A stretch of 62,611 nucleotides of DNA from Pseudomonadota bacterium. Lineage in GTDB: Bacteria; Pseudomonadota; Gammaproteobacteria; Competibacterales; Competibacteraceae. The notes beneath the pieces were generated by a model. It made no database searches. It worked only from the letters and a program-made list of their open reading frames with translations, and had not been told where the DNA came from. Positions 1-62,611 of this stretch are shown here, piece after piece. The translations under genes were made by a program, and so were the position numbers. The first letter of the stretch is position 1. Each line of letters starts with the position of its first letter. Location of the stretch: contig JAUPTV010000102.1 of assembly GCA_030917925.1 (NCBI GenBank), forward strand, positions 1 through 62,611. The letters are read 5' to 3'.

Positions 1-550
1 GATTACCGGCAAAGGCGCGGGCAATCGCCACCCGTTGCTGCTCGCCGCCGGATAGCTGCGTGGGATAATGCCGGGCGCGGGCTTTGAGACCGACCCGATC
101 CAGCACCTCCAGCGCCTGGCGGCGGGCGTCGGCCTGGCCCGCCAGTTCCAGCGGCAACATGACGTTTTCCAGCGCGGTCAGGCCGGTCAGCAACTGGAAG
201 GACTGAAACACGAAGCCGACCCGTTGCGCCCGCAACAAGGCGCGGCCATCTTCATCCAGGCCATTCAAATCCACGCCCGCCAGCAGCACCCGACCGTGCG
301 TCGGTGTATCCAGCCCGGCCAGCAACCCCAACAGCGTCGATTTACCGGAACCTGAGGCCCCGATCACTGCCACACTCTCACCCTTGGCGATGCTAAAGCG
401 GATATCGTCCAGAATGACCAGCGGCCCTTCCGGACTGACCACCTGCTTACCCAGACTTTCCACCTCGATAATGGCGGTTGGGTTGTCGGATACCGGCGCG
501 GCGACTACGCTTATCCCGCGACTCCCTTCCAGATGATGATCGACCCGCAT
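1..550 (-). CDS. ABC transporter ATP-binding protein, YbbA/LolD-like (3' part outside window)
   Basis: ATPase subunit of an ABC exporter of the LolD/MacB/YbbA group, expected to work on the cytoplasmic face with a permease encoded further left. Translation of the minus strand shows Walker A GASGSGKS at residues 64-71, a Q-loop glutamine in VFQSFQ near 116, and the ABC signature LSGGEQQR at 166-173. Walker B and the H-loop lie beyond the left edge. The ATG at 548-550 is the chosen start; it gives a 30-residue leader before the ATPase fold, so a later start is possible. The gene is divergent from tesA with only 17 bp between start codons, as for E. coli ybbA/tesA, which supports YbbA over LolD. 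The subfamily is inferred from context. Confidence 0.85.
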   Translation of the reverse strand, partial: MRVDHHLEGSRGISVVAAPVSDNPTAIIEVESLGKQVVSPEGPLVILDDIRFSIAKGESVAVIGASGSGKSTLLGLLAGLDTPTHGRVLLAGVDLNGLDEDGRALLRAQRVGFVFQSFQLLTGLTALENVMLPLELAGQADARRQALEVLDRVGLKARARHYPTQLSGGEQQRVAIARAFAGN

Positions 551-567
551 GACCAGGTTCTCCACAG

Positions 568-1215
568 ATGAACAAGTTGAATGGCTCACGATGGCTACCG
601 ATAGTGGCTTTTTGGTTAACGGCGTTTTTCAGCGCCCCGACATGGGCTGAAGCACCGGTGATTCTCGTCTTTGGCGACAGCCTGAGCGCCGCTTATGGCC
701 TCCCTACCTCGCAGGGCTGGGTCAGCCTGTTGCAACGCCGCTTGCAGGAACGCGGCTATCTCCACCAGGTCGCTAACGCCAGCGTCAGCGGCGAAACCAC
801 CAGTGGCGGGTTAAGCCGGTTGCCGACGGCGCTGAAACAGCATCGTCCGGCGCTGGTGATTCTGGAACTCGGCGCTAATGATGGCTTGCTCGGCCAACCG
901 CCGATGATCATGAGCCACAACTTGGCGCGGATGATTGAGTTAGCGCAGCAGACCAGCGCCCAGGTGCTGCTGGCGGAAATGCGCATTCCGCCGAATTATG
1001 GCCCGCTCTATACCCAAAAGTTTCAGGCGACGTTTGGCGAACTGGCGGAACGATATGCAATCCCCTTGATTCCCTTCATGTTGAAGGGAGTAGCCGGCAA
1101 CCCGGCGCTGATTCAGGACGATGGCCTGCACCCACGCGCCGAGGCGCAGGCGCGGATTCTGGAGAATGTCTGGCCGACGCTGGAGCCGGCGTTGCGCGTG
1201 TCCGTTGGCGAATGA
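568..1215 (+). CDS. tesA: TesA-like arylesterase / acyl-CoA thioesterase I, periplasmic
   Basis: Multifunctional SGNH hydrolase that cleaves acyl esters and acyl-CoA thioesters. The 215-residue protein starts with a signal peptide (hydrophobic residues 10-23, likely cleavage near TWA-EA at 27/28), which places it in the periplasm. The GDSL block is at residues 36-39 with nucleophile Ser38. GAND provides the Gly/Asn of the oxyanion hole, and DGLHP near the C-terminus holds the Asp and His of the triad. Length matches E. coli TesA. The stop codon overlaps the start of rlmJ by 4 bp (ATGA), so the two are probably co-translated. The divergent neighbour is the YbbA-like ATPase. Confidence 0.93.
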   Translation: MNKLNGSRWLPIVAFWLTAFFSAPTWAEAPVILVFGDSLSAAYGLPTSQGWVSLLQRRLQERGYLHQVANASVSGETTSGGLSRLPTALKQHRPALVILELGANDGLLGQPPMIMSHNLARMIELAQQTSAQVLLAEMRIPPNYGPLYTQKFQATFGELAERYAIPLIPFMLKGVAGNPALIQDDGLHPRAEAQARILENVWPTLEPALRVSVGE

Positions 1216-2081
1216 ATAGTTACCGTCACGCTTTCCACGCCGGCAATTTTGCCGATGTGTTCAAACATGTCCTGTTGATTCAGCTCATCGACGCCCTGCA
1301 ACGCAAAGACAAGCCCTTCCGGGTTTTTGACACGCACGCCGGGGCTGGACGCTACGATTTGCATTCCGCACCGGCGCTGAAAAATCGGGAATATCAGGGC
1401 GGCATTGGCCGGTTATGGGATCGGCAGGATCTGGGACCGGAACTAAGCGCATATCAGGCACAGGTGCGAGCCTTGAATCCGGATGGAACCCTGCGCTGGT
1501 ATCCGGGTTCGCCGCGCCTGATTCGCAACCGGTTGCGACCGGTAGACCGGTTGACATTGACCGAACGGCATCCGAGCGACTATCCCGTGCTTAAAGCTGA
1601 ATTCACCGGTGACCGGCAAGTCGTGGCGCATCACGCGGATGGCTACGCCAGCCTGAAAGCGTTGCTGCCGCCTCCGGAACGACGTGGGCTGGTCTTTATC
1701 GATCCGGCTTTTGAGTTACGGGATGAATTTGATCGGTTGACCGAAGCGGTGCAGACCATCCACCGGCGCTGGGCCACCGGCATGGTCGCGATCTGGTATC
1801 CGATTCTTGACCGGGAACCCAGTCTGCGCTTTCAGCAGCATCTGCAGGAACTGGCGATTCCCACCATGCTGTGCGCAGAACTGGGCCTCTATCCCTATGA
1901 CCGGCCAACCGGTCTGCACGGTTGCGGAATGATCATCATCAACCCGCCCTGGATGCTGGATGAAAAGCTTGATCGGGTGTTGCCGGAATTACTGGCGGCG
2001 TTGCAAACGGGCGAATCCGGCCAAACCCGGCTGGAATGGCTGCCAGCCGCACCCTTGGGCAACTGTGTTGAGGCAAGATAG
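1212..2081 (+). CDS. rlmJ: 23S rRNA (adenine(2030)-N6)-methyltransferase RlmJ
   Basis: SAM-dependent methyltransferase that modifies A2030 of 23S rRNA; the family was formerly called YhiR/ComJ. The start MNSYRHAFHAGNFADVFKH is the highly conserved N-terminus of the family, and FDTHAGAGRYD near residue 40 is the SAM-binding motif I. Motif IV reads DPAF (in FIDPAFE) rather than the DPPY/DPPF usual in N6-adenine methylases. I judge this conservative, but it is a point to check. The 289-residue length is normal for the family. The gene overlaps the tesA stop codon, and a 170-bp gap with no recognisable element separates it from tpiA. Confidence 0.93.
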   Translation: MNSYRHAFHAGNFADVFKHVLLIQLIDALQRKDKPFRVFDTHAGAGRYDLHSAPALKNREYQGGIGRLWDRQDLGPELSAYQAQVRALNPDGTLRWYPGSPRLIRNRLRPVDRLTLTERHPSDYPVLKAEFTGDRQVVAHHADGYASLKALLPPPERRGLVFIDPAFELRDEFDRLTEAVQTIHRRWATGMVAIWYPILDREPSLRFQQHLQELAIPTMLCAELGLYPYDRPTGLHGCGMIIINPPWMLDEKLDRVLPELLAALQTGESGQTRLEWLPAAPLGNCVEAR

Positions 2082-2251
2082 CGAGTCATGGAATAAAAGA
2101 TCATGATGTACGCGACGCAACGGATTCGAGAGGATGAGTCTTGGACGCTTGGGGGAATTGTTGAATAGTCGCTGACTCGACAGCTTTGTTGATTTCCCCC
2201 CGCGAAATCCGTAAGCTTCACCGGTTTTTTCAAGTCCCAGGAGATAAGAAT

Positions 2252-3004
2252 ATGCGCCGTAAGCTAGTGGCCGGAAATTGGAAGATGAATGGCTCTGCCG
2301 AGAGCATTCGTACCTTGTTGCAAGGCATCAAAGACGGTGCCGCACCCGTTGCAGCGGTCGAACTGGCGGTCTTCCCCCCGTTCGTGTACCTCAGCCTGGT
2401 TGAGCAGCAATTGTCAGGCACGGCTATTAGTTGGGGGACGCAGACGCTCTCCGAACACGCTTCTGGTGCCTATACCGGCGAAGTCGCGGGGCCAATGCTG
2501 AATGATTTTCATTGCGCCTACGTCATCGTCGGGCACTCCGAGCGCCGCACCCTGTACGGCGAAACCGACGATGTAGTGGCCCGCAAGTTTGCCGCTGCCC
2601 GTAAAGTCTGCGTCAAGCCAATCCTCTGCGTAGGCGAGACGCTCGAAGAGCGCGATCAGGGTATTACCGAGTCGGTCGTGGAACGGCAATTAAAGGCCGT
2701 GCTGGATCTGGAAGGCATTGAAGCATTCAATGACGCTGTCATTGCCTACGAGCCGGTTTGGGCGATTGGTACCGGTCGGACCGCGTCGCCGCAGCAAGCG
2801 CAGGACGTTCACGCCTTTATCCGCGCCAAACTGACCGAGCGCAGTTCAGAGGTTGCCGCCAAAACCCGCATTCTGTACGGCGGCAGCATGAAGCCGGCTA
2901 ATGCCAAAGAACTCATGGCGATGGCCGACATTGATGGAGGTCTGATTGGCGGTGCCTCGCTGGAAGCGAAGGAGTTTCTGGCGATTGCTCAAGCAGGCTG
3001 TTAA
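2252..3004 (+). CDS. tpiA: Triosephosphate isomerase
   Basis: Interconverts dihydroxyacetone phosphate and glyceraldehyde 3-phosphate in glycolysis and gluconeogenesis. The 250-residue TIM barrel has the catalytic Lys in GNWKMNG, the electrophilic His in VGHSERR, the catalytic Glu in [11 protein letters not shown] and the phosphate-binding loop YGGSMKP. The start at 2252 is chosen because [14 protein letters not shown] is the family N-terminus and AGGAG lies 8 nt upstream; an in-frame extension to 2186 has no ribosome site of its own. It is followed 9 bp later by secG and then by tRNA-Leu, a common gammaproteobacterial arrangement. Confidence 0.97.
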
Positions 3005-3013
3005 ACTACGGTC

Positions 3014-3364
3014 ATGGTTTATACTCTTTTTCTCGTTGCCCACGTTGTTGTTGCGGTCGCCCTGATTGCCCTGGTGCTGTTGCAGCAGGGTAAGGGCGCA
3101 GATGCGGGCGCGGCGTTTGGCAGCGGCGCGTCGTCAACGATGTTTGGCGCACAAGGTTCGGCGTCTTTTCTAAGCCGAACCACTGCGGTTCTGGCAACTG
3201 CTTTCTTTTTGACCAGTCTGACGCTGGCCTATTTTGCGACGCAGACGGCGGTACCCACGAGCGTGATGGACGGGGCAGCGCCGATTGAAATTCCGGTCCC
3301 TGCTCCCGCGCCAGCAGCACCCAGCGGTCCGGCTGATGTCCCGCAATTGCCGCCTAAGCCATAA
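3014..3364 (+). CDS. secG: Preprotein translocase subunit SecG
   Basis: Small accessory subunit of the SecYEG channel in the inner membrane. The 116-residue protein has two transmembrane helices (about residues 3-22 and 53-72) separated by the conserved [19 protein letters not shown] loop, which is diagnostic of SecG. The C-terminal tail is rich in Pro and Ala ([11 protein letters not shown]), as in many proteobacterial SecG proteins. It lies 9 bp after tpiA and 23 bp before tRNA-Leu, so the mRNA probably reads through into the tRNA and is processed there. Confidence 0.95.
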
Positions 3365-3387
3365 AGACAGGTTTTTAATGATTCATC

Positions 3388-3472
3388 GCCGATGTGGTGG
3401 AACTGGTAGACACGCTAGCTTGAGGGGTTAGTGGCGCAAGCCGTGCCGGTTCGAGTCCGGCCATCGGCACCA
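3388..3472 (+). tRNA. tRNA-Leu (anticodon GAG)
   Basis: An 85-nt tRNA with a 7-bp acceptor stem GCCGATG/CATCGGC, discriminator A and encoded CCA end. The D-arm holds GGTGGAACTGGTAGACA, and the T-arm holds GGTTCGAGTCC. The anticodon stem is CTAGC/GTTAG with loop TTGAGGG, which puts GAG at 3422-3424. A long variable arm (TGGCGCAAGCCG) marks it as class II, consistent with Leu. It sits between secG and nuoA as in many Gammaproteobacteria. Confidence 0.96.
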
Positions 3473-3748
3473 AACAATGAAATCGGGCGTTCCAAAACTA
3501 CCCTTGGGATGTCCCGCTTTTTCCGGGAAACTCCGGAAAATGAACAACTCAGCATCCATGCCATCATGATAAGGTTTCTGTATCCATGCGGCGTTTTAAC
3601 GATAATAACCCATGCGCCCGATGGTTTCTGTGATTCCATCCTGGGTCTCGGCCCGGTCGCTGGTTCGGCCGGAATCTTTCGCCTCCCGTCCAAGACCCGG
3701 CCCACGTAGCGCTTTCTCCCGGCCCGCCATGTCGAAGGTGCGACTGTT
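3473..3748. other. Intergenic leader of the nuo operon
   Basis: These 276 bp separate tRNA-Leu from nuoA and hold no convincing gene. The open frames here lack ribosome sites and protein-like composition. The promoter of the nuo operon is expected here, but I cannot pick one -35/-10 pair with confidence. A short imperfect inverted repeat, CCCGCTTTTTCCGGG, lies near 3517 and could be a weak processing or termination signal after the tRNA. Confidence 0.5.
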
Positions 3749-4105
3749 ATGTTGTCCAATTACCTTCCTGTTCTGATGTTCGTGATCATCGCCCTGGTAA
3801 TGGCGATGGTCGTGATCGGCCTCGGCTTTGTCCTCGGCCCCCGCCGCCCCGATGACGAGAAACTGTCGCCCTACGAGTGCGGTTTCGAGGCTTTCGAGGA
3901 TTCCCGGATGAAATTCGATGTCCGCTATTACCTGGTGGCCATCCTGTTTATCATCTTCGATCTGGAAATTGCCTTCCTGTTTCCCTGGGCGATTGTCCTC
4001 GACCAAATCGGCCTATTTGGCTTTGCAGCGATGGCAGTCTTTCTCGGAATTCTGGTGATCGGTTTCATTTACGAGTGGAAGAAAGGAGCCTTGGAATGGG
4101 AATAG
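3749..4105 (+). CDS. nuoA: NADH-quinone oxidoreductase subunit A
   Basis: Membrane subunit of complex I that helps form the quinone-binding region with NuoH and NuoB. The 118-residue protein has three transmembrane segments. The conserved loop [22 protein letters not shown] after the first helix carries the Cys used as a conformational marker in the family. The second helix contains [14 protein letters not shown], also diagnostic. Its stop codon overlaps nuoB by 10 bp. It is the first gene of a full 14-gene nuo operon on the plus strand. Confidence 0.97.
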
Positions 4106-4572
4106 AAGGCATTCTTGAAAAAGGCATGGTGACCACCACTGCCGACAAGCTCATCAACTGGGCACGCACCGGTTCGATGTGGCCGATGACCTTTGGTCTG
4201 GCCTGCTGCGCCGTAGAAATGATGCACGCCGGTGCCGCCCGCTATGATCTTGACCGTTTCGGCATTGTGTTCCGGCCCAGTCCCCGTCAGTCCGATGTGA
4301 TGATCGTGGCCGGCACCCTGTGCAACAAGATGGGACCGGCGCTGCGCAAGGTTTATGACCAAATGGCTGAACCGCGCTGGGTAATCTCCATGGGATCCTG
4401 CGCAAATGGCGGCGGTTATTACCATTACTCCTACGCGGTCGTGCGCGGCTGCGACCGCATCGTGCCAGTCGATGTCTATGTGCCGGGCTGTCCGCCGACC
4501 GCCGAGGCGCTGATTTACGGTATCCTCCAGCTCCAGAATAAAATCCGGCGCACCAATACTATAGCCCGTTGA
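4096..4572 (+). CDS. nuoB: NADH-quinone oxidoreductase subunit B (N2 cluster)
   Basis: Peripheral-arm subunit carrying [4Fe-4S] cluster N2, the last electron carrier before quinone. The 158-residue protein has the tandem Cys37-Cys38 in [13 protein letters not shown], Cys102 in [14 protein letters not shown] and Cys132 in [10 protein letters not shown], which together bind N2. The start at 4096 ([10 protein letters not shown]) fits family length. A frame open further upstream lies entirely inside nuoA in another frame and is not used. The overlap with nuoA and 10-bp spacing to nuoC indicate coupled translation. Confidence 0.97.
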
Positions 4573-4582
4573 GAGATTGCTC

Positions 4583-5290
4583 ATGGCTGATCCTCAGACT
4601 CTCGTGGAAAAATTGCAGGCGCGGTTTGGCGACGCTCTGCTGGAATGCAAGCTGGAACTTGGCGAAATCACCATTGAAATTTCGCCAGACCGGGCGCTGG
4701 ACATTTTCACTGCCTTGCGTGATGAACCGGAATTCGCGTTTGAACAGGCGATGGATGTGTGTGGCGTTGATTATGCCGCGTATGGCGATGTCGAGTGGGC
4801 GACCAATGAGTCTACTGACAAAGGCTTCAGTCGTGGTGTTGTGGAACGCGCTCCGGGTCGTGGTCAACCTGCGGTTCAGCAGGCGGTGGGTCAAACCTTC
4901 GCGGGCAAAGGCCGCTTCGCCGCCGTCTATCAGTTGCTCTCGGTGTCGTTGAACCATCGAGTGCGCGTGCGCGTATTTGCCGCGGACGACGAGTTCCCGG
5001 TGGTGCCCTCGGTGGTTGACCTTTGGTCCTCGATGAACTGGTTCGAGCGGGAAGCGTTTGACCTGTTTGGCATCATGTTCGAAGGCCACCCGGATCTGCG
5101 GCGCATCCTGACGGACTATGGCTTTATCGGCCACCCGTTCCGCAAGGACTTCCCGCTGATCGGCAATGTCGAGATGCGCTACGATCCCGAGCGGGGCCGC
5201 GTCGTGTACGAACCGGTCAGCATCGAACCCCGCGTCCTGGTGCCTCGCGTCATTCGCAAGGACAACCGTTATCTGTCCCAGCCTCATTGA
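4583..5290 (+). CDS. nuoC: NADH-quinone oxidoreductase subunit C
   Basis: A 235-residue hydrophilic subunit (30-kDa type) of the complex I connecting fragment. The C-terminal half has the family signature [20 protein letters not shown] followed by [20 protein letters not shown]. The gene is separate from nuoD, unlike the fused nuoCD of E. coli. The ATG at 4583 is preferred to a TTG at 4577 because GAGAGA precedes it at usable distance. The residues around 75-110 ([27 protein letters not shown]) look like a lineage-specific loop. Confidence 0.95.
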
Positions 5291-5301
5291 AGGAAGCGGC
5301 G

Positions 5302-6561
5302 ATGCCAGAAATTCGCAATTACACTTTGAACTTCGGCCCGCAGCATCCAGCGGCGCACGGCGTGCTGCGCCTGGTGCTGGAGATGGATGGCGAGGTGGTG
5401 CAGCGCGCTGATCCGCATATTGGCCTGCTGCATCGCGGCACCGAGAAACTGGCCGAAAGCAAGCCGTTTAATCAAAGCATCGGCTATATGGACCGGCTCG
5501 ATTACATGTCGGCGATGTGCAATGAATACGCCTATGTGCTGGCCATTGAAAAATTGCTGCGTATTGAAGCGCCGATCCGCGCGCAATACATCCGGGTGAT
5601 GTTTGCGGAAATTACCCGCATTCTGAATCATCTGCTGTGGATCGCCGCGCATGGTCTGGACATCGGTGCCATGACCATCTTTCTTTACGCTTTCCGCGAA
5701 CGCGAAGATCTGGTTGATTGCTACGAAGCGGTATCCGGGGCGCGGTTCCATGCGGGCTATTTCCGGCCCGGCGGCGTCTATCGCGACTTGCCGAACGTGA
5801 TGCCGAAATATGCGTATGAGACTTCGCGGTTCCACAGCAAAAAGGATATCGACGAGCAGAATGTGACCCGGCAGGGTACGATGCTCGATTTCCTGGATGC
5901 GTTTACGGAACGGTTCCCGCAGAAGGTTGATGAATACGAGACCTTGCTGACGGATAACCGGATCTGGAAACAGCGGACCGTCGGCATCGGCGTCGTGACC
6001 CCGGAACGGGCGCTGCAACTGGGCTTCTCCGGCCCCATGTTGCGCGGCTCCGGCTTTGCCTGGGATTTGCGGAAGAAGCAGCCTTATGATGTCTACGATC
6101 AAATGGATTTTGACATTCCCATCGGCGTCAATGGCGACTGCTACGACCGCTATCTGGTGCGGGTCGAGGAAATGCGTCAGTCCAACCGTATCGTTCGCCA
6201 GTGCGTGAAGTGGCTCAAGGCCAACCCCGGCCCGGTCATTATTGATGACTACAAGGTGGCACCGCCGCCCCGGGCGAAGATGAAAGAGGACATGGAAGCC
6301 CTGATTCACCATTTCAAGCTGTTTACCGAAGGCTACTGCGTCCCCGAAGGCGAGGTTTACGTCGCCACCGAGCATCCCAAGGGTGAGTACGGCATCTATC
6401 TGATTTCCGATGGTGCCAACAAGCCGTATCGGGTCAAGGTTCGGGCCGCCGGTTTCACTCATCTCTCGTCGATGGACGAAATGACGCGCGGCCACATGCT
6501 GGCTGATGTGGTGGCCGTGATCGGTACGCAGGACATCGTTTTCGGAGAGGTTGACCGCTAA
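5302..6561 (+). CDS. nuoD: NADH-quinone oxidoreductase subunit D
   Basis: The 49-kDa subunit that forms the quinone pocket with NuoB and is evolutionarily related to NiFe-hydrogenase large subunits. The 419-residue protein begins [20 protein letters not shown]; the HPAAHG block lines the quinone site. [16 protein letters not shown] and the C-terminal [12 protein letters not shown] are also conserved. The ATG at 5302 is chosen because AAGGAAG lies just upstream; an in-frame TTG at 5287 overlaps the nuoC end but puts the ribosome site inside the gene. It shares one base with nuoE (TAATG). Confidence 0.97.
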
Positions 6562-7058
6562 TGAGCGCACGTAAAAGCGATCTGTTGTCCGCCCACGCCC
6601 GTGCGGAAATCGATCACTGGCTGACCCGCTATCCTGCCGACCGCAAACAGTCCGCTGTTCTGGCGGCGTTGCGCGAAGTCCAGCATGAGAACCACGGCTA
6701 TCTCACCACCGAATTGATGGATGCTGTGGCTGACTATCTCGATCTGCCGCCGATTGCGGTGTATGAGGTGGCGACCTTCTACTCGATGTTTGAGACGAAA
6801 CCGGTCGGTCGGAACAACATTGCCGTTTGCACCAATATTTCCTGCATGTTGCGCGGCGGCGAGACGGTTTTGGCGCATATCGAGAAGAAACTGGGCATCA
6901 AGCTCGGCGAAAGCACCCCGGACGGCAAGTTCTACCTGAAGCGGGAAGAAGAATGCCTGGCGGCGTGCTGCGGTGCGCCGATGATGCAGGTCAATCATGT
7001 CTATTACGAGCATCTGACCACTGAAAAGGTGGATCAGATTCTCGATAGCCTGGAGTAA
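6561..7058 (+). CDS. nuoE: NADH-quinone oxidoreductase subunit E (N1a cluster)
   Basis: Thioredoxin-fold subunit that carries the [2Fe-2S] cluster N1a in the NADH-dehydrogenase module. The 165-residue protein contains the cluster ligands as Cys-x4-Cys in VCTNISCM and Cys-x3-Cys in [10 protein letters not shown], with the expected spacing of about 40 residues between pairs. [18 protein letters not shown] is the typical N-terminal helix region. The start codon overlaps the nuoD stop by one base, and nuoF follows after 5 bp. Confidence 0.97.
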
Positions 7059-7063
7059 GCCCG

Positions 7064-8341
7064 ATGGCCAATGAGGTGTGTTACCGGACGCTGGGTCTGG
7101 ATCGGCCCTGGTCTATCGAGACCTATGCGAGCGTCGGCGGTTATGAAGCCTGGAAGCGGATTCTGGCCGGCCAGTTGACGCCTAATCAGGTGATCGACGA
7201 GGTCAAGAAATCCGGTCTGCGGGGTCGCGGCGGTGCGGGTTTCCCGACCGGTCTGAAGTGGACCTTTATGCCGCGCAATACCACTGCGCAAAAATACATG
7301 GTCTGCAATTCCGATGAATCGGAACCGGGGACCTGCAAGGATCGCGATATTCTGCGCTTCAATCCCCACGCTCTGGTGGAAGGCATGGCCATCGCCGGGT
7401 TCGCGACGGGTTCCACAGTCGGCTACAACTATATGCGTGGCGAATTCATGGATGAGCCGTATCAGCGGTTTGAAAATGCCGTCAAGGACGCCTACTCCGC
7501 CGGTTTGCTGGGTAAAAACATCCAGGGAACCGGGATCGATTTTGATCTGTATCCGAGCCTGGGCGCTGGTGCCTACATCTGCGGTGAAGAAACCGCGTTG
7601 CTGGAATCGCTGGAAGGCAAGAAGGGCCAACCGCGCTTCAAGCCGCCGTTCCCGGCCAGTTACGGTCTGTATGGCAAGCCGACTACGATCAACAATACCG
7701 AATCCTTTTCCTCAGTGCCGTCGATCATCCGCAATGGCGGTGAATGGTTCGCCAGTCTCGGTACAGCCAATGCCGGCGGTTCCAAGATTTTCTCGGTGTC
7801 CGGCCATGTCGAAAAACCTGGCAATTTTGAAGTTGCCCTGGGTCTCCCATTCGCGGAATTACTGGCGCTGGCTGGTGGGGTCTGGAAGGGACGCAAACTT
7901 AAAGCAGTCATTCCGGGCGGATCCTCAGTACCCGTAGTGCCGGGCGACATCATGCTCAAGGCCAATATGGACTACGATTCCGTGTCCAAGGTGGCCGGGT
8001 CGATGCTCGGCTCCGGGGCGGTGATCGTGATGGATGAGACCACCGATATGGTCAAGGCCCTGCAACGTATTTCCCGGTTCTACTTCTCCGAATCCTGCGG
8101 CCAATGCACGCCTTGCCGCGAAGGTACCGGCTGGCTGTATCGGTTGGTGACCCGGATCGTCGAAGGCCAGGGTCGTCCGGAAGACCTGGATCTGCTGGAC
8201 AGCGTGGCCAGCAAGATTGAAGGGCGCACTATCTGTGCGCTGGGCGACGCGGCCGCCATGCCGGTGCGCAGTTTCGTCAAGCATTATCGGCACGAATTCG
8301 CGTATTACATCGAACATAAGCGCAGCATGATTAGTGGTTAG
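7064..8341 (+). CDS. nuoF: NADH-quinone oxidoreductase subunit F (NADH/FMN site, N3 cluster)
   Basis: Binds NADH and FMN and takes the first electrons of complex I. The 425-residue protein shows the Gly-rich NADH-binding segment [13 protein letters not shown] near residue 55, the FMN-site region [21 protein letters not shown], and the N3 [4Fe-4S] ligands in [12 protein letters not shown] plus the distal Cys in [11 protein letters not shown] 69-bp gap with a perfect palindrome follows before nuoG; this is the only sizeable break between nuoA and nuoI. Confidence 0.97.
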
Positions 8342-8347
8342 CAACTC

Positions 8348-8366
8348 GCGGCTAGTCACTAGCCGC
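8348..8366. repeat. Perfect palindrome between nuoF and nuoG
   Basis: GCGGCTAGT and ACTAGCCGC pair perfectly around a single C, giving 9-bp arms. The element lies 7 bp after the nuoF stop and 45 bp before nuoG. There is no T-run after it on either strand, so it is not a simple intrinsic terminator. It could stabilise or process the nuo mRNA, act as a protein site, or be a dispersed palindromic repeat. Confidence 0.75.
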
Positions 8367-8410
8367 CAGTCGCCAACCCCTGCCCATAACCCGGTTGCAG
8401 CAGGTAAAAG

Positions 8411-10765
8411 ATGAGCGAGGAACAGGTCAACATCGAAGTCAACGGCATCCCGCTGAAGGCGCGCAAGGGCGCGATGCTCATCGAGGTCACCGATGAAGCG
8501 GGCATTCCCATCCCCCGTTTCTGTTACCACAAGAAGCTGTCCATTGCCGCCAATTGCCGGATGTGTCTGGTCGAGGTGGAAAAAGCGCCGAAGCCGCTGC
8601 CAGCCTGCGCGACGCCGGTGATGGAGGGCATGAAGGTTTATACCGAATCACCCAAGGCGCTCGCGGCGCAGAAAGGCACTATGGAGTTCCTGCTGATCAA
8701 TCATCCGCTGGACTGCCCGATTTGTGATCAGGGCGGTGAGTGTGAATTGCAGGACGTGGCGCTGGGCTATGGCGGCGATGTGTCGCTTTTCACTGAGCGC
8801 AAGCGGGTGGTGCAGGACAAGGATATTGGCCCGCTGATCGCCACTGAAATGACCCGCTGTATTCATTGCACCCGCTGTGTGCGCTTTGGCGAAGAGATCG
8901 CCGGGTTGCGTGAGTTGGGCGCTACCGGTCGCGGCGAGTTCGTGGAAATCGGCACCTATGTCTCCAAGACTGTTATTTCGGAGTTATCCGGCAACGTTAT
9001 CGACCTGTGTCCGGTCGGGGCGCTGACTGCTAAGCCGTCCCGCTACAAGGGTCGTTCCTGGGAATATGTGCAACATGCGGCCATTGCGCCGCATGATTCG
9101 GTCGGCTCCAACATTTATATTCATACCCTGCGCGGTCAGGTGATGCGGGTCGCCCCTCGGGAAAACGAGTTGGTGAATGAAACCTGGATTTCCGACCGTG
9201 ACCGCTTCAGCTACGAAGGCATTTACAGCGCTGACCGTTTGGCCAAGCCGCTGATCAAGGGCATTGAGGCAGGTTGGGAAGCGGCACTGGAAGCGGCGGC
9301 CAGTGGATTGAAAGAGGTTATCGCCCGGCATGGCGCGGACGCCGTGGGCTTCCTGATTTCGCCCACCGCTACCGTTGAGGAACTGTATCTGGCGCAGAAA
9401 CTGGCGCGAGGTCTGGGCGTCGCGAATATCGATCATCGCCTGCGGCAAGCCGATTTCAGCGATCAGGGCAGTGCGCCGGCGTTCCCCTGGTTGGGACAGA
9501 CGATTGAAGACCTGGAAAAGGTTAAAGCGGCGCTGCTGATTGGTTCGAATGTCCGCATGGAGCAACCACTAGCCGGACATCGGCTGCGCAAGGCGGCGCT
9601 GGCCGGCGGTCAGGTCATGTTTATCAATCCGCGTGATTTTGATTTTCGCTTCCCGGTCGCCGCCAAAGTGATTGCCGATCCCGTCGGTATGATCGCCGCT
9701 TTGGCGGGTGTGGCTCAGGCCGTTGCTGATGCGAAGGGTGTTGCGCTACCGGCGAATCTGGCCAGTCTGGCGACGGGCGTTCCCAGTGACGCCGAATGCG
9801 CCATGGCTGCGCATTTGACGCAAGCGCCAGCGACGGTGCTGCTGGGCAATCTGGCGATGGCTCATCCGGCCTTTGCCCAACTGCGGGCGCTGGCCGGCTT
9901 CATCGCGCAGCAGACCGGCGCACAACTGGGTTATTTGCCGGAAGCCGCTAATTCAGCGGGTGGCTGGCTGGCTGGCGCATTGCCGCATCGTGGGCCAGGC
10001 GGTCAGCGAGCGTCTACGATGGGTCTGGATGCGCGGGCCATGCTGGAGTCGCCGTGCAAAGCCTACATGCTGCTGGGCGTAGAGCCACACCTAGACTGCT
10101 GGGATGGCGCTGCGGCGCTGAAAGCCCTACAGGGCGCGGAACTGGTGATTTCGCTCAGTCCCTACTCGGGACTGGCGGGTAAGAGTCAGACACAGGTGAT
10201 TCTGCCCGTGGCGACGTTTGCCGAAACGTCAGGGACTTATGTCAACGCTGAGGGACTCTGGCAGAGCTTCAATGGCGCCAGCAAGCCGTTGGGCGAGTCC
10301 CGTCCGGCCTGGAAAGTGCTGCGCGTGCTAGGCAATTTGTGCAAGGTGGAGGGCTTCGACTACACCAGTTCCGAAGACGTGTTGGCCGAAGCGCAAAACG
10401 CCTGTGCGTCAGTGAAACCGGATAATACCGTTCATCTCGACCAGTCTTTTACACCCTTCCGGGCGGATGGGCTGTTGCGGATGGCGGAAGTGCCGATTTA
10501 CGCGACCGACCCATTGGTGCGGCGTGCGCCTTCGCTGCAAGCGAGTGCGCTAACGCGGCCTGCTGAAGTACGGCTGCATCCCGAGGTTGCCCAGGCGCTG
10601 GGCGTGGCTGGACGCGAGCAGGTGCAGGTGCGGCAGAACGGCATCGCGGTCGATTTGCCGCTGGTGCTGGATGAGACCGTTCCCCAGGGCTGCGCCTGGA
10701 TTCCGGCAGGATTGAACGGCAGCGTGGCGCTTGGCCCCGCCGTCGGCCCCGTGGCGATTCAATAA
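8411..10765 (+). CDS. nuoG: NADH-quinone oxidoreductase subunit G
   Basis: The large Fe-S subunit (784 residues) of the NADH module, related to molybdopterin oxidoreductases. The N-terminal 2Fe-2S domain has [18 protein letters not shown] (N1b). It is followed by [14 protein letters not shown] (His/Cys ligands of N5) and the 4Fe-4S domain [10 protein letters not shown] with LCPVGALT (N4). The rest is the molybdopterin-oxidoreductase-like region, which in complex I no longer binds the cofactor. The length is at the shorter end for bacterial NuoG and resembles betaproteobacterial forms. nuoH begins 16 bp later. Confidence 0.96.
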
Positions 10766-10781
10766 TAACCAGGATGGGATC

Positions 10782-11804
10782 ATGGAAACCTTGCTGACGA
10801 TCATCTTCACCCTCCTGAAAATCATGGTTGTGCTGATGCCACTGCTGATCGCAGTGGCGTATCTGACCTTCGCTGAACGCAAGATTATCGGCTATATGCA
10901 GGTTCGGCTGGGTCCGAACCGGGTCGGTCCCAAGGGCTGGCTCCAGCCGATTGCCGACGCCATGAAGCTGATGTTCAAGGAGATCATCTTGCCGAGCCGG
11001 GCGAACCGCTTTTTGTTCGTCCTGGCCCCGGTGATCTCTTTTGGACCCGCGCTGGCCGCCTGGGCCGTCGTGCCCTTTGGCGATGGCATGATGATTTCTC
11101 ATCTGGACGCCGGACTGCTGTATCTGCTGGCGCTGACCTCGCTGGGCGTGTACGGCGTCATCATCGCCGGTTGGGCCTCAAACTCGAAATACGCTTTCCT
11201 GGGTGCCATGCGCTCGGCGGCGCAGATCGTCGCCTACGAAATCGCCATGGGCTTTGCGTTGGTAGGTGTGCTGATGGCGGCGGGTAGTTTGAATCTGAAT
11301 CAGATTGTGCTGGCGCAGCAGGGTAGTGTGCTGCACTGGTACTGGTTGCCGTTGTTGCCGCTGTTTGCGATCTATTTCATCTCCGGCGTGGCGGAAACCA
11401 ACCGTGCGCCCTTTGACGTGGCGGAAGGCGAGTCGGAAATTGTGGCCGGTTTCCATGTGGAATATTCGGGGATGGCCTTTGCGGTGTTCTTCCTGGCTGA
11501 ATACGCCAACATGATTTTGGTCGCGGCGCTGGCCTCAACCTTGTTTATGGGCGGCTGGCTGTCGCCCTTCGAGGGTATTCCGGTATTGGGCGAACTCTTC
11601 GCCTTCGTGCCCGGCGCGATCTGGCTGATTATCAAGATCTCGCTGTTGTTATTGCTGTTCCTGTGGTTCCGCGCCACTTTCCCGCGTTATCGCTACGATC
11701 AGATCATGCGGCTGGGCTGGAAAGTGTTTATTCCGGTCACGCTGGTCTGGCTGTTGGTGATCGGGTTAGGCGTGCTGGGCCAGGTCGGTCCGTGGTTTGA
11801 TTGA
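10782..11804 (+). CDS. nuoH: NADH-quinone oxidoreductase subunit H
   Basis: Membrane subunit (340 residues, about eight helices) that links the quinone site to the proton pumps. Diagnostic segments are [30 protein letters not shown] near the N-terminus and [28 protein letters not shown] in the middle, whose acidic residues form the E-channel. The ATG at 10782 is preceded by AGGATGGG. An in-frame extension to 10731 lies in the end of nuoG and is not family-like. Confidence 0.96.
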
Positions 11805-11817
11805 GCGGAGAGTGCGT

Positions 11818-12315
11818 ATGAATACCCTGAACTCGATTCGTTACTACTTCAAGAGCTTCATGCTCTGGGAGTTGCTGCTCGGTCTGCGGTTGACCGGCCG
11901 CTATATGTTCTCCAAGAAGATCACCGTGGAGTACCCGGAAGAGCTTACGCCAATTTCGCACCGCTTCCGGGGATTACACGCCCAGCGCCGTTATCCGAAC
12001 GGTGAAGAGCGGTGTATTGCCTGTAAATTGTGTGAAGCCGTCTGCCCGGCGCTGGCGATTACCATTGAATCGGAACAGCGGGCCGATGGCGGGCGGCGCA
12101 CCACCCGCTATGACATCGATCTGTTCAAGTGCATTTTCTGCGGGTTCTGCGAAGAAGCTTGTCCGGTCGACGCCATCGTGGAAACTCGAGTGTTTGAATA
12201 TCATTTCGAGAAACGCGGCGAGCAGATCATGACCAAGGAGAAGTTGCTGGCTCATGGCGACCTCTGCGAGGCGCAGATTGCTGCCGACCGGGCTGCTGAT
12301 GCGGCTTACCGCTGA
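11818..12315 (+). CDS. nuoI: NADH-quinone oxidoreductase subunit I (N6a/N6b clusters)
   Basis: Ferredoxin-type subunit with two [4Fe-4S] clusters that pass electrons from NuoG to NuoB. The 165-residue protein has the two motifs [12 protein letters not shown] and [12 protein letters not shown], which together bind N6a and N6b, and the membrane-contacting N-terminus [19 protein letters not shown]. The start at 11818 has GGAGAG upstream; a TTG at 11797 overlaps the nuoH end and is less likely. nuoJ follows after 41 bp. Confidence 0.96.
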
Positions 12316-12356
12316 GTCCCATTGCCCGATAACGACGAATAAAGACAGGTCTCCTC

Positions 12357-12992
12357 ATGGGATTTGAAAAATTTCTCTTCTACGTCTTCGCCCTGATCCT
12401 GATCTTCGCGGCGGTCCGGGTGATTACGGTGCGCAACCCGGTTCATGCTGCGTTGTTTCTGGTGCTGGCGTTTTTCACCAGCGCCGCGCTCTGGCTGTTG
12501 ATTGAAGCCGAGTTCCTGGCCATCGCCATGGTGCTGGTGTATGTCGGCGCAGTGATGGTGCTGTTCCTGTTTGTGATTATGATGCTGGACATCAACGTTG
12601 ATCCGGTGCGGGAGGGTTTCATTAAATACCTGCCGGTTGGCGCAACGGTCGCCCTGCTCATCGTCATTGAAATGGGGTTGGTGGTGAGTTCCAGCTATTT
12701 CAGCGGCGACCAGTACCGACTGATCGCCCATGCCGCTGACTACAGCAATACCAAGGAACTGGGTAGCGTCCTGTATACCTTCTACGTCTATCCGTTCGAG
12801 ATTGCTTCGGTGATCCTGCTGGTCGCTATTGTCGCTGCTATTTCGTTGACCATGCGTCGCCGGGAAGGCGTTAAAACCCAGAATCCTGGTGAACAGGTGC
12901 GGGTGTCGCGGAATGACCGGCTGCGGGTGGTGAAGATGGCACCGGAAAAAAAACAGGTTCCCCAATCGCTGATCCCGGACAACAAGGATTGA
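12357..12992 (+). CDS. nuoJ: NADH-quinone oxidoreductase subunit J
   Basis: Membrane subunit (211 residues) with five helices. The conserved third-helix block [19 protein letters not shown] is the site of the pi-bulge and rotation seen in complex I structures. The C-terminal 45 residues ([23 protein letters not shown] onward) are hydrophilic and variable. It lies 4 bp before nuoK, consistent with tight operon packing. Confidence 0.95.
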
Positions 12993-12996
12993 AACG

Positions 12997-13302
12997 ATGA
13001 TCGAACTGACGGATTATCTCGTGCTGGGCGCTATCCTGTTTTGTCTCAGCATCGCCGGCATCTTTCTGAATCGGAAAAATGTCATTATTCTGCTGATGTC
13101 GATTGAGTTGATGCTGCTGGCGGTGAATTTCAATTTCATCGCGTTTTCGCAGTTCCTTGGCGACACCATCGGCCAGGTTTTTGTCTTCTTCATCCTGACG
13201 GTGGCGGCGGCTGAATCCGCGATTGGCCTGGCGTTGCTGGTGGTGTTGTTCCGTAACCGCCGCACCATCAATGTCGCCGACCTCGATACGCTGAAGGGAT
13301 AG
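12997..13302 (+). CDS. nuoK: NADH-quinone oxidoreductase subunit K
   Basis: Small three-helix subunit (101 residues) homologous to MrpC. It carries the two membrane glutamates of the proton pathway, in [13 protein letters not shown] and in [17 protein letters not shown]. The length is exactly that of most bacterial NuoK. It sits between nuoJ and nuoL with 4-5 bp spacers. Confidence 0.97.
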
Positions 13303-13307
13303 CCATC

Positions 13308-15260
13308 ATGCAAAACGTCTATCTTTGGATTGTGCTATCACCCCTGCTTGGCGCGGCCATTGCGGGGCTGTTTGGCCGCAAGATTGGCCGTGCCGGCGCT
13401 CACTGGGTGGCGATTATCGGCGTGGCGATTTCCTTTCTGTTGTCGCTGGTCGTGCTACGTCATCACGTCTTCGATGGCGCTCCGGCTTATAACGAGTCGG
13501 TCTACACCTGGATGGTCGTCGAAGGCATCCGCCTGGAAATCGGCTTCCTGGTCGATAATCTGACGGCGGTGATGATTTCTACCGTGACTTTTGTGTCGCT
13601 GATGGTTCATATCTACACCATTGGCTATATGCACGATGATGACGGTTATCAGCGTTTCTTCAGCTATATCGCGCTGTTCACCTTCGCTATGCTGATGCTG
13701 GTCATGGCGAACAACTTCCTGCAACTGTTCTTCGGTTGGGAAGGCGTGGGTCTGGTGTCGTATCTGCTCATCGGCTTCTGGTATAAACGCGAGAGCGCCA
13801 TTTTCGCCAGCCTCAAGGCGTTCCTGGTGAATCGGGTCGGTGATTTTGGCTTCCTGCTGGGCATCGCCGCAGTGCTGATGGCGTTCAACAGCCTGGACTA
13901 CGCTGACGTATTCGCCGCCGCTCCGCTGATGGCGGGCATAACGGTACAGATTATTCCTGGCGTCGATTGGTCACTGATGACACTAACCTGCATCCTGCTG
14001 TTTATCGGCGCGATGGGGAAATCGGCGCAGGTGCCGTTGCATGTCTGGCTGCCGGATTCCATGGAAGGTCCTACCCCCATCTCCGCGCTGATCCACGCGG
14101 CGACGATGGTGACTGCCGGTATCTTTATGGTGGCGCGCATGTCGCCACTGTTTGAACTGTCGGAAACCGCACTGAGTTTCGTGCTAATCATCGGTTCGAT
14201 TACGGCCCTGTTCATGGGCTTTCTGGGCATCGTCCAGAACGACATCAAGCGGGTGGTGGCTTATTCCACGCTTTCACAACTCGGTTATATGACGGTTGCG
14301 CTCGGTGTGTCGGCCTACTCGGCGGCGTTTTTCCACCTGATGACCCATGCGTTCTTCAAGGCCCTGCTGTTCCTGGGCGCGGGTTCGGTGATTATCGCCA
14401 TGCACCATGAGCAGGATATCCGCAAGATGGGCGGCCTGTGGAAGTACATGCCCATTACCTGGATCACCTTCCTGCTGGGTACCCTGGCGTTGATCGGCAC
14501 CCCCGGTTTCGCGGGCTTCTACTCGAAGGACAGTATTCTGGAAGCGGTGCATTACTCGACAATTCCCGGTGCCGGTTTCGCTTACTTTGCGGTGATCCTC
14601 GGTGTGTTTGTGACCTCGTTCTATTCCTTCCGCCTGTATTTCCTGGTGTTCCACGGCAAGGAGCGGATGGATCATCACACTCAGGAACATCTGCATGAGA
14701 CGCCAGCGGTCGTGACTGTGCCGCTGATCCTGCTGGCGATTCCTTCGGTCGTCATCGGCGCCATGGCCATTGAACCGCTGCTGTTCGGCGATGTGTTCAA
14801 AGGCATTATCGCGGTAGCGCCGGCGCATGATGTTTTGCAGCAACTCGGTGAACATTTCCATGGGGCGTTCAATTTTGCCCTGCATGGCGTGACCGGCCTG
14901 CCGTTCATTCTGGTGCTGGCGGGTTTCGGTTCGGCGTTCTACCTGTATATGGTCAAGCCGGAATTGCCGGGTTTGATTCAGCAGAAAGTCACCGTGTTGT
15001 ACGACATCATGGTGCGCAAGTATCTGTTTGACGAAATCTACCAGTTGGTCTTCATGCGCGGCAGCCAAAGCCTCGGTAAAGTGATGTGGAAATACGGCGA
15101 CGCCGGCTTGATTGACGGGTTGATGGTGAACGGTACGGCGCGACTGGTCGGCTGGTTCAGCGCCATGACCCGGCATGTGCAGACCGGTTATCTCTATACC
15201 TACGCGTTCGCCATGATCATCGGCCTGCTGATCCTGCTGACCTGGTTCGTTGCCCGCTAA
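13308..15260 (+). CDS. nuoL: NADH-quinone oxidoreductase subunit L
   Basis: Distal antiporter-like proton-pumping subunit (650 residues, about 16 helices including the C-terminal lateral helix). Diagnostic segments are FFGWEGVGLVSYLLIGFWY, with the essential Glu of helix 5, and KSAQVPLHVWLPDSMEGPTPISALIHAATMVTAG, with the helix 7-8 Lys and His. The C-terminal VRKYLFDEIYQLVFMRG region leads into the lateral arm. Spacers to nuoK and nuoM are 5 and 18 bp. Confidence 0.97.
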   Translation: MQNVYLWIVLSPLLGAAIAGLFGRKIGRAGAHWVAIIGVAISFLLSLVVLRHHVFDGAPAYNESVYTWMVVEGIRLEIGFLVDNLTAVMISTVTFVSLMVHIYTIGYMHDDDGYQRFFSYIALFTFAMLMLVMANNFLQLFFGWEGVGLVSYLLIGFWYKRESAIFASLKAFLVNRVGDFGFLLGIAAVLMAFNSLDYADVFAAAPLMAGITVQIIPGVDWSLMTLTCILLFIGAMGKSAQVPLHVWLPDSMEGPTPISALIHAATMVTAGIFMVARMSPLFELSETALSFVLIIGSITALFMGFLGIVQNDIKRVVAYSTLSQLGYMTVALGVSAYSAAFFHLMTHAFFKALLFLGAGSVIIAMHHEQDIRKMGGLWKYMPITWITFLLGTLALIGTPGFAGFYSKDSILEAVHYSTIPGAGFAYFAVILGVFVTSFYSFRLYFLVFHGKERMDHHTQEHLHETPAVVTVPLILLAIPSVVIGAMAIEPLLFGDVFKGIIAVAPAHDVLQQLGEHFHGAFNFALHGVTGLPFILVLAGFGSAFYLYMVKPELPGLIQQKVTVLYDIMVRKYLFDEIYQLVFMRGSQSLGKVMWKYGDAGLIDGLMVNGTARLVGWFSAMTRHVQTGYLYTYAFAMIIGLLILLTWFVAR

Positions 15261-15278
15261 CCTGGAAGAAGAAAAACC

Positions 15279-16796
15279 ATGCTGTCGGAACTGCCTTTGC
15301 TGAGTCTTGTCATCTGGTTCCCGATCCTCGGCGGCATCGCGGTGCTGTTCGTGGGCGATGAAAGCCCGGCTCGCGCCAAAGCGCTGGCCCTCACGGTGTC
15401 GATCCTGAGCTTTCTGTTCAGTATCCCGCTGTTTTCACACTTTGACGCGACGACCGCGGCGATGCAATTCCAGGAGTTTGTGCCCTGGATTCCCGCGTTC
15501 AGCGTGAACTACCATCTGGGCGTTGATGGCTTCTCGATGCCGTTGATTCTGCTCACCGCGTTTATGACCGTGGTGGTCGTGATCGCCGGTTGGGAAGTGA
15601 TTCAGTACCGGATCGCCCAGTACATGGCCGCTTTCCTGATCATGGAAGGGCTGATGATTGGCGTATTTGCCGCACTGGACGCCCTCCTGTTCTATGTGTT
15701 TTTCGAGGCGATGCTGATCCCGATGTTCCTGATTATCGGCATCTGGGGAGGACCGCGCCGGGTGTACGCGACGATCAAGTTCTTCCTGTACACCTTCCTC
15801 GGCTCGGTATTTATGCTGATCGCCCTGATCTACATGTACAACCAGGCCAATAGCTTCGAGATCCTGGACTTCCACAAGCTGCCGCTGAGCATGACCGAAC
15901 AGGTATTGATCTTCTTCGCCTTCCTGCTCGGGTTCGCGGTCAAGGTGCCGATGTGGCCGGTGCATACCTGGTTGCCGGACGCCCATGTCGAAGCGCCTAC
16001 CGGCGGTTCAGTGATTCTGGCGGCGATTACCCTGAAGATCGGCGGCTACGGTTTTCTGCGGTTCGCGCTGCCGATCACGCCGGATGCAGCAGCGATGCTG
16101 GATTGGCTGGTGATCACTATGTCGCTGGTGGCGGTGGTCTATATTGGCCTGGTCGCCCTGATTCAGCAGGACATGAAGAAGCTGATCGCCTACTCGTCGA
16201 TTGCCCACATGGGCTTTGTCACGCTGGGGTTCTTCATCGTGTTCGGTATCGAGCGCAGCACCGGCAGTTTGAGCGGCGCGGCGATGGGTATCGAGGGCGG
16301 CATGGTGCAAATGGTGTCGCACGGCTTCATTTCTGGCGCCCTGTTCCTCTGCGTCGGCGTCCTGTATGACCGGATGCATTCCCGGCAGATTAAGGACTAC
16401 GGCGGCGTCGCCAACACCATGCCGATTTTCGCGGCGTTCATGGTGCTGTTTGGCATGGCTAACTCCGGGTTGCCGGGCACCTCCGGGTTCGTCGGTGAAT
16501 TTATGGTCATCCTGAGCAGCTTCAAGGCCAGTTTCTGGATCGCGTTCCTGGCGTCTTTCACGCTGATTCTGGGCGCGGCCTATACGCTATGGCTGATCAA
16601 ACGGGTGATCTTCGGCGAGATTGGCAACGCCCACGTCGCCGCGTTGCAAGACGTGAACACCCGGGAAATCATTATGCTGAGCCTGCTGGCTGCTGCGGTG
16701 CTACTGGTGGGCGTCTGGCCTGACCCGTTGACGGCGGTTATGCACGCCTCGGTGGATAATTTGTTGCAGCACATCACTGCGTCCAAGCTGCTGTAA
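15279..16796 (+). CDS. nuoM: NADH-quinone oxidoreductase subunit M
   Basis: Middle antiporter-like proton pump of complex I (505 residues, about 14 helices). The key segments are FYVFFEAMLIPMFLIIGIWGG, with the conserved Glu, and KVPMWPVHTWLPDAHVEAPTGGSVILA. KKLIAYSSIAHMGFVTLGFF carries the helix 8 Lys. Sequence and length are standard for proteobacterial NuoM. nuoN begins 39 bp later. Confidence 0.97.
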   Translation: MLSELPLLSLVIWFPILGGIAVLFVGDESPARAKALALTVSILSFLFSIPLFSHFDATTAAMQFQEFVPWIPAFSVNYHLGVDGFSMPLILLTAFMTVVVVIAGWEVIQYRIAQYMAAFLIMEGLMIGVFAALDALLFYVFFEAMLIPMFLIIGIWGGPRRVYATIKFFLYTFLGSVFMLIALIYMYNQANSFEILDFHKLPLSMTEQVLIFFAFLLGFAVKVPMWPVHTWLPDAHVEAPTGGSVILAAITLKIGGYGFLRFALPITPDAAAMLDWLVITMSLVAVVYIGLVALIQQDMKKLIAYSSIAHMGFVTLGFFIVFGIERSTGSLSGAAMGIEGGMVQMVSHGFISGALFLCVGVLYDRMHSRQIKDYGGVANTMPIFAAFMVLFGMANSGLPGTSGFVGEFMVILSSFKASFWIAFLASFTLILGAAYTLWLIKRVIFGEIGNAHVAALQDVNTREIIMLSLLAAAVLLVGVWPDPLTAVMHASVDNLLQHITASKLL

Positions 16797-16835
16797 GGCG
16801 TCTGGCGAAAAGCATCGGACAATAGGGAAAACTCA

Positions 16836-18275
16836 ATGAACTTTGTCGCCCCTGATTTTATGCCGGTCCTGCCGGAGATCTTCGTCCTGACCATGACCTG
16901 TTTGATCCTGGTTATTGACGTATTTCTGGAGCAACGGCAGCGCCATATTACCTACGGGCTGGCGCAGATAACGCTGCTGGGCGCGGCCCTGCTGACAGTG
17001 CTGACTTATGCTCAGGCTCCAGTGACCACCATGTTTGGTCACTACATCAAGGATGCCATGGGCGATTTGCTCAAGCTGTTTATCTATTTATCAGCCGCCG
17101 CGGTGTTTCTGTACTCGCGTGACTATCTGCGCCAGCGCAATCTGTTCAAGGGCGAGTACTACGTCCTGGGCCTGTTCGGCGTTCTGGGCATGATGATTAT
17201 GGTGTCGGCGCACAGCCTGCTCAGTGTGTATCTGGGTCTGGAACTGCTGTCACTGTCGCTGTATGCGCTAGTGGCGACGGATCGTGATTCACCGGTCGCC
17301 TCGGAAGCGGCCATGAAGTACTTTGTGCTCGGTTCGCTGGCGTCAGGTATGTTGCTGTACGGGATGTCGATGATCTATGGCGCGACCGGCAGTATCGATT
17401 TGCAGGTCGTGGCGGACGCGGTATCACAACAGAGTCGGGATCATCTGGTGCTGGTATTTGGCCTGGTCTTCCTGGTGGTGGGGCTAGCGTTCAAACTGGG
17501 CGCGGTGCCGTTCCACATGTGGGTGCCGGATGTCTACCAGGGTGCGCCGACGTCGGTCACGCTGTATATCGGTTCAGCGCCCAAGCTGGCGGCGTTCGCG
17601 CTGATGATGCGGATTCTGGTGGATGGTCTGGGGACCTTGCAGGGCGACTGGCAGCAGATGCTGATCATTCTGGCGATGCTGTCCATCGGCTTGGGTAATC
17701 TGGTAGCGATTGCGCAGACCAATATCAAACGGATGTTGGCCTATTCGACGATTTCCCATGTGGGCTTCCTGCTGCTGGGCATTCTGTCCGGCACTCCAGA
17801 AGGTTATGCGGCCTCGATGTTCTACACCATCGTCTATGTGTTGATGGCGGTGGGGGCTTTCGGCGTGATTATCATGCTGAGTCGCTCCGGCTTTGAAGCG
17901 GAGAACATTGACGACTTCAAGGGCCTGAATGATCGTAGTCCATGGCTGGCCTTCCTGATGATGATGATCATGATGTCGATGGCCGGTGTGCCGTTCCTGG
18001 TGGGGTTCTACGCCAAGTGGGTGGTGTTGCAGGCGGTCGTGGACATCGGTCTGGTCTGGCTGGCGCTGTTCGGCGTGGTGTTCTCGGTGATCGGTGCCTT
18101 CTACTATCTGCGCGTGGTGAAGTGCATTTACTTCGACAAGCCGGAGCAGAGCGCGACCATCGAACTGAGTCGGGATACGGAGATTGTCATCAGCGCCAAT
18201 GGGTTGATCCTGGTCGTGCTGGGTCTGTATCCGACTGGACTCATGGCGTTGTGCGCCGCCGCGTTGCTGAACTGA
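16836..18275 (+). CDS. nuoN: NADH-quinone oxidoreductase subunit N
   Basis: Third antiporter-like subunit (479 residues, about 14 helices). Recognisable blocks are [43 protein letters not shown] and [19 protein letters not shown], which hold the conserved Lys residues that replace some acidic positions in NuoN. It is the last recognised complex I subunit in the operon, and the DUF2818 gene follows 16 bp later. Confidence 0.97.
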
Positions 18276-18291
18276 GGCGGACTTAGCGGAT

Positions 18292-18624
18292 ATGTCTCAA
18301 GGTCTGGTCATCGGCCTGTGGCTGGGGTTGGCGGTGCTGGCCGCCAACCTGCCTTGGCTGAGTGAGCGTTGGTTGTTGGTGATCGCCCGCCCTGATCGGC
18401 GGGCGAAGCCGTTTTGGTTTCGGCTGGTGGAGTGGAGCTTACTGTATGGCCTGATGGCCGGTATCGGCTTCGGGTTTGAGTACAAGGCCACCGGTGCGGT
18501 CCACACCCAGGATTGGGAGTTTTATACCGTGACGCTGTGCCTGTTTGCGGTTAGCGCCCTGCCGGGGTTTATCTACTGCTATCAGTTGCGGCGGTTATTG
18601 GAACAGGCAGGTCGGGCGGGGTAA
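18292..18624 (+). CDS. DUF2818 family membrane protein
   Basis: A 110-residue protein with three predicted transmembrane segments (about residues 6-24, 45-66 and 76-97). It matches the DUF2818 family, which commonly follows nuoN in Beta- and some Gammaproteobacteria and has no established function. The 16-bp spacing from nuoN places it in the nuo operon, so a role in assembly or stability of complex I is a reasonable but untested inference. The pattern LAANLPWLSERWLLV at the N-terminus is typical of the family. Confidence 0.85.
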   Translation: MSQGLVIGLWLGLAVLAANLPWLSERWLLVIARPDRRAKPFWFRLVEWSLLYGLMAGIGFGFEYKATGAVHTQDWEFYTVTLCLFAVSALPGFIYCYQLRRLLEQAGRAG

Positions 18625-18720
18625 GGGGATAACCTGGGGTTGCTTGGCCAGGCTTTTGCTGCACTGCAATATAAAACCGTGTATAGTCAGACCGCTTGTA
18701 GCCAGTGTTGTGGAGCGGTC

Positions 18721-19590
18721 ATGTCGAAACAGTACCCTATCATTGCCATTACGGGTTCCTCCGGGGCCGGCACCTCGACGGTGCGCGTGGCGATGGAACA
18801 CATTTTTCGGCGAGACGGGATTAATGCGGTCACCGTGGAAGGCGACAGCTTTCATCGCTATGACCGTTTCGAGATGCAGCAACAAGTGGAACAGGCGTTG
18901 CGGGATGGTCGCCATCTCAGCCATTTCGGACCCGAAGGCAACCTGTTTGACCGACTGGAGGCGCTGTTCATGGAGTACAGCGAGCACGGAACAGGATTAA
19001 GGCGCTACTATCTGCATGACCCGGAAGAAGCCCGATCCCGTGGCCGGGAACCGGGGATGTTCACACCCTGGACGCAACTTCCTTCAGGCACCGATCTGCT
19101 GTTTTACGAGGGTCTGCATGGCGGAATAGTCACTGATAAAGTGAATGTCGCCCGCTATGTGGATTTGCTGATTGGGGTCGTGCCGATTGTGAACTTGGAA
19201 TGGATTCAGAAAATTCATCGCGACACCGCCGAACGCGGCTACAGTCCGGAAGCCGTGACGGATAATATCCTGCGGCGGATGCACGATTACACGCATCACA
19301 TCGTGCCGCAATTCTCCCGCACGGACATCAACTTCCAGCGGGTGCCGACGGTTGATACTTCGGATCCCTTCGCTGCCCGCGACATTCCAACGCTGGATGA
19401 GAGTTTCGTGGTCATCCGCTTTCGGGAGCCGCGCAAGACTCAGCCGGATTTTACCTACCTCTTGCACATGATCCATGATTCCTTTATGTCGCGCCGCAAC
19501 ACGATTGTGGTGCCGGGCGGCAAGATGGGATTCGCCATGGAACTCATTTTGCAGCCACTGATCGAGCAACTCATTCGCCGGGAATATTAG
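18721..19590 (+). CDS. prkB: Phosphoribulokinase (PrkB/CbbP family)
   Basis: ATP-dependent kinase that converts ribulose 5-phosphate to ribulose 1,5-bisphosphate, a Calvin-cycle step. The 289-residue protein has the variant P-loop ITGSSGAGTST near residue 10, as in the proteobacterial class I enzymes. It also has VEGDSFHRYDRFE with the catalytic acidic residues, LFYEGLHGG and QFSRTDINFQRVPTVDTSDPF. The ATG at 18721 follows GGAGCGG; an in-frame opening at 18640 covers a promoter-like region (TATAAA at 18670). No RubisCO or other cbb gene is in the window, so whether it serves autotrophy or is an orphan PrkB as in E. coli cannot be decided here. Confidence 0.92.
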   Translation: MSKQYPIIAITGSSGAGTSTVRVAMEHIFRRDGINAVTVEGDSFHRYDRFEMQQQVEQALRDGRHLSHFGPEGNLFDRLEALFMEYSEHGTGLRRYYLHDPEEARSRGREPGMFTPWTQLPSGTDLLFYEGLHGGIVTDKVNVARYVDLLIGVVPIVNLEWIQKIHRDTAERGYSPEAVTDNILRRMHDYTHHIVPQFSRTDINFQRVPTVDTSDPFAARDIPTLDESFVVIRFREPRKTQPDFTYLLHMIHDSFMSRRNTIVVPGGKMGFAMELILQPLIEQLIRREY

Positions 19591-19592
19591 AA

Positions 19593-19671
19593 CGGTTCTC
19601 AGGCGTCCATGCGCTCGGTCAATTACCGGTACAATGCGCAGCACCGGACGCCTGTAGAGAAACGAGAACCG
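19593..19671 (+). promoter_or_regulatory. Four-tier nested inverted repeat in the leader of the WD40 pseudokinase gene
   Basis: Four nested arm pairs are visible: CGGTTCTC/GAGAACCG (19593-19600, 19664-19671), AGGCGTCC/GGACGCCT (19601-19608, 19646-19653), TGCGC/GCGCA (19610-19614, 19636-19640) and CGGT/ACCG (19616-19619, 19625-19628), 25 bp in total. The outer 3' arm ends 4 nt before the ATG at 19676 and contains the only purine-rich candidate ribosome site (GAGAA). A folded RNA would therefore hide the start region. A -10-like TACAAT at 19630-19635 lies in the interior, so the element could instead be DNA-level. Confidence 0.7.
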
Positions 19672-19675
19672 CTTC

Positions 19676-22639
19676 ATGCTTCAACCGCCTGCCCTCCAGT
19701 CGCTTTCCACTGCACTGATCCCGCCCGTGCGCCCACGGGTCCTGCCCTCTGCGCTGGCCGACCATTATCGGGTGCTGCGGGATTTGCGCGTTCAGAGTGC
19801 AGAAACAGATGTGCTGCTGGTGGAATCGCTGACCACACCAGGACAACGGGCGGTCGTCCGGCTTTATCATCCCGGCATTCAGCCCAAAAGCGAGATTTTT
19901 CGCTGGATCGGAACCGAGGTGCCGCATTACGTCGCACAATTGCTGGAATACGGTAGTTCGGATGGCGTTGGTTATGAGTTGCTGGAATATGCTGAGCACG
20001 GTTCATTGCGTGGGTGGATGGCGGCGGGAGCCTTGGCGGAGGTGGATGCCTGGGAATTGTTGACGGAACTCGGTGGAGCGCTGGCAGAATTACATGGACG
20101 CCATATTTTGCATGGCAATCTGAAACCGGAAAATATCCTGATCCGGCGTCGGCAACCGTTGCAACTGGCGCTCACCGATTTCAGCATCGCTTCCCTGGCG
20201 GAGACAATCCACGGTTTTACGGCAGGTCGCGCCGTGCCCTATATCGCTCCGGAAATGGCCACTGGTGTGGCAGGTATGGCAGCGGACTATTGGTCACTGG
20301 GTATGATCCTGCTCGAAGCTTTGACTGGTCAACGTCCCTTCGCCGGGTTATCGGGGATTGTGATTCGCTATCAATTGCGAGTGCGGCCAGTTCCAGTGGA
20401 TGAGGTGATGGAGCCGTGGCGAATGCTGTGTCGCGGCTTGTTGCTGCGCGATCCACCGCAGCGTTGGGGGGCTGCCGAGATTCGTCGCTGGCTGGCTGGC
20501 GAGCGCGAAGTGTGTTTGCCGGTGGATGCGCCACAGCCTGAAGCGGTCACCTTTCGCCCCGGACGCTTTTATCGCCTGGCCGGGGTCGAGTGTCGGTCGC
20601 CTCGCGAGTTGGCGACGCAAATGGCCAGTCATTGGGAGGAAGCCCGTGATGCGTTGACAAGGGGGACTCTCGGCGACTGGTTGCATGGTTTAGGGGAGCA
20701 AGCGGTGGGGCGAGCGGCGTTGGAAGTCCTGGACGCTGACGGTATGCCACTCGACGAGCGCCTAGTGCGGTTGCTGGCCCATCTGGCCCCGGATTTGCCA
20801 CCGAGGTGGAAGCAGTGGAGTTTAGCAGCTAATGATCTGGCGGCGGCAGCGCAAGCCGCCCGGGATGACGATGCCGCCAGCCGTGCGTTATTGCTGGAAC
20901 TGTATCAGGGGCAACCGGATGTGCTGGGCGTTTATGCCGCTGCCGGTAATGCCGAATGTCAGTGGTTGCAAGCGGCCTGGCGGTCGGCGGCGGCGGATTA
21001 CGAGCGCGTCTGGCAAACGGCGCGGGCCTACGGTCTGTCATTGGCGAAAGCGCCTCCCGACTGGGTGGCAATGCTGCCCGATCTGTTGCTGACGGTGACG
21101 TCACCGGTGTTTCAGAACCGGATTGAGATTGAAGTGCAAAGCCTGGCGCGGGAGGTGCATCCCCATCCCGCCTGGCTGGACAGCCTGCTGAATGCGGCTA
21201 GGCAGGGTGGCGGCGCACTGGCGTTGCGGACGATATTGCGCTGGTTGCCGACGGTTATCGAAATCCAGCAATACACGGCTCCCCGTCTGGAAGCGCTCTT
21301 GCAGGAGTTTGCCATTCTGCACCGCAGCCCGGATTTTATGGAGGCTCTGAACCGCTTCGATGAAAACCTGTGCGATGGGGTCTATGACAGTCCGCAAGCC
21401 GTGGCGCGGGCTATCGAGGGTTTACGGCGCGACGCCCAGGCGCTGGCGGAGGTCTTGCGGCAATACTATGCGCTGTCGGAACGGACCGCCGTCAATAGCG
21501 CCGCCAGCCTGGTCTTACAGCGCTGGCAACCGCGTCTGGCCGCCCCACGCTATGCGGATACGGATCGCTTGCGCCAGGAACTGGCGCAGCCACTGCGTTG
21601 GCGAATCAGCGTTGACGGCTGGGAACGACCTGCAGCTTCGGCATGGCGCTGGGAACACGAGAGTCTCTGCTTACCCGGCAAGTCCTCGGGTAAAGTGGTC
21701 GTGGCGTTCAGTCCGGATGGGCGGTGGCTGGTCAGTGGTGGCGGCGATCGGACGGTGCGACTATGGCGGATCGAGACGCAGCAGTGCATATCTACTCTGC
21801 AAGGACATAGCGGGAGTATCAGCGCGGTCGCGTTCAGTGCGGATGGGCGGTGGCTGGCCAGTAGCGGCGATCGCACGGTGCGACTGTGGCAGGTCAACAG
21901 CGGGCAGTGCAAGGCGACGTTACGAGGACATACCGGTATGGTGAGCGCGGTCGCGTTCAGTCCGGACGGGCGCTGGCTGGTCAGTAGCAGTGCGGATCGC
22001 ACATTACGGTTGTGGCGGGTCGATGGTGGGTTGTGCATGGCGACCTTGCAGGGACACACCGGTATTGTCAACGCGGTGGCGTTCAGTCCGGATGGGCAAT
22101 CATTGGCCAGCGGCAGCGCTGATCGCACCGTGCGATTGTGGCGAATTGAGGGTGGACAATGTGTCGCGGTGTTGCCGGGACGCACGGGACGAGTGACGTC
22201 CGTCGCCTTCAGTCCGGATGGGCGGTGGCTGGCCAGTGGCAGCGGGAGCTTTTCCGAGCGGCGATGCGATGATGACGCCGTGCGATTATGGCGAGTGGAG
22301 AACCGGCAATGTGTGGTGGCTTTTCCCGGCCATACCGGAAGTGTGAACGCGGTGACATTCAGCCCGGATGGACGATTGATAGCCAGTGGCAGCAGTGATC
22401 ATACGATTCGATTATGGCGGGTGGAGAACCGGCAGTGTGCGGCCACTTTGCCCGATCGGGGTGGGGAGGTGACTGGAGTGGCCTTCAGTCCCGATGGGCG
22501 GCGACTGGCCAGTGGTTGCGAAGACGGGTTGGTACTGTGGAATTGTCGTCAGATGACCACGGTTGAGATGACGCTCGACGAACTGATTGCCTGGGAGAAG
22601 GCGCGAGTCGGGCAATATAGCGCTATCCAGCAGGTTTAG
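19676..22639 (+). CDS. WD40 beta-propeller protein with degenerate serine/threonine kinase domain (predicted pseudokinase)
   Basis: A 987-residue protein with three parts. Residues 31-275 have a bacterial Ser/Thr kinase fold: HGNLKPENIL at 146-155, TDFSIAS at 167-173, APE at 191-193 and ADYWSLG at 203-209. All three catalytic hallmarks are changed: the beta-3 Lys is Arg62, the HRD Asp is Asn148, and DFG is DFS (168-170). No Gly-rich ATP loop is visible. Residues about 275-670 are an Ala/Leu-rich helical linker. Residues about 673-960 hold seven WD repeats with the pattern AFSPDGRWLASG-DRTVRLWR, enough for one seven-bladed propeller. There is no signal peptide or membrane helix, so the protein is probably cytoplasmic. 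A scaffold role is inferred; the partner is unknown. Confidence 0.85.
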   Translation: MLQPPALQSLSTALIPPVRPRVLPSALADHYRVLRDLRVQSAETDVLLVESLTTPGQRAVVRLYHPGIQPKSEIFRWIGTEVPHYVAQLLEYGSSDGVGYELLEYAEHGSLRGWMAAGALAEVDAWELLTELGGALAELHGRHILHGNLKPENILIRRRQPLQLALTDFSIASLAETIHGFTAGRAVPYIAPEMATGVAGMAADYWSLGMILLEALTGQRPFAGLSGIVIRYQLRVRPVPVDEVMEPWRMLCRGLLLRDPPQRWGAAEIRRWLAGEREVCLPVDAPQPEAVTFRPGRFYRLAGVECRSPRELATQMASHWEEARDALTRGTLGDWLHGLGEQAVGRAALEVLDADGMPLDERLVRLLAHLAPDLPPRWKQWSLAANDLAAAAQAARDDDAASRALLLELYQGQPDVLGVYAAAGNAECQWLQAAWRSAAADYERVWQTARAYGLSLAKAPPDWVAMLPDLLLTVTSPVFQNRIEIEVQSLAREVHPHPAWLDSLLNAARQGGGALALRTILRWLPTVIEIQQYTAPRLEALLQEFAILHRSPDFMEALNRFDENLCDGVYDSPQAVARAIEGLRRDAQALAEVLRQYYALSERTAVNSAASLVLQRWQPRLAAPRYADTDRLRQELAQPLRWRISVDGWERPAASAWRWEHESLCLPGKSSGKVVVAFSPDGRWLVSGGGDRTVRLWRIETQQCISTLQGHSGSISAVAFSADGRWLASSGDRTVRLWQVNSGQCKATLRGHTGMVSAVAFSPDGRWLVSSSADRTLRLWRVDGGLCMATLQGHTGIVNAVAFSPDGQSLASGSADRTVRLWRIEGGQCVAVLPGRTGRVTSVAFSPDGRWLASGSGSFSERRCDDDAVRLWRVENRQCVVAFPGHTGSVNAVTFSPDGRLIASGSSDHTIRLWRVENRQCAATLPDRGGEVTGVAFSPDGRRLASGCEDGLVLWNCRQMTTVEMTLDELIAWEKARVGQYSAIQQV

Positions 22640-22695
22640 AGGTATAGATGTCTGCCCAATCGGTTAACCTGAATGTCCAGAGAGAAGGAACGCCC

Positions 22696-23973
22696 ATGTC
22701 AACCCTGACCTTAATGACCCGCCTGCGTGAGGCGACTCGTGAGAGCCATGATCAACTGGAAACCCTGCCCTATTTTCAGGCGCTGGAGCGGGGTGAGTTG
22801 CCGATTGAGAGCTATGTGGGGCAACTGCGGGCCATGGCGGTGTTGCATGGCGTTTTGGAGCATGAATTGCCCAAGGCCGGGGACGAGCGCATGAATGCAG
22901 TCTGGCGGGAGAACCTGCGCCGTTTCCCGCAGATTCAGACCGATTTAGGCTTTTTCGCTTCCAAGGCCGTGCTGGATATTGCTACTGCTCACGAAGCCGC
23001 CTGCGCTCTCGCTGACCCTATTCTGCAGCGTTCGGTGGAGCAGCCAGTTTCCCTGCTCGGCTACCTCTATGTTCTGGAAGGTTCCATCGGCGGTGCCCAG
23101 GTGCTGGCTCCCCGATTTCGCCAGGTTTTCGGGTTGGATGAACGTCACGGTCTGGCCTATTTGAGTTGGGAGCCGACGGTGGCTCAGGAGCGCTGGCGGG
23201 CTTTTGGCGAACGGATGAACGCCGCGCCAGTGGATGCAGCGGAGAGTGCGGACATCATCGCAGCGGCTGAAGAAGCGTTTGCGGGTATTCAGGGACTGTT
23301 TGCGGCGCTGTATCCTTTTGAGACCGCGCAGTTGACCCGGAAGGCGACATCCCTGAATCCGGAAGCGGGCGCGCATCCGGTGCCGGAAGATCCGGGTGAA
23401 ATCGACGCCGCAATCCGCGCCGGTGAGCGGTGCTGGCAGGAATATCCCTATTTTGCCTGGCGCTACGGTGAACGGGGCTGGCGCTATACCCAAAGCGATG
23501 GCGCATGGCTGATTACGCTGACGACGCAGGATCAGGCGGTGATGGATGCTCAAGTGGCCTGGTTGAGCGGCGTACTCGGGGCGCGGGGGATGCCCAGTCG
23601 TTTGTTGCAGCGGCATCTGGAACTGCTTTATGAAGAGCTGATTGGGCGGATGCCGGAATCGGGTGAACGGCGCTATGGTCGGTTGCTGGCGGCCGCCGAC
23701 CGGTTGGCGGAACAGCGTCGGGCCGTGATTGCCGACGCGGATCTTGACATGATCAGCCGCCAGTTTGACCAGGCGGCCGGGCCGGATTGGCGGGCGCGAC
23801 TGCCGTGCATGGGCGCTTTACTCGTCTGTGCGGTGGCTGACCAGGCGCACGGCATCAAGCAGGCCGTGGCCAGTTTTCAAAGCTGGCTGGTCGATCCACA
23901 GCGTTTTCCGCCACACTGGATCGCCGCCGTTCACGAGGCGTTGCGCGAGGCCGAAGCCCGGCGGCGTGCCTGA
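22696..23973 (+). CDS. Heme-oxygenase-like protein with an unrecognised C-terminal domain
   Basis: Residues 1-210 match the biliverdin-producing heme oxygenase fold. REATRESHDQLE provides the probable proximal heme ligand His18, and LGYLYVLEGSIGGAQ at 121-135 is the distal-helix signature. Residues about 235-425 form a second helical domain (YPYFAWRYGERGWRYTQSD, then WLSGVLGARGMPSRLLQRHLE) that I do not recognise. Stand-alone heme oxygenases are about 190-230 residues, so this is roughly double length. The ATG at 22696 follows AGAAGGAA at good spacing; an ATG at 22648 would add 16 residues. It lies 56 bp after the pseudokinase gene and is probably co-transcribed with it. No phytochrome gene is nearby. 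Confidence 0.75.
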   Translation: MSTLTLMTRLREATRESHDQLETLPYFQALERGELPIESYVGQLRAMAVLHGVLEHELPKAGDERMNAVWRENLRRFPQIQTDLGFFASKAVLDIATAHEAACALADPILQRSVEQPVSLLGYLYVLEGSIGGAQVLAPRFRQVFGLDERHGLAYLSWEPTVAQERWRAFGERMNAAPVDAAESADIIAAAEEAFAGIQGLFAALYPFETAQLTRKATSLNPEAGAHPVPEDPGEIDAAIRAGERCWQEYPYFAWRYGERGWRYTQSDGAWLITLTTQDQAVMDAQVAWLSGVLGARGMPSRLLQRHLELLYEELIGRMPESGERRYGRLLAAADRLAEQRRAVIADADLDMISRQFDQAAGPDWRARLPCMGALLVCAVADQAHGIKQAVASFQSWLVDPQRFPPHWIAAVHEALREAEARRRA

Positions 23974-24012
23974 TGCAGAAGGTTCCGAAGGTTCAGAACC
24001 GGTAGCATCCGG

Positions 24013-25245
24013 TCACTGAAGCCAATGATGGATCTGGTCATAGACTTCGCGACTGCTGAGCAGATCAAAGTGGTTCAATCCGTAACCGATGTGCTGGCGG
24101 GTCGCGGGAATCGGCAGCGTCAGCGCCGCGCGGTCATGCTGGCCAAGCGCACTGGCTACTGGGACCAGTCCATCACCTGGCAATCGCTGATGGGCAACGC
24201 CAGGTAGCGGTTGCTGCGTGGCCGCGATCATGAAACAGTGGACGCCTTCAGGTAGCGGGGTCGGCTTCCGTGGATCGTGGGGATGTTCGCTGCCGCGTTG
24301 TTCCCAATCCTCATCCAGGATATTGCCATAGCGCAGGTCTCTAACGCCGGCGCTGCGAATTTTGCCTAATCGGACGAACGGGGCGGTATAGGGGCTGATG
24401 CCCAGGATGATATTGACCCAGTTGCCCGCCCGCTCCAGTGGTGCGCCATGATGTGGCGTTCCCAGGCAGATGAGTTTTTTCAGGCTGGGCAGCCACGCAA
24501 GGCCCGCCTGCGCCGCATAGTGGCAAGCGCTGCGGGACACGAGTCCGCCCATACTGTGCCCGATGATGACCAGTTCGCTGATGGGAACCGGCCATTGCTG
24601 AACCAGTCGTTCCAGCAGATCCGCAAATTCCCGCCCGTTCGTGGAAATGTGCTGGCCGCTGTTGTAGTGCAAATAGAGCGCGGTGTATCCCAAATTCTGA
24701 GCGAGCGCTGCGCCGTGATCGTGCCCAGCGCGTCGCCATTCCAGATCGTTCAGGCACAGACCATGTACCAGCACCAGCAACTTGCTTCTAGCGTTTGTGA
24801 AGCGGGTCGCGAGCGCCTGGCGCTCCAGGATGAGCGGCTGTCCCTGCTGACGCAGGCGCATGGGAATCGCCAGTGGGTTGTGCGAGGCGACCAGATAATC
24901 GCCCAGGACGCCATTGATCGCGGCTAATAGCGCTTCGCGACGCGGCGAAAAACTGTGATGGTTGAGCAGCGAGGTGAGAGGCGCTAATGCCGCATCGAGT
25001 CCAAAACCGACGACCTTGGTAATGCCGCGAACGCTGCGATAGACCAGACCGGAGATGCCCCGCGCCCGGCCTGGCGGCGCGGCACCGACGATGGGAGAGA
25101 TACGGGCGATATTGCGATGCATCTCCTCCACAAGGTCGGTGACGCCGGTCACTGCGGTAATAATCAGCCGACTGACGCCGCGCAAATCCGCCGCCGCGCC
25201 GCCGCTGGTTCGGAGAGCCGGACTACTCCCGGCTTTACCGCTCAT
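24013..25245 (-). CDS. Alpha/beta hydrolase, PGAP1/lipase-like
   Basis: A 410-residue serine hydrolase. The nucleophile elbow is GHSMGG with Ser231, the oxyanion region is LVHGLCLND near 159-167, and the likely acid and base are in PGDGLVPVAS and NHFDLLSS near the C-terminus. The first 140 residues (many Val/Ile/Gly stretches such as VSRLIITAVTGVTDLVE) precede the hydrolase core and may associate with membrane. GTPHHGAPLERAGNW is typical of lipases of the PGAP1/triacylglycerol group. The start overlaps the stop of the transglutaminase-like gene by 4 bp, so the two are translationally coupled. The substrate is not evident. Confidence 0.8.
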   Translation of the reverse strand: MSGKAGSSPALRTSGGAAADLRGVSRLIITAVTGVTDLVEEMHRNIARISPIVGAAPPGRARGISGLVYRSVRGITKVVGFGLDAALAPLTSLLNHHSFSPRREALLAAINGVLGDYLVASHNPLAIPMRLRQQGQPLILERQALATRFTNARSKLLVLVHGLCLNDLEWRRAGHDHGAALAQNLGYTALYLHYNSGQHISTNGREFADLLERLVQQWPVPISELVIIGHSMGGLVSRSACHYAAQAGLAWLPSLKKLICLGTPHHGAPLERAGNWVNIILGISPYTAPFVRLGKIRSAGVRDLRYGNILDEDWEQRGSEHPHDPRKPTPLPEGVHCFMIAATQQPLPGVAHQRLPGDGLVPVASALGQHDRAALTLPIPATRQHIGYGLNHFDLLSSREVYDQIHHWLQ

Positions 25246-26075
25246 GGTGTCGCGGGAGAGGGTAGCCCACTGTTGACTTCATCGGTCCAGACTTTGAATT
25301 GGGTCAGCGTATTGGGGCCAAAGGTGTTGCTCAACGCGACATCAGCGGCATCACGACCTTGCGCGATGAGGACGCGGCCAATCCGTGGGACGTTATTGCG
25401 AGCATCAAAGGTATACCAATGACCGCCCAGGTAGGCTTCAAACCAGGCGGCGAAATCCATGGGGCCGTAGGGCGGCGGCATCCCCATATCGCCCAGATAG
25501 CCGGTGCAGTAGCGGGCGGGAATATTCAGGCACCGGCAGAATGCAACAGCGAGATGGGCATAATCACGGCAAACACCGGTCTTTTCGTGGAACACTTCCC
25601 AGGCAGTGCGGGTGGCGCGGGCATGTTCGTAACCGAAGGTGATGTGGTGATGGACGAAATCACAGATGGCCTGAACGCGCCCCCAGCCGGTGGGCGAATG
25701 GCCGAACAAATCCCACGCGGTTTGGGAAAGTCGATCCGTTTCGCAATAGCGACTCCCCAACAGGAACATCAGGGTCTCATTGGGCAGGTCTTGCACCGCG
25801 TGTTGCGGGGCCAAGGGGGCAACGACGTCGGCTACGCCCGAATCATTTACCAACGCATCGGTGGACAACCGAATCTGGCCCTTTGGCGCCACAATCCGGC
25901 TGCACCAGTTGCCAAAGCCATCGCGATAGGCAGTGATCGGCACCGGAGGATGGGTGATGAGGTGGTCAGGAACGAGAATATCGGAGACGCGAGTAAAATG
26001 GATGCTGAGCGTCAGGATCATCGGCGTCGGTTGCGGACAGTCGTAGATCAATTCGTAGCCAACCCGGATTTGCAT
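25242..26075 (-). CDS. Transglutaminase-like cysteine protease-fold protein
   Basis: A 277-residue protein with an N-terminal beta-sandwich region (1-110) and a transglutaminase-like core. The probable nucleophile is Cys169 in TGVCRDYAHLAVAFCR and the probable Asp is Asp224 in WYTFDARNN. The His usually found in a HAW motif is replaced here: the segment reads MDFAAWFEAYLGG, with Ala209 at that position. Some subfamilies of bacterial transglutaminase-like proteins share this form, so it may be an ordinary variant rather than decay. It is the first gene of a two-gene operon with the lipase-like hydrolase and diverges from the RNA ligase gene. Confidence 0.8.
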   Translation of the reverse strand: MQIRVGYELIYDCPQPTPMILTLSIHFTRVSDILVPDHLITHPPVPITAYRDGFGNWCSRIVAPKGQIRLSTDALVNDSGVADVVAPLAPQHAVQDLPNETLMFLLGSRYCETDRLSQTAWDLFGHSPTGWGRVQAICDFVHHHITFGYEHARATRTAWEVFHEKTGVCRDYAHLAVAFCRCLNIPARYCTGYLGDMGMPPPYGPMDFAAWFEAYLGGHWYTFDARNNVPRIGRVLIAQGRDAADVALSNTFGPNTLTQFKVWTDEVNSGLPSPATP

Positions 26076-26195
26076 CGTGAGCCTCTTTTGGTCGTATTCC
26101 GTTGCGTGGAAGATGAACTACGCTAACCTATTATCAGAAACTTGGCAATGAATAACCTTGGCGAGTCCCGATTTTTAACCAACGAGGGAAACATC

Positions 26196-26843
26196 ATGGA
26201 ATATCCAAAAATCGAAACACTTTATGATCGCGATGAAAAAAATCACAAAGTTATCGTGACAAAAACCCGGTTGCCAGAGTTTGAAAATATCAAACATTGG
26301 CGAGTGACGGAAAAAATTGATGGGACTAATATTCGTATCATTTTATCATCAGGGAGTTCTCTACAATTTCGCGGACGCACCGATAATGCGCAAATGCCAG
26401 CGCCACTCCTGGCCTATTTGGAAGCGACCTTGACGCTTGAAAAAATGCAGTCCGCTTTTCCTCGGGTGGTCAATAGTCCAGTCATTCTGTTCGGCGAAGG
26501 CTATGGAGAAAAAATTCAGAATGGCGGCAATTATCGCAAAGGCGTTTCCTTTCGGTTATTTGATGTGGTTGTTGATCAATGGTGGCTGGAACCGGCGAAT
26601 GTTGAAGATATTGCCGGGAAGCTTGGAATTCAGATCGCACCTGTTTTACCACCGATTGATGCATTGCCAACCTGCTCGACTGATCTCGCCGGGATTCTCG
26701 GGCATGACGGCAAAAGCCCTACCGCTATTGCCGAGGGTGGGGCCGGTTGCCGCGCTGAAGGGATTGTGGCCCGAACGAGTCCTTTATTACTGACTCGACG
26801 GGGTGATCGACTGATGTGGAAACTCAAGTTCCGGGATTTTTAA
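26196..26843 (+). CDS. RNA ligase family protein (T4 Rnl2-like nucleotidyltransferase)
   Basis: A 215-residue ATP-dependent ligase-type nucleotidyltransferase. All core motifs are visible: motif I EKIDGTNIRI with the adenylated Lys40, motif III FRLFDV at 119-124, motif IV AEGIVAR at 187-193 and motif V MWKLKFRDF at 207-215, which ends the protein. There is no C-terminal accessory domain, as in minimal members of the Rnl2-like family. Such enzymes seal nicked or broken RNA, but the natural substrate here is unknown. The first 300 bp are clearly more AT-rich than neighbouring genes, suggesting acquisition. GAGGG precedes the ATG at 26196. The stop codon overlaps the convergent reductase gene. 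Confidence 0.82.
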   Translation: MEYPKIETLYDRDEKNHKVIVTKTRLPEFENIKHWRVTEKIDGTNIRIILSSGSSLQFRGRTDNAQMPAPLLAYLEATLTLEKMQSAFPRVVNSPVILFGEGYGEKIQNGGNYRKGVSFRLFDVVVDQWWLEPANVEDIAGKLGIQIAPVLPPIDALPTCSTDLAGILGHDGKSPTAIAEGGAGCRAEGIVARTSPLLLTRRGDRLMWKLKFRDF

Positions 26844-27802
26844 CCGGTCGATTTTTCAGCGACGCGCAGGATAATTTTGCCTCGTGCATGGCCGCCCTGA
26901 CTGATGGCGTGGGCCTGACGGAATTCATGAAGCGGCAGGATGGTGTGAATCAGTGGCTTCATCCGGCCCGCATCAACCAACTCGGCGATAGCGGTCAACT
27001 GCTGGCCGCTGGGTTGAACGAACACGAAAGCGCTGCGGACGCCGTGTTCGGCAGCAATAATTTTCGATGGCGGACTGACGATGGACACCAGGATGCCGCC
27101 GGGTTTTAACACCGACCAGGAACGCTCCTGCGTATCGCCGCCCATCGTGTCGAACACCACATCCACGTCTTTCACGACCGCTTCGAAACGGGTTTGGGTG
27201 TAGTCGATAAACTGATCAGCCCCCAGTGCCGTGACCAGCCCGGTATTGACTGCTGAGGCGGTAGCGATCACTCGTGCCCCACGCGCCTTGGCCAGTTGCA
27301 CCGCCAGACTGCCAACACCGCCGGCGGCTGCATGAATCAGCACCGTCTGGCCAGCCTGCAATTGGGCAGCATCGACCAGCGCCTGCCAGGCGGTCAGCGC
27401 AGCCAATGGCACGGCGGCGGCGTGCAGGTGATCCAGGGTTGCTGGCTTGAGGGCGACTTCGCTGGCCTTGACGGCAATGTATTCGGCATAAGCGCCGTCG
27501 CGTTCGATGTCGGGACGGGCATACACTTCGTCACCCACCTTGAAGCCATGGGCTTCTGGACCAACCTCGACCACTTCGCCGGAAACATCCCAACCGAGTG
27601 TGAGGGGCAGGGTGTGATGGAGATCGCCTTGCAGCCAGCCCTCGCGGATTTTCCAGTCCACCGGATTGACCGTCGCCGCCTGCACCTGGATGAGGAGATC
27701 ATCCGGTTTGAGGGCGGGGCGGGGCGCGTTTTCCTCATAATGCAGCATTTCAAGACCACCGTAGGCGTGAATACGGACGGCTTTCATGGTAGGCGACGTC
27801 AT
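26840..27802 (-). CDS. Medium-chain NADP-dependent oxidoreductase (zinc-free quinone reductase type)
   Basis: A 320-residue MDR-superfamily protein of the quinone-oxidoreductase/zeta-crystallin group. It begins MTSPTMKAVRIHAYGG, has the catalytic-domain segment TVNPVDWKIREG, and the Rossmann motif AAAGGVGSLAVQLAKARGA near residue 150 for NADPH. The Cys/His ligands of zinc alcohol dehydrogenases are absent. The start at 27802 follows GGAG by 8 nt; a TTG 18 nt upstream has no ribosome site. The gene converges with the RNA ligase gene, both stop codons sharing a TTAA. Confidence 0.88.
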   Translation of the reverse strand: MTSPTMKAVRIHAYGGLEMLHYEENAPRPALKPDDLLIQVQAATVNPVDWKIREGWLQGDLHHTLPLTLGWDVSGEVVEVGPEAHGFKVGDEVYARPDIERDGAYAEYIAVKASEVALKPATLDHLHAAAVPLAALTAWQALVDAAQLQAGQTVLIHAAAGGVGSLAVQLAKARGARVIATASAVNTGLVTALGADQFIDYTQTRFEAVVKDVDVVFDTMGGDTQERSWSVLKPGGILVSIVSPPSKIIAAEHGVRSAFVFVQPSGQQLTAIAELVDAGRMKPLIHTILPLHEFRQAHAISQGGHARGKIILRVAEKSTG

Positions 27803-27945
27803 GGAAAATTCTCCAGGCAAATTAAGGTTCGAGATTCGCAGTCATCGGCATTAAGGAGCAACCGGCGGCTAGACAGTTCCCGCTTAGGGCTAGTATTCAG
27901 TATGATCAACCACATTGCTCAATAGACAACGCAGGGGGAAAGACG

Positions 27946-28188
27946 ATGGACTTGATTGGATTTTTGTTAATTGGCCTGATTGCGGGCTGGATCGCGACGA
28001 ACTTTATGCGCGGCAGCGGCATGGGGTTGGCGGGTAATCTGGTGATTGGCGTGATTGGTGCGTTCGTGGGCGGATTCCTGTTCCGGTTGGTGGGCTTCGC
28101 CGCGGTGGGATTGATTGGTCATCTAATGACCGCGACCGTCGGCGCGATGGTGTTGCTGTATGTGGTTCAGGTGTTGAAGAAAGCCTAG
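27946..28188 (+). CDS. GlsB/YeaQ/YmgE family stress-response membrane protein
   Basis: An 80-residue, very hydrophobic protein with three transmembrane helices and the Gly-rich pattern LIAGWIATNFMRGSGMGLAGNLVIGVIGAFVGGFL, which is typical of the family also labelled transglycosylase-associated protein. These small inner-membrane proteins are often induced by envelope or osmotic stress; the biochemical role is not established. GGGGGAAAG precedes the ATG. It lies 41 bp before the CPA2 antiporter gene, and the two may be co-transcribed. Confidence 0.88.
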   Translation: MDLIGFLLIGLIAGWIATNFMRGSGMGLAGNLVIGVIGAFVGGFLFRLVGFAAVGLIGHLMTATVGAMVLLYVVQVLKKA

Positions 28189-28229
28189 CCGTTCAAAAAA
28201 ATTGATTTATCAGGAGATTTTACCTAATC

Positions 28230-29843
28230 ATGGATGCACTCTGGCTTGCTTTGGCCTTTGCCTTGGGCCTGCTCTCCCGTCATCTCGGTCTGCCGGCGCT
28301 GGTGGGCTATCTGGCGGCTGGTTTTGTTCTGAACGCGCTCGGTCAGCAGGGTAGCGAACTGCTCGATCATATTGCCCATGCTGGCGTATTGCTGCTGCTG
28401 TTCAGCGTCGGGCTAAAACTGCGGATCAAAAGTCTGGCGCGTCCCGAAGTCTGGGGCGGCGGCTTATTGCATCTGGCGATTAGCGGGGCGTTACTCTGCC
28501 TGGGTTTCCTGGTGGTGGTGACGCTGCCAGTCTGGCAGGCGCTGCTTTTGGCGACCACCTTGGGGTTTTCCAGCACGGTGCTGGCGGCCAAGGCGCTGGA
28601 GGAAAAGGGCGAACTGCGCGCTTTTCATGGCCGGCTGGCTATCGGCATTTTGATCATCCAGGACCTGGCGGCGCTGGCGCTGATGGCCTTTGCGGGTGCG
28701 GCGACCCCATCGCCATGGGCGCTGCTGGTGCTCGGGTTGCCGTTGTTACGACCGCTAGTGACCCGGTTGCTGGACTGGAGCGGTCATGATGAGTTGTTGA
28801 CGCTCTATGGACTGGCGCTGGCGCTGGTGGTCGGCGGCCTGGGCTTTGAACACCTCGGTTTGGGTTCGGAACTGGGTGCACTGTTGCTGGGAGTGTTGCT
28901 GGTAGGGCATCCGAAGGCGATGGAACTGTCGCGGGCAGTGTGGTCGCTCAAGGAAGTGCTGCTGGTCGGCTTTTTCCTGCAAATCGGCCTGATGGGTTGG
29001 CCCAGTCTGGCCATTTTCGGCGGGGCGGTGATGCTGGCCTTACTGTTGCCGCTGAAAGCCGCCCTGTTTTTCTTCATCCTGATCCGCTTCCGGTTGCGGG
29101 CGCGCACGGCCTTTCTGAGTGCGCTGGCTTTAACCAGTTATAGCGAATTTACCCTGATTGTCGTGAAGTTTATGGCCGAAAAGGGGCAACTGGATACCGA
29201 CTGGCTGGTGCTGCTGGCGATTGCGGTCGCCTTGTCGTTCGTGATCGTCGCGCCGTTCAACCGGTTTGCTCATGTGTTGTATGAGCGGCTGGAAGATCGC
29301 TTAACGCCCTTTGAACGGGCTGAGCATCATCCTGACGAGCAGCCGGTATCGCTGGGCAGCACCCAAATTCTGGTCATCGGTATGGGCCATGCCGGAACTG
29401 CCGCGTATGACTTCCTCAAAAAGCGCCAGAATGTGCCGGATCATCCGCACAAAGTGTTGATGGTGTCCGGCATTGATTCGGATTTGAACAAGGTCGAACG
29501 GCATGTGCATGAGGGCCGGCGAGTGGTTTACGCGGACGCCGAAGATCCGGGATTCTGGCATCGGCTGCGGCTGGAGGGCATCAAGGCCGTGGTATTGGCT
29601 ATGCCTGATCCGGAGGCAAAACGCATTGCCAGCCAGCAATTGCGGCGACGCGGTTTTGCCGGCCTGATTGGCGCGGTCAGCAGTTATCCCGAAGAAGAGA
29701 ACGAGCTTAAAGCCGCCGGTGCGGACATGACGTTTCTGGCTTTTAATGAGGTCGGCGTCGGTCTGGCTGAACATATCTGGGAAGCGTTGCAGCGGCGGCG
29801 GGAGTCCGCAAAGGCGGAAATTTTACATGAGGAAAAACTTTGA
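28230..29843 (+). CDS. CPA2-family cation:proton antiporter with RCK (TrkA-N) domain, KefB/YbaL-like
   Basis: A 537-residue membrane antiporter. Residues 1-370 hold about 12 transmembrane helices of the Na+/H+ exchanger fold, including TLGFSSTVLAAKALEEKGELRAFHGRLAIGILIIQDLAALAL, the conserved region around the ion-binding Asp. Residues about 375-500 are a Rossmann RCK domain starting ILVIGMGHAGTAAYDFL. That arrangement is found in K+ efflux proteins of the Kef type, where NAD(H) or ligands gate transport. The ion is inferred as K+ or Na+. An AT-rich 8-bp hairpin overlaps the stop codon. Confidence 0.88.
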   Translation: MDALWLALAFALGLLSRHLGLPALVGYLAAGFVLNALGQQGSELLDHIAHAGVLLLLFSVGLKLRIKSLARPEVWGGGLLHLAISGALLCLGFLVVVTLPVWQALLLATTLGFSSTVLAAKALEEKGELRAFHGRLAIGILIIQDLAALALMAFAGAATPSPWALLVLGLPLLRPLVTRLLDWSGHDELLTLYGLALALVVGGLGFEHLGLGSELGALLLGVLLVGHPKAMELSRAVWSLKEVLLVGFFLQIGLMGWPSLAIFGGAVMLALLLPLKAALFFFILIRFRLRARTAFLSALALTSYSEFTLIVVKFMAEKGQLDTDWLVLLAIAVALSFVIVAPFNRFAHVLYERLEDRLTPFERAEHHPDEQPVSLGSTQILVIGMGHAGTAAYDFLKKRQNVPDHPHKVLMVSGIDSDLNKVERHVHEGRRVVYADAEDPGFWHRLRLEGIKAVVLAMPDPEAKRIASQQLRRRGFAGLIGAVSSYPEEENELKAAGADMTFLAFNEVGVGLAEHIWEALQRRRESAKAEILHEEKL

Positions 29844-29862
29844 TTTGAATTTTGATTCAAAT
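29843..29862. repeat. AT-rich hairpin at the end of the antiporter gene
   Basis: ATTTGAAT and ATTCAAAT pair perfectly around TTTG, giving an 8-bp stem that starts in the stop codon of the antiporter gene. There is no T-run, so it is a weak terminator at best; it may be a protein-binding palindrome upstream of the Uma2 gene. Confidence 0.55.
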
Positions 29863-29916
29863 TGACGTTGTGCAAAAACGCTTCCAACCCCATGTTATTC
29901 ATTTTTGGAGATGCTT

Positions 29917-30720
29917 ATGAGTGACTCACTTCGGCGTTTTGCTCCCGGTCCGTTTCACGCCGACCAGTTGCGCGATGGCGACCGCTATGAACTCTCTAAT
30001 GGTCATCCGATTTACTGTGCGCCGGCGGGCTGGCAACACGGCTCCGGTAGCGTCAAGGGTGGGCTGGTGCTGGATAGCGATCCGGATGTGCAATGGACCG
30101 GCGTGGATGTCGGTATTAGCCCGGACGGCGGGACGTTGCGAGCGCCTGACGTGGTGGTGCGAGCGACGCCGCCCATTGGCAACAGCACCTGGTTGACTGA
30201 AGCCCCACCACTAGCGGTCGAATACGCAGGTCCGGGTCAGGATGAGCGGGAATTGCGCGAGAAGATCGCCGAACTGCTGGCGGCCGGGACGCGCCTGGTG
30301 TGGGTGGTGCGACTGGTCGGACTGCAACGGGTGGAAGTCCATCGCCCGGATGGGCCGATGAAGACCTATACCGCCAGCGATGTGCTGGAAGCGCCGGGGG
30401 TATTGCGTAACCCGGTGCCGGTGCGGGCGTTGTTCGACCGCGATGCCGCCCATGATGTGGTCTTGCGGAATCTGTTGCAGCGCCGGGGTTATGCCAGCCT
30501 GAATGATGTGCGCGATGAAGGTCGTGAGGAGGGTCGTGAGGAGGGCATGGTCAGCGCTATTCTGGCGCTGCTGCGAGGGCGTGGGTTGGCAGTGGATGCG
30601 ACGGTCGAGGCGCGATTACAGACCGGCCATAATCAGGAAACCCTGCAACGCTGGTTATTGAACGCGGCGCGGGTAGAAAGGGCAGAATTGATCTTCGATG
30701 AACGGGCTTTCACTGAATGA
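29917..30720 (+). CDS. Uma2 (DUF820) family putative endonuclease
   Basis: A 267-residue protein of the Uma2 group, which has the PD-(D/E)xK nuclease fold and is abundant in cyanobacteria and some proteobacteria. The motif residues appear as Asp in RAPDVVVR, Glu in LAVEYAGPG and Lys in LREKIAELL. After residue 195 there is the charged repeat DEGREEGREEGM and a C-terminal helical tail, as in transposase-associated PD-(D/E)xK proteins. The biological role of the family is not established. The ATG at 29917 follows GGAG by 8 nt; an upstream in-frame Met at 29905 has no ribosome site. msrB follows 9 bp later. Confidence 0.8.
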   Translation: MSDSLRRFAPGPFHADQLRDGDRYELSNGHPIYCAPAGWQHGSGSVKGGLVLDSDPDVQWTGVDVGISPDGGTLRAPDVVVRATPPIGNSTWLTEAPPLAVEYAGPGQDERELREKIAELLAAGTRLVWVVRLVGLQRVEVHRPDGPMKTYTASDVLEAPGVLRNPVPVRALFDRDAAHDVVLRNLLQRRGYASLNDVRDEGREEGREEGMVSAILALLRGRGLAVDATVEARLQTGHNQETLQRWLLNAARVERAELIFDERAFTE

Positions 30721-30729
30721 GGAACCAGC

Positions 30730-31128
30730 ATGAGCCATAAAATCGCCAAAACCGACGCCGATTGGCGCTCACAACTGACCCCGGAGCAGTATCGAATCTG
30801 CCGTCAGAAGGGGACAGAACCGGCCTTTACCGGTCAGTATTACGACTGCCACGAGCCGGGCGTTTATCGCTGCGTGTGTTGTGGCGCGTCGCTGTTTGAT
30901 GCGGAAACCAAATTCGATTCCGGCAGTGGCTGGCCAAGTTTCTGGGCGCCGGCAGCAGTTGAGCAAGTGGCTACCGCTAATGACCAAAGCCTGTTCATGC
31001 GCCGCACCGAAGTCCTGTGTGCGGACTGCGGGGCGCATCTGGGCCATGTGTTCGACGATGGCCCAGCGCCGACCGGGTTGCGCTATTGCATCAATTCGGC
31101 GGCGTTAAAACTGGATCAGACGGCATGA
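30730..31128 (+). CDS. msrB: Peptide-methionine (R)-S-oxide reductase MsrB
   Basis: Reduces R-methionine sulfoxide in proteins. The 132-residue protein has the two zinc-binding pairs in [10 protein letters not shown] and [11 protein letters not shown], the substrate pocket [11 protein letters not shown], and the catalytic Cys in RYCINSAAL near the C-terminus. The usual resolving Cys of the disulfide-type enzymes cannot be assigned from sequence alone. The gene lies 9 bp after the Uma2 gene and ends before an intrinsic terminator that serves the opposite strand. Confidence 0.95.
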
Positions 31129-31169
31129 GGCGGCAATGCCGTCAATTTAGGCGTGGAAGCGTGGACAAT

Positions 31170-31200
31170 AAAAAAGGGGATTGCGTTCCTCGCAATCCCC
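31170..31200 (-). terminator. Intrinsic terminator of the DHODH-like gene
   Basis: GGGGATTGCG (31176-31185) and CGCAATCCCC (31191-31200) form a perfect 10-bp stem with a 5-nt loop. On the minus strand the stem is followed by a run of six T, which places it 63 bp after the stop codon at 31263. On the plus strand there is no T-run, but the stem also lies 47 bp after msrB and could act on both. Confidence 0.9.
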
Positions 31201-31262
31201 TCAAGACCTCCAAGCGCCGCTGAGGTCAATCAAGCTGAACAACAGCCTGAGAAAAATGAATA

Positions 31263-32264
31263 TTAAATATAATCGCTCTTATAGCTTTCGAGCGTCTTGA
31301 TGTAGTTGGCGCGTTCGAAAGCGGTCGGATCCGCTACGTTCTGCTGACTCATCGACCCCTTCATCTGCGTGACCGACTGGTACTGGTTCATCTCCATCCA
31401 GGTCTGCAAACCAGCGCGCAAGGTACCCAGGTAATCGACGCCGTTCTTTAGTAGAGCTGAGGTGGTCATTACCACATCTGCGCCGGCCATCAGATACTTG
31501 ACCACTTCAATCGGTGTATGTACACCCCGGGTCGCGCCCAGTGACCCGCGCAACTTCCCGTACAGCACCGCAATCCAGAGCAGTGGCAGGCGGATTTCAT
31601 CCGGCGTACTCAGATTCAGATTCGGTGCAACGTCCAGTTTTTCCAGATCGAAATCCGGCTGATAGAAGCGGTTGAACAGCACCAGCGCATCCGCGCCAGC
31701 CTCGTCGAGCGACTTGGCCATGGAGCCAATGGCGCTGAAGAACGGACTCAGCTTGACCGCTACTGGAATCGTCACCGAGGCTTTGACCGCCTTGACGATC
31801 TCGATATAGCGGTCCTCGACGGCCCGGCCACTGGTGGTCAGATCGGCGGGGATGTAATAGATATTCAGCTCAATGCCCTTGGCACCCGCCTGCTGCATCA
31901 ACTTTGCATACTCAATCCAGCCAGAATTGGTGATGCCGTTGAGGCTGCCGATGACCGGAATATCCACCGCTTCCGAGGACCGCCGCAGCAGATCCAGATA
32001 GGTGTCCGGCCCGACCGTGTAGTCGTCAATTTCCGGCAGGTAGCTCAGTGACTCGGCGAAACTTTCCGTGCCGGCCGTCATGAAATGCTCCAGCGCGGCG
32101 CTCTCGTGCTTTAACTGTTCCTCGAACAGTGAAAACAGCACGACGGCAGAGGCTCCCGCATCTTCCAGACGCTTGACGCCGGCCACACTCCCCGATAGCG
32201 GCGAGGATGACGCCACGATGGGATGTTTAAGGGGCAGCCCCATGTAAGTGGTTGTTAAATCCAT
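31263..32264 (-). CDS. Dihydroorotate dehydrogenase-like flavoprotein
   Basis: A 333-residue TIM-barrel protein of the class I dihydroorotate/dihydropyrimidine dehydrogenase superfamily. It has LKHPIVASSSPLSGSVAGVKRLEDAGASAVVL at the N-terminus and FMN-site segments such as AVKLSPFFSAIGSMAKSLDEAGADALVLFNRF and LRGSLGATRGVHTPIEVVKYLMAGADVVMTTSALL. It lacks the ferredoxin domain of PreA. It follows nifJ and a GltD/PreT-like gene on the same strand, a recurrent neighbourhood for this annotation, so its substrate is probably not dihydroorotate. The ATG at 32264 is preferred because AAGGA lies 6 nt upstream; the ATG two codons earlier abuts it. Confidence 0.85.
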   Translation of the reverse strand: MDLTTTYMGLPLKHPIVASSSPLSGSVAGVKRLEDAGASAVVLFSLFEEQLKHESAALEHFMTAGTESFAESLSYLPEIDDYTVGPDTYLDLLRRSSEAVDIPVIGSLNGITNSGWIEYAKLMQQAGAKGIELNIYYIPADLTTSGRAVEDRYIEIVKAVKASVTIPVAVKLSPFFSAIGSMAKSLDEAGADALVLFNRFYQPDFDLEKLDVAPNLNLSTPDEIRLPLLWIAVLYGKLRGSLGATRGVHTPIEVVKYLMAGADVVMTTSALLKNGVDYLGTLRAGLQTWMEMNQYQSVTQMKGSMSQQNVADPTAFERANYIKTLESYKSDYI

Positions 32265-32296
32265 GATCATTCCTTCTGCGAATAAGGTTCCAGGTA

Positions 32297-32340
32297 TCAG
32301 GGTTCCGGCACCAGGCTTGCGACCGGTCCCGGTCCCCTGA
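32297..32340. repeat. Nested inverted repeat between nifJ and the DHODH-like gene
   Basis: TCAGGG (32297-32302) pairs with CCCTGA (32335-32340), and CCGG (32305-32308) pairs with CCGG (32323-32326) inside it. It occupies the 84-bp gap between the two genes. With no T-run it is more likely an mRNA-stability hairpin or dispersed repeat than a terminator. The outer arm shares the ATCAGGG core with the hairpin at 46441. Confidence 0.5.
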
Positions 32341-32348
32341 CGCCTTAA

Positions 32349-35930
<3,582 letters not shown>

Positions 35931-35987
35931 TGTGTGCGTCTCGCTAGGCCCGCGATGGATCAGGCGGGCAGGTGGTTTTTCCAGTCA

Positions 35988-36020
35988 CTCCCCGCGCTCT
36001 TTGTCAGAGCGGTGGGAGGT
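35988..36020. repeat. Inverted repeat between the GltD-like gene and nifJ
   Basis: CGCTCT (35995-36000) and AGAGCG (36006-36011) form a 6-bp stem around TTGTC, flanked by partly complementary CTCCC and GGGAG. It lies in the 110-bp gap between the end of the GltD-like gene and the nifJ start. There is no T-run. It may be a partial terminator or processing site that sets different levels of the two genes. Confidence 0.5.
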
Positions 36021-36040
36021 GAGGGTATGGATTTCAGGGA

Positions 36041-37681
36041 TCAGGCGGCTACCGACGGTTCCGGGATCATCTCGATGGCGTGGCAGGGGCATTGTTCGAA
36101 GCACACCGCGCAGCCGGTGCAAAGTTCGTAGTTGTAGCGATAGCGTTTGCCCGCGCCCAGCTTGACGATGGCGTCTTCGGGGCAAGCGCCGTAGCAGCCG
36201 TCGCATTCGTAGCAGTTGCCGCAGGACAGACAGCGCTTGGCTTCGTACACGGCTTCCTTCTGGGTCAGACCCGCCACGACTTCCTCAAAACTGCTCTGAC
36301 GGCCTTTAATGTCCAGATGACCCTGCGGGCGCTGGGAGGCGTCGGTGTAGTACCAGACATGCAGTTTGTCGAAGGTCGCCAGATCATGCTTGGGCGGCTT
36401 CAGGTAGGGTTGGCCGCGCAGCCAGGCGTCAATATTGCGGGCAGCTTTCTTGCCATGGCCGACGCCAATCGTCACAGTCCGGTCGGAAGGCACCATATCA
36501 CCGCCCGCGAACAGGCCGGGGCAGCCGGTCATCATCTGGTCGTTGACGATGACCACGCCGTCTTCCTTGAACTGAACGCCCGGCACCTTGTGCATGAAGC
36601 TGGTGTCCACGTCCTGACCCAGCGCCATGATTAGCGCATCGGCTTCCAGCGTTTCAAACTGCCCGGTGGGCCGTGGCCGACCTTTCTCGTCCACTTCCAT
36701 GACTTCCACCGTAAACGTCGTTTCGTCGATGTTCTTGATGGTGCGCAGCCAGTGGATTTTGACGCCTTCTTCCAGCGCTTCAGTCGCCTCGAAATCATGG
36801 GCGGGCATATTGGCGCGGTCGCGGCGATAGATGATGAGCGGTTCATAGCCTAGCCGCTTGGCAACCCGGGCAGCGTCCATGGCGGTATTGCCGCCGCCGT
36901 AAATGGCAACCCGCCGTCCCAACTTGGGCGCGTTGCCGGATTCCACGTCCTTGAGGAAGCTGATGGCGTCAAGCATCTTGCCCGCGTCACGAGAGGGGAT
37001 ATTGGTGCGCTTGCTGATGTGTGCGCCGACCGCGACAAAAATCGCGTCAAAATCGCCTTGCTCTTTCTCGGCAACCAGGTCGTCCACCCGATAGTTGAGG
37101 ACGATCTTGACGCCCATGTTTTCGATGCGCTTGATTTCAGCGTCCAGCACATCACGCGGCAGTCGGTAGGAGGGAATGCCGAAATGCATCATGCCGCCGG
37201 CCATCGGCCCCGCTTCGTGGATTTCCACTTCGTGGCCCTGCCGGGCCAGATGATAGGCGGCGGACAGGCCACTGGGACCGGCACCGACGATCAGTACCCG
37301 CTTGCCGGTGGACTTGGCAGTGACTTCAAACTGCCAGTCTTCCGTAAGGGCCAGATCGCCGAGGAACCGTTCGACGGCGTGGATGCTGACCGAGGTATCC
37401 AGCTTGCCGCGATTACAGGCGGTTTCGCAGGGGTGGTAGCACACCCGGCCATGAATCGCCGGCATGGGATTGTTTTCGGTCAGGCTCTGCCAGGCTTCCT
37501 TGAACCGCCCTGCTTGGGCGTGGGTCAGCCAAGCCTGGATATTTTCGCCGGCGGGGCAGGCGTTGTTGCAGGTTGGCAGCAGATCAGCATAGATCGGCCG
37601 CTGAATGCGTTGCGGGCCGACATTGTGCTTCTCATGCGTCATATCCAGCGGGCGCGTCATATTAATAGGGGTGTCAGTCAT
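36041..37681 (-). CDS. GltD/PreT-like NAD(P)H oxidoreductase with C-terminal ferredoxin domain
   Basis: A 546-residue FAD/NAD(P)-dependent Fe-S flavoprotein. The N-terminal Fe-S region has LPTCNNACPAGENIQAWL and GRVCYHPCETACNRG. The FAD motif is RVLIVGAGPSGLSAAYHLARQG near residue 135 and the NAD(P)H motif is RRVAIYGGGNTAMDAARVAKRLG near 260. The C-terminus adds a two-cluster ferredoxin domain (CLSCGNCYECDGCYGACP, then CTGCAVCFEQCP). This layout matches the electron-donating subunits of glutamate synthase and dihydropyrimidine dehydrogenase. Next to nifJ it probably moves electrons between NAD(P)H and ferredoxin. The ATG at 37681 follows AGAGAAG; the longer in-frame opening to 37792 is not family-like. 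Confidence 0.85.
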   Translation of the reverse strand: MTDTPINMTRPLDMTHEKHNVGPQRIQRPIYADLLPTCNNACPAGENIQAWLTHAQAGRFKEAWQSLTENNPMPAIHGRVCYHPCETACNRGKLDTSVSIHAVERFLGDLALTEDWQFEVTAKSTGKRVLIVGAGPSGLSAAYHLARQGHEVEIHEAGPMAGGMMHFGIPSYRLPRDVLDAEIKRIENMGVKIVLNYRVDDLVAEKEQGDFDAIFVAVGAHISKRTNIPSRDAGKMLDAISFLKDVESGNAPKLGRRVAIYGGGNTAMDAARVAKRLGYEPLIIYRRDRANMPAHDFEATEALEEGVKIHWLRTIKNIDETTFTVEVMEVDEKGRPRPTGQFETLEADALIMALGQDVDTSFMHKVPGVQFKEDGVVIVNDQMMTGCPGLFAGGDMVPSDRTVTIGVGHGKKAARNIDAWLRGQPYLKPPKHDLATFDKLHVWYYTDASQRPQGHLDIKGRQSSFEEVVAGLTQKEAVYEAKRCLSCGNCYECDGCYGACPEDAIVKLGAGKRYRYNYELCTGCAVCFEQCPCHAIEMIPEPSVAA

Positions 37682-37890
37682 CGTGCTTCTCTTCGCTATC
37701 GTCTGGTGGCCAGGAATCTCCGGCCGTCCATAGGGATGGATGCGAGCCAACAGCATCGGCCGTCGGTCGCGGTCGTTCTCAGTAGTTTTCAACTAAACTC
37801 GTTAGATAAACGTAGACCATTTTCGGGGAAAGTGAATAACCACCCCGCATCATGAACTGCATTTCTCAACCTTGCCTTCAGGACATGCCC

Positions 37891-38895
37891 ATGAAAGCGA
37901 TTCTGCTCCGCCAACTCGGCGGCCCCGAACAGTTGACTGTTGAAGAGGTTCCCACCCCGGAACCCGGCCCGGGCCAGGTGCGCGTCCGGCTCCACGCCTC
38001 GGCGCTGAATCGCCGGGATGTGTGGATCACCCTCAACCAGTATCCGAAAATTCGTCTGCCCTGCATCATGGGTTCCGATGGTGCCGGCGTTGTCGATCAG
38101 CTCGGACCCGGCGCGCCGGCGGATTTGCTCGGGCGGGAGGTGGTGATCTACCCGGCTTATGACTGGGGCAACGATCCCCGGTTTCCCGGCCCCACCTTCC
38201 GGGTATTGGGTATGCCGGACCCTGGTATGTTCGCGGAATACATCTGTGTTCCCGTGGGCCATGTTTTTCCCAGGCCAGCGCATTTAAATGGGGAACAGGC
38301 GGCGGCGATTCCGCTGGCCGGTCTGACCGCCTGGCGGGCGCTGATAACCCAGGCGGCGGCGCAGCCGGGGGAAACGGTGCTGGTGACCGGCATTGGCGGC
38401 GGTGTGGCGACCTTTGCCATGAAGTGGGCAGTGGCGCTGGGAGCGCGAGTCTTTGTCACGAGTGGCGATGAGGCGAAGCTGACGCAGGCGCGGCAAATGG
38501 GCGCGGCAGGCGGCGTCAATTACCGCGCTGATGACTGGGATAAGCAGTTGGCGGAATTGACGGGCGGCGTGGATGTGGTGATCGACGGTACGGGCGGCCC
38601 GTCTTTTAAAGGCTGCTTCTCGGTCATTCGTCCGGCGGGTCGGCTGGTGGTCTATGGCTCTACCGCCGGCAATCCGCCCGGTCTGGATCTGGTGCGGCTG
38701 TTCTTCCGGCAGGCGCGCATCATTGGTTCCACCATGGGATCGCCGGAAGAATTTGCGGCGATGCTGCGCTTTGTAGCAGAACACCGCATTGAGCCGGTCA
38801 TTGACCAGGTTTTCCCGCTTGATCATGCGGTTCTCGCCCATCAACGACTGCGGGCCGCGGAACAGTTGGGTAAAATCGTGTTGCGGCATGATTGA
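37891..38895 (+). CDS. Zinc-binding dehydrogenase family (quinone reductase-like MDR protein)
   Basis: A 334-residue medium-chain reductase. The N-terminus MKAILLRQLGGPEQLTVEEVP and the catalytic-domain segment LNRRDVWITLNQYPKIRLPCIMGSDGAG are typical. The Rossmann motif is VTGIGGGVATFAMKWAVALGA near residue 150. The substrate is unknown. It differs clearly from the reductase at 26840-27802, so the two are not recent duplicates. The ATG at 37891 is preferred over 37885 because AGGA lies 8 nt upstream of it. It is divergent from the GltD-like gene. Confidence 0.87.
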   Translation: MKAILLRQLGGPEQLTVEEVPTPEPGPGQVRVRLHASALNRRDVWITLNQYPKIRLPCIMGSDGAGVVDQLGPGAPADLLGREVVIYPAYDWGNDPRFPGPTFRVLGMPDPGMFAEYICVPVGHVFPRPAHLNGEQAAAIPLAGLTAWRALITQAAAQPGETVLVTGIGGGVATFAMKWAVALGARVFVTSGDEAKLTQARQMGAAGGVNYRADDWDKQLAELTGGVDVVIDGTGGPSFKGCFSVIRPAGRLVVYGSTAGNPPGLDLVRLFFRQARIIGSTMGSPEEFAAMLRFVAEHRIEPVIDQVFPLDHAVLAHQRLRAAEQLGKIVLRHD

Positions 38896-38974
38896 GTGTG
38901 TTGTCAGGTAATGAGAAATAAATTTTTGATAATTAAATAATAATTGAATAAAAAATGATGAAAGAAGGATTTTC

Positions 38975-39004
38975 TTGACGCAGTGCAGCAAAGGCTGTTA
39001 TATT
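38975..39004 (+). promoter_or_regulatory. Promoter of small RNA candidate 1
   Basis: TTGACG at 38975-38980 and TATATT at 38999-39004 are separated by 18 bp, close to the sigma-70 consensus. An AT-rich tract from about 38917 to 38960 lies upstream and resembles an UP element. The predicted transcription start is near 39011. Confidence 0.75.
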
Positions 39005-39010
39005 GCGCTG

Positions 39011-39091
39011 CAACATTCCTTCGGAATGTTTGTTCTCGAATCCTTCTTTGGTGGTTCTTGGCCGGGGTTAGCAATAGCCCCGGCATTTTTT
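39011..39091 (+). ncRNA. Small RNA candidate 1 (tandem pair, upstream copy)
   Basis: About 81 nt. It starts with a perfect 8-bp hairpin (AACATTCC at 39012-39019, GGAATGTT at 39023-39030). A single-stranded stretch TGTTCTCGAA leads into the core CCTTCTTTGGTGGTTCTT (39042-39059). It ends with a 7-bp GC stem (39061-39067, 39078-39084) and T-run 39086-39091, an intrinsic terminator. It has its own promoter and no open reading frame. The second copy 150 bp downstream has the same order of parts. The pyrimidine-rich core could pair with purine-rich ribosome sites; that role is inferred. Confidence 0.7.
39061..39091 (+). terminator. Intrinsic terminator of small RNA candidate 1
   Basis: GCCGGGG (39061-39067) pairs with CCCCGGC (39078-39084) around a 10-nt loop, followed by A and six T. 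It could also terminate read-through from the upstream reductase gene. Confidence 0.88.
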
Positions 39092-39117
39092 ATGACGGTA
39101 AAAGCGAGGTTGGTTCC

Positions 39118-39134
39118 CGTCAAGACTCTTGACG
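39118..39134. promoter_or_regulatory. Palindrome overlapping the -35 of small RNA candidate 2
   Basis: CGTCAAGA (39118-39125) and TCTTGACG (39127-39134) are perfect 8-bp arms around one C. The right arm contains the -35 hexamer TTGACG of the second small RNA promoter, so a dimeric regulator bound here would block or recruit RNA polymerase. The left arm is absent at the first copy, which suggests that the two RNAs are regulated differently. Confidence 0.6.
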
Positions 39135-39157
39135 CACCGCAACATTCAGGCTAACCT
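39129..39157 (+). promoter_or_regulatory. Promoter of small RNA candidate 2
   Basis: TTGACG at 39129-39134 and TAACCT at 39152-39157 with a 17-bp spacer. The -35 is strong and identical to that of copy 1 (both in CTTGACGCA). The -10 keeps the three most important positions (T, A and final T) but is weak, so an activator may be needed. Predicted start near 39163-39165. Confidence 0.6.
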
Positions 39158-39162
39158 ATCTT

Positions 39163-39244
39163 GGACATCGTTCAGATGTTGTTCTTCTCCACACCTTCCT
39201 TTGGTGGTTCTTTTAGCCGGGTCTTCATCGTCCCGGCTTTTTTT
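39163..39244 (+). ncRNA. Small RNA candidate 2 (tandem pair, downstream copy)
   Basis: About 82 nt with the same plan as copy 1. A 5' hairpin (ACATC 39165-39169, GATGT 39175-39179) is followed by TGTTCTTCTCCACA and the core CCTTCCTTTGGTGGTTCTT (39194-39212), which differs from copy 1 by one inserted C. The terminator follows. The hairpin arms differ in sequence between the copies while the structure is kept, which argues for a selected RNA rather than chance repeats. The T-run overlaps the last codon of the convergent DAHP synthase gene. Confidence 0.7.
39216..39244 (+). terminator. Intrinsic terminator of small RNA candidate 2
   Basis: GCCGGG (39216-39221) pairs with CCCGGC (39232-39237) around a 10-nt loop and is followed by seven T (39238-39244). 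The T-run is on the plus strand, so it ends the small RNA and not the minus-strand DAHP synthase gene. Confidence 0.9.
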
Positions 39245-40661
39245 ATGGCGCGTTGTTCGTCGCTGGGACGGTGCCAGCCAGCCCGATTTCCCGCCGCCAC
39301 TCCTTCAACATTTCCGCGATCAGAAACGCCAGTTCCAGACTCTGCGAGGCGTTCAAGCGCGGATCGCACCGGGTATGGTAGCGGTCGGCCAGCCCCTGTT
39401 CGGTGATCGCCTGAGCGCCGCCCAGACATTCCGTGACATCCTGGCCGGTCAGTTCCAAATGCATTCCGCCCGGATAGCTGCCCTCGGCGTGATGAATCGC
39501 GAAGAATCGCCGCACTTCATCGAGAATGCGGCTGAAGGGCCGGGTTTTGTAGCCCGTGCCGGAATCGATGGTGTTGCCGTGCATTGGGTCGCAGGACCAG
39601 ATGACCGGCCGACCTTCCCGTTGCACCGCTCGAATCAGGGGGGGCAGGGCAGTTTCCACCTGGTCAGCCCCCATCCGGCTGATCAGGGTCAACCGGCCCG
39701 GTTGATGATCGGGATTCAACACGTCCAGCAGCCGCAGCAGGGTATCGGGATCCGCCGTGGGTCCCAGTTTCAGGCCAATGGGATTGACGACGCCGCGCAG
39801 AAAGTCAACGTGTGCGCCATCCAGTTGCCGGGTGCGTTCGCCGATCCACAGAAAATGCGCGGAACCGTCATACCAGTTGCCGGTGGCCGGATCGCGCCGG
39901 GTCAGCGCCTGTTCATAGCCGAGCAGCAGCGCTTCGTGCGAAGTGTAGAACTGTACTTGCTGCACCTGGGGCGCAACAGCGGCGTCCAGCCCACAAGCAT
40001 GGATGAAGTCCAGGGTTTCGCCGATGCGGTCGGCCAGATCACGGTAGCGGGCACCTTGCGGACTGGCGCGGAGCATATCGAGATTCCATTGCTGCACTTG
40101 GTGCAGGTCGGCGAAACCACCCTGCGCCAGCGCCCGCAGCAAGTTCAATGTTGCTGCCGATTGGGAGTAAGCGCGTAATTGCCGACGCGGATCAGGGCTT
40201 CTGGCTTCAGCAGTGAATTCCAGATCATTAACAATATCACCGCGATAACTGGGCAGGGTCAGCCCGTTACGGGTTTCTGTCGGGGCGCTGCGCGGTTTGG
40301 CGAATTGGCCGGCCATGCGTCCAACCTTGACGATGGGGCAGGCGGCGGCGAAAGTCAGCGTGACCGCCATTTGCAGCAGCACCCGGAAGGTGTCGGTAAT
40401 GGTGCCTTCGTTAAAGTCGGCGAAACTTTCGGCGCAATCACCACCTTGTAGCAGGAAGGCGCGTCCGGCAGCGACTTCGGCCAATTGCTGGCGGAGGGTG
40501 CGAATTTCACCGGTGAACACTAAAGGCAACGACCGGGCCAGCCGTTCCTCGACTTCGGCCAAGGTTCGGGAGTCGGCATAATCCGGCATTTGCGCCGCTG
40601 GGCAGTCCCGCCAGTGATGAGGAGTCCAGGGGGCGCGAGGGAGTGGCGAAGGTTGGGGCAT
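39243..40661 (-). CDS. 3-deoxy-7-phosphoheptulonate synthase, class II
   Basis: First enzyme of the shikimate pathway (condenses phosphoenolpyruvate and erythrose 4-phosphate). The protein of about 472 residues is of the plant-type class II family: [19 protein letters not shown] at the N-terminus, [14 protein letters not shown] with the metal-ligand Cys, [14 protein letters not shown] for substrate phosphates, and [10 protein letters not shown] near the C-terminus. The ATG at 40661 fits family length best; an in-frame ATG at 40694 would add 11 residues and overlap the upstream gene. No clear ribosome site is visible for either. The gene converges with the tandem small RNA candidates. Confidence 0.92.
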
Positions 40662-40680
40662 GAGGGGCACGGCGCTGGAA

Positions 40681-41148
40681 TCAGAGAGCCGCATTGAGTG
40701 ACACAGTGGTTGTAGACCGCAATTGTCGACGAGTGCGGCCTATCTTCAGTCGGCGCTTGTGCGTCTCCAGCAGATTCAGGGTGGCTTCCACATAGTCGTG
40801 CGATGACAAATGGTCGTCAGCGTATTGCCGCAGGAGTCGCGACCATTGCTTGTGAATGGTGCAAGGCGATTGGCGGGAGCCGCCGATCAGTGGGCAATCG
40901 GCGCAGCGCATCTTGCTCAAGGCGTTCATCACCGCCTGTTTTTGCCATTGCTGCCGATATTGGCTGGCGTGGACTTCAATCCATTCCAGCGCACGCATTT
41001 GCCGTTCGCCATCAGGAAAGTCGCTGACGTACTGGTTGATAGCGGCGATTTGCCGCAGCAGAAACTCGGTATCGGACACCTCCAGAGTTTGGGCGTCGCC
41101 GATAAAACGGGTAATGAGCGCTAGCGTCGGATCATCTACGATATACAT
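40681..41148 (-). CDS. Conserved hypothetical protein with a Cys/His cluster
   Basis: A 155-residue soluble protein I do not recognise. Residues 1-75 look helical ([40 protein letters not shown]). A cluster [20 protein letters not shown] gives Cys-x2-Cys-x9-Cys-x2-His, a possible zinc or Fe-S site. The C-terminal 50 residues are basic ([16 protein letters not shown]). It is directly upstream of DAHP synthase on the same strand, within about 20 bp, or overlapping by 14 bp if the longer start is used, and is probably co-transcribed. It diverges from the EamA transporter gene. Confidence 0.7.
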
Positions 41149-41278
41149 GGTTTTTTACTCAGCCCTTGCCACACACGCAAGGAATAATAGCAGCAAATGG
41201 TGCGATGCATCATTATTTACCGGGTGGACGAGTGCAGACCTTCTCTCAAATGATTTCCAGGCAAATGGACGACGCACC

Positions 41279-42190
41279 ATGACCGGCCTTTCGAGTGCCT
41301 GGCGTCCTTCTCCTTACCTGCTTTTGGTGCTGACTACGCTGTTTTGGTCCGGCAATTTTGTGCTGGGCCGGGCGGTGCATACGGTGTTTACACCCTTCAC
41401 CCTGTCGTTCTGGCGCTGGGCCGTGGCCTTGGCGATTCTGCTGCCGTTCGTCTGGCGCTCACTGCGCCATCAGTGGCCGCTGTTGCGTCGGCATTGGCTG
41501 ATATTGCTGCTACTCAGCGTGTTGGGCGTCGTTAATTTCAACACCTTTGTCTATATCGGTCTGCAAACCACGACGGCCACTAATGCAGTCATCATGCTGT
41601 CGATAACGCCGGTGCTGATAGTGGGGCTGTCCTTTTTGCTGTTGCGCCAGACCGTGACTGGTTGGCAGGCGCTGGGCATTGGCTGTTCGCTGGCTGGCGT
41701 CCTGGTGATTGTCGGTCGCGGCGACCTGGAGAGTTTGCTGGCGCGGCAAGTCAATACCGGCGATTTGTGGGTGCTGGCGGCGGTGCTCAGTTGGGCGCTG
41801 TATTCCGTGTGCCTGCGCTGGCGACCGTCCGCACTCAAGCCACTGGACTTCCAGGCAGCGACCATGATGATCGGCATTCTGATGCTGACGCCGCTGTATG
41901 CCTGGGATCTGGCGCATGACCGGGTGTTCAGCCTCAATGTCACCACTATCGCCAGCATTCTATATTTGGCGGTGTTTCCGTCGATTCTCGCCTATATTTT
42001 CTGGAATCGGGCGGTGGCCGAACTGGGCGCTAATCGCACCGGCCAGTTTTTACATCTGATGCCGGTGTTCGGTGCGATGCTGTCGATGATCTTTCTCGAC
42101 GAGCGGCTGTACGCCTTCCATGGCATGGGTATTGCCTTGATCGCGCTGGGGATTTGGCTGGCGACGGTGTATGGGCGCAAGGCGAGCTAA
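41279..42190 (+). CDS. EamA-family (DMT superfamily) transporter
   Basis: A 303-residue inner-membrane protein with about ten transmembrane helices arranged as two EamA repeats. The first starts LLVLTTLFWSGNFVLGRAVHTVFTPFTLSFWRW and the second at LWVLAAVLSWALYSVCLRWRPSALKPLDFQ. The motif FLHLMPVFGAMLSMIFLDERLYAFHGMGIALIALGIWL at the end is typical of this exporter family, members of which export metabolites such as amino acids. The substrate cannot be told. The start at 41279 was chosen because the helix-rich domain starts 11 residues later. Confidence 0.88.
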   Translation: MTGLSSAWRPSPYLLLVLTTLFWSGNFVLGRAVHTVFTPFTLSFWRWAVALAILLPFVWRSLRHQWPLLRRHWLILLLLSVLGVVNFNTFVYIGLQTTTATNAVIMLSITPVLIVGLSFLLLRQTVTGWQALGIGCSLAGVLVIVGRGDLESLLARQVNTGDLWVLAAVLSWALYSVCLRWRPSALKPLDFQAATMMIGILMLTPLYAWDLAHDRVFSLNVTTIASILYLAVFPSILAYIFWNRAVAELGANRTGQFLHLMPVFGAMLSMIFLDERLYAFHGMGIALIALGIWLATVYGRKAS

Positions 42191-42214
42191 CGCTAGTTGC
42201 GATGATGCCTGGCT

Positions 42215-43066
42215 TCAATCCGCCAGCAGCCAGTCCCGCACGATAGCAATCTGGTCATCGGCCATGAGCGCCGGGGCGTGGCCCATGCCGGGGAACTCAA
42301 TTAATTGCGCTTTAGGGCCGCGCTCGGTCATGGCGATGGCGTCGGCATGATTCAGCACATCGGAATGTACGCCACGCAGCACCAGGGTCGGGCAGCGCAC
42401 GGCGTCCCAGACCGGCCACAGGTCAATATCCTTCAGTTCCATCGTCTTGAAAACTTCGGCAATGCCGGGGTCATAGTCGGACGTATAGCGCCCGTCATCC
42501 AGTTGCCGGGAACTGTGAACCAGCATGTGCCGCCATTGCTCATCGGTCAGCTTGCCAAAGGTGGCGGCGTAACCACGCAACGCCTGATCCATGGCGTCAA
42601 AAGTATCAAAAGCGACGACTTGACCGACGTACTTGGCGATCCGTTTCAGCCCGGCAGCGGGGAGGAGTGGCCCGACATCGTTAATCAGCAGTTTATGGAT
42701 GGGCGTACCGGCATAACTAGCCAGGAACATCCCGATCAGGCCGCCCATCGAAGTGCCCACCCAGTCAATCCGCTCGGCGTCAAGCCGCGCCATCAGCGTG
42801 GCCAGGTCGCTGACATAGAGCGGGTAGGTGTAGTCGGTTTTGTCGTCCAGCCAGTCGCTCTGGCCGCGCCCGACCACATCCGGACAGATGACCCGGTACT
42901 CGCGTTCCAGAGCGGCGGCCAGGAAATCGAAGTCACGGGCGGTCCGGGTCATGCCATGGACGCAGATCAGCACTTTGGGGTTGTCAGGATCGCCCCATTC
43001 GGTGTAGTGAACGCGGTGGAAACCATGAGGGCCGAGGGCGCGGTAGTAGCGAGAGGTCATGGCCAT
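42215..43066 (-). CDS. Alpha/beta fold hydrolase
   Basis: A 283-residue hydrolase. The oxyanion segment is VLICVHGMTRTARDFD, the nucleophile is Ser in GTSMGG near residue 108, the likely acid is Asp in RGVHSDVLN and the His is in FPGMGHAPALM. The fold resembles esterase/lactonase and dehalogenase-like members without a specific substrate signature. Two Met codons are close together (MAM); the first is used. It converges with the EamA gene, 24 bp from its stop codon. Confidence 0.87.
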   Translation of the reverse strand: MAMTSRYYRALGPHGFHRVHYTEWGDPDNPKVLICVHGMTRTARDFDFLAAALEREYRVICPDVVGRGQSDWLDDKTDYTYPLYVSDLATLMARLDAERIDWVGTSMGGLIGMFLASYAGTPIHKLLINDVGPLLPAAGLKRIAKYVGQVVAFDTFDAMDQALRGYAATFGKLTDEQWRHMLVHSSRQLDDGRYTSDYDPGIAEVFKTMELKDIDLWPVWDAVRCPTLVLRGVHSDVLNHADAIAMTERGPKAQLIEFPGMGHAPALMADDQIAIVRDWLLAD

Positions 43067-43393
43067 GCCGGTATTGTTTCCTGTGGGTAGTTTCTTAACC
43101 TCCCAGCGAGGGAGATTGGAGGAGGGGAACAGCGAATTGGATAGCGATATTATCGGGCAATCCCGACACAGTAGCTATAATGGCGGCTATTCATTAGTTA
43201 ATACAGCTTCTTGATAGCGATTTTAAGTCAGGAGCGGATGATCGAATGATACCGGGCGCTATGAACTGGTGGCTAAGGAATTTTTGAATTGACCGAATTT
43301 AACCCGTATTCTTGACCTCGTATCCTTGACCATGACATTGAGTATCCTGTCCTTAGCCAACAGCCGTCGTGGCTGCTTTTGAAAGAGAGTTCA
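43067..43393. promoter_or_regulatory. Divergent regulatory gap between the hydrolase and YchJ genes
   Basis: This 327-bp gap has no convincing gene. A TATAAT at 43176-43181 is a good -10 for the plus strand, but its best -35 is 20 bp away and poor. A 13-codon frame (MIPGAMNWWLRNF) starts near 43245. A CAGCC/GGCTG hairpin followed by CTTTT lies near 43361-43380, just before the YchJ gene. Together these could form an attenuator, but each part is weak. Confidence 0.4.
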
Positions 43394-43882
43394 ATGATGA
43401 CGTTGTGTCCGTGCGGTTCCATCCATGATTATGAGGTTTGCTGTGGCCCGATCATTGCCGGAACCCCGGCACCTACGGTCGAAGCGCTGGTGCGCTCGCG
43501 CTATACGGCTTTTGTCAAGTGCGCACTGGATCATGTCGAGCGTACTCACGCGCCGGAGGTTCGTGACGACTTCAATCGCGCTGATGCGGAACGGGTGACG
43601 CAACAGTATGAATGGCGCGGTCTGGAGATTCGCCGCGTTACTGAAACCGGCGATACGGCGAAGGTGGAGTTTGTCGTGCGATTTCGCCGTGAACAGCAAG
43701 AGTTGTCCACCATCAGCGTGTCGGGCTTTCGTCGCGATCATGGCCAGTGGCTTTATGTCAACACCGAGAGTAGTCAGATCGCGCCCCAGCGCGTGACGAA
43801 GATCGGGCGTAATGACCCCTGCTCCTGCGGTTCAGGCAAAAAAGCCAAGAAATGTTGTGGCGTGGCCCTGGAGGTGAAATGA
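43394..43882 (+). CDS. YchJ family protein with two SEC-C motifs
   Basis: A 162-residue protein of the UPF0225/YchJ family. The N-terminal SEC-C-like motif is LCPCGSIHDYEVCCGP, followed by the family segment ALVRSRYTAFVKCALDHVERTH and an NTF2-like domain. A complete C-terminal SEC-C motif NDPCSCGSGKKAKKCCG binds zinc in SecA and related proteins. The function is unknown; SEC-C motifs often mediate ribosome or SecB contact. GAGAG precedes the ATG pair at 43394/43397. It overlaps the next gene by 4 bp. Confidence 0.9.
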   Translation: MMTLCPCGSIHDYEVCCGPIIAGTPAPTVEALVRSRYTAFVKCALDHVERTHAPEVRDDFNRADAERVTQQYEWRGLEIRRVTETGDTAKVEFVVRFRREQQELSTISVSGFRRDHGQWLYVNTESSQIAPQRVTKIGRNDPCSCGSGKKAKKCCGVALEVK

Positions 43883-44688
43883 GCGCAACTCGACATTTTC
43901 AATGCACTATTTGTGGTCAGTGCTGCTATGGGCTATTACCGCTGACCTGCAAGGATGCGTTCGCGAATGCCGCCCGCTTTCCGTTAGGTTTTGTGTGGAC
44001 GGCGTTGCGGCAAGGCAGCAAGGATTATGCGATGACCGCAACGCTGGGAACCACCCTCACGCTGGCTCACCGCAAGGAACTCGCGGTGATGATTACTCCG
44101 ACCGCTTACCTGCCCAAGTCATTTCCCTGTCCCGCGCTGGGCGACGACAACCGGTGCAGCATTCACCTCAATAAGCCGTCTCGCTGCAGGACCATGCCTT
44201 TTTACCCCTATCGCGATGAGCGTTATCAGGCCGAGTTGCTGAAGCCGCGCCTAGGATGGGCTTGCGATACATCAACGGCAGCGCCGGTTGTTTTCAAGGA
44301 CCACCAGATCGTCTTGCGGGATGACTTTGATCAGGAAAGACAGGCGTTGCTGGAGCAGGCCCCGGTGTTGCGGCGCTATGCCGATTACATGTTCAAGTAT
44401 TCGCCCTGGCTGGTCGGCGCGTTGACGCAGGCATCCAGTCAGACCAAGACGCGTTCGGTGGTCACCAGTCTTTCTTCTTTTCTGACGGCGACCCGAAATG
44501 CGGATGCTGGACGCCTGGCCCGGTTGCAGTTGCCGGTTCTCAACGACTACGCAACCAGGACGGGGGGAGATGCGCAGTTGGCGGAGTTTCACCAGAACTA
44601 TCGAAATTGGTTTCAGGAAATGACCTATTTGTCCCAACGCCTCGATGCGTCGCCAACTTGCGCGGACGCTTCAGTAAGATCGGATTGA
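43879..44688 (+). CDS. YkgJ family Cys-cluster protein
   Basis: A 269-residue protein with the zinc/iron-binding Cys cluster of the YkgJ (UPF0153) family: QCTICGQCCYG at the N-terminus, then FPCPALGDDNRCSIHLNKPSRCRTMPFYP. The C-terminal 140 residues are helical and specific to this longer subgroup. GGAGGTGAA precedes the ATG, which overlaps the YchJ stop (ATGA), so the two Cys-rich proteins are made together. The function is unknown; family members may bind metal or Fe-S. Confidence 0.87.
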   Translation: MSATRHFQCTICGQCCYGLLPLTCKDAFANAARFPLGFVWTALRQGSKDYAMTATLGTTLTLAHRKELAVMITPTAYLPKSFPCPALGDDNRCSIHLNKPSRCRTMPFYPYRDERYQAELLKPRLGWACDTSTAAPVVFKDHQIVLRDDFDQERQALLEQAPVLRRYADYMFKYSPWLVGALTQASSQTKTRSVVTSLSSFLTATRNADAGRLARLQLPVLNDYATRTGGDAQLAEFHQNYRNWFQEMTYLSQRLDASPTCADASVRSD

Positions 44689-44766
44689 TGCGCAGATTTA
44701 GCGAATCGGCCATTTTTCAATAGCCTCATCAATCTCCTGCTGAATGTGCAAAGTCCGCTCCTGTAG

Positions 44767-45986
<1,220 letters not shown>

Positions 45987-45992
45987 GTTCTG

Positions 45993-46391
45993 CTACTTCA
46001 CAATCTTCAATACTGGCTTGCGCCGGGGCGGCTTGGCGGGCGGTTGATCGGACGGCGGTGGTGGTGGTTCGTCATCACTGCCCTTTTCCTCGCCGAAGGC
46101 CATACCGTGGCCGTTTTCGCGGGCGTAAATGGCCAGCACTGCGGCAACCGGAATTTGTACCGAGCGTGACGCACCACTGAACCGGGCGCTGAATTCAATC
46201 CAGTCGTTGCCCATCCGCAGGTTATGCACCGCCGCGGGGTCGATGTTCAGAATGATCTGGCCTTCGCGGACATGTTGTTTCGGCACCGTCACGCCCGGTT
46301 GTTCGGCATCAACCAGAATGTGGGGCGTCAGGTTGTTGTCTTCAATCCACTCGTAGAGCGCGCGGATCAGATAGGGGCGGGTCGAGGTCAT
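45993..46391 (-). CDS. sspB: ClpXP adaptor SspB (stringent starvation protein B)
   Basis: Adaptor (132 residues) that delivers ssrA-tagged proteins to ClpXP. The folded domain begins MTSTRPYLIRALYEWIEDNNLTPHILVDAEQPGVTVP and includes IEFSARFSGASRSVQIPVAAVLAIYARENGHGMAF. After a Pro-rich linker (PPPPPSDQPPAKPP) the C-terminus ends LKIVK, the ClpX-binding tail. It follows petABC on the same strand as in many Gammaproteobacteria, but sspA, which usually comes between them, is absent. The gene converges with dolP, 6 bp apart. Confidence 0.95.
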   Translation of the reverse strand: MTSTRPYLIRALYEWIEDNNLTPHILVDAEQPGVTVPKQHVREGQIILNIDPAAVHNLRMGNDWIEFSARFSGASRSVQIPVAAVLAIYARENGHGMAFGEEKGSDDEPPPPPSDQPPAKPPRRKPVLKIVK

Positions 46392-46440
46392 AGCGGCTCG
46401 GTGAGAAGGCAGAGAGTGAGGGAAAAAATCGGGAGTGAGG

Positions 46441-46486
46441 GATCAGGGAGATAGCAAGGTCACGAACAGCTTGCTAATCCCTGATC
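46441..46486. repeat. Large two-tier inverted repeat between petC and sspB
   Basis: GATCAGGGA (46441-46449) pairs with TCCCTGATC (46478-46486), and TAGCAAG (46452-46458) pairs with CTTGCTA (46470-46476), around an 11-nt loop. This 16-bp interrupted stem fills the gap left where sspA is expected. No T-run follows on either strand. It may be a REP-like palindrome or an mRNA 3' stabiliser for petABC. Confidence 0.8.
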
Positions 46487-46494
46487 GCCTCGGG

Positions 46495-47235
46495 TTAATG
46501 CACGTCCTTCCAGTACTCTTTCTTGAGCAGGTAGAACACGACCGTGGCCAGAGCCAGGAACAGCAATACCCAGAGGCCCAGGCGCTGGCGCTCTAGTTTA
46601 ATGGGTTCCCCAACATAGGACAGGAAGTTGGTCAGATCGCCCATAGCTTCCTTGAACTCCGGCGGACTCATGCTGCCCGGTTGGGTCAGCTTGAAGCCTG
46701 ACAGGGTTTTGACCGAATTGCCGGCAGTGTCCTTGTGCGTGGTGTAGACCGCTTCCTGCATCCCCTGCAATTCCCACAGAACATGCGGCATACCGGCGTT
46801 CGGGAACACCGCATTGTTGACGCCGAAAGGCCGGGTGGGGTCTTTATAGAAGGTTTGCAGGTAGGTGTAGAGGTAATCCACTCCGCGCGAACGGGCGATC
46901 ACGGTCAGATCCGGCGGGGCGACGCCAAACCATTGCTTGGCGTCGGCCTTGGGCATGGCGTTTTTCATAGTGTCGCCAACCTTGGCCCCGGTGAAGATCA
47001 AATTTTCTTTCACCTGTTCATCGGTCAGGCCGATGTCGCGGGCCATGCGGTTATAGCGCTGATAATCCAGCGAATGGCAACCCATGCAGTAGTTGACAAA
47101 CAGCTTGGCACCATTTTGCAGGGAGCCGTGGTTGGTCAGGTCAATCGGTGCGGTCTGTAGTGGAAAGCCGCCGGCAGCGGCAAACGTCAGTCCCGGCAAG
47201 GTCAGGAATGCGAGTGCGATGATGATTTTTTTCAT
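46495..47235 (-). CDS. petC: Ubiquinol-cytochrome c reductase, cytochrome c1
   Basis: Heme-c subunit of the bc1 complex (246 residues). A signal peptide (MKKIIIALAFLTLPGLTFA) is followed by the heme-binding CMGCHSLDY near residue 53. The distal Met ligand is probably in NAGMPHVLWELQG. A C-terminal transmembrane anchor (LGLWVLLFLALATVVFYLLKK) holds the protein on the periplasmic side of the inner membrane. The start overlaps the petB stop by 4 bp. Confidence 0.96.
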   Translation of the reverse strand: MKKIIIALAFLTLPGLTFAAAGGFPLQTAPIDLTNHGSLQNGAKLFVNYCMGCHSLDYQRYNRMARDIGLTDEQVKENLIFTGAKVGDTMKNAMPKADAKQWFGVAPPDLTVIARSRGVDYLYTYLQTFYKDPTRPFGVNNAVFPNAGMPHVLWELQGMQEAVYTTHKDTAGNSVKTLSGFKLTQPGSMSPPEFKEAMGDLTNFLSYVGEPIKLERQRLGLWVLLFLALATVVFYLLKKEYWKDVH

Positions 47236-48473
47236 TTTGTCACCCTTTCCGGGACGGGCTTGGTCGTTTCAAACGCGGGCAGGATCGGCAGCACAAAGAA
47301 GAACCCGAAGTAGATGATCGAGCACACCTGCGCCAGGGTAGTGCGCCCCGGCGTCGTCGGCAGTGCGCCCAGATAGCCCAGGATCAGGAACGAGATGACG
47401 AACGCCGCCAGCACCAGTTTGAACAGGAGGCCGCGATAGCGGATCGACTTGACCGGGCTACGATCCAGCCAGGGCAGGAAGAACAGCATGACAATCGCTG
47501 CGCCCATGGCCAGCACGCCCCAGACCTGCGTACCCGCGAAGGAAGGCACCGCCCGCAGAATGGCGTAGAACGGAGTGAAGTACCAGACCGGCGCGATATG
47601 CGGTGGAGTCACCATCGGGTTGGCGGGATCAAAGTTGGGGTGCTCCAGGAAATAGCCGCCCATTTCCGGGACGAAGAAAATAATGGCCGCGAAGAAGATC
47701 AGGAACACCATCGCGCCGAACAAATCTTTCACCGTGTAGTAGGGATGGAAGGGGATGCCATCCAGGGGTTTGCCGTCCGGGCCTTTGACTTTCTTGATTT
47801 CCACGCCGTCGGGGTTGTTGGAGCCGACTTCATGCAAGGCGATGATGTGCGCCACGACCAGACCCAGCAGCACCAGCGGCAGGGCGATGACGTGCAGTGA
47901 GAAGAAGCGGTTCAACGTGGCATCGGAGACGACGAAATCGCCGCGAATCCAGATCGACAGATCCGGGCCGATGACTGGAATAGCGCTGAACAGGTTGATG
48001 ATGACCTGTGCGCCCCAGTAGGACATCTGACCCCAGGGCAGCAGGTAGCCCATGAAGGCTTCGGCCATCAGCAGGAGGAAGATGACCACGCCGAAGATCC
48101 AGATCAATTCCCGGGGCTTCTTGTAGGAGCCGTAGATCAGCGCCCGGAACATGTGCAGGTAGACGACGACGAAGAAGGCCGACGCGCCAGTGGAATGCAT
48201 ATAACGGATCAGCCAGCCCCAGTCGACGTCGCGCATGATGTATTCGACCGAAGCGAACGCCTCGGTGGCGGAGGGCTTGTAGTTCATGGTCAGCCAGATG
48301 CCGGTCAGAATCTGATTGATCAGCACCAGGATCGCCAACCCGCCGAAGAAGTACCAGAAATTGAAGTTTTTCGGCGCGTAATATTCGGTCAGATGCTCGC
48401 GCATCATCTTGGTCAGCGGGAAGCGTTCGTCAATCCAGCCGACGACGCCGGTTGTGCCTTGTGTATTGGCCAT
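47232..48473 (-). CDS. petB: Ubiquinol-cytochrome c reductase, cytochrome b
   Basis: Membrane subunit (413 residues, eight helices) that holds two b-hemes and both quinone sites. The four heme His ligands are visible as pairs in helix B (RYMHSTGASAFFVVVYLHMFR) and helix D (FSLHVIALPLVLLGLVVAHIIALHE). The Qo-site loop PEW is conserved in modified context (APVWYFTPFYAILRA). The gene shares one base with petA, so translation is coupled in the order petA-petB-petC. Confidence 0.96.
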   Translation of the reverse strand: MANTQGTTGVVGWIDERFPLTKMMREHLTEYYAPKNFNFWYFFGGLAILVLINQILTGIWLTMNYKPSATEAFASVEYIMRDVDWGWLIRYMHSTGASAFFVVVYLHMFRALIYGSYKKPRELIWIFGVVIFLLLMAEAFMGYLLPWGQMSYWGAQVIINLFSAIPVIGPDLSIWIRGDFVVSDATLNRFFSLHVIALPLVLLGLVVAHIIALHEVGSNNPDGVEIKKVKGPDGKPLDGIPFHPYYTVKDLFGAMVFLIFFAAIIFFVPEMGGYFLEHPNFDPANPMVTPPHIAPVWYFTPFYAILRAVPSFAGTQVWGVLAMGAAIVMLFFLPWLDRSPVKSIRYRGLLFKLVLAAFVISFLILGYLGALPTTPGRTTLAQVCSIIYFGFFFVLPILPAFETTKPVPERVTK

Positions 48474-49072
48474 TATGCAGTCTCCGGGTCAACGCCAATC
48501 AGGACGCGGGAGTCGCTCAGATACCGGTAGGCCGGGACTTCCAGATTGGTCGGGGCGGGAACGTTTTTGTAGACCCGCCCGGCCAGATCGAAACGGGAGC
48601 CGTGACAGGGGCAGAAAAAGCCGCCTTTCCAGTCTGCGCCCAGATCGGCCGGGGCGATGTCCGGACGGAAGGTGGGGGAACAGCCCAGGTGGGTGCAGAT
48701 GCCGACCAGCACCAGAATTTCGGGCTTGATGGAACGGTTGGCATTCTGGGTATATTTCGGTTGCTGACTGGCGATTTCTGACCGGGGATCGACCAACTGG
48801 TTGTTCAGGGTGGCCAGGTCAGACAACATTTTGGGGGTGCGTTTGACCACCCAGACCGGCTTGCCGCGCCATTCAACCGTCATCATGGCGCCGTCTTCCA
48901 GTTTACTAATATCGGCTTCCACGGGGGCACCGGCCGCTTTGGCGCGTTCACTGGGCGACCAGGATTTTAGAAAAGGCACGGCGACAAACGCTGCGCCGAC
49001 GCCACCGACCACGGTTGCTGTAGCGGTCAGAAAGCGGCGCCTGCCGAGGTCGACGGCTGCTACCGTACTCAT
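48473..49072 (-). CDS. petA: Ubiquinol-cytochrome c reductase, Rieske Fe-S subunit
   Basis: Carries the high-potential [2Fe-2S] cluster of the bc1 complex (199 residues). The N-terminus MSTVAAVDLGRRRFLTATATVVGG has a twin-arginine-like RRRFL motif and single membrane anchor. The cluster ligands are in CTHLGCSP and CPCHGSRFD. It is the first gene of petABC and has AGGAGA upstream of its ATG. The 210-bp gap upstream probably contains the operon promoter, but no pair of hexamers stands out. Confidence 0.96.
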   Translation of the reverse strand: MSTVAAVDLGRRRFLTATATVVGGVGAAFVAVPFLKSWSPSERAKAAGAPVEADISKLEDGAMMTVEWRGKPVWVVKRTPKMLSDLATLNNQLVDPRSEIASQQPKYTQNANRSIKPEILVLVGICTHLGCSPTFRPDIAPADLGADWKGGFFCPCHGSRFDLAGRVYKNVPAPTNLEVPAYRYLSDSRVLIGVDPETA

Positions 49073-49282
49073 AAGCAGTCTCCTGTTATCAATTTATCGT
49101 TCATTGTGGTTGGGCAACCTGCATAGTGTATAAGGTTTTGCGTCGCTCTGGCCGAGGCTGGCGGTGGCCGATGCCAGGCATCGGGGAGTCCGCGAGCGTC
49201 CCAGTGGGGAAAGCCGGATAAGGTTTGCGGCACGGGGCGAAATATTACCGCACTGCGGGTATGGGGTCTATGCGCTGATGAC

Positions 49283-50032
49283 TTAGACCGGGTTATCGAT
49301 GTCGATGAAGGTGAAGTGTAAGGGGAATTGCGCCGCCAGATGTGCGCCCAGCGCTTGGACGCCGTAGCGTTCGGTGGCGTGATGGCCGGCAGCGAAGAAG
49401 TGCAGGCCGTTTTCGCGGGCGAAATGGACGGTCGGTTCGGACACTTCGCCGGTGAGAAAGGCGTCAACGCCTTCATGCAGGGCGGTTTCGATAAAGGATT
49501 GCGCCGCGCCGGTACACCAGGCCAGTCGGCGAACCGGTGCATCGCTACCGGCAATATGCAGGGGTTGACGCTGGAGCCGGGTTTCAATGCGGGCGGCGAA
49601 TTCGACGCCACTGACCGGTTCCGCCAATTCACCGAGCATGACCAGTCCCGACGGGCCACCGGCAGTTCCAGTGATAGTCAGATCGAGGCGTTGGGCCAAC
49701 TGGGCGTTGTTGCCGAGTTCCGGGTGGGCATCCAGCGGCAGATGGTAGGCGATCAGGCTGATGTCGTGGCGCAGCAGGGTGGCGAGGCGGCGCTGTTTCA
49801 TGCCGACGATGCGCGGGTCTTCATTTTTCCAGAGCCAGCCGTGATGAACCAGAATCGCGTCGGCCTGGTGGTCGATAGCCGCGTCCAGCAACGCCTGACA
49901 GGCGGTGACGCCGCCGATCAGGGTTTGTACTTCCGAGCGCCCCTGCACCTGCAAGCCGTTCGGGCAGTAGTCGTTGCAATTTTCAACCGCCAGCAGACGG
50001 TTCGTGTAGGCGACCAGTTCAGTGAGTTGCAT
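49283..50032 (-). CDS. Nif3-like dinuclear metal centre protein
   Basis: A 249-residue protein of the Nif3/YbgI (DUF34) family. The metal-binding residues appear in ILVHHGWLWK (His-His), AYHLPLDAHPELGNNAQLA and the C-terminal FFAAGHHATERYGVQAL. Structures of the family are hexameric rings with two metals per subunit; links to GTP cyclohydrolase-like activity are debated. It follows hisC on the same strand after a 60-bp gap that contains a dispersed palindromic repeat. Confidence 0.92.
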   Translation of the reverse strand: MQLTELVAYTNRLLAVENCNDYCPNGLQVQGRSEVQTLIGGVTACQALLDAAIDHQADAILVHHGWLWKNEDPRIVGMKQRRLATLLRHDISLIAYHLPLDAHPELGNNAQLAQRLDLTITGTAGGPSGLVMLGELAEPVSGVEFAARIETRLQRQPLHIAGSDAPVRRLAWCTGAAQSFIETALHEGVDAFLTGEVSEPTVHFARENGLHFFAAGHHATERYGVQALGAHLAAQFPLHFTFIDIDNPV

Positions 50033-50051
50033 GGTTCGGGATCCGCATAGA

Positions 50052-50092
50052 ACGCCCCTTGCCTCGTGGGAGAGGGGTTGGGGGTGAGGGTG
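50052..50092. repeat. Dispersed GC-rich palindromic repeat, intergenic copy
   Basis: The minus strand reads CCCTCACCCCCAACCCCTCT with an inverted AGGGG/CCCCT pair, and fills most of the nif3-hisC gap. A close relative in the opposite orientation lies inside the methylase gene at 62459-62500. Repeats of this composition are widespread in some Gammaproteobacteria and may be small mobile palindromes. Confidence 0.75.
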
Positions 50093-51160
50093 TCAGCGTT
50101 CCGCCAGAATGTCCTGGAACGCGGCTAACAGCGCGGCATTCTGCGCCGGGTTGCCGATGGTGATGCGCAGGAACTGGTCGATGCGCGGCTGGCGGAAATG
50201 CCGGACGATGACCTGGTATTCGCGCAGGGCGACAGCTAACACAGCAGCGTCCCACTGGGGATGGCGGGCGAAAATGAAGTTGGCGGCGGAAGGCAGCACG
50301 GCAAAGCCGAGATTCTGCAAATCGGCTGTCAGTTCTTCCCGACTGGCGATGACCGCTTGGCGCGTCCGCTCAAAATGCTCACGGTCGGCAAACGCCGCGA
50401 CCGCGCCAGCGATGGCCAGTCGATCCAGTGGGTAGGAATTGAAGCTGTTTTTAACCCGTTCCAGCGCTTCAATAAGTTCAGGATGCCCCACCGCCAGCCC
50501 GACCCGCAAGCCCGCCAGTGAACGCGATTTGGAGAGGGTCTGTGTGACCAGCAGGTTCGGGTAGCGGTTCACCAGGGCTATCGCCGTGTCGCCGCCGAAG
50601 TCGATGTACGCCTCATCGACTACGACCACGGAATCCCGGTTGCGCTCCAGGAGCCACTCAATGTCCGCCAAGGGCAGCAGGCAACCGGTAGGGGCGTTGG
50701 GGTTGGCGAAAATGATGCCGCCGTTGGGTTGCAGATAGTCGGCGACGCGCAATGTGAAATCTTCGGCCAGCGGGCGCGTGATGTAGTCAATGCCGTACAG
50801 GCCGCAGTAGACCGGATAGAAGCTGTAGGTGATGTCCGGGAACAATAGGGGCGCGGGGTGCTGGAACAGGGCGTGGAAGATATGCGCCAGCACTTCATCG
50901 GAGCCGTTGCCGACGAACACCTGCGCTGGGGTGACGCCGTAGTCATCAGCAATGGCCTGTTTGAGGCGCTCGGCGTTGGGGTCGGGGTACAGGCGCAGCG
51001 CGTCGGACAGTTCGGCGCGGATCGCCTCAATCACTTTGGGCGAGGGGCCGTAGGGATTTTCATTGGTGTTGAGCTTGACCAGATGGCTCAGCCGGGGTTG
51101 CTCGCCGGGTACGTAAGGGGTGAGCCGGTGAACGACGGGACTCCAGTAGCGATGGCTCAT
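50093..51160 (-). CDS. hisC: Histidinol-phosphate aminotransferase
   Basis: PLP-dependent class I/II aminotransferase (355 residues) that makes histidinol phosphate from imidazole acetol phosphate. Conserved features are [15 protein letters not shown] at the N-terminus, [33 protein letters not shown], and the PLP-binding Lys in [16 protein letters not shown] near residue 214. No other his gene is adjacent, so a broader aromatic aminotransferase role cannot be excluded. The stop codon abuts a dispersed repeat. Confidence 0.93.
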
Positions 51161-51249
51161 GGTTGACTCAGTGATGGCATGGTTTCTGCTCCAAGGCCGG
51201 CCTGTCCGATTGGAAGACTATATCAAACGGGGGGTGACGTCATCGTGGA

Positions 51250-51486
51250 TTATCGCACGGGTTGCGCCGCCGGTTGCAAGGCCAACAATGCCTCCAGCGC
51301 CGCCGGTTGATCCCAGTGGTAAGCGCCGATCACCCGGTAACGTACCCGTCCATGCGGATCGATGACCAGACTGGTGGGAAGCGCCTGGACCGACCACTCA
51401 TTCATCATCGCGGCATCGCCGCCCAACAGCACGGGAAACTGGACAGGAACCGTCGCAAAAAACCGGGCTACTTGTTCTACGCGCAA
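51250..51486 (-). pseudogene. Remnant of a TlpA-like thiol-disulfide oxidoreductase
   Basis: The translation reads like the C-terminal half of a redoxin/TlpA protein (FPVLLGGDAAMMNEWSVQALPTSLVIDPHGRVRYRVIGAYHWDQP, with the cis-Pro in ALPTS). The N-terminal thioredoxin half with the CxxC motif is missing. Upstream in frame there is a stop codon after about ten codons, and beyond that the DNA is unrelated. An 8-nt-spaced inverted repeat AGAGTCG/CGACTCT (51519-51539) lies at the break. This is a decayed gene next to a second fragment. Confidence 0.7.
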
Positions 51487-51588
51487 ATCATCCCCTCTGC
51501 CGTAAGCTATCAGCTATAAGAGTCGGTCGCAACGACTCTGAAATCGACTTTCCATTCGGCCATAACCCACATGCAGGAAATAACGAGT

Positions 51589-51915
51589 CATGCCATTCCA
51601 GATTGGGCGCAAGACCTCGCTGTTCGGTCGGCCATGCGGGTTCGGTTGAGGCAACCAGCGTTGGGCTGTCTCACTGTCCACCGCAAACGCTCCGGCCAGA
51701 CACAGGCCAAAGAACGAAACCCGGCATTTTCCGGCAACGGAACCGCCTGGATTAAATCCAGTGCGCCGGTCGTCTCGCTTGATCCGGTTAAGTCGGCATG
51801 AATCACCGCTGCGGGCTGACTATCAAGCATGAACGGTTGACCCATTTTTTTAGCGAAACCCACTAACGAAACCCGTATCGCTGCGCCTTCGTTGACCCAT
51901 TCCAGATCAGACCAC
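51589..51915 (-). pseudogene. Methylase gene fragment duplicated from the 61766-62094 region
   Basis: About 327 bp match an internal part of the methylase gene at the right end with high identity; shared words include QPFMLDSQP and HADLTGSSETTGALDL. A short deletion near 51717 (AACCCGG here, AACACCCGG there) shifts the frame, so the fragment is not translatable as in the parent. No start, catalytic motif or end of the parent is present. It lies beside the redoxin remnant and 30 bp from the end of the CzcA-like gene, so the strip 51250-51945 looks like a graveyard of an old insertion or deletion. Confidence 0.88.
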
Positions 51916-51945
51916 CGGAAATCGCCTCAGACACCGCCCCTGCTC

Positions 51946-54900
51946 TCAGGGAGTGACGAAATCCGCCTCAACGCCTTTCACCAATCGTTCAGTAACGGGA
52001 CCGCACCAGCGCCAGAAGAACGCCGGCATATAGATGAGGTCGAGCAGGGTCGAGGTGACCAAGCCGGCAAGCATGACCACCGCCATCGGCTGAAGGATTT
52101 CTTTCCCTGGCTCGCCGGTGGCCATCGCTAGCGGGATCAGGCCCAGCACCGCCGTAGTTGTGGTCATCAGCACCGGCACCAGGCGTTCGAGGGAACCCCG
52201 GATGATCAGTGCTTTGCCAAACGTCTCGCCTTCATGCCGCATCAGGTGGAGGTAGTGATTGATCATCATAATACCGTTGCGGAGCGAAATGCCGGTCAGG
52301 GTGATGAATCCCATGAGGCTGGCAATCGAAAAGACCCCGGTCGTGAACCAGATCACTGCGACCGCGCCAACCGCCGCCTGCGGAATGTTCATCAGAATGC
52401 AGAGTACGATCCGGTGCGACCGGAAGTGGTTATAAAGAATGACGTACATCAGCAGCAGGGACACGCCGGACAGTAGGCCGATGACGCGGGTGGCCTGCTG
52501 TTGGGCCTCGAACTGGCCGCCATAGATGATGAAGTAACCCGTCGGCAACTGGACGTGAGTGCCAATGGTCTGCTGGAGGTCGACGATAGTTCCGCCGAGA
52601 TCACGCCCGGCGACGTTGGTCTGAATCACGATGCGGCGCTGGCCGTTCTCGCGCAGGATCTGGTTCGGTCCCGCGCCCGCGATCACGTCGGCGACAGCGC
52701 GGAGCGGCACCTTGGCGCCGGTCGGCGTGTCGATCAGCATATCGGCCAGCGTCCGCTCGTCGCCACGATACTCGTCATTCAGCTTGACCACGACGGCGTA
52801 AGTTTTCTGACCGTCCAGCACTTCGGTGACGGTCTTGCCGTACAGGGCCGCTTCGAGCGTTCGCGCCAAGTCGCCGACCTGGATGCCGTAGGTTTTAGCG
52901 GCGTCGCGATGGATCTGGATGCGGATTTGCGGGATGAGCACCTGCTTCTCGACGAACAGGTCGGTCACGCCGGGCACCGTCGCCATCGCCATGCGCACCT
53001 CCTCCGCCTTTGCCCGCAGCGTCGCCAGATCGTCGCCGAACACCTTGACGGCAATTTGGGCGTTGACGCCGGACAGCAGGTGGTCAAGCCGGTGCGAGAT
53101 GGGCTGGCCGACGTTGACGACCATGCCGGGAAAGTGGCCGAGACGCTCACGGATCTCGGCGAGCACCGCCGGTTGGGGTCGGCCGCCGGGCTTGAAATCG
53201 ACCTCCAATTCTGACGAGTGCACCCCTTCGGCGTGCTCGTCCAGTTCGGCGCGGCCGGTGCGACGACTGACCAGCGCCACTTCGTCGATGGCCAGCAACT
53301 CTTTCTCGGCCAAGGTGCCGATGCGATTGCTTTCAGACAGCGATGTACCCGGTGCGGCGATCAAGGTGACGGTGATGGTGCCCTCGTTAAAGGGCGGGAG
53401 GAATTCTCGACCCAGATGCGTCACTGCATAAAGGGCGACGACTGCGAGCAGATAGAACGCGGCCATGACCAGGTTCGGGTGGCGCAGCGTGAAACCGAGT
53501 TGAACCCGGTCGATGGCCTTCAGTTGACGCACGATCCAGGAATCGGCTTCCTCGCCGCCGTGGAAGACCTGACCTCGAGCTTCGAACCGGGTGCGAATGT
53601 CATCGAAATAGCGGCTCAGCAGCACCGCCGCCAAGGCCGGAGTCACGGTCAGGGAGACGACCAGCGAGGCCAGCACCGACACGATGTAGGCAATGCCCAT
53701 GGGGGCGAAGATGCGCCCTTCGATGCCGCTCAGTTGGAACAGCGGGATGAAGACAATCACCATCAGGATCGTCGCGTAGACCAGCGTGGAACGGACTTCA
53801 TTTGAGGCGTGGTAGATGACGTGCAGCGGATTGCGCCGCTGTTCGTCCGGGCGAGCGGCATTCTCGCGCAAGCGGCGAAAGACGTTCTCGATGTCGATGA
53901 TTGAATCGTCCACCAGTTCGCCGATGGCGATGGCCAAACCGCCCAGAGTCATGGTGTTGATGCCGATGTCGGCAAATTTGAAAACGATGAAGGTAACGAT
54001 AAAGGACAGCGGGATAGCGACCAGCGAGATCAGCGTCGTCCGGGTATTCAGCAGGAACAGGATGAGTACGACCGTGACGAGGATAGCGGCGTCGCGCATG
54101 ACCTCGATCACATTCTCGATGCTGGCCTCGATGAAATGCTGCTGGCGGAACACGTCGTCGTCCAGTGTCACCCCCGGCGGCAAGGCGGCGCGCAGTTCGG
54201 TCATGGCTTTTTCGATGGTCCGGGTCAGCGCGACCGTATCCTGACCGGGCTGTTTCGACACCATGATAATGACGCCGGGTTCCGCGTTAATCGAGGCATC
54301 GCCACGCTTGACCTGGATGCCTTCCAGCACCCGCGCCACATTGCTCACGGTGATCGGCGTACCATCGCGGGTCGTCACCACCGCATCAGCAAACTCGGCC
54401 ATATTCCGGACACGCCCGATATTGCGGACCAGAAACTCCTGGCTCTGCTTTTCGATAAAACCGCCCGTGCTGTTTTCGTTAGCGTTGGCGACGGCCTGTT
54501 CGACCTCTTCCAGAGTCAGGTCATAGGCGCGGAGTTTTTCGGCATCGACCTGCACCTGATACTGCATCCGGCCGCCGCCAATGGGGATGGCGTTGGCCAC
54601 GCCGGGAATCGACAGCAGGCGCGGGCGCACCATCCAGTCAGCCAGCAGCCGCAATTGCACCGGCGAGACGCTCTGGCTCTTGAGGCCGATGAGCATGATT
54701 TCGCCCATGATGGACGAAATCGGCCCCATTTTCGGTTCGACGCCGGCGGGCAGACGCTCGCGTGTGGTGGTGAGCTTTTCGCTGACCAGTTGCCGGGCCA
54801 GGTAAATGTCGGTGCCCCAGTCAAATTCCACGAAGACGATAGACAGTCCCACCCCGGACACGGAGCGTACCCGCAATACACCGTTCGAGCCATTGAGAGC

Positions 54901-55113
54901 GGTCTCGATGGGAAAGGTGATGAGCGTCTCCACTTCTTCAGGGGCCAGACCTTCAGCTTCGGTCAGTACCGTCACCTGCGGTCGATTGAGGTCAGGCAAC
55001 ACGTCGACCGGCAGTCTCGCCATCTCGTAGAGGCCATAGACCGTGAGTACGAACGCGGCGGCAAGCACGAAGAGGCGGTTCTTGATCGAGAAATGGATGA
55101 GTTGTTTGACCAT
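51946..55113 (-). CDS. Heavy-metal efflux RND permease, CzcA/CusA family
   Basis: Inner-membrane pump (1055 residues) of the heavy-metal efflux RND family, which drives metal export through a tripartite complex by proton influx. Recognisable parts are MVKQLIHFSIKNRLFVLAAAFVLTVYGLYEMARLPVDVLPDLNRPQV (helix 1 and start of the porter domain), the proton-relay motif GELVDDSIIDIENVFRRL in helix 4, and the matching C-terminal repeat. The metal is not certain; I see no clear Met pairs of the CusA type, so Co/Zn/Cd/Ni is more likely than Cu/Ag. The start at 55113 matches family N-termini; 13 more codons are open upstream. It is the last gene of a five-gene operon. Confidence 0.93.
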   Translation of the reverse strand: MVKQLIHFSIKNRLFVLAAAFVLTVYGLYEMARLPVDVLPDLNRPQVTVLTEAEGLAPEEVETLITFPIETALNGSNGVLRVRSVSGVGLSIVFVEFDWGTDIYLARQLVSEKLTTTRERLPAGVEPKMGPISSIMGEIMLIGLKSQSVSPVQLRLLADWMVRPRLLSIPGVANAIPIGGGRMQYQVQVDAEKLRAYDLTLEEVEQAVANANENSTGGFIEKQSQEFLVRNIGRVRNMAEFADAVVTTRDGTPITVSNVARVLEGIQVKRGDASINAEPGVIIMVSKQPGQDTVALTRTIEKAMTELRAALPPGVTLDDDVFRQQHFIEASIENVIEVMRDAAILVTVVLILFLLNTRTTLISLVAIPLSFIVTFIVFKFADIGINTMTLGGLAIAIGELVDDSIIDIENVFRRLRENAARPDEQRRNPLHVIYHASNEVRSTLVYATILMVIVFIPLFQLSGIEGRIFAPMGIAYIVSVLASLVVSLTVTPALAAVLLSRYFDDIRTRFEARGQVFHGGEEADSWIVRQLKAIDRVQLGFTLRHPNLVMAAFYLLAVVALYAVTHLGREFLPPFNEGTITVTLIAAPGTSLSESNRIGTLAEKELLAIDEVALVSRRTGRAELDEHAEGVHSSELEVDFKPGGRPQPAVLAEIRERLGHFPGMVVNVGQPISHRLDHLLSGVNAQIAVKVFGDDLATLRAKAEEVRMAMATVPGVTDLFVEKQVLIPQIRIQIHRDAAKTYGIQVGDLARTLEAALYGKTVTEVLDGQKTYAVVVKLNDEYRGDERTLADMLIDTPTGAKVPLRAVADVIAGAGPNQILRENGQRRIVIQTNVAGRDLGGTIVDLQQTIGTHVQLPTGYFIIYGGQFEAQQQATRVIGLLSGVSLLLMYVILYNHFRSHRIVLCILMNIPQAAVGAVAVIWFTTGVFSIASLMGFITLTGISLRNGIMMINHYLHLMRHEGETFGKALIIRGSLERLVPVLMTTTTAVLGLIPLAMATGEPGKEILQPMAVVMLAGLVTSTLLDLIYMPAFFWRWCGPVTERLVKGVEADFVTP

Positions 55114-55211
55114 GGCCGCGCGGTCCCCGCCCCTTGGGATCGGGGCCGGCAAAGTGAGTGGGTGGATTGAATCGGGGCCGTCGCCTCCGTCGGGGACGTG
55201 CGGCGCATCGC

Positions 55212-55679
55212 TCAGGGCGCGGGGCGAACCGGCTTCCCGGCGACCTGTTGCCGAATGTTGGCAATCTCGGTTTTGAACCGGGCAAGGACCGCCCGGGTCT
55301 GCGCAGCGTTGCCGGCGTCCCCGAACTTGTCAAGGAGGCCGGCCTGTTGGCGGATGCGGCTAATGGCGGCATTAAGCGCCTTGGCGTCGGCTTCGCTGAG
55401 ACCGGTTACTTTCCCCGGCAGCGCGACGAGCAGATCACGGGCGGCAAAAGCATCGCGGTGTACGGTCGCCAGTTTTCCGCTGACAATCGCCTGGTCAATC
55501 GCCGCGACATGCTGGTCGACGGCGGCCAGGAGGCCGTCGATGGTTGCCGGGATTTCGACAGCAACCTCGTGTCCGGAAGGTTGTCCGTGGCCGTCAGCGG
55601 CATTCGACTGGGCGTTCACGGGGGAAGTGGCCAGCCAGGCCACGGCGAGAAGTATGGCAGTAGATATTGGGAATTTCAT
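55212..55679 (-). CDS. Small periplasmic protein of the metal-efflux operon
   Basis: A 155-residue protein with a clear signal peptide (MKFPISTAILLAVAWLATSPVNAQS). The mature part is helical and acidic-to-neutral, with a His-containing start (ADGHGQPSGHEVAVE) and helices such as IDGLLAAVDQHVAAIDQAIVSGKLATVHRDAFAARDLLVAL. I do not recognise a named family. Its place between the adaptor and the pump genes suggests a periplasmic metal-binding or sensing role. AGAGG precedes the ATG. Confidence 0.75.
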   Translation of the reverse strand: MKFPISTAILLAVAWLATSPVNAQSNAADGHGQPSGHEVAVEIPATIDGLLAAVDQHVAAIDQAIVSGKLATVHRDAFAARDLLVALPGKVTGLSEADAKALNAAISRIRQQAGLLDKFGDAGNAAQTRAVLARFKTEIANIRQQVAGKPVRPAP

Positions 55680-55756
55680 GGAAACCTCTTTAAAAATCAG
55701 GGTGAACCTGCAAAGTTGAACGAATTGAACTTCGGCAAACGGTCGCGTTCGACGGA

Positions 55757-56977
55757 TTATTGGACAGGCAAACCGCCTTCCACCCTCGGTAAAGGGGTTG
55801 ACATACGGACCTGGTAGGTGCCTTGGACGACCACACGGTCTTCGGGGGAGAGCGCCCCGTCAGCGGCCAGCACCAACCGATCACTGAGGCGTTCCAGAAT
55901 CCGCACGGGACGCGCCATGAACGATTCGCCGCCGGTCTTCACATAGACCATGGGCTGACCGTCCAGATCGACCACTGCGGACTTGGGTACCGTGATTCCC
56001 GACACCGTAGCGCCAGTCTCAATGTAGACGCGCCCGAACATGCCGCCGAACAACCGGCCCTCAGCGTTCGACACGGCAAAGAGTACCGGCAGCGCCCGCG
56101 TCCGCTCATCAACCGTGGCACCCCGCGAAATGAGGCGCGCCGGGAACGCTTCGCCGGGAAAGGCTTCGACGGTGAAGGACGCCTGCCGGGCGGCGAGAAT
56201 GGCTGCGACATCGTTCTCGAAGACGCTGGCTTCGATCAGTAGTTCAGCGGTGTCCACAATTTGGAAAAGCGGCTTGTCACGACTCACGTTCTCGCCGAGG
56301 GTGACGTGCATCTGCGCAATCATGCCGTCGAGCGGAGCGCGGATAACCCGGCGCTTTTGGGCCAGGATGCCCGTGGTCGAGGCGGCGTCGAGCAGTGCGA
56401 CCTGCTCAACAAAACCGTCGCGCCTGGCTTTGGCGACTTCCAGGGCATTGCGGGCCGCTGTAATGTCTTGATCCGTAGCGACGCCGGCCAGCTTGGTCAG
56501 GCGGTCGTACTCGCGTTGAGCCAGCGTCAGCAGCGCGGTGGTCTGCCGTAAATCACTGGCAGCGCGGGCGCGCTCGGTGGCAATCACCACGAGGTCGGGC
56601 GTTGGAATCGATTCTTCGACGATAGCGATGATTTGATCCCGTTTCACCCATGCCCCAAGCGCCGGAATCGTATAGTCCTGGGTGGCAATCAAGCGGCCTT
56701 CCTGCGGCGCGGTCACGATGGCCTCGCGTTCGGAGCGGATGAGGGTGCGGCCCAGGACGCGGAGGGTGCGGGGAACGGTTTCCAGGCGCACCCGACTCGT
56801 CTCAATCCGGGCCAGCAGTTGCGTCTCAATGGGGACATAGAGAGGGGCAGTGGGCGATGTGGTCGCGGATGTCGCCAAACTGGCCCCGGAATGATCTTCG
56901 CCCTCGTGGGCCTGGGCGAACGAGATCATCGCTATGAAAGTAACCGCGACCCGTCGGCCGCTCAGGTTCCGGGTCAT
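55757..56977 (-). CDS. RND efflux periplasmic adaptor, CzcB/CusB-like
   Basis: Membrane-fusion protein (406 residues) that joins the RND pump to an outer-membrane channel. A signal peptide ends near FAQA, and the mature chain begins HEGEDHSG (24-31), a likely metal-binding tip. It has the lipoyl/barrel-sandwich segments (APQEGRLIATQDYTIPALGAWVKRDQIIAIVEE and IRAPLDGMIAQMHVTLGENVSRDKPLFQIVD) and an alpha-hairpin of about residues 135-215. GGAGG lies 7 nt before the ATG at 56977, which overlaps the preceding gene by 4 bp. An outer-membrane factor gene is not in the operon. Confidence 0.9.
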   Translation of the reverse strand: MTRNLSGRRVAVTFIAMISFAQAHEGEDHSGASLATSATTSPTAPLYVPIETQLLARIETSRVRLETVPRTLRVLGRTLIRSEREAIVTAPQEGRLIATQDYTIPALGAWVKRDQIIAIVEESIPTPDLVVIATERARAASDLRQTTALLTLAQREYDRLTKLAGVATDQDITAARNALEVAKARRDGFVEQVALLDAASTTGILAQKRRVIRAPLDGMIAQMHVTLGENVSRDKPLFQIVDTAELLIEASVFENDVAAILAARQASFTVEAFPGEAFPARLISRGATVDERTRALPVLFAVSNAEGRLFGGMFGRVYIETGATVSGITVPKSAVVDLDGQPMVYVKTGGESFMARPVRILERLSDRLVLAADGALSPEDRVVVQGTYQVRMSTPLPRVEGGLPVQ

Positions 56978-57597
56978 GCCCCAACCTCCTTCCGAGCGGT
57001 CAGGCGGCCTGCCACGAAGGCGACGATCAGCAGCAGGACGCCGCCGCCTACCAGTGCTGCCAGGTGCTGAGGCGACACTTCCCAACGGCCATGGGACGCG
57101 ATTTTGCCCACTGTGGAGTCGGATGGGGGAAGGCGGCTGGCCTGGAATCCGGTCACACCGATCAAGTCACTCTCACCGTCCGCTGTTACCTCGAACAGCC
57201 ACGACATCGGCGCAGCGGTCGGGGGGGTGAGGGTCGCGCTATACGCCCCGACTGGCCCTCCGGGTTTCGGGGTAAACGGAACGGTCAGGGTCTGGTCGCC
57301 TTCGGAAAGACTGGCGCTGATGGCGGCTTCGGCCATCGGGCGATTAGTCTCCGCCGAAACCAGGTAGAGCGTCAGCGCCACCGTTTCCCCCGAAGCAAAA
57401 GGGCGATATTTCAAAATAGCATCGAATAGCGAGCCATTGCCGCTCACCGCCAACTGGGTCTCACCGGGAACCGAAACTCTGACGGGTTCGGGCGTACTGT
57501 GGTCTTCGCCTTCGTGAGCGAGAGCCTGGAAGGACCATCCGGCACTCAAGGTCAGCAGCAGGGCTGCTTTGCAAGTTAGACTCAAGCATGGATTCAC
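56974..57597 (-). CDS. Membrane-anchored HEGEDHS protein of the metal-efflux operon
   Basis: A 207-residue protein with signal peptide and mature N-terminus HEGEDHSTPE (28-37), almost the same heptad as the adjacent adaptor. The middle has a beta-rich domain (VALTLYLVSAETNRPMAEAAISASLSEGDQTLTVPFTPKPGGPVGAYSATLTPP), and a C-terminal transmembrane helix (LAALVGGGVLLLIVAFVAGRL) anchors it in the inner membrane. I do not know a named family. The GTG at 57597 is chosen because GAGG lies 7 nt upstream and gives a clean signal peptide; an ATG at 57657 has no ribosome site. Confidence 0.75.
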   Translation of the reverse strand: MNPCLSLTCKAALLLTLSAGWSFQALAHEGEDHSTPEPVRVSVPGETQLAVSGNGSLFDAILKYRPFASGETVALTLYLVSAETNRPMAEAAISASLSEGDQTLTVPFTPKPGGPVGAYSATLTPPTAAPMSWLFEVTADGESDLIGVTGFQASRLPPSDSTVGKIASHGRWEVSPQHLAALVGGGVLLLIVAFVAGRLTARKEVGA

Positions 57598-57669
57598 GAA
57601 TACGCCTCGCTTTATGAGCTTTTTGAGTCCCCCGGTATAGCCCAGGGGTTCACTCATTGATAAACTGCA

Positions 57670-57975
57670 TTATTTTGAGTTCCACCCGCGTTCCTGCAGC
57701 GTGGGATAAGAAGAAGATGCATTGGCCGGGTTTTCACGGCTATCGGGAATCACATCTTTTGTCCAGTCCCGTCCGCTTCGATCCTGGCCGCCATCGTTAT
57801 GATGACTACTCTCAACCGCTACGGGGAGACGTGGATTAGTGCTACCGACAACGTGTCGGGGGAAATCGCTACTGCTATTTTGATAGCCGCCCCCTTGCAA
57901 GGTGTCATTGGCTATAGCAGGTTGGAGCAAACTGACAGCCAAACCCAGGAAAACGGCTTTACTGAAAGTGTTCAT
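57670..57975 (-). CDS. Small secreted protein, first gene of the metal-efflux operon
   Basis: A 101-residue protein with signal peptide (MNTFSKAVFLGLAVSLLQPAIA). The mature 79 residues are hydrophilic, without Cys, and rich in Ser, Asn, Gly and Asp, with ESSHHNDGGQDRSGRDW as the only His cluster. It looks largely disordered, and I do not recognise a family. AGGAG lies 8 nt before the ATG. The start is 52 bp after the sigma-54-like promoter, which makes it the first and possibly most expressed product of the operon. Confidence 0.75.
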   Translation of the reverse strand: MNTFSKAVFLGLAVSLLQPAIANDTLQGGGYQNSSSDFPRHVVGSTNPRLPVAVESSHHNDGGQDRSGRDWTKDVIPDSRENPANASSSYPTLQERGWNSK

Positions 57976-58026
57976 GACTAATCTCCTGATAGATGATGGA
58001 AAAGCTCATTGGTGCGAGCTTTACTA

Positions 58027-58042
58027 AGCAAGAGACAGGCCA
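58027..58042 (-). promoter_or_regulatory. Sigma-54 (-24/-12) promoter candidate of the metal-efflux operon
   Basis: The minus strand reads TGGCCTG TCTC TTGCT, matching TGGCACG-N4-TTGCT at 10 of 12 fixed positions, with the invariant GG and GC at correct spacing. The predicted start near 58017 leaves a leader of about 42 nt. Upstream (58043-58080) the DNA is extremely AT-rich, as expected of an IHF bend region. The adjacent regulator is a sigma-54 activator. Confidence 0.75.
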
Positions 58043-58080
58043 TAATAAAAGTTATTAAAAAACAAATAATTAAAAAAATT

Positions 58081-58090
58081 ATAGCGCTAT
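58081..58090. promoter_or_regulatory. Palindrome upstream of the sigma-54 promoter
   Basis: ATAGCGCTAT is a perfect 10-bp palindrome about 55 bp upstream of the -24 element on the minus strand. Two direct copies of GGATCG (minus strand, near 58107 and 58135) lie further upstream. Either could be the enhancer site of the adjacent NtrC-type activator; this is inference from position only. Confidence 0.45.
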
Positions 58091-58168
58091 TGGCTTGAAC
58101 GATCCATGCAACTCTTTAACGTTTGATTCAATCGATCCCTTCTCAGGCCGCCCGGTGCGAACGTTGTG

Positions 58169-59533
58169 TTAAACCGCCACCGCCTGGATAACGACCTTCG
58201 GCAAGGTCAGTCGAAAACAGACGCCACGACCACCCGACTCGATCAGTTCCAATTCGCCGCCGTGGGCGCGGGCAATGTCACGACTGGTGGCCAAGCCGAG
58301 GCTATGGCCACTGGCCTTCGTTGAACCGACAAAAGGCTCAAACAAACGGGCGCGGGCCGTTTCGGGCAAACCGGGACCGTCATCACGCACATCAATGATC
58401 CAACTGGCGGCGGCAGAATGCGCCGTGAGGCTGGCTTGGCGTGCGCCAGCCTCGCGGCTATTGGTCAGCAGATTGTCCAATACCCGCGCTAACCGCTCAG
58501 GGTCGCCACTGACCGTTGCATCGGGGGGAACATCCGCAGTCACCACAAACTCCGGCGGTCGGGCGGTAGATGCGGCGGCTTGCGCGCACAGCGCCGCCAG
58601 GTCAACGCACTCGGGCTGCACGACCGGTGTCTCGCCGCGCGCCAGGTCCAGCGTACTGGCGCACAAATTCACGGCCCGCTGCACCGATTGCGCCAGCAAC
58701 TCGGTCAATTGCCGACTGCGCGGATCGGCGGTGTCGGCTAAACGGGCGGAGGTGAACAATACCGTGGACAAAATGCTTTTCAGATCGTGGTGAATACGCG
58801 CCACCGTCCCGCCGAGAGCCGCCAGCCGGGCTTCGCGCTTTAACGCCGTTTGCACCGCCGTTTCCATCGTCGCTACCGAGCATTGCAACGCGCCGATTTC
58901 ATCAGTGCGCGAGGCCGGTAGTAAGGCCGGTGTGTTGTAAGGATCGGCCTGAAAAGCCGCCAGTTGCGCTGTCAGACGCCCGACCGGGCGCAACAGCAGA
59001 CGGATCAACCCCAGTTGCACCAAACTGGCGGTAAACAGCGAAATGGCTACGGATAGGAGCAGCGCCTCAAGGGCATGATGGCGCACTGCCCGCCGTAACG
59101 CTGTGGCATCCAGGGTGACGGCGATTTCTATATACTGTTCACCGGGAGGTATGCCACTCACCCGTAATAAGCTGGAATCGTTGATAAACAGCGTCTGCAA
59201 GGTGCGAAGCAGGCGCTGCTCCAGCGGTTCCCGGTCCAGCCGGATGTCGCTTTCGACGGGGGCGGGGGTGCCCAGTCGCAGTTCAGCGCCATCGGACTGA
59301 ACTTCAATGCCAATGAGGTGCGCCTGTTTGAGCAGGGTCGCTTTTTGGGCGAGGGTCAAAATTCCCCCGGCACGGAGCGCGAGAGTCGCCATGTAGGCAT
59401 CGCTCAACCGATGTTCGAGATAGTCCGTGCGAAAGGCGACCAGGCTGGGCAGATGCACCAACGCGCCGCAGGTTGTGACCAGCGTGGCCACCAACAGGAA
59501 CACCCGCCGGGATAATCGCGATGATCGCAACAC
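58169..59533 (-). CDS. Sensor histidine kinase of the metal-efflux two-component pair
   Basis: A 454-residue membrane kinase. Two transmembrane helices (about 10-30 and 157-177) flank a periplasmic domain of about 125 residues. HAMP-like and dimerisation regions follow, with phospho-acceptor His249 in RIHHDLKSILS. The ATPase domain has the N-box LARVLDNLLTNSREAG, the G1 box DVRDDGPGLP and SLGLATSRDIARAHGG. The GTG at 59533 is chosen because GAGG lies 7 nt upstream; the TTG at 59539 is too close to it. The start overlaps the regulator gene. The signal is probably a metal ion, judging from context. Confidence 0.88.
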   Translation of the reverse strand: MLRSSRLSRRVFLLVATLVTTCGALVHLPSLVAFRTDYLEHRLSDAYMATLALRAGGILTLAQKATLLKQAHLIGIEVQSDGAELRLGTPAPVESDIRLDREPLEQRLLRTLQTLFINDSSLLRVSGIPPGEQYIEIAVTLDATALRRAVRHHALEALLLSVAISLFTASLVQLGLIRLLLRPVGRLTAQLAAFQADPYNTPALLPASRTDEIGALQCSVATMETAVQTALKREARLAALGGTVARIHHDLKSILSTVLFTSARLADTADPRSRQLTELLAQSVQRAVNLCASTLDLARGETPVVQPECVDLAALCAQAAASTARPPEFVVTADVPPDATVSGDPERLARVLDNLLTNSREAGARQASLTAHSAAASWIIDVRDDGPGLPETARARLFEPFVGSTKASGHSLGLATSRDIARAHGGELELIESGGRGVCFRLTLPKVVIQAVAV

Positions 59534-59535
59534 GG

Positions 59536-60906
59536 TCAATCCTCGGTACCGGCGCGATGGCGCAAGCCGTAGCGGTCGAGCTTGCGCTCCAGCGCGGGCC
59601 GCGAGATGCCGAGGATGGCGCAGGCGCGGCCCTTGTGGCCGCCGGTTTCGTGCAGGGCGTTAGCGACTTGAATCGCTTCCAGTTCATCGAGTGAGTAAAG
59701 CCGTCCGCTGGAATGGCGAAAAGCGTCCGCCGGAGTCGCGCTGTCCAGTGGCGCAGTGACGGGACCGTCCAGTAAATCTGCCGTTAGTACCGAACCATGA
59801 ATGCGCAATAAAGCGCGGGCGAGAACATTGTCGAGTTCGCGCACATTGCCCGGCCAGTCGCGCCTCTGTAGTTGCGCCTCGGCGTCCGGGGCCAACGTCA
59901 CCCTGATCTGGTTCAACCGCCGGCAGGCGCGGGTCAGCAGATGGCAGGCCAGTGGCAGAATATCCTCGCGGCGCTCGCGCAGCGGCGGGACATGCAGGGT
60001 AACCACCGCCAGCCGGTATAGCAGGTCTTCGCGAAATCGCCCGGCAGTCACTTCGGCCAGTAAATCACGGTTAGTCGCAGCGACAATCCGGGCGTGGGTC
60101 TTCAGCGCCTGCGTACCGCCTACCCGTTCGAACATGCCTTCCTGCAAGACCCGTAGCAGCTTGGCCTGCATGGTCGCTGGCAGCTCGCCCACTTCATCGA
60201 GAAACAGCGTGCCTTCGGCAGCCTGCTCGAACTTGCCGGGCTTGGCGGCATGGGCGCCGGTAAAGGCCCCACGTTCATGCCCGAACAGTTCCGATTCGAG
60301 CAGCGTTTCGACCAGCGCCGCACAATTGACCGCGATAAACGGTCCGCGTCGACCGCTGTAGGTATGCACCAGCCGTGCAATCACTTCCTTGCCCGTACCG
60401 CTTTCGCCGGTGATCAGCACTCGGGTATCGCTGGGCGCCACACGGGCCAGCGTCTTGCCAATTTCCAGCAACGCCCGGCTCTCACCCACCAAAGTCCGTA
60501 GTGGCGCATCGTCAGTGTCGGTCCCGCCTGCGGCGGTCGCCTGGCGAGCCGCCTGGGCGCGATCCACTAAACGCTCTAATTCAGCGGGTTCAAACGGCTT
60601 AGGCAGCCAATCGAAAGCACCGGCGGCGATGGCTTGCATGGCGCGTTCGACATCGCGTCCACCGGTGATGAGGATCACTGGCAAGTGTGGGTCGAGCTTG
60701 AGCAACCGGCTAAGCAATTCGACGCCATCACCATCCGGTAATTGGACGTCGAGCAGGACCACATCGAAGGGGGCTGCCGTAGCTGCGGCCAGACCCGTGG
60801 CGCAATCATACTTGCCCGTGGCCTGCCAGCCACGGTCCTCGAAATGGGCGCACAGTGCGAGGTTGAGGGCAGCATCATCATCGATAACCAGCAGGCGCGG
60901 GAACAT
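59536..60906 (-). CDS. Sigma-54-dependent response regulator (NtrC family)
   Basis: A 456-residue three-domain activator. The receiver domain has the acidic pair in VIDDD (8-11), phospho-acceptor Asp53 in LLDVQLPDGDG and Lys in WLPKPFE. The AAA+ domain has Walker A GESGTGKE near 168, the sigma-54 contact loop GAFTGA, and LFLDEVGELP (Walker B). The C-terminal Fis-type helix-turn-helix includes ACAILGISRPALERKLDRYG. It is encoded just before the histidine kinase gene and upstream of the metal-efflux operon, whose leader has a matching promoter type. The ATG at 60906 is preferred to a GTG at 60912. Confidence 0.94.
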   Translation of the reverse strand: MFPRLLVIDDDAALNLALCAHFEDRGWQATGKYDCATGLAAATAAPFDVVLLDVQLPDGDGVELLSRLLKLDPHLPVILITGGRDVERAMQAIAAGAFDWLPKPFEPAELERLVDRAQAARQATAAGGTDTDDAPLRTLVGESRALLEIGKTLARVAPSDTRVLITGESGTGKEVIARLVHTYSGRRGPFIAVNCAALVETLLESELFGHERGAFTGAHAAKPGKFEQAAEGTLFLDEVGELPATMQAKLLRVLQEGMFERVGGTQALKTHARIVAATNRDLLAEVTAGRFREDLLYRLAVVTLHVPPLRERREDILPLACHLLTRACRRLNQIRVTLAPDAEAQLQRRDWPGNVRELDNVLARALLRIHGSVLTADLLDGPVTAPLDSATPADAFRHSSGRLYSLDELEAIQVANALHETGGHKGRACAILGISRPALERKLDRYGLRHRAGTED

Positions 60907-60955
60907 TAGCACTGTTCCAGTGTGGTGGCGTTGTAGTGGAGGTAGACCCGTGTAT

Positions 60956-62611
60956 TCATCGTGTTCGCTCTCGATTCAGCGCCAACAACCGGCGCAATAC
61001 CTCGTCATCGCTCAAATCAGTCGGCCAGTTATAAGCTGTGGCCACGGCTTCATCGAGGATGCGATGGGCGTTGACCAGCCAGGCCGGGCGCTGGTTGTAG
61101 AGGTTGGTGAGTGTGCGCTTTTTCAACTCGGCGGCGTGTGCGGGCTTGGGGATCAGGCGGTCAGGGTAAGCCGGTACGACTTCGGGAACTCGGTCTACCC
61201 ATTGCGGGGGATTGAGCCAGTTTTCGCGTAATTCATTGAGCTTGCGGGCAGCGTCGGCAATGGCCTGGGCGCGGGGGTCGTCAGCGTATTCACTGGCTGG
61301 AAGGTTAGGGGTCAGGCCAGCGGGGAAGGGAAAGGTTTCGAAGGAGCGGGTTGAGTTGTAAACAGGATCGTTGCCTACGCCTAACCGGCCACCTAATGCT
61401 GTTGCCCATACGACGTGAAAGCGTGATGAAAGGATACCGATAGTTTCATCATTATCGCGGGTAATGACGACCAGTTTATGTTCTGGTGCCACACTCACAG
61501 GCAACCAAATAAAAATCCGATATTTGGCGGTTTCCGATGTGGCGATATAGCGCGTTAATCCGGCCAGTTTGCGCCGCAGACCGGGGCGGGTTTCCCCATG
61601 TCGCCACCAATAAACAGCGCGAGCTTTGCGATTGTTGGTTATCCGTACTGGCTTTACCTTGGCCAGTACCTGCGTAAACGGCGCTTCGTAAAGTGCGGCT
61701 TCGCTCTCGCTTAAATTAGTTCCGAAATCGATTACCCATCGGCCCTTCCAGCCTTGGGTAATATCCATGCCATTCCAGATTGGGCGCAAGACCTCGCTGT
61801 TCGGTCGGCCATGCGGGTTCGGTTGAGGCAACCAGCGTCGGGCTGTCTCACTGTCCACCGCAAACGCTCCGGCCAGACACAGGCCAAAGAACGAACACCC
61901 GGCATTTTCCGGCAACGGGACCGCCTGGGTTAAATCCAGTGCGCCGGTCGTCTCGCTCGATCCGGTCAAGTCGGCATGAATCACCACGACGGGCTGGCTA
62001 TCGAGCATGAACGGTTGGCTCGCTTCTTTAGCAAAACCCACCAGCGAAACCCGCACTGCTGCGCCTTCGTTGACCCATTCCAGATCCGACCAGACATGGA
62101 AAATCACGCCACTGGCCCGGATGCGTTCGAGGATGGGACGGTTACGTTTCTGGCGGATGGAATTGGTCGCCACCAGTCCGGCTCGTTGCGCCTGCCCCGC
62201 TTCAATCTGCGCCCGCGCTTTCTCGAACCAGTAGCAGACCAGATCCGCGCCGCCGGGAACCCGTCCCTGATAGACCCGGCGCAATAATCCCGCATACTCA
62301 TCGCCCAGTTCCGCCAACTGTTTCTTGTCGCCCAGAAACGGCGGATTGCCCACAATGACGTCAGCCACGGGCCAAGCGGCTTCCCCTTCCAAATTCCCCT
62401 CCTTGGCTAAGGAGGGGTGGCGCGAAGCGCCGGGGTGGTTCGATCCGTCCTGCCTGGTGCCCTCACCCCCAGCCCCTCTCCCGCCAGTGGGCGAGGGGAG
62501 TTCAGTCAGCAACGCATCCCGGCATTCAATGGTCTCCAGCGGTTTCAGAATCGGTTGATCATTGAGGTTGTAGCCGTGGCCGAGCATCCATTGAATCTCG
62601 CCAATCCACAC
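60956..62611 (-). CDS. DNA adenine methylase (N6), 5' end outside the window
   Basis: The C-terminal 551 residues of a class I DNA methyltransferase of the Eco57I/MmeI-like type. The catalytic motif IV is VGNPPFLGD, followed by VCYWFEKARAQIEAGQAQRAGLVATNSIRQKRNR (motif V-VI region) and a long target-recognition and C-terminal part (YNSTRSFETFPFP). The SAM-binding motif I must lie beyond the right edge. Residues encoded by 62389-62500, just before the NPPF motif, are low-complexity and come from two palindromic repeats inserted in frame. Whether a nuclease or defence genes accompany it cannot be seen here. Confidence 0.85.
   Translation of the reverse strand: MWIGEIQWMLGHGYNLNDQPILKPLETIECRDALLTELPSPTGGRGAGGEGTRQDGSNHPGASRHPSLAKEGNLEGEAAWPVADVIVGNPPFLGDKKQLAELGDEYAGLLRRVYQGRVPGGADLVCYWFEKARAQIEAGQAQRAGLVATNSIRQKRNRPILERIRASGVIFHVWSDLEWVNEGAAVRVSLVGFAKEASQPFMLDSQPVVVIHADLTGSSETTGALDLTQAVPLPENAGCSFFGLCLAGAFAVDSETARRWLPQPNPHGRPNSEVLRPIWNGMDITQGWKGRWVIDFGTNLSESEAALYEAPFTQVLAKVKPVRITNNRKARAVYWWRHGETRPGLRRKLAGLTRYIATSETAKYRIFIWLPVSVAPEHKLVVITRDNDETIGILSSRFHVVWATALGGRLGVGNDPVYNSTRSFETFPFPAGLTPNLPASEYADDPRAQAIADAARKLNELRENWLNPPQWVDRVPEVVPAYPDRLIPKPAHAAELKKRTLTNLYNQRPAWLVNAHRILDEAVATAYNWPTDLSDDEVLRRLLALNRERTR
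62389..62443. repeat. Palindromic repeat A inside the methylase gene
   Basis: CCCCTCCTT (62396-62404) and AAGGAGGGG (62409-62417) are perfect 9-bp arms around GGCT. A second small palindrome, GGCGC-GAA-GCGCC, follows at 62419-62431. The element is read in frame as HPSLAKEGNLEGE-type sequence and does not interrupt the gene. Confidence 0.8.
62459..62500. repeat. Palindromic repeat B inside the methylase gene
   Basis: Contains CCCCTC (62473-62478) and GAGGGG (62493-62498), with inner CCC/GGG pairing. It is related to the intergenic copy at 50052-50092. It is read in frame as TELPSPTGGRGAGGEG, a peptide typical of this class of repeats when they occur in genes. Confidence 0.8.

Follow-up and report, generated by a model that had tools for sequence, protein, structure and literature searches.

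Intercistronic stems that lie over the ribosome site of a downstream gene and are opened by translation of the upstream gene are represented by the VII-IX pair of phage f1, the coat-lysis pair of phage MS2 and the rpmI-rplT pair of E. coli (at +52 nt), according to PMC12548453. Hairpins that mask a ribosome site are well known and common, and coupling by unfolding is likewise a known mechanism. The hairpin considered here occupies positions 19593-19671 of the DNA analysed (hereafter the window, i.e., the whole stretch of 62,611 nt), between a phosphoribulokinase gene and a pseudokinase-like gene which lie on the same strand with an 85-nt gap. The hairpin is like the above RNA-unfolding systems in that a stem covers or adjoins a downstream ribosome site and upstream translation would open it, and the gap, as in rpmI-rplT, is one of tens of nucleotides. 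It differs from the known coupled pairs in the length of that gap, in the location of the whole stem 3' of the upstream stop, in the lack of conservation of the gene pair and in that coupling is here a matter of prediction. The accessible portions of the literature on translational coupling and on Competibacter phosphoribulokinase contain no mention of the hairpin.

The gene pair and the anatomy of the hairpin

The features of the locus are as follows:

18721-19590, + strand: phosphoribulokinase gene, 289 aa, stop codon TAG at 19588-19590 (Pfam PF00485, E 7.4e-66)
19593-19600, + strand: 5' arm of the outer helix, CGGTTCTC, beginning 2 nt past the phosphoribulokinase stop codon (fold and arm match)
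19601-19608, + strand: 5' arm of the second helix, AGGCGTCC (fold and arm match)
19610-19639, + strand: apical part, with 5 bp TGCGC/GCGCA, 4 bp CGGT/ACCG (+1 G-U) and the loop CAATT (fold)
19630-19635, + strand: TACAAT, inside the apical part (sequence)
19646-19653, + strand: 3' arm of the second helix, GGACGCCT (fold and arm match)
19654-19663, + strand: 3' bulge, unpaired, leaving the purine-rich AGAGAAA at 19656-19662 exposed (fold)
19664-19671, + strand: 3' arm of the outer helix, GAGAACCG, containing the better-placed Shine-Dalgarno candidate GAG/GAGAA (fold and arm match)
19676-22639, + strand: pseudokinase-like gene, kinase domain plus WD40 propeller, 987 aa (domain matches; catalytic loop HGN, not HRD)

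The phosphoribulokinase protein scores 488.5 bits against NCBIfam NF011997 (cut-off 362), and its gene is preceded by a DUF2818 gene and a NuoN-type gene. The start codon of the pseudokinase gene is set by homology, as its N-terminus aligns with those of its orthologs. The catalytic-loop aspartate is replaced by asparagine in all four aligned orthologs, as HGN in this genome and as HRN in the other three. The beta-3 lysine is arginine in the protein of this genome, and these alignment-based changes support the label pseudokinase. Among named records, the closest relatives are two MAGs of Candidatus Competibacteraceae and a third labelled Proteobacteria, so that the window probably belongs to this family. 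Against the NCBIfam defence kinase MAD6 the kinase domain attains 70 bits, far under the cut-off of 460, and hence no defence role can be claimed for the gene. Several pseudokinase-WD40 paralogs are clustered in one genome of the same genus (G038, contig C13, 28000-47000, locus L171), a pattern suggestive of a gene family that is mobile or expanding.

An earlier note, made from the sequence alone, had described four nested arm pairs of 8, 8, 5 and 4 bp in 79 nt, ending 4 nt before the start codon; both the sequence and the fold bear this out, with the last arm base at 19671 and the ATG at 19676. The outer helix pairs 19593-19600 with 19664-19671 and the second helix 19601-19608 with 19646-19653, each over 8 bp that are 100% Watson-Crick. 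The second helix becomes 9 bp if G19654 takes C19600 instead, and in context three further pairs (19590-19592 with 19673-19675) can be added to the outer one beyond a bulged C. Folding of 19593-19671 against shuffled sequences, the check which that note had proposed, gives -34.4 kcal/mol and a z of -4.27, with none of 200 shuffles equally stable. This z depends on the stretch folded, being -2.85 for 19591-19690 (3/300 shuffles equally stable) and -1.27 for 19560-19700 (36/300).

How unusual is the dyad?

The argument that so many ordered arms are unlikely by chance holds against shuffled sequence, but weakens in that z falls when a longer stretch is folded and real DNA is much richer in dyads than its shuffles. 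Nested perfect arms of 8+8 bp occur once in the window, while 4 of 60 whole-window shuffles contain such a case. The 65 loci from the family, some of which overlap, hold eight in 283,250 bases as against 0.33 when shuffled, i.e., one per about 35 kb of related DNA; 64 loci from other organisms hold 21 in 553,460 bases as against 2.33. Within the window, a z of -4 or lower is found in six of the 24 intergenic gaps of at least 40 nt, with the hairpin gap ranking sixth, on gene starts from a greedy longest-frame rule that are probably wrong in part. The same z is reached by 4 of 1563 sampled 79-nt windows (30 shuffles each), and in raw energy the hairpin ranks 321 of 12,509 windows of that size. 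Since real DNA is dyad-rich, strong gap folds are frequent and the raw energy is unremarkable, the hairpin, though real, is an ordinarily strong dyad and not an exceptional one.

Several established classes were also considered. The hairpin is like an intrinsic (Rho-independent) terminator in having a GC-rich stem directly 3' of a stop codon, and differs in lacking a U-run and in its large internal interruptions. No U-run follows the arms on either strand, the terminator scan lists none in the element on either strand and the sequence scan found neither a terminator nor a promoter match anywhere in the gap, so that the proposed transcription barrier after the phosphoribulokinase gene is not supported in the form of a terminator. 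A repeated palindromic element of the REP or MITE kind is likewise rejected, with one full copy in the genome; nine other partial matches of 14-19 nt exist, and the seven viewed in context agree with the hairpin over that length only, each inside an open frame of at least 137 codons. Searches of the hairpin against phage and plasmid collections returned no match. Rfam covariance models gave no relevant match to it, the only hit being a chance match outside the element (E 2.1).

Other stems are seen elsewhere in the window. A very stable stem in a convergent gap at 31155-31255 (GGGGATTGCG.../CGCAATCCCC) has a U-run next to it on the - strand and an A-run at its opposite side, and is apparently a terminator for the converging genes. 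Of two stems at 39005-39100, the second has 10 bp (GCCGGGGTTA) with ATTTTTT after it and is likely an intrinsic terminator. The 69-nt gap ahead of a NuoG-like gene has a long stem at 8332-8425 (GCGGCTAG/CTAGCCGC) without a U-run, with a z of -5.2 in a 79-nt scan (40 shuffles) and -2.6 over 94 nt. On the - strand, a long interrupted stem at 46410-46505 separates two - strand genes, and TTTTTT occurs a few nucleotides later.

Relatives and the origin of the gene order

A search of 39 further genomes from the order found no counterpart of the hairpin. A 351-base query spanning the gap matches 29 of 39 family genomes, its own included, via the phosphoribulokinase end. The 5'-arm pieces GGTTCTC and CAGGCGT are absent within 100 nt of the phosphoribulokinase stop in all 28 non-own loci. 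None of the 3' flanks folds as well as the hairpin, the best z being -2.39 among the 27 folded (L030 was dropped on account of N bases). The frame rule misplaced the stop codon of L036, which leaves 26 properly placed loci in the folding, and the arm search used the same placements. In most relatives the phosphoribulokinase gene is followed by a convergent gene, which is EamA-like in the one tested; a crude motif of this neighbour is present at 22 of 29 phosphoribulokinase loci.

Relatives of the pseudokinase, 66-69% identical, occur in four genomes of the same genus at other genomic places. In G035 the ortholog lies behind a tetrapyrrole (uroporphyrinogen) methyltransferase-like gene, whose presence there was confirmed, and the upstream sequences in G034 and G037 look like that of G035, with a methyltransferase-like frame; G038, G029 and other genomes have yet other sequences upstream of their kinase orthologs. 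The methylase gene of the present genome is on another contig, where it is followed by a GGDEF gene. Given the methylase setting of the G034, G035 and G037 orthologs and the separate location of this genome's methylase gene ahead of a GGDEF gene, the order phosphoribulokinase-pseudokinase is probably a local rearrangement.

The leaders of the orthologs in G034, G035 and G037, three of the 12 non-own kinase loci listed, show no unusual fold (z 0.21, -0.82 and -0.41) and no hairpin. Both the phosphoribulokinase flanks of relatives and these orthologous leaders lack the element, which suggests that it arose where the pseudokinase gene came behind phosphoribulokinase. The octamer AACGAGAA, which ends at 19668, stands just 5' of the ATG in this genome and in G035 and G037 (two of three same-genus orthologs), and occurs three times in the 125,222 positions of both window strands. 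When the entire gap is aligned locally with the upstream stretches of five orthologs, no match is significant (261 to 887 of 1000 shuffles score as well), and the agreement is confined to this pre-ATG octamer in G035 and G037. The shared octamer implies that the outer 3' arm contains an inherited candidate ribosome site; arms pairing with that site were not seen to be inherited along with the gene. As no relative has the arms, covariation lends the hairpin no support. The earlier note had held that homologous leaders devoid of complementary arms would speak against its reading, and such leaders are what was found; this counts against a conserved function, and not against a function in this species.

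Predicted masking of the ribosome site and the alternatives

In the free mRNA the stretch GAGAA (19664-19668) has a predicted unpaired probability of 0.071, which rises to 0.604 when 19541 up to 19600 is blocked in place of a ribosome at the phosphoribulokinase stop (with an assumed footprint length), while the inner helix is still paired. Hence the idea that the fold masks the translation start is retained as a prediction for the better-placed site. However, such masking is ordinary in the window: among starts called by the above greedy rule, and so probably wrong in part, the pseudokinase start ranks 7 of 37 by Shine-Dalgarno core and 21 of 53 by best hexamer. Further, the outer 3' arm is not, as had been claimed, the only purine-rich candidate, for the unpaired AGAGAAA at 19656-19662 binds the anti-Shine-Dalgarno equally (-2.9 kcal/mol versus -3.0 for the masked site), although the ATG lies 16 nt after its GAG as against 9 nt after the masked GAG.

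Our leading reading, held tentatively, is that the hairpin is an intercistronic stem which masks the Shine-Dalgarno sequence until ribosomes completing phosphoribulokinase open it, i.e., translational coupling by RNA unfolding. In the free mRNA, the outer helix would pair GAGAACCG with CGGUUCUC and hide the Shine-Dalgarno of the pseudokinase gene. A ribosome terminating on phosphoribulokinase, with a footprint of the presumed extent, would cover the CGGUUCUC arm and free the Shine-Dalgarno, while the inner helix would stay folded and shorten the effective 85-nt gap. On this model, which we infer along with co-transcription of the two genes and the regulation itself, the hairpin would be a local trait of this species and would postdate the arrival of the pseudokinase gene behind phosphoribulokinase. 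The fold and its arms, the common strand, the 85-nt gap devoid of a terminator, the predicted change in accessibility, the start codon set by aligned N-termini and by the shared octamer, and the f1, MS2 and E. coli precedents argue for it. Against it stand the lack of conservation of the arms, the commonness of similar masking and of strong gap folds in the window, and the exposed AGAGAAA. Two observations reported in PMC12548453 also count against it: in one screen, predicted structure just 3' of the upstream stop correlates negatively with coupling, and f1 VII-IX is no longer coupled at +89 nt, with the stop well upstream of the hairpin.

Nearly as likely as this coupling stem is a neutral dyad at a gene-relocation junction. 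On this view the pseudokinase gene arrived behind phosphoribulokinase together with a short leader of its own (AACGAGAA...ATG), and the inverted repeat spanning the junction is one of many in the genome, due to chance or to template switching in the course of the rearrangement, with no selected role. Such an origin agrees with a gene order that none of the relatives seen shares, with the methyltransferase-like frame ahead of the G034, G035 and G037 orthologs while the own methylase counterpart precedes another gene, with the 22 of 29 phosphoribulokinase loci bearing the convergent-neighbour motif (EamA in one), with the commonness of nested dyads in real DNA and with the non-conservation of the hairpin; it accounts less readily for arms placed exactly between stop and start codons and covering the Shine-Dalgarno, and for the only two nested perfect 8-bp arms in the window. 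The strong stem without a U-run directly 3' of the stop codon could instead protect the 3' end of the phosphoribulokinase mRNA from exonucleases or mark a site of processing, yielding unequal amounts of the two gene parts of a single transcript; the absence of such a stem from the corresponding flanks of the relatives (see above) makes this unlikely. A DNA-level feature is more doubtful still, whether as an operator dyad or as a TACAAT promoter that would leave the 5' arms outside the pseudokinase mRNA. TACAAT matches the -10 hexamer at 5/6 positions and the dyad also exists as DNA, but no -35 match accompanies it, a scan of 18400-19900 yields no promoter-like sites, and GGTACAATGCGC, with up to one mismatch, is counted 15 times in the genome as is its reversed control. 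Least probable is the thermosensor or ligand- or protein-responsive leader that the earlier note had offered, for which the masking geometry is the one point in favour; this proposal finds no relevant Rfam match and no relative with the element, and the 16-bp GC-rich stem is unlike that of RNA thermometers, which is usually weak.

Beyond the coupling stem itself, the locus might represent a newly formed coupling device, in which relocation of the pseudokinase-WD40 gene was followed by emergence of a two-helix stem, possibly through template switching that copied an arm, tying pseudokinase synthesis to phosphoribulokinase in this species alone; we regard this extended scenario as improbable. 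The hairpin opens no long-standing question, and similar stems are frequent in bacterial DNA. If true, the coupling would furnish a small example of a relocated gene wired into its new neighbourhood by an intercistronic stem.

Follow-up and report, generated by a model that had tools for sequence, protein, structure and literature searches.

A WD40-fused kinase-like protein in a Competibacteraceae genome: a probable pseudokinase whose orthologues carry differing catalytic lesions

We analyzed a stretch of 62,611 nucleotides (62.6 kb; here called the window) from a Ca. Competibacteraceae genome of 4.2 Mb in 299 contigs, focusing on a long open reading frame whose product joins a kinase-like domain, a helical middle domain and a WD40 propeller (Table 1). 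On its 5' side lie complex I genes followed by a phosphoribulokinase gene, and on its 3' side a gene for a heme-oxygenase-domain protein begins 8 bases past the stop codon. The heme oxygenase domain of that neighbor takes up residues 21 to 213 and is followed by ∼200 residues without a Pfam match. Further downstream, overlapping genes on the minus strand (24013 to 26075) encode a PGAP1-like alpha/beta hydrolase and a transglutaminase-like protein. The two flanking genes were considered as conserved operon partners and rejected on the evidence of the orthologue loci (Table 1). The sole neighbor found near the gene both here and in another genome with an orthologue (G004) encodes a zinc-type alcohol dehydrogenase (26840 to 27820), and upstream of the orthologues in G001, G003 and G004 lies a gene that, from its translation, we take to be cobA. 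Across the window and the orthologue loci, we found no conserved neighbor that would indicate a partner of the protein.

Table 1. Features of the locus, in window coordinates
Feature	Position	Strand	Remarks
Phosphoribulokinase (PRK15453 type), upstream neighbor	18640..19590	+	Absent beside orthologues; not a family partner
Predicted pseudokinase-helical domain-WD40 protein, open reading frame	19676..22639	+	987 aa; near full-length orthologues at 57-69% identity
Kinase-fold domain, residues 26-275	19751..20500	+	Pfam PF00069, E 2.1e-22 (domain alone); AlphaFold2 pLDDT 90.4, pTM 0.89
Degenerate P-loop and beta-1/2 (RDLRVQSAETDVLLVE), no glycine	19778..19825	+	Residue 41 Ser; Gly in all intact relatives
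Arg62 (CGG) in place of beta-3 Lys	19859..19861	+	Alignment
Glu73, alpha-C Glu, kept	19892..19894	+	Alpha-C of model; 10-residue spacing to xHVV strand as in generic kinases
Catalytic loop HGNLKPENIL: Arg147 to Gly, Asp148 to Asn; Lys150 and Asn153 kept	20111..20140	+	Alignment
DFS: metal Asp168 kept, Gly170 to Ser	20177..20185	+	Alignment
Scaffold markers APE (191-193) and DYWSLG (204-209), kept	20246..20302	+	P192, E193, D204, W206 and G209 invariant in family
Helical middle domain, residues about 285-660	20528..21655	+	No convincing Pfam match; nearly confined to Competibacteraceae
Seven WD40 repeats, residues 673-959	21692..22552	+	Pfam PF00400, 7 stretches
C-terminal motif VEMTLDELIAWEKxxxGQYSxIQ after propeller	22562..22630	+	Common to orthologues and intact WD40 relative L014
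Heme-oxygenase-domain protein, 441 aa, downstream neighbor	22648..23973	+	Not conserved beside orthologues

The N-terminal domain is predicted with confidence to adopt a kinase fold, as an earlier note made from the sequence alone had proposed, and the best matches of the model in the PDB are protein kinases (among them ULK1, CDPK and PknB, with TM scores of about 0.7 to 0.77). This model was built from an alignment of 46 sequences, comprising the window protein, 18 family members and 27 generic kinases from related genomes, and it replaced a model from 17 sequences with a poor C-lobe (pLDDT 66). The same alignment bore out the retention of the fold markers KPEN, APE and DYWSLG, and Arg263 is kept as well. 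The helices of the middle domain reach pLDDT values of about 85 to 92 over much of the domain in the 17-sequence model, and its homology extends over about 228 positions (match to profile A1 with E 5e-101, the window sequence being part of the profile). The seven WD40 repeats named in the earlier note were recovered both by Pfam and as blades read by eye, at residues 673-714, 715-755, 756-797, 798-839, 840-889, 890-931 and 932-959. The motif that follows the propeller is kept, as EMTLDELIAWEKxxxGQYSxIQ, in WD40 members with decayed and with intact kinase domains.

Alignment placed the counterpart of the HRD motif at His146-Gly147-Asn148 and that of DFG at Asp168-Phe169-Ser170, and all three substitutions first noticed in the sequence (Arg62, Asn148 and DFS) held. 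The earlier note took them to mean that every residue of the catalytic triad was gone; this is right for the beta-3 Lys and the HRD Asp, but not for the DFG Asp that binds metal, which remains as Asp168. Lesions beyond those on its list affect the P-loop glycine (the stretch RVQSAETD contains none), the HRD Arg147, and the activation-segment residues Thr181 and Thr186, which have become Phe and Ala. The protein therefore combines the two marks of a pseudokinase, a kinase fold and the loss of at least one triad residue (here K62R and D148N). A displaced catalytic residue, which would have spoken against the note's proposal, was not seen, neither a Lys in the P-loop or beta-2 nor an Asp. K71, the sole Lys close by, occurs as a rule across the family, intact members included, and is thus not compensatory. 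In the same way, the short alpha-C is no sign of decay, since it occurs in the whole family and also in its intact members; the assignment of Glu73 within it follows from spacing and from its position in the model, the MAFFT gap there being ambiguous.

Among the 27 generic kinases, K62 and G170 are identical in 100% and R147 and D148 in 96% each, and the near-universal presence of K62, D148 and G170 argues that their replacements in the window protein are not chance variants. Sequencing error was rejected as the general source of the lesions, because two or more base changes separate the Arg62 codon CGG from any Lys codon and Asn148 is common to orthologues of 68 to 69% identity. Within the subclade of the window protein, R62 and S170 were seen in the window genome only, and S170 (AGC) taken alone, one base from Gly and present in one genome, could be such an error. 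Given that Asp168 is kept, some nucleotide or metal binding could persist, and binding is predicted to be weakened rather than abolished.

To place the protein among its relatives, we searched 59 related genomes and found strong matches in 15 of them, some covering the propeller only. A profile of the middle domain matched in 13 of 39 Competibacteraceae genomes and nowhere beyond the Competibacteraceae in 369 genomes of the class. We rejected a wider distribution of the family, since the ∼660 class and phylum genomes yielded a single weak match outside the Competibacteraceae (E 4e-6, among 299 phylum genomes). The family is found almost only in the Competibacteraceae. The window genome itself holds a further kinase gene (L008, 1519 to 2427, on contig C239) whose match is broken by one TAG codon. 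C-termini vary behind the core of kinase and middle domains, including WD40 propellers, leucine-rich repeats, Lcl_C domains and further helices. The proteins L034 and L014, for example, are 95% identical in their kinase domains and 46% in the middle region and have different C-termini, which looks like an exchange of sensor domains. A diversity-generating retroelement acting on the Lcl_C relatives was considered and rejected, as the window genome has neither a reverse transcriptase nor a second Lcl_C 3' end. Membership in a defense system was likewise discarded: the PADLOC and NCBIfam matches (MAD6 and PD-T4-6) reflect mainly the kinase fold and fall far below the given cutoffs, the MADS kinase MAD6 matching the kinase domain only, with 70 bits against an NCBIfam equivalog cutoff of 460 bits.

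Family members that keep the K/HRD/DFG residues share two further features. The first is a tail at the N-terminus in which the TxxD motif occurs three times (for example as ATVRD, ATRRD and ATIRD), found in 10 of 11 intact members (9 of the 10 aligned ones and the kinase fragment L031). The exception, L020 (1474 to 2745, genome G029), lacks the tail; in its place, part of the zinc ribbon known from the cluster's FHA protein is joined to the front of the intact kinase, and the frame ends soon after the kinase. The second feature is a gene cluster: at intact loci with enough flanking sequence, the kinase is accompanied by a double-zinc-ribbon FHA gene, a radical SAM gene, a gene for an AAA protein resembling ClpB and one whose product begins MSGPKCYRY (MSGPK protein). 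This arrangement is seen, for instance, at L036 (2471 to 11684), L037, L038, L041, L044 and L045, often together with a protein resembling DUF559. Tandem kinase copies within the cluster have near-identical kinase domains and different C-termini (WD40, leucine-rich repeat, Lcl_C or helical). We found no described system that matches this cluster. pTxxD is a known form of FHA ligand, according to a title cited in PMC3146460, and we infer that the triple-TxxD tail is a likely docking site for the FHA protein, phosphorylated by the intact kinase that bears it. The window genome has such an intact paralogue (L002, contig C49) with tail and FHA cluster, as do G003 and G019.

A tree built from the kinase and middle domains, without most of the catalytic columns, unites nine WD40-fused proteins, that of the window among them, in one clade with 100/100 support. 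Three genera are represented, g1 (G000, the window genome, with G001, G003 and G004), g5 (G019 and G028) and g9 (G013, G032 and G035), and the proteins group by genus, which fits mostly vertical descent. Each of the nine carries damage to at least one catalytic position, in differing combinations. Next to the window protein, with K62R, R147G, D148N and G170S, stand L009 (D148N and D168G), L016 (D148N, K150Q and D168H), L011 (E73A and R147C), L013 (E73A and D148N), L012 and L015 (both K62R, R147G and K150R), L017 (K62R only) and L010, which among core residues has D148N only. Of these, the mildly damaged L017, L011 and L010 may still be active. The earlier note had stated that bacterial kinase-WD40 fusions normally keep an active kinase; within this family that applies, by sequence, to L014 and L023 and fails for all nine clade members.

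Parsimony required 13 changes, distributed over seven catalytic positions (K62, 2; E73, 1; R147, 3; D148, 2; K150, 2; D168, 2; G170, 1). Every one of them falls inside the WD40 clade and none among the intact proteins, suggesting that the clade ancestor was probably canonical. The K62R of the window protein probably arose independently of that in L012, L015 and L017. No TxxD tail was found in the clade, the N-terminus of L013 being cut off, and no FHA, radical SAM, AAA or MSGPK gene was found at the clade loci, several of which have short flanks, or in the whole window. The window protein thus lacks both features, tail and cluster, that define the FHA-linked branch. The tail difference amounts to one change on the tree, which fits gain as well as loss. 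As tail and cluster differ on a single branch, their link with catalytic decay comes down to one event.

Pairwise dN/dS values within the clade are low throughout (kinase domain, 0.11 to 0.24; middle domain, 0.08 to 0.20; propeller, 0.10 to 0.21), with dS often above 1, so that the values for those pairs are rough. Of 38 columns conserved both in the intact family and in generic kinases, 6 of the 9 catalytic ones changed in the clade versus 6 of the other 29 (Fisher's exact test, p 0.016). Four of the six changed noncatalytic columns lie in the activation segment (171, 172, 181 and 186), and the other two changes are mild (L47V and S207A); P192, E193, D204, G209, R263, H140 and P151 never change. 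In the larger set of 130 columns invariant in intact kinases, there was no significant catalytic excess (7/10 versus 58/120, p 0.32). The pattern indicates that the kinase fold is kept while the catalytic chemistry is lost. As for the propeller, the blade 5 insertion SGSFSERR is kept in L009, L010, L011 and L013 and varied in L012, and the mean internal identity of the blades is 54 to 62% in the clade versus 73 to 84% in intact WD40 relatives, a count in which the repeat pattern missed some blades. Such blade-specific features, kept across genera, may hint at a fixed ligand in the clade.

Our preferred reading, to which we assign a probability of roughly two in three, is that the window protein is a noncatalytic, VPS15-like pseudokinase scaffold that arose from a WD40-fused family kinase apart from the cluster, losing catalysis while its fold stayed under selection. 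The ancestral kinase would have stood apart from the cluster of zinc-ribbon FHA, radical SAM, ClpB-like AAA and MSGPK genes, have lacked the triple-TxxD tail and have been passed down mostly vertically in the three genera. Relaxed selection on catalysis would then have led to loss of the beta-3 Lys, HRD Arg and Asp, KPEN Lys, DFG and activation threonines in varied combinations, with fold, helical domain and propeller remaining under purifying selection. In such a protein the propeller would bind a partner, the helical domain would set the geometry, and the kinase-fold module would dock another protein or report nucleotide allosterically, with no phosphotransfer. The lesions, the clade, the absence of tail and cluster and the selection can be read from the aligned sequences; on top of these, the reading supposes that tail and cluster were lost here rather than gained elsewhere, that the protein would not transfer phosphate, and that its role would be one of binding. 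The central idea of the earlier note, a fold-intact pseudokinase with a propeller that probably binds, accordingly finds backing in the structure model, the conservation among orthologues, the purifying selection and the concentration of lesions in catalytic columns. A wider account, in which a kinase released from a lineage-specific cluster with exchangeable sensors lost its phospho-tail and its catalysis and became a free-standing VPS15-like scaffold retained in three genera, the nine orthologues being intermediate stages, is more tentative and falls somewhat short of an even chance.

The protein may retain some nucleotide binding or weak activity, given that Asp168, Glu73, Lys150 and Asn153 remain and that Arg could partly replace Lys62. 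Taken further, the protein might be a weak or unusual kinase in which an Arg62-Glu73 pair forms, Asp168 and Asn153 hold the metal and Asn148 supports slow phosphotransfer; HER3, of the HRN type, is known for slow phosphotransfer, and D148N is the sole core departure of L010. We consider such a kinase unlikely, as P-loop Gly, beta-3 Lys, HRD Arg and Asp, DFG Gly and Thr181/Thr186 are all gone together and the same positions vary in sister proteins, two of which (L009 and L016) have lost even the DFG Asp. This freedom to vary argues that activity is not what selection keeps. The protein could also act as an allosteric partner or dominant-negative form of an intact paralogue such as L002, bound through the kinase fold, and the three genomes with both genes would allow it. 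Six others (G001, G004, G013, G028, G032 and G035) carry the clade, and neither an FHA or MSGPK gene nor an intact family kinase was found in them, some of them being incomplete and G001 having one further short fragment. Acting on the paralogue or through FHA therefore cannot be the general role, which makes this improbable as an explanation; contact with an intact paralogue could be confined to G000, G003 and G019. Finally, that a former kinase is drifting functionless toward loss would suit the accumulating lesions and the patchy spread (9 of 39 family genomes), yet it is very improbable in view of full-length open frames across genus-level divergence, kinase dN/dS values similar to those of the other two domains and untouched structural columns.

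The noncatalytic scaffold of our preferred reading can be compared with several known systems. Closest are the intact family kinases (such as L002, L014, L023, L025 and L030), up to about 60% identical, with the same fold, short alpha-C and middle domain and, in L014 and L023, the same WD40 C-terminus; they keep K/HRD/DFG and mostly the tail and the FHA, radical SAM, AAA and MSGPK neighbors, all of which the window protein lacks. Bacterial pseudokinases have been little studied experimentally, and their route of origin is seldom visible. What appears new here is a lineage-specific pseudokinase-helical-WD40 protein with intact relatives, missing partners and a stepwise decay that can be read directly. 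Closely related genomes make the order of leaving partners, losing catalysis and keeping the fold testable, and the nine orthologues, with one to several lesions each, would, if the reading is true, form a natural series that records how a pseudokinase is born in bacteria.

Seven families of bacterial pseudokinases have been described (ActPs1-3, GLW, CP1, DYD and DLHK; O'Boyle et al. 2025, PMC12599244), and, like the window protein, their members are Ser/Thr pseudokinases whose motifs are degraded; WD40 is not named anywhere in the text of that review. Its CP1 proteins, which occur in proteobacteria, display a mixture of single and multiple lesions and are without exception fused to the ATPase domain COG3899, whereas a Pfam scan of the middle part of the window protein gave no ATPase domain. 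The membrane-linked GLW proteins have GLW in place of HRD (PMC12599244), where the window protein has HGN. Fusions of kinases to WD40 propellers are common in cyanobacteria and planctomycetes (PMC5587647), and PkwA of Thermomonospora curvata by its description combines a kinase domain with a WD40 propeller, as the window protein does (PMC6113231, PMC1262709). Inactive kinases related to propeller-fused ones have been reported in conflict systems (PMC7159879). Among eukaryotic proteins, plant SPA1 and SPA2 resemble the window protein in domain layout, with a kinase-like domain, a coiled coil instead of the helical domain, and WD40 repeats; they have a binding function, with the E3 ligase COP1 as partner (PMC4957354). 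VPS15 is a pseudokinase that lacks GxGxxG and is built of kinase, helical, linker and WD40 parts, and it serves as a scaffold and regulator of VPS34 (PMC6358306). It differs from the window protein in being eukaryotic, about 1350 aa long and myristoylated and in binding the lipid kinase VPS34 and RAB5. The likeness is architectural, one of fold types, and it covers both the order of pseudokinase, helical and WD40 parts and the missing GxGxxG, so that the window protein presents the layout of VPS15 in a bacterium.
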